DNA from: Candidatus Absconditabacterales bacterium
GTDB lineage: Bacteria > Patescibacteriota > Gracilibacteria > Absconditabacterales > Absconditicoccaceae
DNA: 43,245 bases
Direction of reading: 5' to 3'
NCBI GenBank assembly: GCA_937958645.1
Contig: CALGNI010000008.1
Span: 1 to 43,245 of the forward strand
Part shown: piece by piece, positions 1-43,245 of the stretch
Layout of the letters: every line of letters starts with the position of its first letter
How positions within the stretch are numbered: the stretch's first letter is position 1
Translations under genes and position numbers: made by a program
Notes under the pieces: generated by a model
Told to the model about the DNA's origin: nothing
Seen by the model: the letters and a program-made list of their open reading frames with translations, nothing else
Database searches by the model: none

Positions 1-2
1 CA

Positions 3-179
3 AGAGAATATGAAAAGCTGCAATTATGTAGAATAGTCCAAATGATCTACCCTTATTATACTCAATACAAGGAGTTACCTATCAAAACTCACGAAAAGGA
101 GGAAAACTGAGTTATGCACCCCAAAAGTATTGATTCGTCAAGAGTTACTTTATTTACTCTCATTATCAAATTACAATAA
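3..179 (+). CDS. C-terminal end of an unrecognised protein (partial)
   Basis: The frame is open from the window edge to TAA at 177-179 if the UGA near 111 is read as Gly. It encodes about 58 residues rich in Lys, Tyr and Ile. I do not recognise a family, and a degraded gene is possible. The next gene starts 126 bases later behind its own promoter, so the two are probably not co-transcribed. Confidence 0.3.
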
Positions 180-182
180 TGA

Positions 183-211
183 TTGACTTTTCGTGTAAAA
201 TAAAGTATAGT
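183..211 (+). promoter_or_regulatory. sigma-70-type promoter for the zinc-finger gene
   Basis: TTGACT at 183-188 and TATAGT at 206-211 are separated by 17 bases. This implies a 5' leader of about 90 AT-rich bases before the ATG at 306. Confidence 0.6.
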
Positions 212-305
212 ACATTACATCATTAAATATATATAAAAATAATTCATATTCAGAAAAAATTCTTTCTGTAGAAAAAATAAATCACATAACAATAAAAATT
301 TAACT

Positions 306-914
306 ATGACAGAAATTCAAACAAAAGAAACCTGTACCAAATGCCTAGGCGCTGGCACCGTGGCAAATACAAAAAGCCTCCTCTACTTTTTTGATACTGA
401 AAAACATTGCTGGAAGTGCAATGGGAAAGGAAAAATCTCAATACCTCCGATTTTTACTACTAAGATTATCCAAGGAAATACTCTTATTACTCTCATTGGC
501 CAAGCTCACAAGAGAAGTACAATCGAGGAATTGGAAATGGAAACTGAGACTTTTTACAAAAAGCATCGAAGCAAAAACGATATTCCTTCTTTCCCTCATT
601 TCGAGGTCGAAATTCTCAATGCAGATGCAAAGTTCTTTAAGACCAAAAGAATTAGACACCGTAGAAGTGAAAAAATTAAACTCCATGTACACTCAGTAAT
701 GGATAAGAAGTTTATGCGCTGGACTGGTGATTTACCTTCACTTGAAGTTACCCAAAAAAAATGGGAAACCTGGTGTCAAGGATCAGCGTGGTCATACTGG
801 AAATTCAATCAAGGAGAAAGTTCTTATGACTTTGCCCAAATCATGGGTGAAAAATTTGAACAGGCATTGAAGGAAGCTGACATTTTGTTAGCACCACCAG
901 TGTTAAATCTATAA
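306..914 (+). CDS. DnaJ-type zinc-finger (CxxCxGxG) protein, 202 aa
   Basis: The N-terminal 45 residues carry two CxxCxGxG motifs (CTKCLGAG near residue 10 and CWKCNGKG near residue 36). This is the zinc-binding module of the DnaJ Cys-rich domain. There is no J domain and the remaining ~150 residues are charged and unrecognised, so this is not a DnaJ chaperone; a zinc-ribbon accessory protein is the safest description. All ten or so glycines use GGN codons and there is no in-frame UGA, unlike most genes in the window. It has its own promoter and terminator. Function is unknown. Confidence 0.8.
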   Translation: MTEIQTKETCTKCLGAGTVANTKSLLYFFDTEKHCWKCNGKGKISIPPIFTTKIIQGNTLITLIGQAHKRSTIEELEMETETFYKKHRSKNDIPSFPHFEVEILNADAKFFKTKRIRHRRSEKIKLHVHSVMDKKFMRWTGDLPSLEVTQKKWETWCQGSAWSYWKFNQGESSYDFAQIMGEKFEQALKEADILLAPPVLNL

Positions 915-920
915 TAAACT

Positions 921-957
921 AAAAAAAGGCTTAGGAGTTTATCCCTAAGCCTTTTTA
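921..957. terminator. bidirectional intrinsic terminator
   Basis: A 10-bp stem (AAGGCTTAGG with CCTAAGCCTT) has an A-run on one side and a T-run on the other. It can end both the + strand zinc-finger gene and the convergent hisS gene, whose stop is at 968. Confidence 0.85.
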
Positions 958-967
958 CTTCTTACGT

Positions 968-2143
968 TTACAATAAAATCACATTCTCCTTCCCAATCCC
1001 TTTCTTTCCTGCATACTCTATCGCCTTACTATCAGTTTGTACTTTCATTCCTATTAGTACATTTTTTCATTCATTTCTTAGTTCTTGAGCCTTTTTCATT
1101 ACTTCAGTCTCCTTTCCTTCTTCCAACACAGGAACATAGTATCTCTGTTGCCTTAAGGCATCAGGGATTAATTTCCAGCTTTCCAAAAATAGTTTCATAG
1201 GCTCATCTCCGGGAGCAAATCATACAGCCGGGATTGCTTCTTTTACCCCAAAAATATCTGCCAATCCATTATACCTCCCTCAGCCAAACAATGCTCTACT
1301 ATTTTCTGGATGCTTATCAAATACCTCGAATACCATTCCATCATAATAGTCAAATCCTCTCATGAGTGATGGCTTGATCTTGATAGTGTCTTGGTATCCT
1401 AATGCATGCATGGCATCAACAATTTGATTGATCTGCTGTGATCATGCTCCTTCCAATGCATCACTTTTCATAAACTGCACGATAGCTTCTATTTGCATAC
1501 CATCACATCATTTTTCAATCAACACCTTTTCAAAATCTTCTTGAGAAAGCTTATCCCATTTATCCATCGTTCTCACTGCTTCTTTTCTTAGATCAGCATC
1601 CATAGACAAAGCATCCAAAAATCAATCTACCACACGACGGTCGTTTACATGAAGTTCAAACTGCTCGCTCGTTGCACCAAAAGCCTTCATGAGTTCACAA
1701 GCCATTTGAAGCACTTCAATATCAGCACTGACTGACTCAGAACCAAAGATATCAACATTACACTGCCAAAACTCTCTATTTCTTCCTCTTTGAGGACGTT
1801 CATTACGATAAAAATTAGCTATAGAAAACCATCTGATGGGCTTGGTATACTCACGCTGATACTTGGAGATCATACGGGTAACGGTTGGCGTCATCTCAGG
1901 ACGAAGCGCAAGGTCTGAGATCTCACCGTTTCTATTGGTGATTTTGGTGAGTTCTGTCCCTCAGACATCTTCACCAGATTTTGCTTCTCGAATTGCCGAT
2001 GGTTCCACCAAAGGTCCAAGATATTCGTCATAAGCAAATGATTCACACACTGTTCTCCAGGTATCGAAAATATATTTTCTTATACGAAACTCTTCTGGTT
2101 TTCGATCAGCAGTTCCTTTGGGTGGGTTTAGGTTGAGGGTCAT
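968..2143 (-). CDS. hisS: Histidyl-tRNA synthetase
   Basis: Charges tRNA-His with histidine in the cytoplasm (class II aminoacyl-tRNA synthetase). With UGA as Gly the frame is continuous for 391 aa, slightly shorter than the usual ~420. Class II motif 2 (FYRNERPQRGRNREF) is near residues 111-125. The HisRS signature RGFDYYDGMVFE is near residue 260 and GGGRYNGL follows near 281. UGA codons appear at several Gly positions, for example after residues SGEDV and RRVVD. The ATG overlaps the stop of the upstream HEPN-like gene in a TAATG arrangement, so translation is probably coupled. Confidence 0.95.
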
Positions 2144-2769
2144 TAGTTTTTGAAGTAATATTCAATAAAATCGATTATTTTCTTTACATCTGCGAATACA
2201 GAAGTTATCTCTTCGTTAGAGTATACAAAATTGTCACTTGTATGATAATGAATATTGTTGCGAACTTTTCTGATTGAATGAAGCGTTTCTTTAATATCCT
2301 TTGGATAAAGTTTTGCTTTACTTCAAAGTTCAATTAGATCATTGAAAACTATCTTTTCACTAAATCACTCTCGTTTAGTAATTTTATGTCACCAGATAAT
2401 AACTTCATTATTGTCTATTTCATGTATTTTCTTCTGTGATTGTATAACTTTCTTTGATAGTGCTTTATTTCTAATTAGTTCTCTCTGTATCTTATTTCAT
2501 CAAACTTGTGCAGCATCAATCATCGCCCATAAACATGATTCTGTAATCGCTCATACATGAATAATAATACTCAAAGCGCTCATGCTTTTTTGCTCTACAT
2601 TAATTTTTTTGTTACTCATTAAACCATTCAAAAAGACTAAGTGAGCCATTGCTAATTTGCACTTTGACGCAATTGTATGATATCAAGCTTTTTCCAAAAA
2701 CAAAAAACGATCTTTTACCTCACTAGTCTCCGGTATAAGTACTGTTATTTTTTTACTCTTCATAGACAT
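2143..2769 (-). CDS. HEPN-like hypothetical protein upstream of hisS, 208 aa
   Basis: A continuous frame (UGA = Gly) runs from an MSMKSKK start to TAA at 2143-2145. Near the C-terminus is the segment RKVRNNIHYH, matching the R-x4-6-H motif of HEPN-type helical domains (RNNIHYH), within an alpha-helical context. The stop shares one base with the hisS ATG, so the two genes are likely co-translated. A second in-frame ATG at 2763 is an alternative start; neither has a clear Shine-Dalgarno sequence. HEPN domains are often RNases or nucleotide-binding modules, but only the motif supports that here. Confidence 0.65.
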
Positions 2770-2823
2770 AAATCATAACAAAACACATGGATCAAACAAG
2801 AAATCATATACACTGAGTTTGAT

Positions 2824-3039
2824 CTACTTCGATGGTAACGGTGTAAAATCTCAAGCTTCGACTAATCATGCAAGCTCATGTTCACCATTATCTCTTAGGT
2901 ACTTTCACAAATCAAAATCAGATGCCTTTCAGAACTTCTGACCAAAGGCCTCTTCAATTCTCTTCATCAGTAAATCAGATTCTTTTTTTGATCAACTTCA
3001 ATTTCTCTTTTTTGCAATTTGAGTAATTGAATTTCACAT
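2824..3039 (-). CDS. Small hypothetical protein, 71 aa
   Basis: Starts MGNSITQIAKKRNG and ends at TAG, with five UGA-encoded Gly, which supports real coding use of code 25. It is basic at the N-terminus and carries a helical middle (SDLLMKRIEEAFG). No family recognised. It is the first gene of the cluster leading to the HEPN-like gene (54-base gap) and hisS. Confidence 0.55.
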
Positions 3040-3137
3040 GACACAATAAGAAGAAATAAATTATTTACAGAACTATAATGGAAACAATTAGGAAATACAA
3101 GAAAAGACTCATGAAAAAACAAAGAAAAATAAGCTTA

Positions 3138-3210
3138 GGGAACCTCTGAAAAATTAAAGAATTGAAAAGGATTTTTATTATTTTCGATTATTTCATTTTT
3201 CACGGCTCCT
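3138..3210. repeat. Short MITE-like element (~73 bp), copy 1
   Basis: Imperfect terminal inverted repeats (GGAACCTCTGAAAAAT, and AGGAGCCGTGAAAAAT on the other strand). It directly abuts the longer MITE at 3212, and the same pairing recurs at 4763-4834. Confidence 0.55.
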
Positions 3211-3211
3211 C

Positions 3212-3470
3212 GAGGAAGCTTAAATGAATACCGTCGAAGCAAGCTTCTCGGTATTCTTTCTTCGAAATAAGCCAATTCATTTTTTGCTCATGTTCATGAA
3301 ATGTAATTATAGTAAGTAGACTATAAATTTACATGATAGAAATAAAGCGAAGCGTTTTCTATTCGTCTAGATTTAAGTCATTTACTTCGTAGTCTCTAGA
3401 TACAACATTATTCAATTTTATAATCTAGAGACTATATTTCTTAAAATATAAGCTATTTCAGAGCTTCCTT
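3212..3470. repeat. MITE-like inverted-repeat element, copy A, with a nested insertion
   Basis: Ends are GAGGAAGCT and AGCTTCCTT. Inside is a strong hairpin built from GAATACCG and CGGTATTC. Compared with copy B (4836-4967) it carries an extra ~125 bp at about 3310-3434. That insert ends in an inverted repeat (TAGTCTCTAGAT and ATCTAGAGACTA) and appears flanked by TA. The right end supplies the TAA stop of the mazG-like gene at 3469. Confidence 0.75.
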
Positions 3471-3816
3471 AGATCTTACTCGTCAACTTTTCATTATCTT
3501 TATGCCTATCTTTATCACGCGTTGATCTCTTATTCATTCAAGCATCTCGATGTTCTTGTACGTCTATTCATGTCTGATTAGCTATACAAGTGAGCACAAA
3601 CAAGATATCAGCAATCTCTCATCATAGTTCTTCTTTCACATTATCTGGCTCTTTTCATTTTTTTCGAGACTGCTCTCCATATTCTCTTACCATTACTCTA
3701 GCTAGTTCACCTACTTCTTCAGTAAGTTGCGCCATATTAGTCATTTTATGAAAATATGTCACTCAGATATCTTGTATCCATTTATCTACTTCTGTTTGGA
3801 GTTTTTTAAAGGTCAT
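3469..3816 (-). CDS. MazG-like nucleotide pyrophosphohydrolase, copy 1
   Basis: All-alpha NTP pyrophosphohydrolase of the MazG/YpjD size class, 115 aa, expected to hydrolyse (d)NTPs to NMP and PPi. The metal-binding pattern is present as LTEEVGELARV (residues ~32-42) and EIADILFVL (~67-75). It is about 70% identical by eye to copy 2 (4966-5307). Its start lies inside the 3' end of the DNPH1-like gene. The last three codons and stop (SKI-stop) run into the MITE terminus. Confidence 0.85.
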
Positions 3817-4214
3817 TTTTTGAAATAAGCATCTAAAGAATTCTTAATATCATCAATTCCGTCATGATGAATAAGGGTGATATGTGGATTACCTGAAATC
3901 ATCGCACTTGGTCTCTTTCACGAGCTTTCATCAAATAAACATAGAACTGGTTTTCACAAACTCTCTGCAATTCATAACTCATATCATACTCACATACTCG
4001 TTTGAGTAATTTCTGCAACGATAAGATCAGACTCTTTTAGCCAAGCGATATCTGCATCATATATCTCAGTATCAGCAATATCAAAATTCAAATCTGGATC
4101 AGCAATGTGCTCAGTAAGCACGGTTCCATACTGTTTCAAATGAGAAATTATTTGGAGATAGAGCCCTCTATCATCTCTTCATCATCTAATTGATCAGGCG
4201 AAGTAGATTTTCAT
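3786..4214 (-). CDS. DNPH1/RCL-like 2'-deoxynucleoside 5'-phosphate N-hydrolase (nucleoside deoxyribosyltransferase fold)
   Basis: The start MKIYFAGSIRGGRDDR carries the phosphate-loop pattern of the nucleoside 2-deoxyribosyltransferase superfamily. YDADIAWLKESDLIVAEI and GVGYELGIAESLGKPVLCLF match the RCL/DNPH1 branch, which cleaves the N-glycosidic bond of dNMPs. Length is 142 aa. Several motif glycines, including GVGYELG, are UGA-encoded. In the standard code it would end at a UGA overlapping the mazG ATG; in code 25 it continues to TAG at 3786, giving a 31-base overlap with mazG. With MazG (dNTP to dNMP) this could form a two-step nucleotide-clearing route; that link is inference. Confidence 0.8.
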
Positions 4215-4229
4215 AAGTATAATAATAAA

Positions 4230-4724
4230 TTAAAGAGTACGGTCATCTTCTGCTTGATACTGCTGTATCGCATCTAGTGCATTACAGTTAGAAGTAGCTG
4301 AATCGAAATTTTCTATAATGGATTGCTTAATTCTATGACAATGGAATACTTCATCTTGTCACATAAACAATACCACATGTGAAATCGGTCTTCATCAATT
4401 CTCATACTTCTTATTCTGAAGAAATAACAAATCTCATGCTTGGGGAGTTGATGTTCTAACAAAATTAGCCTTATTGTTATCAATCATTAATTTTGGCATA
4501 TTACCTATCCATGAGTAAGGCAAAATAAACTTCTCACTTAAGGCTGAATACAGAATCCATCTAATCGAAGAAACACAATTTCCTAACTTAGGCAGTATAT
4601 CTAAATCATGAAGTAAATCTGTTGTCTTTTGAAATTCACAAACTCAAACCAAACTCTTTGCAGAATCATGTAAAGCCTCTTTATCTATATCCACATTTGA
4701 TATACGAAGAACATCAATTTCCAT
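4230..4724 (-). CDS. NlpC/P60-like cysteine hydrolase, 164 aa
   Basis: The layout fits the NlpC/P60 (CHAP-like) papain fold. There is a Cys in GNCVSSIRW near residue 48, PQAGDLLFL near 99, and ISHVVLFMG with a candidate catalytic His near 119, followed by VFHC. No signal peptide is visible, so it may act in the cytoplasm or be exported another way. It is first in a three-gene run with the DNPH1-like and mazG genes (15-base gap). The family assignment rests on motif order only. Confidence 0.6.
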
Positions 4725-4762
4725 AACAAAATATACAATTTAAATCTCATTCATCAACTTAT

Positions 4763-4834
4763 GGAACCTCTGAAAAATTAAAGAATTGAAAAGAATTTTT
4801 ATTATTTTTAATTATTTCATTTTTCACGGTTCCT
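4763..4834. repeat. Short MITE-like element, copy 2
   Basis: Nearly identical to 3138-3210, with the same terminal inverted repeats and the same junction to the longer MITE. Confidence 0.55.
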
Positions 4835-4835
4835 C

Positions 4836-4967
4836 GAGGAAGCTTAAATGAATACCGTCGAAGCAAGCTTCTCGGTATTCTTTCTTCGAAATAAGCCAAT
4901 TCATTTTTTGCTCATGTTCATGAAATGTAATTATTTCTTAAAACATAAGCTATTTCAGAGCTTCCTT
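4836..4967. repeat. MITE-like inverted-repeat element, copy B (uninterrupted)
   Basis: A 132-bp element with ends GAGGAAGCT and AGCTTCCTT and the GAATACCG hairpin. It is in the same orientation as copy A. Its right end forms the stop codon of the second mazG-like gene at 4966-4968, as copy A does for the first. Confidence 0.8.
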
Positions 4968-5307
4968 AGATCTTACTCGTCAACTTTTCATTAGCTTTAT
5001 GCCTGTCCTTATCTCTTCCATTTCTCTTATCCATTCATCTTTTCCATGCAGCTTCTAGATCTACTCAGGTTTGGTTTGCGATACAGGTGAGTACAAAAAG
5101 CACATCAGCCAATTCATCACCAAGTTCTTGAGTTGGATCCTCAGGTTTCTTTCCCTTTTTTCGACTTTGTTCCCCATACTCTCTTACCATCACTCTTGCT
5201 ACTTCTCACACTTCTTCGGTGAGTTGTGCGCAGTTCGTCATTTCATCAAAGTATGTTACTCACACCGTTTTTATCCAATCATCTACTTCTTTTTGGAGGT
5301 TTTTCAT
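4966..5307 (-). CDS. MazG-like nucleotide pyrophosphohydrolase, copy 2
   Basis: 113 aa. The metal-binding segments are LTEEVGEVARV and ELADVLFVL. The closest relative in the window is the 3469-3816 gene; the C-terminal sequence NEKLTSKI and the MITE junction are identical, so the pair probably arose by duplicating a [MITE-mazG] unit. UGA encodes Gly in VGVTYF, EEVGE and elsewhere. Expected role is removal of non-canonical or surplus dNTPs. Confidence 0.85.
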
Positions 5308-5395
5308 GGTTTAATTCTCATCATGAGATAAAATAAACGTTTTTCTTCATTTTATGAGCTTATTTAAGAGTATTTGAATTAGGATAATCAGCTAT

Positions 5396-5908
5396 TTAAT
5401 CAAGACGCAATTTTCAGGGGTTATTTTCAATTTGTTTAGCGAATCTCTTGCTTAATACATGATGGAGTATAGCTTCTATGGATCACCTAAGTGAGATTCG
5501 ATTATCTGAAGTATCTGTCATGGGTGGAGCTAATTCACCGATAACTTTATCTCGTTGAATTTCAGATGAAAGTGCTTTTTGATCTTCTCAAAGAGGTATT
5601 CTTGATGTAAGGGATTCTTGCCCATCAGGACTCATCACCTGAATACTTAAAGTTTTTCATTTAATTATCGTTGCCAATACTCAAAACTCATCCTTTATCG
5701 TCATGCAAGGAACAGGATTTCAATCAACTTTAAATACACAAGTCACCTTTCACAAAAATCATCATGAAAAAAATTCTGTTTCAAGAATTTCATTCAATTC
5801 ATAAACAACTCACTCTTGATCCAAACTATAAATCTTTGGCGCAAGAGGTCAACGTTCTTGAGATAGATCTGCTACTAGCATAGTAAAAGAATTATCACTC
5901 ATACACAT
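5396..5908 (-). CDS. Hypothetical protein, 170 aa
   Basis: Open frame from MCMSDNSFTMLV to TAA, with many UGA-encoded Gly. Mixed alpha/beta composition, no membrane segment or recognised motif. The preferred start is at 5908; a second ATG two codons in is possible. It lies between two mazG-like genes on the same strand, so it may share their transcript. No function assigned. Confidence 0.6.
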
Positions 5909-5952
5909 TCATTCTTGCTAAAATTATTTTTTCATAGATATCTTTACATTAG

Positions 5953-6276
5953 TTACATTCATCGCTTTTTCTTGATCTTTTCAATCTTTGCACCTAATGC
6001 ACCATTCAAATCAATATCTAAGGCTACTCATATCATGGAAGTAGCAATAATTACATCAGCAATTTCATCTTCTAAATCACTTAGATTGAATTCCCCTTTA
6101 GCATTACGTTGCCTCCCCTGATATTTCATGACTTGTTCAGCAAGTTCTCCGACTTCCTCAGTGATTTTTGTCATATTCATCAAGAGATCCACGTCTTCTG
6201 AGCTGTTGTTGCCAAACTTTTCATTATGAAATGCTTGAAAAGATTTTAGGAAATGTTGGAGATCAGAAAATTGCAT
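5953..6276 (-). CDS. MazG-like NTP pyrophosphohydrolase, third and divergent
   Basis: 107 aa. ITEEVGELAEQVMKYQG and LEDEIADVIIATSMIGVALDIDL carry the acidic residues that bind Mg in the MazG fold. It differs clearly from the other two copies and resembles the short dimeric MazG type. It lies 28 bases downstream of proS on the same strand, so it is probably co-transcribed with it. Confidence 0.8.
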
Positions 6277-6304
6277 CTAATTATTATATTTGAAGATAAA
6301 AGAC

Positions 6305-7822
<1,518 letters not shown>

Positions 7823-7910
7823 ATCTTATAAAGTAAATACCTACTTTTACCTATCTCAACACAAAAAGAAACAAAAAATCGCTGTATATACAGCAATATT
7901 TACTTATTTC

Positions 7911-7938
7911 TTGCAAAATAAATATTTTTAGTTATATT
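7911..7938 (+). promoter_or_regulatory. Promoter for candidate small RNA
   Basis: TTGCAA at 7911-7916 and TATATT at 7933-7938, 16 bases apart, lie just upstream of the structured region ending at 8011. Confidence 0.45.
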
Positions 7939-7944
7939 GTAATT

Positions 7945-8011
7945 AGTAAAGAAACATCCGGTAGGCTGAAAAAGGCTCAACGAGGGAATAGACCCTGACG
8001 GATGTTTTTTT
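7945..8011 (+). ncRNA. Candidate structured small RNA with intrinsic terminator
   Basis: An outer stem AACATCCG (7953-7960) with CGGATGTT (7999-8006) encloses two possible short hairpins: GGCU/GGCU, with G-U pairs around GAAAAA, and AGGG/CCCT around AATAGA. A run of seven T follows. The shape is a three-way junction rather than a plain terminator hairpin, and it has its own promoter. There is no + strand gene just upstream to terminate. I could not match it to a known riboswitch or RNA family. Confidence 0.5.
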
Positions 8012-8057
8012 AGTTATGAAGAAAACTAGTTTTGGGATTTTTTTCCAATCTTTTTCA

Positions 8058-8086
8058 TAAAAAAGGTCGCTCATACGAGCGATTTT
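8058..8086 (-). terminator. Intrinsic terminator of the rpoD block
   Basis: Stem TCGCTC/GAGCGA with a 4-base loop, followed on the - strand by a run of six T. It lies just beyond the stop of the last gene in the long co-directional cluster. T-runs on both sides could make it bidirectional. Confidence 0.75.
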
Positions 8087-8090
8087 ACAA

Positions 8091-8549
8091 CTATAATTCT
8101 TGAATTTCAGTCAACAACGCATCTACATCTTCAATCAGCTTAGCATAGTCAAGCTCGACTTCATATGGCTCATAACCTATATCAAGACGAGTCCTTCAAA
8201 CTCATGAGATCGAGCGACTTCAACGAAGACTTGGAATAAGGTGCATATATGCTTGACGGAGTCTCCAGTATCTTTCTTTTGAAACTGCATCAAGATGTTT
8301 ACCACTTGCTCAATTCAAAAAATCCTCTATGAGGTAAAGATCTTGTGCCGAAATTTTCTCCATTTCAGTCTTTGATTGATCTTCATTAAGATATTCTTTT
8401 TGCTGTTCAAATATATTTTTAAGTTCAAGCAATCTTGCTCATACATAAAGATCAATGTTATCTCTTATCTCTTGTGCGTGGTTTTTTATAATTTCACTGC
8501 GATAAGTTATCCCCTTATATTCATTTGGGTGAGATTTTGGTGTATTCAT
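8091..8549 (-). CDS. Hypothetical protein downstream of rpoD, 152 aa
   Basis: Begins MNTPKSHPNEYKG, three bases after the rpoD stop. Largely helical and charged, with no membrane segment. UGA encodes Gly in the segment around LRGSRSISGVGRTRLD. No family recognised. The tight spacing suggests co-expression with the sigma factor, and the terminator at 8058-8086 follows it. Confidence 0.65.
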
Positions 8550-8552
8550 AGC

Positions 8553-9803
8553 CTACATATCCAAATTAAACAATTCATCTTCATCGTTGGTTTCCTTCAT
8601 CTTTTTCTTCTTTCTTGTTTTTCTACTCCCCATTTGATTAAATCTTGCGATTTCGTCTTCAAGACCAAGGAGTTTTTGGAGTCCTTCATGTTCTTTGAGT
8701 TTCTGTAATACCTTTTGCTCGATCTGTCTTACACGCTCACGAGTTACGTTAAATTCTGCACCTACTTGCTCGAGTGTATACTTAGGACCATCGATACCGT
8801 ATCTCATCTTGATGATTTTTGCTTCTCTTTCGTCAAGCATATCAAGGATATATTCAAGATTGTCTTTGATCATCTCTTTTTCTACATGTTGGTCAGGTCT
8901 TAGGGTTGATTCATCAGCAAGCAGATCTCATAGACTGTCTTTCCCATCATCCCCTACTTCTGCATCCAAGGAAACATTCCCAAAAATAACTTCTTCCAAT
9001 TTTTTGATTTTTTTGATCGGGAACCCTAATTCTTTCGCGACTTCTTTTGCTGTAGGCTGCCTTCAAAGCGATTGAAAGAGATTTTGTGAGGCTTTGTTGT
9101 ATGCATTGATTTCATCGATAAGATGCACGGGGATACGCACATTTTTCGTCATATCAGCGATAGCTTTGGTGATAGATTGCTTAATCCATCGAGTCGCATA
9201 GGTAGAGAATTTGAAATCTTTATCTGGGTCAAACTTTTCTATTGCCTTGATCAATCAGGTATTTCCTTCCTGAATTAGATCCAAAAATGACAATCTAGAA
9301 CCAAGAAACTTCTTAGCAATAGAAATTACCAATCTCAAGTTCGAAGCGATCAATTTTTTTCTCGCTCTATCTTCATTTTCACCGTATCTAATAGCATAAG
9401 CTAACTCTTTTTCTTCATCTGCAGTGAGCAGCGGTATTTTTGATATTTCATTAAAATACAACTTGATGAAATCTTTATATTGTTTGTCGTTGATTGTATA
9501 ACTCGACTCATATAGCGAGACCTTTCCAAGTTTCGTTTCTTCTTTCTTCTCTTTCATCTCTTTGATCAAGATATCTTCAATCGTTTCGATCTTGATACTT
9601 AATTTATCTGCAAGATCATAAAATCTTTCAAGTATCTCTACTTGTTTATCGATATCATCAATCGCGGACAAAATTTCATCCTCAGTAATATACCCTTCTT
9701 CGAATCATTTTCTCAATAAGGTTTGCATCTGGGAGTTTAAGTCCTTGATATCATCAAGTAACTTGTCCCAAAGTGCTGCTTTTGCATTAGAAATTCATGC
9801 CAT
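8553..9803 (-). CDS. rpoD: RNA polymerase primary sigma factor (sigma-70/RpoD)
   Basis: Directs RNA polymerase to -35/-10 promoters. 416 aa. A short region 1.1-like segment ([12 protein letters not shown], residues ~35-46) is followed by region 1.2 ([14 protein letters not shown]). Region 2 contains [28 protein letters not shown] and [13 protein letters not shown]. Region 3 has [11 protein letters not shown]. Region 4 includes the helix-turn-helix [21 protein letters not shown] near residues 342-362. The C-terminus has a Lys-rich tail. The consensus -10/-35 boxes seen elsewhere in the window fit a standard housekeeping sigma. Confidence 0.97.
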
Positions 9804-9851
9804 ACAGGGATTCCATAAAGTGATAAATTTATTATGTATGTAGTTTTGTAA

Positions 9852-12800
9852 TTACTGCACTTCCAGAACAATAATTTGACTTCATGATTGTATATTGCTT
9901 TTTATGAGTTTTGCTAGTTCATTTTGAAAGGTTTCACCATTGTTTTGTTTTGCACGACGCAAGTTTAGATATTGCAATAAGACATATCTTTCATCTTGAG
10001 TAAGTAACTGTATAGAAGTGGGGTTAACTCTTCCCGTACTAATAATCTCTCTAAGTTCACTTATTCTAATTGTTTTTCCTGTCATATCAGCGATATCTTC
10101 TAAGAAAGATCCATCATCAATCCTTTGTTCTGCTATGGTCATGATGTTTTCCATCATAGAGGGCCCCCAAAATCTCGCTACCGAAAGCTTAGCTCTTTCC
10201 AACACGCGTGTATCTTCATCTAAAGTACCGAAAGTAGTATTTGGCAAGATGTATGCATATTTAGCTCCTAGATTATTCGAAGAAAAGTATTTTAAGTATC
10301 ACGCTTCCACCATTCTTGCAACACTTGTCATCACCCCGTCATCAATAATCTCATTCTTTTCTTTATCTACCCTTGCAAAAAACCTATCAAACAATGAATT
10401 ATTTCATGATCATTGCACCACGGTTCAGATATTTGGGTCAATTACAATATACTTCTTCTTTTGATCTTTGAGTCTAAGATAGGTGCTACACAAATCTCCG
10501 TCAGAAGTCATCTCCCACATCCAGGTCAAAAACTGATCATAGCGGATATTAGATTGATCATTGATGAAATATCTAGAATAAGTTCACGCTATCATAGCCC
10601 CTTCTTCTTCAGTACTTTGATTCATTGCATTGATCAACTTATTGTAGTGAGGAAACTGAAGATTGAAGATATCCTGAGCGGTAAATGATGAATTAATCTC
10701 TCTTTGGGGCTGCAAATTTTCGTCGATACTATTAGTGATTCACGTATTACTTTTGTATCGCATGAAGGGTCCTGATCCTCATTGGGAGGCAATTCTAATC
10801 ACATTATATCCCAACTGCATAAAGGCAAAGATCAAAAATACCCCCATAAATATCCATCAAAATCATTGCTTATCCTCTCAGGAAGTCATCGCGTACATAA
10901 ACGCAACGAAAGACATGATTGACCAAACAATAATACCAATAGCATATCGCAAGATTCATCAACCAATAAAGAACCACAAAACCCATCCAAAAATCGTTAC
11001 CACCTCCAAAGCAGTTAAGATTTTATTCTTTGCTATGACTCCGTAAATCAATCAAACAACACTAAAGATGATCAAAATCAGTCGAATCATACCGATGTCA
11101 GTATAGTAGCTACTGAGATTCTGAAGAGATCGATTAAAGGTTATATTAAAGATAGTTAAATATTTATAAGGAAGAGATATTTCTTTTTGTCCTGCACTAT
11201 TTATTTCAACTTTTGCAGAATTCTCTTGCATCAAAGTCTCTAGTTCTTGAATAAGTCTTGTATATTGATCGCCTGTTAGCAATGATCATCATTGTGTCAA
11301 TCACGAAACGAGTCATGATGCTGAGGTTCCATATTCATCGGTAAGTCTTTGTATTTCTTGGACTTGCTCGATAGATGAAGATCTTCGACTAGCTTCATTT
11401 TCACAGAGCACTTTTGCTTGAAATCAGTCCCATGTTGGAAAACTGGAGCATCATTCACCAAACAAAAATCATCGCCAAGGGTTGGTAAACGGCTTTATAT
11501 TTTTCTTTTGGTCTTCTTCTTTTCACTTTCGACCAAATCAAACATATCTTCATACATCCTCGTTATAGGTATCTCAAGGTGAACTTAAGAGATTTTCATA
11601 CAATCATCAAACTTCACTGAGTCACTGTCCTTGAAGGGTACATTCTTCTACGAGATCTTTAGAAACTCATAATTGTGCAAAAAGTGGAATCTGGTTATAT
11701 GCTTTTAATCCTGTATCTTTGGGTGATTGTGAAAACAATACTCTCTCAATAAACTTCCCAGGACGAGTGTCCTCTTCAAAAAATACCGTCTTTGCAGCAT
11801 GAAAGGGAACTTTGAACAACAAATAGATTCATAAAAATGAAACTAACCAAACCAACAAATATCAAAGGTATTGTTTTTTACTCTTCCATTCAGTTACAAA
11901 GATCTGTATCAATCAAGAAAGTACTCAAGCTCCTCAAATGATTTTTCCTACACTAGCACTAAGATAACCTTCTATTCATCTAAACCTAATTATTGCCATC
12001 AAACCAATGATGATCAGCAAGACACCGATGGCACCCAATGGTCCAATCCATAACCAAAATGCAAATATCCCAAAATTAGCAACATCAAACAAAGCAGTTT
12101 GTTTTGCCATGGCTGCGATCGCAAAGAAAAATCATGACAAGAGAATCAACATTCATTGATGTCTTGTTAGTCATCGTCTCCAATGATTTGCAGATCAAAC
12201 AACTGTCTCAGTCGATGATTGTTCCGTATTACGTGAAAGAATTTTCTTCTTTTTTACTCTTCATTGTTGATTTTTTAGACTTCCTACAGCGATCAATCCG
12301 CTCCAAATCGCTAAGATCAGTAACGCCAACACTCACAAATCAGTCTTATTATCAACAAACACTAAGAAAGCTCACATCCCACTAGTAAGTCGTAACAAGA
12401 TCAACAACCATCACATAAGCAATAGCCAAAAGTGTTGTGTATGTTCTTGGTCATAAGACTTAATGAGTTCTAGTAATTTGGAAAGTAATCATAATCAAAA
12501 CAGAATCACAAAGAATCCACTCCAAAAATTCATTGAAATCGCGATGGTATCAACTGCGATTCATAAAATCCCAGCGGTTGGAGTAAACAAACTAAACCAA
12601 AATGCAATAAAGGCGTACCACAATTGAAATCCTGTACGCATCCCTATTTCATCTCGGTAATACCCATTGTTCAATGCTCGCATCTTAGGGTAAAACATGT
12701 ATGCATGGTTAGCATCCCAAGCAGTAGAATATGCGATATCAGAAAGGTAAAATCACAAATATAGATACAAACAACTCAAACACAGCAACAAAAGTAATCA

Positions 12801-13421
12801 TCATTTCTCAGCTGCATTCAATGATCATGTAGAAAAACTCTCTTGGGTTATGCCTATAAGATTATGTACTTCAGATTTTTTTCGTCGCATCAAACAAAGT
12901 GCTCATACTACTTGCAATCGACTCATCCAAGGGAAAAAAAGATTGAGATTAATCAAGACATAATTGATCAACAAGAAGAAAGAGAGACCAATTCACAAAC
13001 TAAGCAAAACATCAGTTATCGTCTCAGTTTCTAGTGTAAATATCCTCTTTTTTAGTACTGCTCAAACGCTAGTAAGCGCTAAAAACATAAACAACGCTAG
13101 AAGAAACAGTAGTGCGGAATTTAAAAGCAAGGTAAATGATCAACCAACTCATCACTTGGTGGTCGTAAACACCACACCAAACAAGATCAACCCAATGAAA
13201 AACAACATCAGTAAGGGAAGCAGCTTCGTTTTTTTTGCATACACCAAATACCCTCAAGGCAACAAAGAAAACAAAAGACCACTTACGACAATATTTCGGT
13301 TTGATGAATCATCTAGTAATCATTGATAATAACTATGGGTCAACACATATTCTGACCATATTTCATATCACAAAAAGATCATAATAGCGAGTGATGCTAT
13401 CTGAAATATTCTCTTCACCAT
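9852..13421 (-). CDS. Large polytopic membrane protein (GT-C-like), 1189 aa
   Basis: One uninterrupted frame with UGA as Gly, from MVKRIFQIASL to TAA. Residues 1 to about 520 form many hydrophobic helices. A soluble segment spans about 525-760, further membrane helices about 770-850, and a soluble C-terminal domain about 870-1189. The segment WDANHAYMFYPKMR near residue 230 lies in an extracytoplasmic loop and recalls the acidic loop of GT-C-fold glycosyltransferases. That is a resemblance, not an assignment. It sits between secD and rpoD in the same direction. A cell-envelope glycosylation or assembly role is inference. Confidence 0.75.
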
Positions 13422-13517
13422 GGCTGTATTGAGTAATAAATACTACTAGATTAATAATTTATAGATACTAATAAACGTTATTAACTATACCCCGAAGGGT
13501 ACAGACGATATATATTT

Positions 13518-15218
13518 CTACTCTTTCTCATAAAACTTATGCAACAACCCCCTGGTTAGTGGCACGATAACCCCTAAGGTTAGTAAGATATTTACCATCA
13601 TCATCGTTCCAAATCATTTGAACACGTTAGTCCCCATAAAGAACAATAACATCGCTATCATCAAAGTAGTTACATTACCATCTCTGATGGCAGAGTAACT
13701 CTTTTTGTATCCTTCTTCAATTGCTTCAAACCATGTTAGTCCATTATCACGCTCTTCTCTTATTCTTTCATAAATCAATACATTCGCATCTACACCCATA
13801 CCCAATGAAAGTAAGATAGCCGCAATCCCTGATAAAGAGAATGAGTATCTAAACAATTTGGTGATCCCTAGCAAAACGATGATGAATGAAACCAAGGTAA
13901 GAATAGCCACTGATCCTTGTCTAAATCCATACAAGAAAATCATAAATGCATAGATCAGCGCAAGACCAATTCATGCAGCTAAGATCGCTCATGAGAGTGC
14001 TTTTTCTCCGAGTACTGGAGAAACCTTTTCTTCTTGAGCTAAGATTAATGGAGCTGGTAATGCACCTTCATTTAGATCATCAACAAGTGCTTTTGCTGAT
14101 TCTGGAGTGAATTGACCATCAATCTGAGCGCTTCATCCACAAATCTTTTCCCTAATAACTGGAGAAGTAACTAACTCACCTCAAATAAAGATGGCTAACT
14201 GTTTCCCAACAATCACTTCCGTTATATTACAAAATATTTCTTTTCCTTTTTCATCAAAATTAATCACTGCTACAGGCTGACCAGTCTGAGAACTCGAAAT
14301 ACTAGCAAACTTAAAGAATGCTCCATTCAATAAATCTCCTGTTATAGGATCGGTCGCCAGAGTCCAAGCTGGACTATTGGATACAGCTATATCTTCTAGA
14401 TCATAAACTTTATTTGATGTCCCATCTTCATTGGTCACCGTACGACTACCATTCCACTTAGTGATGATATTTCATTCTAAGGTCACATTTTGCGGGTTTC
14501 AAGCAATTATAAGTAACTCTGTCCCATAGTTTCCTTGTGTAAGTGAAGGAATCACGCTACCTACCTCCCTTTCTTCTAATAAACCTGGATTGGTTTGATA
14601 GAAATTTGGAAGATCTTCTAAGCTTACTCCAGAGTAAGTATGATATACTACATTGTCTCATTGATTTGCAAGTGCTTCGAGTTGAAAAGTACTAGGATTT
14701 GCAACCACATCTTTTAAGATTTCTTCAGCAAAGAGTTGTCTCGATACTTTTTGATCTTCTCCATTTCCTTCATAAGGAAGTTTGAATTCTAATTCAACCG
14801 TCTTACCGATAATTTCTTTTGCTTGATCCAAATCACTTACTCATCATAGTTCTATTACTACATATTTCCCATCATCTAGACTTTGAATATAACTAGAATA
14901 GTCACTTACCCCCAAAGCTGAGACTCTTTTATCAATATTTTGCAAGATAATATCTTCCACACCTTTAGTAACTTGGAATAGTTCTTGCTCGTCAGTATAT
15001 ACTTGAGCATATTTACTAAGATCAATATTGTAGGTCAAACGAACCCCACCAGCGATATCCATTCATTTGGAAAAATGAGCAAGACCATTGTTGGTAATGA
15101 TCATATTCTCAGTATTGGTTTCTGGATTTAGTTCTCTTCCTACGAAGAAAATCAAAAATAGTGATGCAAGAATTATCATTCCATACATCAAAAGATTAGT
15201 TCATGTTTTTCTAGCCAT
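13518..15218 (-). CDS. secD: Protein translocase subunit SecD
   Basis: RND-type accessory subunit of the Sec translocon. 566 aa: a first membrane helix at residues ~9-27, a large periplasmic-type domain, then a C-terminal membrane bundle. The start of the first domain is MDIAGGVRLTYNID, matching the conserved D1 motif of SecD. The hallmark GMGVDANVLIYERIREE is near residues 473-489. There is no fused SecF, and secF is not in the window. It follows a 76-aa membrane protein and precedes the 1189-aa membrane protein on the same strand. Confidence 0.95.
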
Positions 15219-15296
15219 TCTTTTCTTGGTTCTTGTAAAATAAAAAGGTTTTATCGAAAGAGTTTAACTCTTTATGACTTCATTGGGTAATACTCA

Positions 15297-15527
15297 TTAA
15301 TCTTCATCAAATTCATTGCTAGAATCTCAGAAAAAACTTCCTAAAATATTCATAGGAGATACAATATTTTGTTGTGCTGTTTCTACAGTTTTTTTGACTC
15401 ATCATACGATTCATTTTGCAATCAACACCACACGAATCAAGTAGATCAGCAAAATAATTATCAATATTACCACGAGAGCTCATCATAGCTTCAGAATAAT
15501 ATCTGCAATGCCTAATAATTGGTCCAT
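15297..15527 (-). CDS. Small single-span membrane protein, 76 aa
   Basis: MDQLLGIADIILKLG is followed by a long hydrophobic helix (residues ~15-42), then a soluble amphipathic part rich in Gln and Asn with an acidic end (SSNEFDED). It lies 78 bases upstream of secD in the same direction. No family recognised; a link with the translocon is suggested only by position. Confidence 0.6.
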
Positions 15528-15688
15528 CTTCACGAATAATTTAAAAATCGTAGCACGGATTCTTTAGTTTCTTTCATACCAAAGACACAAAAAACTAAGA
15601 ACCTTATCATCACGAAGTAATTCTATTGATATTCATCATTAGGTGTACAGGAATCACACGCAAAGGCAAGACAAGCTTTACAAAATCC

Positions 15689-17200
15689 TTACTTCATGAG
15701 ATCTTTTATCTTCTTTCTTAATCATGATTGTTGATCAACAACAGAAGTACTTGTGATCGCTTTGATATATCGTTTCGTCGCGTCCTGAGTTTTTTCTAAG
15801 TCTTGAGCTAAATCTCCTAAAAGCTCAAAGATCTCTTTATTAGGGAATCGTTGTGAAGCATGAGTTAGGTATTGATAGGCAGCTTTGGTATTTCACAAGC
15901 GAATATTCATTCCCGCTTTACCATACAAGCATACATAAACAAAATCTTGTGTTACTTGCTCATAGCAAGAATTCATCAATTGCGCTATATCCTCTTCTAT
16001 TCAACTCAGATATCAGACTCCTTCTTTGTTGAAAAACAAAAGATCAAATATGGTGTAATAATCATAAGCATTGAGATCTTTAGTAGCAATAAGGAGCTGA
16101 AGAGTATTCTTGACTCATTTTTTATCATTTACAGCACCATAACTTAAGTACTGATATCTTATAGCGTCTTGAGTAACTGCTTCTTTAGGGATCTGATTGA
16201 ATGCTAAAAGGGCTTCTTGATATCTTTCCTGATGATACAGAGCAACTCATTGAAGATAAAGATAGAGATTCTTATTTGGCTGATCATTATTTTTCAAAAA
16301 ATCAAGTGATTGCAGAGCTTCATTTCGATCACTAAGAAGCATTGCTGTATATGCATTGAGCTGGTATCATAGAAGATACTTTGAATCTTTTTCAATCAAA
16401 TCACGAGAAATATGTTGAACTGGACGGTACCATTCTTGCTGAAACAATCCTATACTCAAAAGCCCCTTAAGGTAGTACTCAGGTGTATCAACAAATGACT
16501 CATCACGCTCAAGTGATTGATCATAACGACTCACTCGTTCATCATATTTTGTTCAACGCAGTCATTCCATAAACTCAGCATAAGATTCAAGGTCACCTCT
16601 ACTCAAAGTAATCAAAGAATAATAAAAAATACTATCCTGAGGAGTAATTAATTCATTTTCCTCATACTTTTGGATTACTTGTTTGAAACGACCTAGACTA
16701 GCAAAATCAATAGACTTACTGTTAAATAACGCATAGAGGTACTTATGAACATCAATTCCTGCATTGCCATTACTCGCCTGAAGCGCATCGAGATAAAACA
16801 AAGCATCATCAAATTTCCTAAGGTTTAAAGAAATCTGAAATAGCGCAGGTAAGAGACTTTTATCTTCAGTAGCATCATGAAGTTTTTTGAGCATTTCCCA
16901 TTGCCCTTGAGATGAAGAAAGCTCCTCCAATGAAGTTTCTTCATCATCCAATGCTTGCTCAATTGCCTCTTGCAGTCAATTCTTTCTAAGCGCCAACTGT
17001 TGTTTGATTGAATCTTTCTCTTGATCAAACACCTCTTCATCCCTAGCCTGCTGTACTTGCATCAATTGTTGTATTATTGCTTGAGCTTTTTTCTCCTCTT
17101 TAATTTTTTGCTGCCTCCAAACAAAAGAAAAAACACCTATTACAATAATAGTTCCTAGCAACAGTCGCATGTTTTTTGATTGCTTATTTTTTTCACTCAT
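15689..17200 (-). CDS. Membrane-anchored TPR-like repeat protein, 503 aa
   Basis: An N-terminal signal-anchor (LLLGTIIVIGVFSFVW, residues ~13-28) is followed by a coiled-coil stretch rich in Gln, Glu and Lys. A long alpha-helical repeat region follows, with TPR-like spacing of Ala, Tyr and Leu (for example LYLYLQGVALYHQERYQEALLAF, split by a UGA Gly). TPR proteins scaffold protein complexes. The start is taken at MSEKNKQ (17200); an in-frame ATG at 17215 would add five residues. After TAA the same frame continues for 21 codons with two CxxC pairs (see findings). Confidence 0.75.
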
Positions 17201-17231
17201 TAACAAACAATACATTACTTACTAAAATTTA

Positions 17232-17426
17232 TTATTCTTGCGTTTGAAATATCTTTTGAAGTAGGAGAAATGGTCGGAGCAAAATGCGTCGAATACTAGG
17301 CTTCGCTCGCAAAAATGCTGGATAATCTTTAAACAAAAAGACCAACAAGTGATGAAACTTGTTTTCAGTTTTATCTTTGGTAAAGGGATATACTGCCAAA
17401 TCTCTGATTAAGTACAATAATCTCAT
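17232..17426 (-). CDS. Small basic hypothetical protein, 64 aa
   Basis: MRLLYLIRDLAVYPFTKDK, rich in Arg, Leu and Phe, ending at TAA. It fills the gap between elp3 (stop at 17481) and the TPR gene and runs in the same direction. No family recognised. It contains no UGA-encoded Gly, so coding potential rests on position and frame only. Confidence 0.45.
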   Translation of the reverse strand: MRLLYLIRDLAVYPFTKDKTENKFHHLLVFLFKDYPAFLRAKPSIRRILLRPFLLLQKIFQTQE

Positions 17427-17480
17427 ACGACATCTCTAATAAATAGCTAAACTATATGCTTATAGAAACTGAACTCAAGA

Positions 17481-19400
17481 TTAGTTCAGAGACTTTACCA
17501 TATAGGTTCCAACCTCTTCAAATCAAAGTTTCTTATAATATCCTTTCACTCCAATTCATGAAATCACACTAAGCGCTTCATAGTCTCTTACTCTAGCAAT
17601 GTCCTGAGCAAGTTCCATCATCTGAGTACCAAATCATTTATCTTGTGCAGTATTTTTTATGATGTTGTCATTCTTTTCAGCTTCTTCTTTCTTTTGTTTA
17701 CTCAAAATCTCAGAGAGACTTCCATACACATGCAGCTCCCTAATCAATGCCTTATCTGATTCTACTCATTCATAATCCAAGGCAACACCATCTGCAGGCA
17801 ACAAGAGTCTTGCAAATCCATACAGATATCCTAACGTATCTTCAATACTTATAAAACACTCTTCTCCATTACTCGAATGATAACGACGAACGACCGGAAA
17901 TGGCAAATCTAGCGACTCCTTATCCTTATTTCTAAACTCTCTACATCTTGTGCACAAACAAACAAAATTTCTCTCCGAGTTCGTATCAAAGGAGGCTCCT
18001 ATGCAGCTTGTTTCCATCGTATGATCAATCTCTCGTTCTTCATTTGAAAGAGATATATGTCTGGTTATATTTTTCACTAAAGGAGTTGTTATATGAGTGA
18101 GAAAATCATTTTTCGTATCAAATTGCTGAGAATCTGTAGCTAATCTCGTATATTGTTTTTTACGAAGATCTTCATGCTCGTTATATTCTTTTTGCATGTC
18201 ATTCATGACTAGTTGTCTAAGATTTGGTGTGTTTGCTCCTGCCACGACTTCATTGGTGTCGAAATCACGAGCTAAACGCTTGATCCTTGAATACGGCTGG
18301 ATAATCTCAGTTTTAAATTGTTTGATAAGTTTTTTAAGATCATCATCTTTGATAGGTTCATACTCTCAAGATTTATATAAGTCATATAAAGGAGTATTTG
18401 GAATCACTGCTGTAGGATAGAATTTCAACTCGTCTGATTTTATCCGGGGTGTAGAGAACGCAATCTGAAAAGTCTCCAAATCCATCTCAGGTGTTGAAGT
18501 ATACAATCCAGGCATATAATGATTAGATATCTTAAACCCATACTGACGAAGTTTGTACATAGCGTCTTTGATTGCTTGATTATCATGTCCACGAACATTT
18601 GCTTCATGGACTGGATTGTGTAAGGTTTGGATCCCCATCTCTACTCTTGTCACTCACAAGTCTCTCCATAGCTGACAATTTTCATCGGTTACATATTCTG
18701 GTCTAGTTTCTATGGTAAGTCAGATAATTCTATTTGGCGCTGTCTCATTTATTTTCAATGACTCTTGGATATCAGTTGGATACTTCACTTCAAAATCCTC
18801 TGTTACGGTATATCTCGCAGATTTATCACTAGAAAAATCTACTTCAATATGATCCATAAAAGCCAAAAAAGTATTACAGGCATCATAAAGTCATTTAACA
18901 AACTCAATCTTATAAGCTTTGGGATAAACATCCCATGTTCATCATAACACAATCATCTCAATCTTATCAGTTTTGTGACCAGTAAGCGTGAGACTTAGTA
19001 GTCTATTATATACTTGCTTGTAAGGATCAAACTGATTCAATAATGCACGCATGGCTCAAGGTTGAGTATTAATATAACTCTTGGGCATGGTAGCATCGTT
19101 TGGGCAGAAAATACACTTCCCTGGACATCGAAATGGCTTGGTAAGGACCTGCACTGCAACGATTCATGACTGAGACCTGATACCACGTTTTTTTAAGAGT
19201 CATTCAATCCAATCATTATCTTCTACTTCACCCGCAGTTCTTAGTCCATAAAAAGTCTTTAAGACCTGAAGATTAGTAGGAACTTTTGTTTTTCCATGCT
19301 TCTTGGACCGTTGTCTTTTTAGTTTCACCACATGATCCCTGGAGCGGTCAGCTTCAGGAAGTGAAAGAATCGTATAGATAAGTTCTTGGAGAATATTCAT
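17481..19400 (-). CDS. elp3: Elp3-family radical SAM / GNAT tRNA-modifying enzyme
   Basis: 639 aa. The radical SAM cluster motif is CPGKCIFC near residues 92-99 (CxxxCxxC), followed by TQPGAMRALLNQFDPYKQ, the Elp3-type substrate segment. The C-terminal GNAT domain includes KGFGTQMMELAQDIA and VISGIGVKGYYKKLGFEEVGTYM, as in Elp3. The family makes cm5U-type modifications at the tRNA wobble uridine using acetyl-CoA and SAM. It is the first gene of the long - strand block down to rpoD. UGA Gly codons lie within conserved motifs, which supports code 25. Confidence 0.93.
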
Positions 19401-19450
19401 AAGATTCGTATTGTAGCAATATTGGACTAAAATTCTAATACAGATAGTAA

Positions 19451-19476
19451 AAAAACTCTCGGACGAGAGTTTTTCT
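19451..19476. terminator. Intrinsic terminator hairpin
   Basis: ACTCTC-GGAC-GAGAGT with T-rich flanks on both strands, lying between the sortase genes and elp3. Confidence 0.65.
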
Positions 19477-19479
19477 ATT

Positions 19480-19611
19480 AAGGAAGCTCTGAAATAGCTT
19501 ATATTTTAAGAAATAATTGCATTTCATGAAAATGATCAAAAAATGAATTGGCTTATTTCGAAGAAAGAATACCAAGAAGCTTGCTTCGACGGTATTCATT
19601 TAAGCTTCCTT
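19480..19611. repeat. MITE-like inverted-repeat element, copy C (inverted)
   Basis: A 132-bp copy of the element at 4836-4967 in the opposite orientation, with near-perfect ends AAGGAAGCT and AGCTTCCTT. The flanks extend the ends to a TTAA-like palindrome. Confidence 0.8.
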
Positions 19612-19631
19612 AAATTATTTATCTAGTATAA

Positions 19632-20528
19632 TTAATACAATTTAACCAACTCTCTTTCAATCCAGTTTATTACATATTTCTTCATCTTATCGTCATAAGT
19701 AAGTCATGAACTAGGAATATCTTCTCTCGCATCTTTGATTTTCTTCATTCATTCAATAATAATTGTCTGTCTTTTTGGTGAATCAGCAAGGTCACTTAGG
19801 ATATCAGACATCCTATACTTATATAGATAAGGAACAAGAACTTCATTATTTTCTATCATTTTACCTCTCAAAATCCATCTTCCTTTGAGTCACTCAGTAC
19901 AAGCGAATACTGTCAATTCTTTTCCTCACTTTGGTTTCAATATTCATACATCATCTGGAGTAGTCTCATATGATTCCTCTATGGTAAACTTGCGAAGTTC
20001 GTATTCACCATCTTCCTTAGCAAACACCCGCATTTCATCTCTTGGGCTCACATCTAGATTCATAAGATCTGCAAAAATACTTTTGTATTTCCCTTCCTCT
20101 TTAGCAAAATAATTACTATGACCAAAGATAACAGGATTAGCAACTTCTCAAGGCATTCAGGTCCCTGGATAATGCATCACTCCCTCAGGGAGATATTTAT
20201 TGATATCAATTTCTTTCCCTGTTGTCATATTTTTATAATCAGTAGTTCCTTCTGGAACAAATACAACAGGAGTGATTAATCACAAAGTAGGAAGCACGAC
20301 ATACATGTCATCACTTCTGTCTTCCTTATACGGAAGAATCGATGTCCAATATTCAACATCTTCAGAAGCATTTTCTAATGCAACTGGTTCAAACCAAGTT
20401 GGTGACTGCCACTCTAATGCATCTGACTCTATAGTAACTACTCATTTTTGTGCCTTTGGTGTCAAAGCAAATGAACTACCAGATACCAACATAATACTAA
20501 GAGTAACACAAAGTACTTTCTTCATCAT
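19632..20528 (-). CDS. Sortase family transpeptidase, copy 1
   Basis: 298 aa with an N-terminal signal peptide (MMKKVLCVTLSIMLVSGSSFA). The sortase core includes LGLITPVVFVPEG, the catalytic His in PVIFGHSNYF, the catalytic Cys in LTVFACTEG, and the candidate catalytic Arg eight residues later (GRW). The usual TLxTC is replaced by VFACTEG, so it belongs to an atypical class. About 125 residues follow the Arg, including an acidic/basic C-terminal helical tail. It is 40 bases downstream of a second sortase. The LPETG protein encoded upstream is its likely substrate. Confidence 0.85.
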
Positions 20529-20568
20529 ATTCTTTTATTAAGTATTTAAAATTTGAATCTCAATTTAA

Positions 20569-21519
20569 TTACTCTGGGAAGATTGATACAAGTTTAAATT
20601 CAACATAATCTAACAACAAAGCTTCTGCATCAGTCAATGATGATCATTTTGCTGTTCTAATATTTCCAATTACTTTTATGAGCTGAACGATTTCAAATTT
20701 CTTAGCATTAGTTTTGAGCCAACCAATTTTCCTTACTGCTGAATCTACTCTTGCTCTAAGACCTCTATTTAATGAAGCGTAAGGATCTACGTAAGGAACA
20801 GGTTTTCCATTTGGCTCTCCAATATAGCTTGCCAAGATCATCCATCTACCATCCAAACCATGAGTACAACCAAACACAAGTGCATCTGCTCCTTCTCAAT
20901 CCCATTGAAGATACTTAACTCATGTTGTAGGATCAATATTGAACGATTGATCTACATTATACTTAAATAGATCAAATGCTCATGAACTTGTTTTTTGGAA
21001 ATACCATACCTGATCGCCTGGATCTAATGCCATGAGACTAGCAAAAATTGTTTTGTATCTCCCCGCTTGATCTTTGAAGAAGTTACTATGACCAAAATCA
21101 ACACGCTTACCCCAGTTCCCAGGAGGAACACTACTTGCGTATTCAATGATTCCTCACACAAGATATTTATTGATGTCAATTTGATTTCAGCTTCTCATCA
21201 ATTCATAATCAGCAGATCAATCTGGAATTTCAACAATAGGAGTTATAAGCCCTAACTGAGGAATCACCATATAAAGATCTTCATATCTATCTTCTTCATA
21301 AGGTAATACTGAATTGATCCAATATCCAGCATCTGTCGGTGCAGATGAAAGACTATGTGGTTGAAACCATGTAGGTGGAGTCCAAGTCAAACTCGGTGAC
21401 TCATAAAATAAATCACCATAAATAGCTTCTTTTGCCGCTATATCACTTAAACCAAAAGCGGTTCACATCAATGCAAATACAGAAAAAACTCAGATTCATA
21501 CACGAATATTATTAATCAT
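20569..21519 (-). CDS. Sortase family transpeptidase, copy 2
   Basis: 316 aa with an N-terminal hydrophobic signal (VGIGVFSVFALMGTAFG). His lies in RVDFGHSNFF and Cys in ALVFGCTHG, with Arg eight residues downstream (GRW), the same unusual active-site context as copy 1. It shares the architecture and segments such as QIDINKYL and LITPIVEIP with copy 1, so the two are paralogues. UGA encodes several Gly. It follows a membrane protein on the same strand. Confidence 0.85.
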
Positions 21520-21681
21520 CGAAGTTAATATAATATAAAATAATACGTAATAGTGTAACTAAACTTAAATAATTTACAAACACTAGAATTAGGTTTGGGC
21601 TTACTAAGATTGGAAAAATCATTGTGATATAGATACACTTTGAGTTTTATTGGTCTAGCTAGCTACCTTACAGAGGGTAAA

Positions 21682-22638
21682 TTAAGGACTTTGTGATCAT
21701 AGCGCAATTTGCCTTTTCTCCTCACAACCTCGCTTCATAAGTCATTTCGATTGAGCTTCCAACCAAAAATCATTGATAATTGATTCAGAATTCCAATCTA
21801 TATCCCATCATTGGGCTAATCACAGCAAGACAAAAAGGTTTCAGCATTTCACTGTTAGTGACGGATCGATGCCTACTCAAATCATTCACATCTCAAGCCC
21901 ATATGCAAATCATGGATATAATACACTCTCCTTACTTATATACGAAAAATCTTCACTTTGTGACCTAAATTCACCATCATAAAGATCTCGAAGAATTGGG
22001 ATTAGTGCTTGATAGGTGATTTCTTCGTTTTCTGAAAAATATTTTGCTAAAATTCTCTCGTACTTATCTTCATCTTGTTTTTGATCTAAAAGCTCTTGAT
22101 CAAGAACTCATGGTTTTGAATCAATTAAGGATGCAATATTAATATTTTGTCTGGGTTCGTTTACTTTTCAAGTTTTATAAGAAGCATTAACAAAAGTTTC
22201 GTAAACATACGAACCTGTACTGAATAAAAAAACTAAGCCAATTCATATGATTGTATTTTTTAGAAATGTTCAATTACTGACTCTTTTATATCGAACAGAT
22301 GTACTTGAGACGGTTTTTGATCAGATTCATATACCCAAAAAGACACATAATATTATTGCATAAATAAGTCTCATACTCGTAGGTAAATCAATGAAAAGAG
22401 CAAGAAAGGATAGTATAATCCATGATCAGAAAATTCAGAGCAAGAGCACATTAAACACAGACGCCTTTGGTCTCAAGGTCTTATAATATTTTATGAACAC
22501 TCACAAAATAATTACAAAATGAAAAAGAAGAAGAGTGAATATAAGAGGTTCGTCATAAGATCAGGTAAACAAGGAAAATAATGAAAAGCTACCTAATCAA
22601 AGGATGATCAATAAGCTGAATAAGTGATGGTGATTCAT
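21682..22638 (-). CDS. Multi-span membrane protein with soluble C-terminal domain, 318 aa
   Basis: Four or five hydrophobic helices in the first ~150 residues (for example FTLLLFHFVIILGVFI), then a soluble region of ~165 residues with an acidic helical stretch (QELLDQKQDEDKYERI). No family recognised. It lies between the DUF1616-like gene and the sortases on the same strand, so a role in surface-protein export or anchoring is a reasonable but unproven guess. Confidence 0.65.
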
Positions 22639-22847
22639 GATAGTATGCAAGCTAAAATGAACTTTCTTATTCGTTTTTTTTAATATTACAGTCAATTAAT
22701 GGGAAAAATCTATTACAGAAAAATAATTGAATTAACTATTTACTGCGTTTATCTATTATACTATATTAATTAACAACAAAAAAACAACAAATCTCGTTTG
22801 TCGTCTTAGTATATGAAAAGTCAAATAACTAGTTACTTATAAAAAGT

Positions 22848-23243
22848 TTAGACAATATCATTATCAATTGGCAATGAGCTTGGAACTCAATTTCTCCAGC
22901 GAATTAGAGCTAAAATTGCTGCAAAAGACAAAATCACTATGCTAATAAGATAGATTTTAATCGTAGAAATACTGTTAGAGGTAAAATACAAATAATATGA
23001 TATAATTATAATCAAAGTAATCGATATCAAAAAATTAATTGCAAATCTTTCAAATGCAGATAAATCTTGTTCACTAAAGAAAAGATATCATATCCAATAT
23101 CATGGAAGATAAAAAAGAATCAAAGATCAACAAACAATTCGTAAGATCTCAAATACCATTCAATCTTGTGGGAAAAGCATTAGCAAAAGCAAAATCAGCA
23201 AGATAATTTGCGTAAAGAAAACTGAACTTAATGTATAACGCAT
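22848..23243 (-). CDS. DUF1616-like small membrane protein, 131 aa
   Basis: Four predicted helices. The segment LILFYLPGYWIGYLFF followed by SAFERFAINFLISI resembles the PGY...ER...S pattern of DUF1616 membrane proteins, found near surface-glycan and secretion genes. It is shorter than typical DUF1616 members. It is downstream of the giant surface protein and upstream of the sortases on the same strand. The family call is tentative. Confidence 0.55.
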
Positions 23244-23448
23244 AAAAAGATACTTGGTTATGAAAATAAACTGACACTTTGATTCTATTACAAGAGAAAT
23301 CTAAGCTAAGCTTCTGTATTCCAACTCTTCGCTAAGTTTTTCATCATTTCCTTAATGATTACCGTCGAAGGAAACTTCTTGTTACTCTTATACTTGTACA
23401 AAACCTCTATCAAATTTCAATACGCAAACTAAAGATTCTGAAAAAAAA

Positions 23449-23482
23449 TTTCCCTTCTATTGATTCTAATAGAAGGGAAATC
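23449..23482 (-). terminator. Intrinsic terminator of the giant surface-protein gene
   Basis: A 14-bp perfect stem (ATTTCCCTTCTATT with AATAGAAGGGAAAT), loop GATTCT, followed on the - strand by eight T. It lies 13 bases beyond the stop codon. Confidence 0.9.
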
Positions 23483-23494
23483 AACTCATATTAC

Positions 23495-26400
23495 TTATGC
23501 CTTATTTTCTTCTTCTTTCCTAATAAGTAAAGTCGGCATTGATACTCTTCATTTAAGAAGCCCACCATTTAGTACTCAAGTTTCTGGAAGATAAGCAGGT
23601 AATTGAAGTGGTTCTGGCATAGGAACCTGCTCATATCTTGGTTGAGGGATAAATGGTAGTTCAATCTCAACTGGTTCTGGCTCTTGTATGATCACGACAG
23701 GTGTTGGTGTTGGTTCAACTATTGGAGTTGGAATTTCAATATAACAGTTACTACTGCATCCATCACCATTAATAGTATTACCATCATCACACTGTTCTTT
23801 TATAGTAGGATCACCATTGTGTCAGATGATTCCATCTCCACATCGACTTTCAATTTGACATACTTCTGGATCTTCTTCAACAGGATCTACTACAGTTTCA
23901 AGTTGACAATTCCTACTACATCCGTCTCCATCAACATAATTTCCGTCATCACACTGCTCTCCTCTAGTAACACTCAGGTTTCCATCTCCGCAGAAGTTTC
24001 TTCCTCATCCACTTCCTCATCAACCTCTACCTGATCTTCTTAATACCTCGATATTCTCTACATCATGATCATCTTCATCATTGGATGAATTATTAATTAC
24101 ATCATCAACAACTACATCATTTGATGATGAACTATCTACAGTACTATCAACGTCGTTACCGTCATCTCTTGTTATTTCTGCAATATTTTCAACATCACCA
24201 ACGAATGAAGAACTAATCGTAAAGGTGATAGTTTCTGATTCACTATCTCAAGCTACTATCGATCCGAAATCAAGAACGATTTCATCATCAGTTTCTGAAA
24301 CTACAGACGCAGATGAACTAACATAAGTAAGTCCATTAGGAATATAATCAGTTACTTCAATAGAACTAGCATCAATATCTCATTGATTAAATACTGTGAT
24401 CGTGTAGATAACTTGACCACCTTGAACAAAAGTACTTGAATTAGATGTTTTTCTCAAAGCAAGATCATAGTCATTAGATCCTGTAGTAGGATTTGTTACA
24501 ACTATAGTCTCAACATCATGATCATCCTCGTCATTACTTGCATTATTAAGTTCGTCATCAATAAGTATGTCATTTGCACTATTTGTATCAGGTGTACTAT
24601 CTACATCTTCACCATTATCAGCACTAATTTCTGCTATATTATCGATAGTTCCCGTAAATCATGCATTTACTGTAAAGGTAATAGTTTCAACCATATTAGT
24701 TCATGCAACGAGTGATCCATAATCCAATACTACAGTAGTTGCATTATTAGAGATCACTGGAGCAGTACTACTAGCGAATGTCAATCCTGTAGGAATATAA
24801 TCAATTACTTCGATTCCTGCAGCATCTTCTGTTCCTTGGTTATATACTGTAACATCAAAGGTCACCGTGTCTCCTGGATTGAATGTTCAGGTTGTTGAGC
24901 TATTTAGTCCCTTAGTTAAAGCAAGATCAAATTCCATAGTTTCTGGATCTATAACAGTAATAAGTGCATTATCATCATCATCTTCATCTTGACTTCAATC
25001 TCCTGGTGTACTATCTACATCAACTCCATCATCTGTATAAATTTCTGACCAGTTTTCAATCACTCAAGTAAATCAGTCATCAATGATGAAGCTAATTGTT
25101 TCTGTCTCACTTCAACCAACAGTAATTGGTGAGAAATTAAGTGTAACATCTCCATTTGCCAATACTTGATATCAATTAGATCATACTGATGAACTTAAGA
25201 ATGTAAGTCCTGTTGGAACATAGTCTATTACATAGACATCCAAAGCGTTTTCATTTGATTCATTCAGAACCGTTAAGTCGAATGTAACCGTATCTCCTGA
25301 CTCAAATGGACCTGTTGTACTAGAATTCAACACTTTCATCAATGCTAAATCGTAAGAAGTACCTCCACATTGTTCGTCAAAAAAACCATCACAGTCATTA
25401 TCTAATCCATCTTCACATATTTCATTACCTGGTGTTCATTCTACTGCGCTACATGATCCTAATTCATATTTACCATTTATACAAGCCTTCGGCTGTGTTC
25501 CTGTCGCAAGACACTCACCTTGACCAGCAGAACAATCTACTACCTCATCAGTTCCTTCGTCAATTTCACCATCGCAATCATTATCAATTCCATCACAGAT
25601 TTCTGCTCCTGTATCAACACATACTACTTGTGTAACAGTAATTGATTCGATATCATGATCATCTTCATCACCACCGTTATTATTAATAACATCGTTTAGC
25701 AATGTATCATTAGATGGATCTGAATCAGTTGTACTATCGATATCTGCTCCATTATCTGCAGTAATTTCTGCTATATTATCTAAAGCAGTTCCTGTAAAGC
25801 TAGAGTCAATAATAAAAGTAATAGTTTCAGTTCTTGAAGCTCAAACTGCTAATGAACCAAAATCTAATGAAACTTCAGTAGATGAGGTAGAAACAGTATT
25901 TAAGCTACTTGAATCAAATACCAATCAAGCTGGAATATAGTCAGTCACCACAATCCCATTTGCATTTAGATCTCCTTGATTAATTACCGTAATATCAAAC
26001 GTAACTGAGCTTGAAGGAGCAAATGTACTTGAATTGCTCGCATTAAGTGTTTTTTGAAGAGCTAGATCAAATTCATCAGTATTTGTTGTGTCATCGATAA
26101 TAGTAATAGTTTCTCAATCATCATCATCTTCATTTGTACTATCATTTCCTTCAGTACTATCAGTATCATTTCCATTGTCAGTAAGTACTTCTGCCAAGTT
26201 CGTGATAGACATTCAAATAAATCCTCCATTTACTCTCATCGTAACTGTTTCAGTTGATGATGATCAAGCTGGAATATTTGCAAAGTCAATAATTACATCC
26301 GTTCAACTTTGAGTATACGTTGAAGAAGAGTCTACAAATGTAAATCCTGCTGGGACATAGTCAATTACAGTAAACGCTCCTGAAGGAACATTACCTTCAT

Positions 26401-29400
26401 TAGTTACAGTTATTGCAAATTCAACATCTTGTCCAGTAATATATGGTCCACTTGTTACGATATCTTTAACCAACGCTAGATCATATGTTGTTGGATTCAC
26501 TGTTTCAATAATAATATTTGCATTATCATGATCATCTTCATCTCATCATGTGTTATCAATAACATTGTTGATCAAAACATCATTATTCACAAGCGTATCA
26601 GTAACACTATCAACATCATTTCCATCATCAGATGAAATTTCTGCGATATTTTCAATCGTACCGTTCGCTCCTGCATCTACTGTAAAGGTAATAGTTTCTA
26701 AAACATTACCATTAACTGGGATAGTTGTAAATCATAAAGTAACATCTGTAGAAGTTACTGCTATTTCAGTCGCAGAAGTACTTACATACGTAAGACCAGC
26801 AGGAATATAGTCAGTTACTTCAACATTATTTGCGGCAACAGATCACTGGTTTATTACTCTTATATTAAACGTTACTGTATCTCCTGGAGCATATGTAGAT
26901 GTCATTCTTGTTTTTCTCAATGCTAGGTCATAAGTATCTGTAGTTACATCGATCGCAATTGTTTCATCGTCATCATCATCTTCATTTGTACTATTATCAC
27001 CCGGTGTGCTATCTGTATCGTTACCATTATCAGTCATTACTTCAGCATTATTTGTAATACTTGATCCTGTAAATCCTGCATCTATAAGCATGCTAACAGT
27101 AATTGTAGCAGACCCTCAAACTTGAATTGATGGATAGTCTAACACGAGATCAGATCATACTAAAGTATATGATGCTGCATTAGTTCAAGCAAAACTAAAT
27201 CCTGCTGGGATATAATCAACCACAGTAAATGTACCAGATGGTACAGTTCCTTCATTAGTAACGGTTATATCAAAATCAACAACATCTCCTGGTGCGTAAG
27301 GTCCTGCAGTAGCAATATCCTTAGACAAAGCAAGATCATACACTGGATTGATTGGATCAATAATCGTTATAATTGCATTATCATGATCATCTTCATCTCA
27401 ACCAGTATTATCAATTACATTGTTAACAAGCACATCATTTGATATGTTTGTGTCAGTAGTACTATCAATATCATTCCCATCATCAGATGAAATTTCTGCT
27501 TTATTATCAATCGTTCCTGTGAAATTATTATCAACAGTAAAGGTGATAGTTTCAAGCACTGATCCTCCAACTGGAATCATTGGGAATCATAACGTAGCAG
27601 TTGTTGCTGTAGTAGCAATTTCTGTTGCTGAAGTACTTACATACGTAAGTCCAGCTGGAATATAATCAGTTACTTCAACATTATTGGCATTAACCACTCC
27701 TTGATTGAATACTCTAATATTGAACGTTACTGTATCTCCTGGAGCATATGTAGCTGCCATTCTTGTTTTTCTCAAAGCAAGATCATATCCATTTGGCACA
27801 ACAATTGGGTCAACAATAATTGACTCGATATCATGATCATCTTCATCACCTCCGGTATTATTTATTACATTATCCACCAATACATCATTGGTTGAATCTG
27901 TATCTGTTGTACTATCAATATCTGCTCCATCATCAGCAGTAATTTCTGCTAAATTATCTATTGTTCCTGAGAATCCTGCATCAATTGTAAATGTAATAAC
28001 ATGACCTTTTGAACCTGGTGCAATAGTACCAAAGTCTAATTCTACAAAATTTGCTGTAGATGAAATCACTGATGCATTACTTGACACAAAAGTCAATCAA
28101 CTAGGAATATAATCTGTTACTACAACATTGTTAGCAGTCACTGTACCTTGGTTGAATACTCTTATATCAAATGTAACTGTATCTCAAGCTGTAAATGGAC
28201 CTTGAGTAGTATGATGCAATATTTTTCTCAATGCTAGATCATATGTATCTACTACAATTATAGGATCAACTACGATACTTTCGATATCATGATCATCTTC
28301 ATCACCTCCATTATTATTTATTACATTATCTACCAATACATCATTGGTTGAATCTGTATCTGTTGTACTATCTACATCGTTTCCATCATCAGCTATAATT
28401 TCTGCTAAGTTATCAATCGTTCCTGAGAATCCTGCATCAATTGTAAATGTAATAGTTCTTGTCTTAGCAGCTCATGCTGCGATTGAACCAAAGTCCATCG
28501 TTACGCTTGTCGCTGTATTTGCAATTGCTGCATTACTACTTACATAGGTCAATCCTGCTGGTATATAATCCATTACTTGGATACCACTAGCATCAATATC
28601 ACCTTGATTAATTACTCTCACATTGAAGGTAACCGTATCTCCAGCCATAAATGGTCCTGGAGTGTTACTATTTAGTATCTTTCTCAAAGCAAGATCATAT
28701 TCATCAGTTGATACAATCGGACCAACTACAATACTTTCGATATCATGATCATCTTCGTCACCTCCATTATTATTTATTACATTATCTACCAATACATCAT
28801 TGGTTGAATCTGTATCTGTTGTACTATCTACATCGTTTCCATCATCAGCTATAATTTCTGCTAAGTTATCAATCGTTCCTGAGAATCCACTATCAATAGT
28901 AAACGTAATAGTTCTTGTCTTAGCAGCTCATGCTGCGATTGAACCAAAGTCCATCGTTACGCTTGTCGCTGTATTTGCAATTGCTGCATTACTACTTACA
29001 TAGGTCAATCCTGCTGGTATATAGTCCATTACTTGGATACCATTTGCATCAATATCACCTTGATTAATTACTCTCACATTGAAGGTAACCGTATCTCCTG
29101 CCATAAATGGTCCTGGAGTGTTACTATTTAGTGTCTTTCTCAAAGCAAGATCATATTCATCAGTAGATATAATTGGATCAACCGTAATTGATTCAATATC
29201 ATGATCATCTTCGTCACCTGCATTATTATTGATTACATCATTTACCAATATATCATTAGATGAGTTTGTATCTGTTGTACTATCTACATCGTCTCCATTA
29301 TCTGATGAGATTTCAGCGAGATTATCAATCGTTCCTGAGAATCCACTATCAATAGTGAATGTAATAGTTCTTACTTTTGAACTTCATGCAAGAACAGCTC

Positions 29401-31150
29401 CAAAATCAAGGTCTACTGAAGTTGCAGTAGTTGAAATTGTTGTTGCATTACTTGATACGAAAGTCAATCCTGTAGGAATATAGTCAGTTACTACAATGTT
29501 TGCAGCATCAACGTCACCTTGGTTAAATACTCTTATATTGAAAGTAACCGTATCACCAGCCATAAATGGTCCTGGAGTAGTTCCGCTCAATGTTTTTCTC
29601 AAAGCTAGATCGTATGTATCAACTGGACAAGCTACTTCATCAATATCTCCATCACAGTCATTATCAATTCCATCATCACAGATTTCTGCACTAGGAGTTC
29701 ATTCAACTGCATTACATGCATATGTTGATGGTTGACCATCTTCGCATATTTTTCATCTAGTACCAGTAGCAGCACAAGCCCCTACTCAAACTGTACATTC
29801 TTGTACTATATCAAGATCTTCATCTATTTCATCATCACAGTCATTGTCAATTCCATCACATATTTCTGGTGTTGAAACACAAAGACCTCATCAACCACAT
29901 GGATCAGGAACAGAACAAGAAGAAGCTGATCCTCCATTAGTTCAACTACAAGTCCAGGTGTCAGCTATATTACAGGCCGTTTGATTATAATTTCATGCAG
30001 TACCATTCGTACAAGAACCAAAGACTACGCCACAAGTTCCATCAGTTCCACTACATAGATCTGGGTTTGAACAAGAAGCAGTTGCTCCTCAACCTGAACC
30101 CGTACATGACCATGTATCAGCCTGATTACATGCAGTATCATTTACCCCAACTGCAAATCATAAAGTACAGGTTCCTGTAGCAGTACCACAAACTCAAGGA
30201 ATTGGATTTCCTCCTCCACAAGAATCGTTATGAGCACAAAAAGCAGTTGTACCACCATTTGATCATACACATTCCCATGTATCATTTTCTGTACATACGG
30301 TGTCATTAATATTATTTGCTGTACCTGTATCACATTGTCCAACCGTAAGTCCACAATCACCATTTACTGGTGTAGGTGAACATACATCTGGAATCATACA
30401 CCATGCATCAGTTCATCCATTCGTGCCGAAACAATCCCATGTGTCATCTTGACCACATGCTGTATCATTTGGATTTCCAAAATTTCATGCAGTACAAGAT
30501 CCAAAAGTAGAACCACAAACAGCATTAGTTGGAGTTGTTGTACAAACATCTGGCACTGAACATGAATCACTTGATCCTCCATTAGAGCCTTCACAAGTCC
30601 ATGTATCATCAGTTCCACATGCTGAATCATTTCGATTAGCAGCTTGACCGGTTACACATACTCCATATGCATTTCCACAATCTCCATTTACTGGTGGAGT
30701 TGCACAAACATCTGGAATCATACACCAAGCATCAGCTCAACCATTTACACCAAAACAATCCCATGTATCATCTTGACCACACGCAGTATCGTTAGGGTTT
30801 CCTGGATTACCGACAGAACATGATAAGAATCATGATCCACATACAGCATCAATAGGTGCTGATCCAGAACATACTGGAAATCCACTTGAATCATCACAAG
30901 TTTCTCAAGCAGCACACGCAAGTGGATTGCTACAGAGTCAATTAGAATTACAGACATCTGAGGTACATACAATACCATCACTACAATCTGCATTAGTCAC
31001 GCACTCATCTCATGCGTAAACTGTTTGAACTGAATTTGTATTCCCGTAGTTATCAGAAGTCGTATCTGACATCAAAGGAATAACTCTAAACGCATCTACA
31101 AAAAGCATAGCTGCTAGTACGATACGTAAGAATGTGTTTGCACTTTTCAT
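23495..31150 (-). CDS. Giant DUF11-repeat surface protein with LPETG sorting motif, 2551 aa
   Basis: A continuous frame with UGA as Gly. Order: signal segment (residues ~8-22); Cys-rich modules with repeats like GQDDTWDC (~40-440); two motifs of the [16 protein letters not shown] kind (MopE-like, probably Ca-binding); then twelve DUF11-type repeats, each opening with YDLAL or FDLAL (~513-2350). A further MopE-like pair lies between repeats near 25370-25620. After a Gly-rich linker come two CDDGN...GDGCS..C repeats (~2370-2470), a Pro/Glu stalk, and LPETG at 2521-2525. The last 26 residues lack a clear membrane helix. Likely a cell-surface adhesin or stalk processed by the downstream sortases. 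Confidence 0.92.
28260..29171 (-). repeat. Near-identical tandem 456-bp DUF11 units
   Basis: Two adjacent repeat units inside the surface-protein gene, each 152 codons, differ at only a few positions over most of their length. The other DUF11 units are clearly more divergent, so this duplication is recent. Confidence 0.85.
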
Positions 31151-31615
31151 AAGTGTATATATAAAGAATAATAAAAAAATTTACAAAAGAAAAAATCTAC
31201 GCACTAAGCGAAAGATTTGCACCTTATATTTTGATTTTTTATTTTACGATTTGTTTACAAGTCATACTAGTTATTGTATAGCCCTGTTACAAACTTTATC
31301 TTTTATAATAAAAAATTAAATAAAGTCAATAGAAAGATATCTGCGTATAGCATCAAATCATATACCCCAAAAACACCTTTAAATAAAGAAAATAGATAAC
31401 TAAAAAAAATAATCGCAGGAAACTCAGATTTGAAAAATAATATTTTATAAAAAATTAGTCAAAAATAAATTAAATATAAAAAACATCTTTTACATAAAAT
31501 TTAAGACTTGTAAATGTGTAAAAATTTAGTATATAAAAATTAATTCAATTATTTTTCCCAAGAAATAGCTTATTAAATTATAGTGATCCATACTGATTTA
31601 TCTCATTATTTACCT
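31151..31615. other. AT-rich intergenic region between divergent genes
   Basis: About 465 bases with no ORF of note on either strand. It must contain the promoters of the giant surface protein (-) and the HTH/membrane protein (+). I could not pick out convincing boxes, because A/T runs give many weak matches. Confidence 0.5.
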
Positions 31616-32146
31616 ATGAATAGTTGATACATCCACATTAACCAAGCCGTGAAGAAGTACAATAAGACAAGGCAAACATTCTACAATTACATCAAAAAAT
31701 GATACGTAACAACCAAGAAAGTAAATAATAAAGTATTTCTAAAAATAATAGATATTGAGAAGATTCTTAATGACTATATAGAAATAGATCAAGCTATTAT
31801 TGAACCAGTTCAAGACACTATCATTCAATGAAATACCCTCAAAATTGACTCCTTACATAGCAACAATTCTAGTCCAAGACAAGAAAATAAACTCTGAGAA
31901 AAACTTCAAACCATGATTCATCAACTTGAAGAATCAATACTAAGATCAAATAAAGGTCAATTATTCACAAATCAACAAGTGATTCAGTCAACTATTAGCG
32001 AAAAACATTGAGATATACTCAGTTCAATTGCGTGATTGTGATATTCGTTACAAAAAAATAGCAGAAGACAACGCAAAATCTTGTTTTGGATGTATTACCT
32101 TGTGTTTGTGAGTATAAATGTATTTATATTGCGATATATCTCATAA
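31616..32146 (+). CDS. HTH-like protein with C-terminal membrane anchor, 176 aa
   Basis: The N-terminal ~55 residues (NQAVKKYNKTRQTFYNYIKKG then a Lys/Val-rich wing) resemble a MerR/excisionase-like helix-turn-helix. A charged linker and a helical region with coiled-coil character (LGEKLQTMIHQLEESIL) follow. The last ~20 residues form a membrane helix (FWMYYLVFVSINVFIL). A DNA-binding head on a membrane anchor suggests a membrane-tethered regulator. Start at 31616; UGA encodes Gly at residue 4 and elsewhere. Target unknown. Confidence 0.65.
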
Positions 32147-32161
32147 GAAATAGTAAAACCA

Positions 32162-32192
32162 ACACCACTTCTAGTGGTGTTTTCTTTTTCTA
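32162..32192. terminator. Shared convergent terminator
   Basis: Stem ACACCACT/AGTGGTGT followed by a T-rich run on the + strand. The stop codon TAG of the convergent ArfB-like gene (32171-32173) lies inside the hairpin. Confidence 0.8.
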
Positions 32193-32530
32193 CGATGATG
32201 CAAATGATCAAAAACAAGCTCTTTACCAAGATTTTCAAGAAGGATCTTGTAATGTTTCTTGAGTATCGATAAGTTTTGATGATAGTTCCTTTGCTCCTGA
32301 CACGTTAATCTAATCACTCATTTTTTACTAATATGATTGTGATAAGCATCATGGAGCCATAACTTTTGCTCTTCATCAAGCTGCTTACAGGAATCAACAC
32401 TAAAATACCCTTCAGCCTTTGTTTCTCTTTTATTTACATTTTGCCCTCAATGTCCGCCACTTCTCGAATGTTTCCACTTGATAGAATGAGCAATAATCCA
32501 TTCAATATTAGCTTCAGTTAGATTTTTCAT
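32171..32530 (-). CDS. arfB: ArfB/YaeJ-like peptidyl-tRNA hydrolase (ribosome rescue, RF-1 domain)
   Basis: 119 aa. The release-factor GGQ loop is present as SGGHGGQNVNKRETKAEG near residues 23-40, followed by a short domain and a very basic tail (HHRRKRKHH), as in ArfB, which enters the empty mRNA channel with its tail and frees stalled peptidyl-tRNA. There is no codon-recognition domain, so it is not RF1 or RF2. The first Gly of GGQ is encoded by UGA (tga ggg caa). The start is taken at 32530; a longer frame to 32638 would run into a repeat element and is unlikely. Confidence 0.88.
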
Positions 32531-32598
32531 AGATTTGCGTGGAAAATAAACATATATATTATACACACAAAATAACTTTATGTCAAATATAGATCTGG

Positions 32599-32836
32599 TA
32601 ACTGCTCGCAAGTATGTATAGCATCGATACACCAACATTGCTAATTAGCATAACTATGCTCACTTCTTCATTTTTGGCATAGGCCCAAAACCGAAGCAAA
32701 AAAACCCTAGTCGGTCCGCGTCCCGCTCGGCGGCCGACGACCCTTCGTTGATGTTACGTGTGGTAGCGGAACGCAACGGGAGAATGTTTCGATATATACT
32801 CTATAGTAATTAGCATTATACTCTTGTGAGCAGTTA
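32599..32836. mobile_element. 238-bp GC-rich MITE-like element, copy 1
   Basis: Terminal inverted repeats TAACTGCTCGCAAG and, on the other strand, TAACTGCTCACAAG. A GC-rich core near 32709-32790 contrasts with the AT-rich genome and can fold through GTCGG/CCGAC and CGTTG/CAACG stems. A second copy of identical length lies at 37415-37652. No ORF of transposase size, so it would be non-autonomous. Confidence 0.8.
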
Positions 32837-33015
32837 GTAGATTTGAGAAGTAACGACATGATAAATTATACATTTTTTTACAGAAACTATGAGCCTTATC
32901 GACAGTTTATTTTCCATAACTCAGAACAACCAATAAGGAGCATGTATATAGCAGGAAGCTCTTTACATCATGATTCAAAATATTACACTATTTGTATTTA
33001 TTCATAAAATCACCT

Positions 33016-33219
33016 ATGAAATCATTGAACTGCGATCTATGCGAACACAAAGTACAAGCAAACACTTTCGAAGAGTGGATGATGGCATTAATGCCTCATT
33101 ATATGGAAGCTCACGCTGACGTAATGAGCGATCCGAGTAACGGGGAAGCTGAAAAGATGCGCTGGATGACTGACAATAGAAAAAGATTTGCGGAAGAAGC
33201 AGTTGAGGTGGAAGAATAG
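33016..33219 (+). CDS. DUF1059-like small metal-binding protein, 67 aa
   Basis: MKSLNCDLCEHKVQAN has a CxxC pair, and PHYMEAH gives two histidines spaced as in small DUF1059-type proteins (C..C...H...H). The C-terminus is charged and helical. An upstream in-frame ATG at 32992 would add eight residues (MYLFIKSP); the internal ATG fits the family better. A hairpin at 33226-33258 follows. No UGA codon; only one Gly. Confidence 0.65.
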   Translation: MKSLNCDLCEHKVQANTFEEWMMALMPHYMEAHADVMSDPSNGEAEKMRWMTDNRKRFAEEAVEVEE

Positions 33220-33225
33220 AGTTAG

Positions 33226-33258
33226 AAATTAGAGCAACAAGTAATTTGGCTCTAATTC
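33226..33258 (+). terminator. Terminator-like hairpin
   Basis: AATTAGAGC pairs with GCTCTAATT and is followed by a T-rich stretch, 7 bases after the DUF1059-like gene. Confidence 0.55.
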
Positions 33259-33261
33259 TAT

Positions 33262-33336
33262 TTGAGGAAACTTAACCAAGCCATTTCATTTTTTACTCAT
33301 ATTCATAAAATATGAGTTATTTCAGAGCTTCCTTAA
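33262..33336. repeat. Truncated MITE-like copy E
   Basis: Retains the TTGAGGAAACTT and CAGAGCTTCCTTAA ends of the MITE family but lacks the GAATACCG hairpin core. About 75 bp, an internal-deletion derivative. Confidence 0.6.
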
Positions 33337-33362
33337 AACTAACTTATCCCATATAACTACTC

Positions 33363-33392
33363 TTCAGCGCACTGAAGCGTTTTTTATCAATA
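33363..33392 (+). terminator. Terminator-like hairpin upstream of the lipoprotein gene
   Basis: CTTCAG-CGCA-CTGAAG followed by CG and a run of six T. It may end transcripts entering from 33219 or act as a leader element for the gene at 33446. Confidence 0.5.
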
Positions 33393-33445
33393 GAATTAGA
33401 GAAGAGTTTCCTTATCACTAAAACTCTTTAGCAACACAAAGACTC

Positions 33446-34114
33446 ATGAAAGCTTTACCATTAGTACTTATTGGATTAGTATTGAGTGGCTGCTGATCAG
33501 CAGCACCTAAAGTTACGACTCCTGTCCAAGAAATAATCGAACAACAGATACCCACTATCCATGCGCTAGGTGATAGCCTTACGGCTGGGTATCAACTTCC
33601 CATACAAGATTCTTACCCTTCGCAACTTGAAAAGATCCTTAGGGACAAATGAAGAGAGATCAAAGTACTTAACGGCGGAATCTCTTGAGATACTAGCGAA
33701 GGACTAAAGAAAAGAATTGATCGACAGCTAGAAACTGCAGCTGAGAATGATATTGCAATCTTAGTCATCTGAGCGAATGACGGGCTTCGTGGTTTACCTC
33801 TAGGGCAGCTGGAAGAAAATATAGCAAGCATTACGAAAACAATTCTCGATAAGAATATGCACCTGATAATCTGATGAATGAAAATACCGCTAAATAATGA
33901 TCCTCAGTACAGAGCTGATTTTGAAAAAATCTACAGTGATGTATGTATCACTTATCAAGACAACAAGAAAGTATCCTGTATGGAGTTCTTCTTGGAAGAC
34001 GTATGATGAATCGCAAATCTAAATCTCCCCGATGGCATCCATCCCACCAAACAATGATACAGCATCATTGTAAATAACTTATTACCGCTAGTAAACGACA
34101 TCTTGGAGAAGTAG
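33446..34114 (+). CDS. TesA-like SGNH-hydrolase lipoprotein (arylesterase/lysophospholipase family)
   Basis: 222 aa. A lipoprotein signal (LPLVLIGLVLSGC, Cys at residue 16) puts it outside the membrane. The SGNH blocks are all present: GDSLTAGY (Ser, block I), GGISGDTSEG (Gly, block II), GANDGLRG (Asn, block III) and DGIHPTKQGY (Asp/His, block V). The order matches the TesA/arylesterase branch, which hydrolyses esters and thioesters of fatty acids. UGA encodes the residue after the lipobox Cys and several block glycines. The ABC transporter genes follow 62 bases downstream. Confidence 0.93.
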
Positions 34115-34176
34115 ATAAAACTAGCTTAGAGACTTATTTTTACATAAATTATACATTTTTTATACAAAAGTTAACC

Positions 34177-34830
34177 ATGATAGAACTAAAAAATATATCA
34201 AAATCATTTAAGCAGTGAGGAGAAACAATCAACCTATACAACAACCTCTCACTCAAGATTGAATCATGAACATTTGTGATGCTTACGGGATCAAGTGGAT
34301 CTTGAAAGACCACACTATTCAACATCATCGCTGGTTTAGAAACTATAGATACAGGTGAAGTTATCGTAGATGGGAAACGTATTGATACATTATCAAATGC
34401 TGGATCAACAAAGTACAGAGCATCAACGATCTGATTTGTGTTTCAGAAATTTCACTTAGTTTCTCAACTTACCGTAAGAGAAAATCTTGAACTTCCTGGA
34501 GATCTCTCAAATCTTGAACGCAGATACACAACACAAGAAATACTATCATTAGTCTGAATCAACCAGAAAATCGACGTATATCCAGATCAACTCAGCTGAT
34601 GAGAACAACAAAGAGTTGCTATCGCCAGAGCATTTATGTATCAGACACCAATCCTCCTTACTGATGAACCCACTGGGAATCTAGATCAAGGCAATAGCGA
34701 AAACATCATGCAGCTCATCAAAAAGCTACAAAAAGATACAGGAGTTACGATTCTTATGATTACCCATGAGCAGGACTTACTTCATTGGGCTGATAGAGTT
34801 GTAGCGATGAATGAACTTATAGGCCAATAA
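34177..34830 (+). CDS. ABC transporter ATP-binding protein (MacB/LolD/FtsE type)
   Basis: 217 aa. Walker A TGSSGSGKTTLFN (residues ~39-51), Q-loop VFQKF, signature LSGGEQQRVAIARAF (~133-147), Walker B ILLTDEPTGNLD (~153-164) and an H-loop (MITHE). One Gly of Walker A and both Gly of LSGG are UGA-encoded, so the protein cannot be made in the standard code. The partner permease starts 104 bases downstream, after a palindromic repeat. Such systems move lipoproteins, peptides or envelope factors rather than small nutrients. Confidence 0.95.
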
Positions 34831-34857
34831 GACGAGTTGAATAAATTGGATAGCAAT

Positions 34858-34940
34858 ACCGTCATCCTGAACGAAGTGAAGGATCTCGTGTGGCCCGAAA
34901 CCTCTCGAGATCCTTCGGTCGTCCCTCCCTCAGGATGACG
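34858..34940. repeat. GTCATCCTGA...TCAGGATGAC palindromic repeat
   Basis: An inverted repeat with arms GTCATCCTGAACGAAGTGAA and GGATCTCG, mirrored as CGAGATCC and CCTCAGGATGAC. Sequences of this kind are common intergenic palindromes in many bacterial genomes. Here it separates the ATPase and permease genes, and its right arm contains the permease ATG (34935). Confidence 0.75.
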
Positions 34941-37391
34941 CCCCATAATTACCTCTTTATTGCCTATCTCTTCATGCTAGCAAAATCCCTCTTCCGTAAA
35001 TCCAAAAAGTCACTACTTCTGATTGCAGCACTGATCATGGCATCGGTGTTGATCTCTTTCGTGTTGAAACGAGCGGGTGAGATCGTGAGTCAGGAAATAG
35101 ATGCGGAGATAGCGCCTAGTGTCTGATGAGATATCGTGATTCAATGAACAAGACCACTTGACGACAGGAGCGTAGCAGCTATCAAAGAACTTGTATCAGC
35201 TAGCAAGTGACGTTTCTCACAAAAAGTTGAGATGAACTACACCCTCATCACTCCAGAATGACCCTTATTGAGTACTCTTCGATGAATAGATGATGCATAT
35301 CCTCTGTATGGGGAATTTGAGTGAAACACCGATAGATGATGAACAGGAGCAAACACCGTGTCTCTTTCGAAAGCCTTATATGAAACATACCAAGCTTGAT
35401 CTGAAGACTGATCATTTTCAAGTATCTCCCTACAATCACAAGATTTTCAAATCAGCTCAAGTTTCGACTCCTCTCCTGGCGCATCGTTTAGTGTGTTTGA
35501 TGGAGGAAGAACCGTCGTGTTAGCTTTGGATCGTGTAGAAGAACTAGGTCTGCTGGCACAATGAACAAGAGTATCTCATATAACAGCACTTACCCTGCCA
35601 GATAAAAAATCAATTCCCGTCTTCAAGACTATCATCAAAAACATCGTAGCAGATACACCCAATCGTGTAACAAGCATCGACGAAAGCGAATGAGTCTTCC
35701 AGTGAGTAGGAGAATCCTTGCAATGATATCTCTCGCTGATTAGTCTCTTGTTTCTCCTCCTACAAACATGCGTATTAATCTTCTTGGGATCACGTATCGT
35801 GCATGAAAATCAAGACTCCTTACAGATCATGAGAATCTATGGACTACAAGATAGCAAGATACGACGACAATCACTACTCTGGATCACCTGAAGTGCTGCG
35901 TTATGAGTATGATTATGAATAGCCATAACCTACGGATTGACTCATTATCTCACCGCCACTGATCGACTTTCTTCTAGTATCTGGGTACTCACTCCTTACA
36001 TACCCACCGTGATAGGAACGGCATTGTTAGCGATCTGAGTAAGTGCCTTACCGATCTGGCTCAGCGTGAGAAAGTGACCACTTTCCTTACTTGATAGTAG
36101 CCCAACACCACTTTCTAGACTCCTCTCATGGAAATGGATACTCGCCTTAGCTCTCGTGATCTTAGGATCGTATCGATTGATCATTGGTGACCTTGGTACA
36201 GCATGATTACATCTAGGTCTGGTTTCTTTGTTAGCGTTGTTGGTAGGAGTATTTGTCCGATGAATCCATAAGGGATCATTTATTGCTGGAACCAAAGCAG
36301 GACGAAGAGAAAAAAGCTTTGAAAAGCGAGACGTGCTGAGATTCTTGACCAAACCAGGGACACAGAGTAGCTTGATCACTGGATTGTGCACAATCTTGAT
36401 GATCTTGTTGAGCTGGGTAGTAATGACCTATGGATGACTGCAGGCAAGATTACAATGACTCACTGCTTGATGAGATTCGATCTTCGTGACCAATGTCTTC
36501 GATGATGATGTAGAAAAAATCGATCAATTATCATTCCCTATAGAAAGCGTCTTCGATGTGATCCTAGGAAGAATCGTGAGTATCAATCAGACATCAATGC
36601 AAGATCGGCTAGATCAGCAATTCAACGGGTCACCGCAGCAAAGATGATTCACTAGAGAGTTCAATATGACCTCAAACCCGCTGGATGATGTAAAAATCGT
36701 ATCAGGGAAAGCATTAAGCAAAGAAGGAGAGGTGTCTGTCGATGAAGACTTTGCCAATGACCTGGGCTTAGCAATCTGAGATACGCTCACAATTTCTCTC
36801 GCAGGGAGAGAATTCGATCTCACCGTAATAAACCTAAGATCCTCAGTAAGAGATGGCGTTCGTCCCTTCTTCTATCTGCAGTTATTCTCAGAGCAATTCA
36901 AGGAAGCACCAAAAACTTCTTTCTTTCAAATTACCGCAGCACCAGAAGAAAAGACTAGCATAAAATCGGAAATCACTACCCTGATGGGAAACAATATCTC
37001 TTATATCGACACAGGAGAGATCATCCAAGAAGTGAAAAGCTATATTAGTCGTATCGAAAAACTACTCATTTTCTTGTTTTGACTCATGCTCATCTATGCG
37101 CTAGGAGCCATCTTCTCACTATTTCGTTATGCAGGGATTTTTCAGAAAGAGAGATTTGATGTGTATGAACTCGTCTGAGCAGCAAAAGAAGCTATCAAAA
37201 AAATCAAAGCAGGATACATAAGCATCTACCTCTTGATCTCATCAGCGCTTACCTTCGTATCATTCTTCGCATTCTCAGCAATTTTCGCCAATAGTACGAT
37301 ACTTGAGGTCTCTATCGAGATTTTGTGACTCTGAGCTCTTGCGGTGTTGTTTGTGGTGGGGTTGGTGTGGTTTTGATTGGGGAGAAAGTAA
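34935..37391 (+). CDS. FtsX/MacB-family ABC transporter permease, 818 aa
   Basis: The frame is continuous with UGA as Gly. A membrane helix near residue 20-40 (SLLLIAALIMASVLISFVL) is followed by an extracytoplasmic domain. A first FtsX-type bundle (~260-450, for example LSLISLLFLLLQTCVLIFLG) is followed by a second helix pair and soluble domain (~480-690) and a C-terminal bundle (~695-815). The duplicated layout fits the long MacB/LolC-E-like permeases. The ATG at 34935 lies in the palindromic repeat; GTG at 34890 is an alternative but would be translated through the repeat. The TesA-like lipoprotein is upstream in the same cluster. Confidence 0.88.
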
Positions 37392-37414
37392 TTTCAAGAA
37401 CTCTTATTAAAGCG

Positions 37415-37652
37415 TAACTGCTCACAAGTATGTATAGCTTCGATACGTTAACACTGCTAATTAACATAACTATGCTCCCTTCTTCATTTTTGGCATAGGC
37501 CCAAAAACGAAGCAAAAAACCCCTAGTCGGTCCGCGTCCCGCTCGGCGGCCGACGACCCTTCGTTGATGTTACGTGTGGTAGCGGAACGCAACGGAAGCA
37601 TGTTTCGATATATAATCTATGGTAATTTGTATTGCACCCTTGTGAGCAGTTA
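37415..37652. mobile_element. 238-bp GC-rich MITE-like element, copy 2
   Basis: Same length, orientation and ends (TAACTGCTCACAAG and CTTGTGAGCAGTTA) as 32599-32836, with a highly conserved GC-rich core. It lies between the permease and the CPBP protease genes. Confidence 0.8.
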
Positions 37653-37664
37653 CATTAAAGCTTG

Positions 37665-37692
37665 TTGACTTTATTTTAAAAATAATTATAAA
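37665..37692 (+). promoter_or_regulatory. sigma-70-type promoter of the CPBP protease gene
   Basis: TTGACT at 37665-37670 and TATAAA at 37687-37692 with a 16-base spacer, about 40 bases before the ATG. Confidence 0.6.
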
Positions 37693-37731
37693 TTAACTGC
37701 GTAATAATACGTTAACAATAAAAATATATAC

Positions 37732-38472
37732 ATGCAATTAACAACAAAAAAATCAGATAAAAAGGATAGCCCATATTACGTAAAAGCATTCTATGGATTT
37801 TTCTTTATGATCATCGTGGAATGGCTATTTCCAAATGCAATTCCATTCGATCTATGGGAACTTTGGGAAATCAAAGCAACACCAATAGAATGGTTCACTA
37901 CAGCATCATTCTTTATGATATGGGGAGCATTATTGACAGTCATTTTAACAATAGTTCAACTTTCTAAAAAGTCATTACTACCAAAAAGACTAGAAAGCCC
38001 AGGCCATTTTAAAACTGGATTCATTACTAGTATTAGGGCTGGAGTTGGAGAAGAATTAGCTTTTAGATGGATACTATTTTATGGAGCTATAGTAACAGCA
38101 AAAGTTGGTAATTTCATTTTAGGTGGATTTATGGGTTACGGATTAATTGAATTGTTTCATACTCATATAGTTGCACCAATTGCAGATTTCACCACCCTGA
38201 ATTACTTACATGAAATTCTATATCACCCAGCATCATGGGCAGTTGGAGCAGCTGCACTAGCAACAAATGCAATATTTAGAGATGGGCATTCATACCAAGG
38301 CCTATTGGGTTGGATAGATAGCTGGTTCTTTGGCATGTTAATGTTTTATATGGCATTTGAATACGGACTTCTCTCATGCATCCTTATACATTTTAGTTAT
38401 GATATGATGATATTTATCTTATTAGCGATAATGTCTTTATTTCAAAGAAAAAGCACAGTACATAATTATTAA
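37732..38472 (+). CDS. CPBP family intramembrane metalloprotease (CAAX/Abi type), 246 aa
   Basis: Several membrane helices and the CPBP active-site motifs: EELAFRW near residues 108-114 (EExxxR), FGMLMFYMAFEYG later, and ILIHFSYD near the C-terminus with the second His motif. The family includes prenyl-protein and bacteriocin-immunity proteases. All 18 or so Gly codons are GGN with no UGA, unlike neighbouring genes. That suggests recent acquisition from a standard-code donor, or different codon selection. It is followed 10 bases later by a small membrane protein. Confidence 0.88.
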   Translation: MQLTTKKSDKKDSPYYVKAFYGFFFMIIVEWLFPNAIPFDLWELWEIKATPIEWFTTASFFMIWGALLTVILTIVQLSKKSLLPKRLESPGHFKTGFITSIRAGVGEELAFRWILFYGAIVTAKVGNFILGGFMGYGLIELFHTHIVAPIADFTTLNYLHEILYHPASWAVGAAALATNAIFRDGHSYQGLLGWIDSWFFGMLMFYMAFEYGLLSCILIHFSYDMMIFILLAIMSLFQRKSTVHNY

Positions 38473-38482
38473 AACCAAATAA

Positions 38483-38647
38483 ATGAGTAATTTATCTTTC
38501 ATACTAATATTCTCTGCAGGCAATGCAGCTGGAATGATCTGTATTGAGCTTTTAAAAAAACAGGAGAAACGTAATTGGAAATCTTGTTTTTTCAGAAGCA
38601 TAATATTCATTCCAGTATTCTATTTCATGTATAATATATTTAGCTAA
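38483..38647 (+). CDS. Small membrane protein, 54 aa
   Basis: MSNLSFILIFSAGNAAG and SIIFIPVFYFMYNIF form two hydrophobic segments around a basic loop (KKQEKRNWK). It lies 10 bases after the CPBP protease and is likely co-transcribed with it. No UGA codons. It could be a peptide partner of the protease; that is inference. Confidence 0.55.
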   Translation: MSNLSFILIFSAGNAAGMICIELLKKQEKRNWKSCFFRSIIFIPVFYFMYNIFS

Positions 38648-38720
38648 TCTTATAAGATTTTCTCTTATGAATTAGCAATAGTCTAATCTCATAAGAGAAT
38701 CTCTTATGAGTTTTTTTTTA
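38641..38720 (+). terminator. Terminator with overlapping alternative hairpins
   Basis: CTCATAAGA/TCTTATGAG followed by nine T forms a strong terminator (38688-38719). An upstream TCTCTTATGA (38661-38670) can pair instead with TCATAAGAGA (38689-38698), giving a mutually exclusive alternative structure. Confidence 0.7.
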
Positions 38721-38763
38721 TCAGAAATAATAATTACTAAATCAACTTAGCGTTATTCATATT

Positions 38764-38852
38764 AAGGAAGCTCTGAAATAGCTAGTATTTCAAGAAATAA
38801 TCACATTTCATAAACATAAGCAAAAAATGAATTAACTTATTTAAGGCTCCTT
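38764..38852. repeat. MITE-like copy D, internally deleted (89 bp)
   Basis: TTAAGGAAGCTCTGAAATAGCT at the left and GGCTCCTTAAG at the right match the MITE family. The GAATACCG hairpin is absent. Confidence 0.7.
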
Positions 38853-38886
38853 AAGTCAATTTTTGCTTTTAATTAATCCAGATCTA

Positions 38887-39408
38887 TTAAGAGACCATTT
38901 CAATCAGCGCATTAAAAACATCATTTCCCACCTTAACCTCATCATCCAACCTAGTCAAAATCATCTCTCACTGAACGATAGCTCTTTTCATCTCTCACTC
39001 TTCTCCCAAATTTCTATAAAAATGATAATTATCAATCACATCGGCTGCTTTTACTAGTAAAGCATCTTCTCCGTACTGATAACAACGATGCACAATATCT
39101 TCTAAGAGTTCCTGTCTAGCTAAAGTGAGGTTTTTGGTGTTTGCCAATACAATAGCTAAGACATCCTCTCCAAAAAGATCAGAAATCATCTTATGTTCAA
39201 CATCACTGTCCTCTATCAGGTCATGAAGATACCCAGCAATTATCGCATCAAGTGAACACTTCTTTTCGTGCAGATAATTTCATACTCTCAGAGAATGGAG
39301 CAATACTGGTTTTTTTGATGATGCTTCTCTAGGTAAAGCACTTACCAATAAACGCACCGCCTCTTCTCTCAGAAACTCTTCCTCTGTTTTGAATTTTCAA
39401 ATTTTCAT
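38887..39408 (-). CDS. HD-domain phosphohydrolase (SpoT/RelA hydrolase-like), 173 aa
   Basis: The HD-fold metal-binding pattern is clear: H in LLHSLRVG (residue ~41), HD in AGYLHDLIEDSD (~62), and a later D in KAADVIDNYHFY (~116). Spacing resembles the (p)ppGpp hydrolase domain of SpoT/MESH1. There is no synthetase domain. UGA encodes Gly at residue 4 and in LRVGN. It is divergent from a thioredoxin pseudogene, and its first codons and upstream region are duplicated at 40850-41000. Confidence 0.75.
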
Positions 39409-39544
39409 ATAGTGAACTAAGGTAAATAATTAATGTATAACTCAAATAATAATTAATTCAAAGCAAAACTCCTCAAACATACTCCCCTAAAAAATTAGTC
39501 CATAAACCATACAATACCAACAACTTTATTAATATTACGTAACA

Positions 39545-39725
39545 ATGCTCCACCTCACAGAACAAGATTTCGATACGACAGTGAGTACATGAATTGTCAT
39601 GGTTGATTTTTTTGCTGATCGATGCGGACCGTGTCAGATATGTAGAGGTAGAGAGACTCAGAGGTCTTCATCCGCCAGAGAAGTATAGTGAGGTGTTGGA
39701 TGAGTGGCTGGGGAAGTATAGTTAA
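39545..39725 (+). pseudogene. Thioredoxin pseudogene with internal deletion
   Basis: The first ~27 codons match the intact thioredoxin at 40998 (through the CGPCQ active site). The sequence then jumps to its last ~28 codons, removing the middle of the fold. The deletion is not a multiple of three, so the shifted frame meets an early stop after AREV. The upstream region also matches that of the intact gene. Confidence 0.9.
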
Positions 39726-39782
39726 GCAAGAACTAATTGTCGTGATAGCAACTTCAAGTCCATGATTAACAATTCTTGAACA

Positions 39783-39816
39783 ACAAAAAAACCCTGTCTA
39801 TTAAGACAGGGTTTCA
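39783..39816 (-). terminator. Intrinsic terminator of the 259-aa gene
   Basis: ACCCTGTC/GACAGGGT with a 6-base loop, followed on the - strand by seven T, just past the stop at 39832. Confidence 0.85.
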
Positions 39817-39831
39817 TTATAGCCGATTCGA

Positions 39832-40611
39832 CTAGTTTAATAATTGCTTGATGTAAGCATCATAATTTTCTACTTCCAATTCATCCTTGTAGGACCGATT
39901 TCCTACATAAATGAGCTCGTCAGAATCATGTTCAATTTTGAACTTATCAACCTTCCATTGTTCAATAGAAGAAAAACTCGCCCCCTTACACAGTTCTTTG
40001 ATATCATAAGAGTGCAGTAGATACTCTCGCTTAACATAAACGTTTGCAAGTCCTCCATAGTTCTTTCTTGGCTCAATTATGAAATCAGAGAGGTTAAGCT
40101 CTTGTCTTTCGACTTCCAAAAAACAAGTCTCTAAATCATTGAGCTTGGATGCTACTCTTCTACTCGGATTGAGCTTATCTGCTAGACTAAGAAATTGCTT
40201 TTTAGCTAGTATGTACTCATCATAGTTAGCTTCTTTGTCTAACAGTGATGAATCAATTCTCATTGACTCTTTAATTAGGTGAATATTATGTGGTAAGATA
40301 TTCAAATCTTGTTCTAAAAAGCCATTCCAGGCTCCCGTGTATTCTATTTCAGCGAATAGGCCACCAAAATTGATGGTGTAGGTAAACTTGGACCAGTATG
40401 TTGTCCAGGTAAAACTTTTTGAGGTTAATATTAACTCTTCTACAGAGTAATTTTTATCTTCTGTTAAATCCGTATGGACTAAGATTGAAGACCCAAAACT
40501 GTCCTCTTCAATTATAATATTGTTATCTTTAGTTATGATAACTTTATCATGATTCGTGATAAAGTCACAAATATTTTGTCTTGTAATTGTACTTTTTACT
40601 GTGATATTCAT
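39832..40611 (-). CDS. Hypothetical protein, 259 aa, no UGA codons
   Basis: An open frame with no UGA; its nine glycines all use GGN. Beta-rich N-terminal half (TWTTYWSKFTYTINFGG), alpha/charged C-terminal half. No motif or family recognised. It has its own promoter (TTGACA/TATATT at 40739-40744 and 40717-40722 on the - strand) and terminator, and sits between the two halves of a duplicated HD/thioredoxin locus. It looks like an inserted single-gene cargo. Confidence 0.75.
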   Translation of the reverse strand: MNITVKSTITRQNICDFITNHDKVIITKDNNIIIEEDSFGSSILVHTDLTEDKNYSVEELILTSKSFTWTTYWSKFTYTINFGGLFAEIEYTGAWNGFLEQDLNILPHNIHLIKESMRIDSSLLDKEANYDEYILAKKQFLSLADKLNPSRRVASKLNDLETCFLEVERQELNLSDFIIEPRKNYGGLANVYVKREYLLHSYDIKELCKGASFSSIEQWKVDKFKIEHDSDELIYVGNRSYKDELEVENYDAYIKQLLN

Positions 40612-40716
40612 AATTTATGGTTTTTATTAGAAAATTTTTTTTTATTCACTTCCAGTTAATAATATGTTAATGAGCTTTTTAAAGGAATATTCTCTCCTTG
40701 GTATGAACTCTAATTT

Positions 40717-40744
40717 AATATACGTATAAATCTCATTTTGTCAA
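40717..40744 (-). promoter_or_regulatory. sigma-70 promoter of the 259-aa gene
   Basis: On the - strand, TTGACA and TATATT are separated by 16 bases, about 105 bases before the ATG at 40611. Confidence 0.6.
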
Positions 40745-40746
40745 GT

Positions 40747-40863
40747 CTATTTGTCATTTTTCAATCTCTCTGTCTTGTTCATTCACAGATATCTTTTTAC
40801 ATTCTCGTCTCTATTCTGCTTCTTTTTTAATTCTTCCTCTGTTTTAAATTTTCAAGTTTTCAT
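40747..40863 (-). pseudogene. Remnant of a second HD-domain gene
   Basis: The first ~12 codons (MKTGKFKTEEEL) match the start of the HD gene at 39408. The rest is unrelated and stops at TAG after 38 codons. The flanking promoter region is duplicated as well. Confidence 0.7.
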
Positions 40864-40997
40864 ACAGTGAACAAAGGTAAATAATTAATGTATAACTCAA
40901 ATGACAATTAATTCAAAGCAAAACTCCTCAAACATCCTCCCCTACAAAATTAGATCACAAACCCTACAATACCAATAACTTTATTATTCATCAAACA

Positions 40998-41312
40998 ATG
41001 CTCCACCTCACAGAACAAGATTTCGACACGACAGCAAGTACATGAATCGTCATGGTTGATTTCTTTGCTGATCGATGTGGACCGTGTCAGATCCTAGGAA
41101 AACTTATGCCTCATCTATCGAAGAAATATGAAGGAAAAGCAATCGTAGCTAAGGTAAATACTGACCTCCAGCCTGCCCTATCAATTCGTTACAATGTTTC
41201 GGGACTTCCTACAGTAGTAGTACTGAAAGATGGTGTAGAGGTAGAGAGACTCAGAGGTCTTCATCCGCCTGAGAAGTATAGTGAGGTGTTGGATGAGTGG
41301 CTGGGGAAATAA
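40998..41312 (+). CDS. trxA: Thioredoxin
   Basis: 104 aa. Redox active site CGPC in FFADRCGPCQILG (~residues 23-35), the cis-Pro loop in VSGLPTVVVLKDG, and VAKVNTDLQPALSIRYNV in between are typical of thioredoxin. UGA encodes Gly at residue 16. It reduces disulfides of cytosolic proteins. It is divergent from the HD remnant at 40863. The paralogue at 39545 is broken, so this is the functional copy in the window. Confidence 0.93.
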
Positions 41313-41489
41313 AGTGAAATGCTAAAAAATAAAATTAGTTTTTTCTATATTTCTAATCTCTAAAGCTCATCCACATTATGCCTCATCGCTTAACGAGGCT
41401 TACTTCATACCTAGCTCCAGCTTTAAGTGATTTTCGGAAATTCGGATATTGAAAGATAAAAACTACTCTTCCTATTTTCAAATAAATAA

Positions 41490-41870
41490 CTATATACCCA
41501 AAATTCTCATCGTAAATTTATGCATAGCTATTAGGGTTCTTTCAGCATTTTTTCTATGTATTTCAATAAGGTCTTCTTGGTCTTTTGATCATCCAGTTCG
41601 TTGTATTTCTGGAGAAGCTGCAACGACATATCCATCTCTTCACCTATTATCAGCATGAGCAAGCAATCATCATATATTTAACTGTTTATCAAATTTTTCC
41701 ACATTCTGGGAAACGATTTCAAAAGTTAGTGGGTTAATTACCAACTCAATATATACCAAAATACGAGAAACTCTATCATCAAGAACTCTCGTCTGCTTAA
41801 TCACATTAACTTCGGAATATGGTCAATCTACTCACCGTAATTTTTTGCTTTGTTCTTTTGTAAGTTTCAT
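41490..41870 (-). CDS. Hypothetical protein, third gene of the Panacea operon, 126 aa
   Basis: MKLTKEQSKKLRG to TAG, with five or more UGA-encoded Gly (for example LNIGGLLAH and QRTGGSKD). Mixed alpha/beta; no known motif. It lies 60 bases downstream of the toxin-like gene in the same direction and may belong to the same transcript. No function assigned. Confidence 0.6.
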
Positions 41871-41930
41871 AAGTGAATTACAGATAAAAGCAGGAGATAG
41901 GTGCAGGTTAACTATATAAATCTCGAATGA

Positions 41931-42329
41931 TTAGTCATCCTTTATACTTCTGTGTATAATATCTTTCTCAAACTTTCTAACAAACTTACTTTCTAGTATT
42001 TTCTTCTTTATTTCTTCACAAATTTCAGAAGGTAATTCTCACTGATAATCAGCAGAATAACTAAGGAAATCATCTTCAGAAGTATTATAAATATTATGAA
42101 CTACCAAAAGAGTCTCTAATGGGAAAAATTCCAATGTTCATTCCTGGATAATTACATATTGATCTTCAGAAAGTATTCAAACATATTTTTCAACCTTACT
42201 TGTGGCTAGTAAATGTAAAAAATAGTAGTAATTTTCACCTGGAGAAGTCAAAACTACTGCAAATTTATCTTTATGAGTTCAATCCTCAAAGCCAAAATCA
42301 CTTAACCTAAAGACATCTCAAAACTCCAT
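41931..42329 (-). CDS. Putative toxin paired with a Panacea antitoxin, 132 aa
   Basis: Its ATG overlaps the stop of the Panacea gene in a TAATG arrangement. The N-terminus, MEFGDVFRLSDFG followed by KDKFAVVLTSPG, loosely resembles the beta-barrel start of MazF/PemK-type toxins. The C-terminus (EEIKKKILESKFVRKFE) is helical and basic. The toxin call rests mainly on its pairing with an antitoxin-type gene; the fold match is weak. It could also be an unrelated partner. Confidence 0.55.
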
Positions 42330-42907
42330 TACTTAGTGAAACTCATAGCATATAAACGGGTATAGTCAGAATAGGTCTCTTTGACGATAGATTGTAAATC
42401 TTTATTCTGCATATCTAATGATATGTCCACAGTCTTATGCTTTTCAGCTTTATCCCAGGCTCATCATTCTTTGTGAGTGATACTTGATAATTCTGTTGCA
42501 CTTTTCATTCAGTATTTTTTTACTGTCATGGCAAATACTTCTTTATCAATATCGGTTAGATAATCATTATTATATTTTCAAATAGCCTGAAATGAAATCT
42601 GTCTTATTGGTACTCAATAATCATCTTGTCCTATATGTTTCTCCGTAGTCTGAAAGGGTGTTTCACTATGCCTATGCTGTTCGTTTTTTTCAATTACTAA
42701 CTCTACATAATCTTTAATTGCTACTGGCACCGGTCAGTACTTATCTTTTAGAAAAACATCTTGAATAATTAATTTTCAGTATGTATCAGCCATCAAAAGA
42801 TTTGCAAACCAAAAAAGCTTGAAGATTTTAGTCTTACCAATCTCAAAATTGTTTTCTTTCATTATAGTACATAAGTACAATAATTGGTTTTCGATTAGAT
42901 TATTCAT
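42329..42907 (-). CDS. Panacea-domain (DUF4065, SocA/GepA-like) protein, likely antitoxin
   Basis: 192 aa. KIFKLFWFANLLMADTYG and FLKDKYGPVPVAIKDYV match the Panacea (DUF4065) core, and LSSITHKEGGAWDKA matches its conserved C-terminal LS.lTH...W motif. Panacea proteins serve as antitoxins to many unrelated toxins and occur on prophages as GepA. UGA supplies Gly in DTYG and KYGPVP. It is preceded by a consensus promoter and coupled to a downstream toxin-like gene, the expected antitoxin-first order. Confidence 0.85.
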
Positions 42908-42938
42908 TGAATAATAAATCCGATAAAATCACAATACT

Positions 42939-42967
42939 ATTATACATTTATTTTTTAATCTTGTCAA
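42939..42967 (-). promoter_or_regulatory. Consensus sigma-70 promoter of the Panacea operon
   Basis: Perfect TTGACA and TATAAT on the - strand with a 17-base spacer, 32 bases upstream of the ATG. It is the strongest promoter match in the window. Confidence 0.8.
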
Positions 42968-43092
42968 CGCATAGTAACATTTACCCAACAAATGAGAAAC
43001 TTATTCAGCGTAACAATAAAATTTAAAAAATAATCTACTTATATAGTGTTTATTTAGATGATTTATAGACAACAAAATCAACAATTCAATAG

Positions 43093-43245
43093 GTAAGTCA
43101 AGAAAAAATTGAAAACTTTAAACTTTTTGGGTGCACGTGAGGATGAGACGAATCAAGTACTAAAATGAGGCAATGAGACGTGAGTTTAGATTCATGCATC
43201 CTTGAAACATCAGATCTTGAGGTAAAGCGTCTTTTTGGATGCAAA
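43093..43245 (+). CDS. Start of an unrecognised protein, truncated by the window end
   Basis: With UGA as Gly the frame is open from just after a TAG at 43090 to the last base. It contains KLFGCTGGGDESS and later KRLFGCK, a short internal repeat. An ATG lies at 43165, but the protein-like sequence starts before it, so the true start may be non-ATG or the gene may be damaged. No family assigned. Confidence 0.35.

Follow-up and report, generated by a model that had tools for sequence, protein, structure and literature searches.

The window, the whole 43,245-nucleotide stretch of a Candidatus Absconditabacterales contig that we analysed, encodes a giant surface protein, two membrane proteins and a pair of sortases, all on one strand (Table 1). 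The Absconditabacterales are tiny, mostly uncultured bacteria, and TGA is read here as glycine (code 25): the giant-protein ORF contains 56 such codons, one of which supplies the glycine of a C-terminal LPETG motif. Pfam finds DUF11 (12 stretches), MopE metal-binding and DUF4215 domains in the protein, and a pattern search located a Lys/Asp/Asn isopeptide triad, as described for the DUF11/CLIPPER domain in PMC12617251, in 12/12 DUF11 repeats, where the bond itself is predicted. By eye, the export signal would be cleaved after VYA. The best reading of this architecture is a fibrillar adhesin-like surface protein with 12 isopeptide-type stalk domains. Its tandem DUF11 stalks and giant size recall both fibrillar adhesins built of DUF11 (CLIPPER) domains and the giant membrane proteins of Vampirococcus lugosii, of which some contain DUF11. 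PMC8080830 describes the latter and discusses the bacterium among Absconditabacteria; the word "sortase" is absent from its main text.

Table 1. Features of the giant-protein locus, in window coordinates.
Feature	Position	Strand	Basis
SrtA-type sortase with a signal-peptide-like N-terminus and no membrane helix at the C-terminus	19632..20528	-	
SrtB-type sortase with no helix beyond its signal-peptide-like N-terminus	20569..21519	-	
337-aa membrane protein, C-terminal domain of unknown kind	21682..22695	-	
Small multi-helix membrane protein (DUF1616)	22848..23243	-	Pfam, helix count
Giant surface protein, 2551 aa	23495..31150	-	ORF under code 25
26-residue tail without membrane helix, then TAA	23498..23575	-	Translation and hydropathy
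LPETG, residues 2521-2525	23576..23590	-	Translation and DNA reading
12 DUF11 (CLIPPER) repeats, residues 513-2343	24122..29614	-	Pfam
N-terminal export signal, residues 1-46	31013..31150	-	Single hydrophobic segment, residues 6-28

The initial annotation described an LPETG followed by 26 residues lacking a clear hydrophobic segment, and both translation and hydropathy confirm this. Averaged over 19 residues, Kyte-Doolittle hydropathy peaks at 0.69 in the tail, whereas a canonical tail in a different genus of the family reaches 2.27, and we find no membrane helix; the chain ends in RKEEENKA, of mixed charge. A classical sorting signal, searched for in genomes as LPxTG plus a helix plus charges, shares with this locus an LPxTG near the C-terminus and a sortase of the same fold and catalytic residues (PF00746-type systems), but the giant protein has no hydrophobic helix after its motif. 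A frameshift hiding such a helix, one of the two escapes considered earlier, is ruled out: read by hand, the other two frames reach TAA within about 12 codons of the motif, and the orthologue in genome G003 ends in a tail of this kind too (VVNNGLIKGRLGLITYLLRKEEELS). Recoding is likewise rejected as the source of an artefact, with TGA used as Gly throughout and one sortase fusion (G011:C32) carrying no TGA between its LPVTG and the catalytic His; pattern counts of real against reversed or control motifs, given below, exclude a chance LPETG. Orthologues of the giant protein within the genus, sought among relatives as had been proposed, have the same kind of tail. Conservation of the motif itself is partial: LPxTG stands in 3/5 genomes (LPETG in G003, LPQTG in G012), and the proline is replaced in 2/5 (LQKTG in G001, LQATG in G002).

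The suggestion of an unusual sorting signal was borne out well beyond this gene. In its own genome (G000), 16 further ORFs terminate in LPxTG plus 1-13 residues, shorter than the giant protein's tail, and several of these tails have zero positive residues; 13 of the 16 carry LP four residues ahead of the motif. Matches to the DNA pattern for LPxTGA numbered 13 in this genome, all within 11 codons of a stop, and 11 in G003, whereas the reversed pattern gave 0 in both; G004 has 0 matches, though both sortases are encoded there. In the five genus genomes, LPxTG plus three codons and a stop occurred 16 times against 2 controls, while the remaining 44 genomes of the family gave 10 against 22; with four codons, the counts were 10 against 0 and 10 against 35, these tallies including one G002 contig-edge match, two near-duplicate G002 contigs and a G003 LPKTGALL whose frame is open just 25 codons upstream of the motif. 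Because the DNA patterns accepted only N, K, E, D, Q or H at x, the counts are lower bounds; F could also stand in place of L, and C or W in place of G. Within the family, the enrichment thus measured appears in the source genus only. The C-terminal motif is retained in four orthologue sets, two of which have one internal membrane helix each. Overall, many surface proteins of Absconditabacterales seem to be tagged for covalent attachment by a bare LPxTG at the chain end.

Our own-genome pattern matches numbered 37, of which 33 were examined (C99:6366, C100:2195, C103:15389 and C105:1937 were left out). Fifteen fit, and 16 were chance-like, meaning short frames, F or C within the motif, or long tails; one (L012) is internal to a long surface ORF, G000 and G003 having one such non-terminal LPxTG each, and L031 (LPETG followed by LSHGK and preceded by 334 open codons) was kept out of the counts. 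The short-tail list omits L031 and one row on the window's + strand, antisense-like by eye, and the G001 LQGTG row is the same ORF as LPQTGAGL. This short-tail set escapes the PF00746 model at its cut-off: the canonical signal was not found at that threshold in the genus (best E 0.076; 0.59 in the own genome). PF00746 reaches its cut-off in just 2/118 genomes of the class, however, and with so weak a detector little can be concluded from the missing hits in the genus.

The two sortases, which we name SrtA and SrtB, are 38% identical; SrtA scores 44.9 bits against PF04203 (cut-off 26.6) and SrtB 20.8 bits, below the cut-off. H137, C210 and R217 (SrtA numbering), which we take to be the catalytic His/Cys/Arg, are invariant in 10/10 aligned sortase rows. 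All 50 PDB matches listed for the predicted SrtA model are sortases. The best PDB sequence match to the sortase profile is Clostridium perfringens sortase D5 (4d70; E 3.3e-16), from which the SrtA model differs by three extra C-terminal helices spanning residues 234-297. The N-termini of SrtA and SrtB fit a signal peptide that may be cleaved: in 12/12 enzymes of this type, A or G precedes an aligned LT, LS, IS or IT by eye. Their N-terminal uncharged run is 16-24 residues long, overlapping the 12-21 residues of 11 anchored-class enzymes, so that SrtA and SrtB could also be held in the membrane by an uncleaved segment.

Two genes separate the giant gene from the sortase pair. The DUF1616 protein is present in the equivalent cluster of five other genomes (G001, G002, G003, G004 and G012), and the 337-residue membrane protein, for which Pfam returned no match, in G002, G003, G004 and G012, being absent from the G001 contig. 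The giant C-terminus, the DUF1616 protein, SrtB and SrtA are co-located in G001, G002, G003 and G012. Moreover, six ORFs in relatives carry L[PA]xTG directly ahead of a sortase domain (above the Pfam cut-off), with one further degenerate case. These fusions span five genera including the source genus, and share the sortase type and a surface-protein context; in them, the enzyme occupies the usual place of the membrane helix. All those seen fall in the SrtA/SrtB clade and none in the anchored clade, but because most were found with a profile of the former, fusions to other sortases may be missed. In the predicted structure of one fusion fragment, LPQTG is placed without confidence. Together, the conserved gene order and the fusions support the tie to the two nearby sortases proposed in the initial annotation.

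We favor, with a probability of about 0.68, a system in which exported, unanchored sortases, acting in trans or fused to their substrates, join proteins with tail-less signals to an envelope acceptor. The giant protein would be exported via Sec and, because it has no C-terminal stop-transfer helix, would exit the translocon fully. Nearby SrtA or SrtB, themselves predicted to be exported and unanchored, would recognize LPxTG at the extreme C-terminus, form a thioester at Thr with loss of the short tail, and hand the protein to an envelope amine, which may belong to peptidoglycan or to a pilus-like or membrane-tethered partner. At least 16 other proteins of the genome would use the same type of signal. 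More tentatively, and with the odds against it, giant surface proteins with a cis sortase behind LPxTG may, once exported, cleave their own chain to form a thioester and ligate themselves to neighbors or the wall; in the source genus, such a polyprotein may have come apart into a tail-less substrate and a pair of exported sortases that later came to serve the whole tail-less repertoire.

The closest precedent is AbpA and SrtB of oral streptococci. According to PMC4974636, AbpA has a short-tail signal, LPKTS-AVK, and its anchoring to the wall by the accessory sortase SrtB was shown experimentally. As in AbpA, 16 proteins here carry an LPxT-type motif with few residues after it at the C-terminus. 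AbpA, however, is one protein family with one sortase, whereas at least 17 proteins are involved in this one genome; its motif is LPKTS rather than LPxTG, and here the sortases have signal-peptide-like N-termini and relatives have natural LPxTG-sortase fusions. The AbpA tail is 3 residues long compared with 26 in the giant protein, whose gene does not adjoin the sortases, and most of the 16 short-tail proteins are not known to adjoin a sortase as AbpA does. Beyond AbpA, nothing on sortase-substrate fusions, Absconditabacter sortases or tail-less signals in candidate phyla stood among the literature matches listed, a negative of little weight.

Against the favored reading, the giant protein's motif is LQ[AK]TG in two orthologues and its tail is longer than the others; in addition, the genome's own anchored sortase, G000:C51, whose N-terminal membrane helix is of the ordinary kind, could be the enzyme actually responsible. 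G000:C51 would then read the tail-less LPxTG as SrtB does that of AbpA, leaving the cluster sortases to act otherwise, for example in subunit polymerisation. We consider this improbable. An anchored sortase does occur in G000-G003, and the 3-residue AbpA tail is handled by a sortase described as transmembrane in PMC4974636; yet PF04203 matches 28/30 family genomes sampled and the 11 anchored-class enzymes inspected span eight genera, while short tails show enrichment in the source genus alone, and the fusions seen, with the search bias noted above, all belong to the other clade.

Less probable still is that the motif marks a release or processing site, trimmed by a sortase or another protease so that the protein is shed or matured with no covalent link. 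The giant protein's lack of a retention helix would fit, as would AbpA's presence in culture supernatant as well (PMC4974636), but the two orthologue sets with an internal membrane helix keep the C-terminal motif, and shedding requires no conserved motif because an unanchored protein is already free. That these are vestigial classical signals, relics left after loss of their helices, we regard as very unlikely: the giant-orthologue tails do vaguely resemble a shortened helix with a charged end (G001: VFSGGVSLLSLMARREER), and LQKTG and LQATG could be decayed motifs, but the motif is kept at the very C-terminus of four orthologue sets, and within one genome it recurs in 16 other ORFs, 13 having the upstream LP, both of which argue otherwise.

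Since a bare LPxTG seems to be paired with apparently unanchored sortases, which are fused behind the tag in relatives, a system thought to require membrane anchors may operate without them. If true, the helix would be dispensable across a whole protein repertoire, natural single-chain sortase-substrate proteins would be available for study, and there would be a testable answer to how giant adhesins are retained on an ultra-small bacterial surface. At E<=1e-38, the cluster-sortase profile matched 1/379 genomes of the phylum, the own genome only, and at E<=1e-20 it matched 12/49 family genomes, including G025, where the match is of the anchored class. This G025 match lies at the same place as L117.

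The giant ORF of the window (contig C8 in a 1,552,395-base assembly) encodes 2551 residues under code 25. Its product comprises an export signal, a Cys-rich region, MopE motifs, 12 DUF11 repeats, DUF4215, and LPETG followed by 26 residues. By pattern, the isopeptide-forming residues of the CLIPPER domain (PMC12617251), Lys, Asp and Asn, are present in all 12 DUF11 repeats. The initial annotation had seen no clear hydrophobic segment after LPETG, and our analysis bears this out: the 26-residue tail contains no membrane helix, with a highest KD19 mean of 0.69, compared to 2.27 in a canonical signal from another genus (genome G029), where FPKTG is followed by a helix and charges and sits 0.3 kb ahead of a sortase with an N-terminal helix. 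Conservation of LPETG in orthologues holds in part: LPxTG is kept in the own genome (G000) and in G003, both LPETG, and in G012 (LPQTG), and is replaced by LQKTG in G001 and LQATG in G002. In LPETG, the Gly at the scissile bond is encoded by a reassigned TGA codon; under the standard code the protein would appear to terminate at LPET.

The tail-less LPxTG is a genome-wide pattern, and the giant protein is no isolated case. We searched DNA for LPxTG, with x limited to N, K, E, D, Q and H and the reversed pattern as control, and found 37 matches versus 18 in the own genome; with Ala added (LPxTGA) there were 13 versus 0, and all 13 ORFs end within 11 residues past the motif. Inspection of 33 of the 37 LPxTG matches gave 15 that fit, one undecided, one internal and 16 chance-like, and two additional signals, LPATG and LPSTG, were met at the same loci. 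The own-genome total is thus the window protein plus 16 others, whose tails measure 1, 1, 2, 3, 3, 3, 3, 4, 4, 4, 4, 5, 7, 9, 11 and 13 residues; in 13 of these 16, LP stands four residues ahead of LPxTG (e.g. LDLPTILPNTGAEIK).

The initial annotation had also proposed a search for the same ending in other Gracilibacteria. Short-tail rows were found in G003 (13), G002 (7), G001 (6, in 5 distinct ORFs), G012 (2) and G014 (1). LPxTGA matches versus reversed matches numbered 11 versus 0 in G003, 4 versus 0 in both G001 and G002, and 0 versus 1 in G004; 3/4 fit in G001 and 2/4 in G002. Among the 11 in G003, L103 is internal, L104 and C1:82724 (FPHTG) are chance-like, one sits in a frame with just 25 open codons, two matches come from a single sequence that occurs on two contigs, and another ends in a moderately hydrophobic 24-residue tail (KD15 1.59). 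Three consecutive short-tail ends occur on contig C3 of G003; the frame of the third is open only 25 codons upstream of the motif, perhaps a broken gene.

LPxTG followed by three codons and a stop occurs 16 times versus 2 in the control across the five genomes of the genus, and 10 versus 22 in the other 44 genomes of the family; with four codons the counts are 10 versus 0 and 10 versus 35. Plausible ORFs account for 24 of the 26 genus matches; the other two sit at the edge of a contig and in the short G003 frame mentioned above, respectively. Outside the genus, only G012 gave a convincing match (LPNTGATVE). These patterns detected no short-tail LPxTG in G004, where one protein ends TPKTGSAL. 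Two of 118 genomes had a PF00746 match that reached the cut-off, neither of them in this genus (best E-value 0.076). At the loose threshold applied, the model also gave signal in 13 of the 14 controls, and is therefore neither sensitive nor specific here. The extreme C-terminal LPxTG is kept in four orthologue sets (4, 4, 3 and 2 genomes). In two of these the region upstream is hardly alignable, and each member has one membrane helix, placed midway or within the first half of its frame; the C-terminus would be outside if the N-terminus is inside. Two families that combine a single membrane helix with a C-terminal short-tail LPxTG (L009, L261, L108 and L270; four genomes) are candidate membrane-wall tethers.

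The C-terminus of the giant protein, the DUF1616 protein, SrtB and SrtA occur together in G001, G002, G003 and G012. In G004 the contig starts with the DUF1616 gene, and any giant gene would lie beyond the contig's edge. A radical-SAM gene comes next in G003, G004 and G012. The 337-aa membrane protein, which has no Pfam match, is found in the clusters of G002, G003, G004 and G012 and is absent from the G001 contig; adjoining the sortases in five genomes including the own, it is a possible partner or acceptor.

Three PF04203 matches occur in the own genome, and SrtB comes in addition as a weaker one. Orthologues of the SrtA/SrtB pair were found in G001-G004 and in G012. All ten aligned rows, among them both window enzymes and two fusions, have the His, Cys and Arg unchanged. 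By eye, SrtA/SrtB N-termini carry a 16-24-residue uncharged run with A or G at its aligned end before LT, LS, IS or IT (12/12), and the window pair shows no further membrane segment at KD19 1.6; in the anchored class, the helix is followed by a juxtamembrane stretch lacking such a site (by eye). Signal-peptide cleavage of SrtA and SrtB is predicted, with run lengths that overlap those of the anchored class; the N-terminal assignment covers these groups and leaves SrtC and some related rows unassigned. A 46-sortase tree groups all 11 anchored sortases of the family together (support 100/99); it separates 31 rows (SrtA, SrtB, SrtC, fused and related) from these and from the four class-level rows with support 94/94, slightly below the tool's mark of 95. 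All 50 listed PDB matches of the SrtA model (pLDDT 78.5, pTM 0.65) are sortases, at low query coverage (TMq about 0.4); the best sequence match in the PDB is sortase D5, 4d70. On G000:C66 (L193, L223), a further divergent sortase with a long C-terminal extension shares a stretch with a DUF4215-like protein ending LPSTG plus 13 residues, and a similar pair occurs in G003.

In six single ORFs, surface-protein sequence runs through L[PA]xTG directly into a sortase of the SrtA/SrtB clade; a seventh is degenerate. Pfam Sortase scores above cut-off in all six, and we saw no fresh export signal between motif and enzyme. The highest KD15 in the 70 residues past the motif is 0.31-1.17 in four fusions and 1.63 and 1.91 in two, where, by eye, the peak coincides with the first core strand of the enzyme. 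In G011:C32 the stretch from motif to catalytic His is free of TGA, so this fusion is independent of the code. Five of the six are incomplete on the 5' side (contig or retrieved-stretch ends), G002 also on the 3' side; the G008 fusion is full-length and has, by eye, an export signal. This first fusion came from an unbiased PF04203 search, and the others were found or recognised with a profile of the same clade. G011 holds nine PF04203 matches on several contigs, three fused to surface-protein sequence. On the tree, the fusion label requires three changes, but a single origin may still hold, and the window's arrangement may have arisen by splitting of an ancestral fusion.

Locations of the features
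Feature	Location	Motif or description
Giant protein	23495-31150 (-)	LPETG
Reassigned TGA	23576-23578
DUF1616 protein	22848-23243 (-)
337-aa membrane protein	21682-22695 (-)
SrtB	20569-21519 (-)
SrtA	19632-20528 (-)
SGNH-hydrolase-like lipoprotein	33446-34114	by eye
FtsX-like permease	34890-37391	by eye
Short-tail trio (L255, L267, L277)	G003:C3:191180-191636	LPDTGSY, LPETGGDIS, LPKTGALL
Internal, L012	G000:C22:6732-9745	LPNTG
Internal, L103	G003:C14:40200-43250	LPQTG
Fusion	G008	LPQTG-TPILQR
Fusion	G002	LPRTG-TPISER
Fusion	G015	LARTG-TPIDLL
Fusion	G046	LPKTG-PEETSQ
Fusion	G011:C6	LPATG-PDEDYA
Fusion	G011:C32	LPVTG-PDEAMI
Degenerate fusion	G011:C10	HPGMG-TP

In the simplest reading, substrate and enzyme would both be exported in full, so that there would be no need for the helix that ordinarily holds a substrate next to a membrane sortase; in a fused enzyme, the chain itself would supply proximity. 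Sortase-substrate pairing, transpeptidation and transfer to an envelope acceptor are predictions. In an AF2 model of a fusion fragment, pLDDT around LPQTG stays below 50, and the model is uninformative on a cis reaction. According to PMC4974636, the AbpA protein of oral streptococci has LPKTS-AVK as its C-terminus, the neighbouring SrtB anchors it, and GFP bearing the AbpA end was recovered from the wall fraction and also from the supernatant. The short-tail signals here appear to share this principle, so their kind is already known. Beyond AbpA/SrtB lie the scale of the repertoire, the apparently unanchored sortases and the LPxTG-sortase fusions, none of which we found described in the portions of the literature searched. 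The mBio 2019 Gracilibacteria genome paper mentions sortase once (PMC6851277), a CPR survey reports that over half of CPR have a sortase family (PMC6744442), and the Vampirococcus paper reports giant membrane proteins, some with DUF11, in a main text where the word sortase is absent (PMC8080830).

In two long surface ORFs, L012 and L103, the motif lies mid-way and is followed by a Gly-rich linker and more domains. The two ORFs show homology that spans the junction, with 33% identity in 1017 aligned columns, which marks this as a conserved tandem architecture and not a single mis-assembly; it would be a putative polyprotein joined by LPxTG.

What the first reader, a model, noticed from the sequence alone, without database searches (positions are those of the whole stretch)
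41931..42907. Panacea (PanA-type) toxin-antitoxin-like operon with a possibly new toxin
A DUF4065 protein, known as a versatile antitoxin domain, overlaps (TAATG) a 132-aa partner with only weak similarity to MazF/PemK. It has a perfect TTGACA-17-TATAAT promoter. Toxins paired with Panacea are diverse, and ones from a code-25 host are largely unexplored.
Basis: partly seen in the sequence, partly recalled or inferred. Interest (0 to 1): 0.7.

Follow-up and report, generated by a model that had tools for sequence, protein, structure and literature searches.

The report
Panacea antitoxin with MazF-fold toxin
Two overlapping genes in a bacterium that reads the stop codon TGA as glycine very probably form a toxin-antitoxin pair in which a "Panacea" antitoxin restrains an RNA-cutting toxin of the MazF fold; this is an ordinary member of a widespread known kind, but the small unknown gene next to it belongs to an undescribed family that recurs beside unrelated toxin and defence genes.

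Summary
In detail: a Panacea (DUF4065) gene (42907-42329, minus strand) overlaps by TAATG a 132-aa partner (42329-41931), behind a perfect TTGACA-17-TATAAT site. Single-sequence searches of the partner find nothing. However, 65 of 80 related Panacea genes, collected by their Panacea sequence alone, are followed at once by partners of one alignable family. A profile of 50 of these, built without the window's protein, matches it end to end (37.6 bits; best of 200 shuffles 5.4). AlphaFold with that alignment gives pLDDT 87, and the best solved structures are all MazF/Kid/CptN type RNases. The partner is therefore not a new toxin kind. It is a divergent MazF/PemK-fold PanT, like the P. moraviensis and B. 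ruminantium toxins already validated with Panacea. One twist is that a lysine replaces MazF's catalytic arginine across the family. Four TGA codons fall on near-invariant glycines, which confirms code 25. The new point lies next door: gene 41870-41490 belongs to an undescribed 126-aa family. Ten of the 11 members found in CPR-type genomes lie beside or in the same cluster as TA or restriction genes (Panacea-PanT twice, AbiEii, Fic, Bro-N/HsdS, RelB-like). Toxicity and neutralisation are untested.

The parts
42939..42967 (-). sigma-70 type promoter, TTGACA-17-TATAAT, ending 31 nt before the panA ATG
   Evidence: 12/12 match; 2 perfect sites in the window against 0.04 expected by chance
42329..42907 (-). 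panA: standalone Panacea (DUF4065/SocA_Panacea) antitoxin, 192 aa, code 25 (7 TGA), no HTH domain
   Evidence: PF13274 54.1 bits; AlphaFold pLDDT 92.6; GPVP, KxxKxxxF and H motifs conserved in relatives
42329..42331 (-). TAATG stop/start overlap of panA and panT (probable translational coupling)
   Evidence: sequence; relatives have starts -40 to +13 nt from the panA stop in 64 of 65 cases
41931..42329 (-). panT: 132-aa MazF/PemK-fold protein, probable ribonuclease toxin, code 25 (5 TGA, the first at codon 4)
   Evidence: 37.6 bits to a profile of 50 Panacea partners that excludes it; A4 profile matches MazF chains in the PDB, E 0.003; AlphaFold pLDDT 87.4; Foldseek top 50 all MazF/Kid/CptN type toxins
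41490..41870 (-). third gene, 126 aa, 60 nt downstream on the same strand; undescribed family (here called X126) that recurs beside unrelated TA and restriction genes; membership in the operon uncertain
   Evidence: no Pfam, NCBIfam or PADLOC match and only a weak PHROG match; 11 members and their neighbours

Best explanation
A type II toxin-antitoxin operon of the PanAT kind. From one strong promoter the cell makes PanA (a standalone Panacea antitoxin) and, by coupled translation across TAATG, PanT, a MazF-fold protein that most likely cuts RNA. PanA binds PanT and holds it inactive. When PanA is lost or its Panacea domain senses a trigger (stress, phage, loss of the locus), free PanT cleaves RNA and stops translation. 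Shown here: gene layout, domain, conserved pairing, co-inheritance, homology and fold of PanT. Inferred from relatives: toxicity, RNase activity, direct neutralisation, trigger.
For: Panacea domain and TAATG overlap. The Panacea-led scan brought 80 loci, of which 65 carry a partner of one family at the panA stop. PanA and PanT distances correlate over 51 pairs (Mantel r 0.87, none of 2000 permutations above 0.18). The window's partner, left out of the profile, scores 37.6 bits over residues 2-125 (best shuffle 5.4); two further partners that lie directly behind a Panacea gene and were not in the profile score 41 bits. The family profile hits MazF of known structure (E 0.003), one member hits Pfam PemK_toxin and two hit a PHROG named MazF-like growth inhibitor. 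The fold model matches MazF/Kid chains (probability 1.00, TM about 0.55-0.65). The MazF catalytic Arg25 aligns with K22, which is K in 35/37 and R in 2/37 relatives; Thr48 aligns with T43/S44. Lys in place of that Arg is known in M. tuberculosis MazF4 (PMC7354611). PanT toxins predicted as EndoA/PemK/MazF RNases stop protein synthesis and are neutralised by their PanA (PMC8832971).
Against: No toxicity, cleavage or binding data exist for this pair. Arg to Lys at the main catalytic position could mean altered or lost RNase activity. The window protein reaches no curated family cut-off. The partner was not found in close relatives (1 of 59; only G000 in its genus), so the pair is sporadic. In the published survey 8 of 25 selected PanTs were not toxic in E. 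coli (PMC8832971).
Confidence: 0.77

Rival explanations
1. PanT is a MazF-fold protein that has lost RNase activity (catalytic Arg replaced by Lys across the family) and now blocks growth by binding RNA, ribosomes or another target, or serves as a sensor or scaffold with PanA.
For: K at the Arg25 position in 35 of 37 relatives and N at the Thr48 position in 33 of 37.
Against: Lys at this site occurs in an M. tuberculosis MazF (PMC7354611); the window's protein keeps T43 and S44; MazF-like PanTs inhibit translation like MazF (PMC8832971).
Confidence: 0.15
2. The pair works as an abortive-infection (phage defence) unit, with the Panacea domain as phage sensor, rather than as a plasmid-style addiction module.
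For: Panacea is proposed to be a sensor (PMC10440598); the neighbouring X126 gene family recurs beside AbiEii, Fic, Bro-N and type I restriction genes.
Against: No phage of this host is known to us and PADLOC has no hit. Not exclusive of the main explanation.
Confidence: 0.35
3. A functional three-gene module panA-panT-X126, in which X126 modulates the toxin or antitoxin.
For: Same strand, 60 nt gap; in G523 (L164) an X126 member lies 98 nt before another panA-panT pair of the same kind.
Against: X126 lies beside quite different TA and restriction genes elsewhere; 65 panAT pairs were found without looking for it; a weak promoter-like site lies in the gap (9/12).
Confidence: 0.2
4. Chance neighbours with no functional link, or a degenerate remnant.
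For: Pair not found in near relatives.
Against: Both frames intact with conserved residues, TAATG overlap, perfect promoter, and the same pairing in 65 of 80 relatives.
Confidence: 0.03

Closest known systems
PanAT systems with MazF-like PanT (Pseudomonas moraviensis, Bifidobacterium ruminantium; Kurata et al. 2022, PMC8832971)
   Same: Panacea antitoxin in tandem with a small protein that has no database domain hit but a MazF/PemK/EndoA-like fold
MazEF / PemIK (type II)
   Same: Toxin fold: MazF chains are the best structural matches and the best PDB profile matches
   Different: Antitoxin is Panacea, not MazE/PemI; Lys instead of catalytic Arg; C-terminal G-x-L motif conserved in this family; below the Pfam cut-off
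SocAB (type VI)
   Same: Panacea/SocA-type antitoxin domain
   Different: NCBIfam SocA equivalog scores 21.6 against a cut-off of 190; partner is MazF-fold rather than the replication-blocking SocB
HTH-Panacea + PemK pairs of the same bacterial family (L003, L004, L016, L018, L021)
   Same: Panacea gene overlapping a PemK_toxin gene (47.8 and 50.3 bits for L004 and L021)
   Different: Those antitoxins carry an N-terminal HTH-like stretch and their toxins are canonical PemK; the window pair is a separate branch

Membership tests
PanAT toxin-antitoxin (Panacea) | Panacea domain above the curated cut-off | tested here: met
   PF13274 54.1 bits, cut-off 25.7
PanAT toxin-antitoxin (Panacea) | small partner gene adjacent or overlapping, pairing conserved across species | tested here: met
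   TAATG overlap; 65 of 80 relatives with a same-family partner at the panA stop
PanAT toxin-antitoxin (Panacea) | partner toxic, Panacea protein rescues | not testable with these tools
   needs expression of recoded genes
PanAT toxin-antitoxin (Panacea) | direct PanA-PanT complex (type II) | not testable with these tools
   no complex prediction available; co-inheritance only (Mantel r 0.87)
MazF/PemK toxin superfamily | MazF/PemK SH3-like barrel fold | tested here: met
   model pLDDT 87.4; Foldseek top 50 all MazF/Kid/CptN type toxins, E from 2.7e-4
MazF/PemK toxin superfamily | Pfam PemK_toxin (PF02452) above cut-off | tested here: not met
   no hit for the window protein; 1 of 38 family members hits at E 0.00059
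MazF/PemK toxin superfamily | catalytic Arg (Arg25 of B. subtilis MazF) | tested here: not met
   Lys22 at that position by two profile alignments; K 35/37, R 2/37; Lys has precedent in M. tuberculosis MazF4
MazF/PemK toxin superfamily | catalytic Thr (Thr48) | tested here: inconclusive
   T43/S44 at the end of strand 3; register uncertain by one or two residues
MazEF system | MazE/PemI-type antitoxin | tested here: not met
   antitoxin is Panacea
SocAB system | SocA equivalog model above cut-off | tested here: not met
   21.6 bits against 190

The most novel reading that the evidence does not exclude
The 126-aa gene directly behind panT (41870..41490) founds an undescribed protein family (X126) that is a shared accessory part of many unrelated toxin-antitoxin and restriction loci in Patescibacteria/CPR-type bacteria, for example a common regulator, chaperone or second antitoxin plugged into PanAT, AbiE, Fic and type I restriction modules.
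Probability: 0.35. Interest if true: 0.6.

Novelty: new member of a known kind. Interest (0 to 1): 0.33.

Why it matters
The pair extends a well-defined Panacea/MazF-fold TA branch to a bacterium with a reassigned stop codon and shows, with alignment and fold, what the "unknown" partner is. It also yields a testable chemical point: a whole family of MazF-fold proteins with Lys in place of the catalytic Arg. Because the toxin frame has TGA at codon 4, the toxin cannot be made in standard-code cells, so spread to or from ordinary bacteria requires recoding. The X126 family, if functional with its neighbours, would be a new general component of TA and defence loci in the CPR, where such systems are little studied.

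Tried and rejected
Single-sequence searches with the partner: Pfam, NCBIfam, PHROGs, PADLOC, PDB, phages, plasmids, viral contigs, 59 relatives and 380 phylum genomes gave nothing credible; the hits to kinetochore NKP1, SLIDE and quinolinate synthase are short and chance-like. The tRNA-synthetase hit of the Panacea protein (E 0.004, below cut-off) was rejected. Foldseek with the Panacea model gives no significant PDB match, which also serves as a contrast to the MazF result. Partners of L043, L044 and L047 (nearby Panacea hits in the phylum) do not match the family profile. Mbov_0400 (NCBIfam hit of four family members) has no paper in the library. Relatedness to the validated P. moraviensis and B. 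ruminantium PanT could not be tested because those sequences were not reached (empty). No X126 relative turned up in plasmids, phages or viral contigs.

Full report
What is there. The window is a whole contig (G000:C8, 43,245 bases) of a genome whose genes are read with TGA as glycine. At its right end, on the minus strand, lie panA (42907..42329, 192 aa) and a 132-aa partner (42329..41931) that overlap as TAATG. A perfect TTGACA-17-TATAAT site sits at 42967..42939; such perfect sites are expected 0.04 times in the whole window and occur twice. panA is a Panacea/DUF4065 protein by Pfam (54.1 bits, cut-off 25.7), without any other domain; its AlphaFold model is confident (pLDDT 92.6). Code 25 is not just assumed: TGA codons encode glycines that are invariant or nearly so in relatives, G58 and G44 of Panacea and G4 and G97 of the partner.

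The partner looked like an orphan. No library or collection gave a credible match from its sequence alone. I therefore collected its relatives through the antitoxin. A small alignment of standalone Panacea proteins was used to scan 84,980 genomes, and the best 80 loci were taken. Nothing in this scan used the partner's sequence; the seed alignment did, however, include three Bacteroidota Panacea genes whose MazF-like partners I had already seen, so the sample leans towards that branch. At the panA stop, 65 of the 80 loci have a gene of 75-171 aa belonging to one alignable family, with starts between -40 and +13 nt of the stop in 64 of the 65. This count uses a profile trained on part of the same set, so it is descriptive. 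The independent test is the window protein, which was left out: it scores 37.6 bits (E 8.6e-10 for 10,000 sequences) over residues 2-125, against 5.4 bits for the best of 200 shuffles. Three further members turned up in the phylum: one in G042 (L146) and one in G523 (L164), both directly behind a Panacea gene, and one in G411 (L147) without a Panacea gene detected beside it. The distance matrices of Panacea and partner correlate strongly over 51 pairs (r 0.87; largest of 2000 permutations 0.18), so the two genes travel together.

What the partner is. The 38-sequence profile finds MazF of known structure in the PDB as best hits (E 0.003, about 95 positions). One member reaches Pfam PemK_toxin, the only Pfam family matched, and two reach a PHROG named MazF-like growth inhibitor. 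The AlphaFold model of the window protein (pLDDT 87.4, pTM 0.80) has MazF, Kid or CptN type chains as all of its 50 best matches in the PDB (probability 1.00, TM-scores about 0.55-0.65 by query length). It is thus a divergent MazF/PemK-fold protein and not a new toxin kind. Two profile alignments place Lys22 at the catalytic Arg25 of MazF; it is Lys in 35 and Arg in 2 of 37 relatives. Thr48 falls on T43 or S44. Both residues are needed for MazF activity, but Lys at the Arg site is known in an M. tuberculosis MazF (PMC7354611).

How it most likely works. Kurata and colleagues (PMC8832971) showed that Panacea proteins neutralise many unrelated toxins by complex formation, and that two PanT toxins with no domain hit but a predicted EndoA/PemK/MazF fold block protein synthesis. 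In standalone Panacea antitoxins the domain itself neutralises, and it may act as a sensor (PMC10440598). By analogy, PanA here holds PanT inactive and its loss or a trigger frees an RNase. Layout, pairing, homology and fold are shown here; toxicity, cleavage, binding and trigger are inferred.

Context in the family. Fourteen of 49 family genomes carry Panacea genes. Their partners are varied: canonical PemK (L004 and L021 over 47 bits) and several families without Pfam hits that look RelE/ParE- or HigB-like by eye, the latter upstream of panA. The window's genome has a second, HTH-like-bearing Panacea locus (L012). This fits the published promiscuity of Panacea.

The third gene. Sixty nucleotides behind panT, on the same strand, lies a 126-aa gene (41870..41490) without a Pfam, NCBIfam or PADLOC match and with only a weak PHROG match. 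Profile searches of the class and phylum found 10 further convincing members, 28-48% identical to it, with invariant G13, G16-P17, S19, D31, S35, I45-N46-P47, T49, F60, G77, G80-Y81 and H117. Their neighbours are striking: AbiEii toxin directly upstream in two genomes; Bro-N and type I restriction specificity genes in two; Bro-N and a RelB-like gene in two; Fic in one; another Panacea plus MazF-fold partner in one (L164, order reversed); an AbiEii-like nucleotidyltransferase on the opposite strand in one; DUF488-like and unknown genes in one. The 10 genomes hold only 9 Panacea genes in all and one to eight AbiEii hits where present. With about 1,000-1,400 genes per genome (my estimate), about 0.02 adjacent Panacea cases and 0.04 AbiEii cases would be expected for randomly placed genes, against 2 and 2 seen. 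Defence genes cluster, so part of this is shared residence in defence islands rather than function. The family was not found in phages, plasmids or viral contigs and has no solved relative. I rate this as the more novel part of the locus, but its role is unknown and its membership in the operon is not shown.

Verdict. Its interest is modest; the neighbouring X126 family deserves its own look.

Noticed in passing
window 41490-41870 (-); L154, L155, L159-L166: Undescribed 126-aa protein family (X126). Ten of 11 members lie beside or in the same cluster as Panacea/PanT, AbiEii, Fic, Bro-N, RelB-like or type I restriction genes in CPR-type genomes; no Pfam, NCBIfam or PADLOC match was found.
   Followed up: partly
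L012 (G000:C32:20212-20487) and L006, L010, L014: A second Panacea locus in the same genome: a Panacea gene with an HTH-like N-terminus, preceded by an overlapping or close 140-160 aa gene that looks HigB-like; the same layout occurs in relatives.
   Followed up: no
L007 (G035) 1420-2078: Standalone Panacea gene followed only by a 31-codon ORF where the partner should be: apparently an orphan antitoxin with a broken toxin.
   Followed up: no
A4 members: Four members of the partner family match NCBIfam ICE_Mbov_0400 (Mycoplasma bovis ICE protein, E down to 4.9e-5), suggesting that this unknown mycoplasma family may also be MazF-like.
   Followed up: partly
window 32171-32638 (-): RF-1-domain protein (ArfB-like size, 155 aa) in a code-25 genome; the only other perfect TTGACA-17-TATAAT site of the window (32558-32586, -) lies inside the start of this ORF, so the true start may be further downstream.
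   Followed up: no
L043, L044, L047: Standalone Panacea genes in other CPR families followed by 126-137 aa partners that begin with a MazF-like FGDV/FGTI stretch but do not match the PanT profile; possibly another PanT family.
   Followed up: partly
window 23495-31150 (-): A 2551-aa open reading frame (56 TGA) next to a DUF1616 gene; not examined.
   Followed up: no
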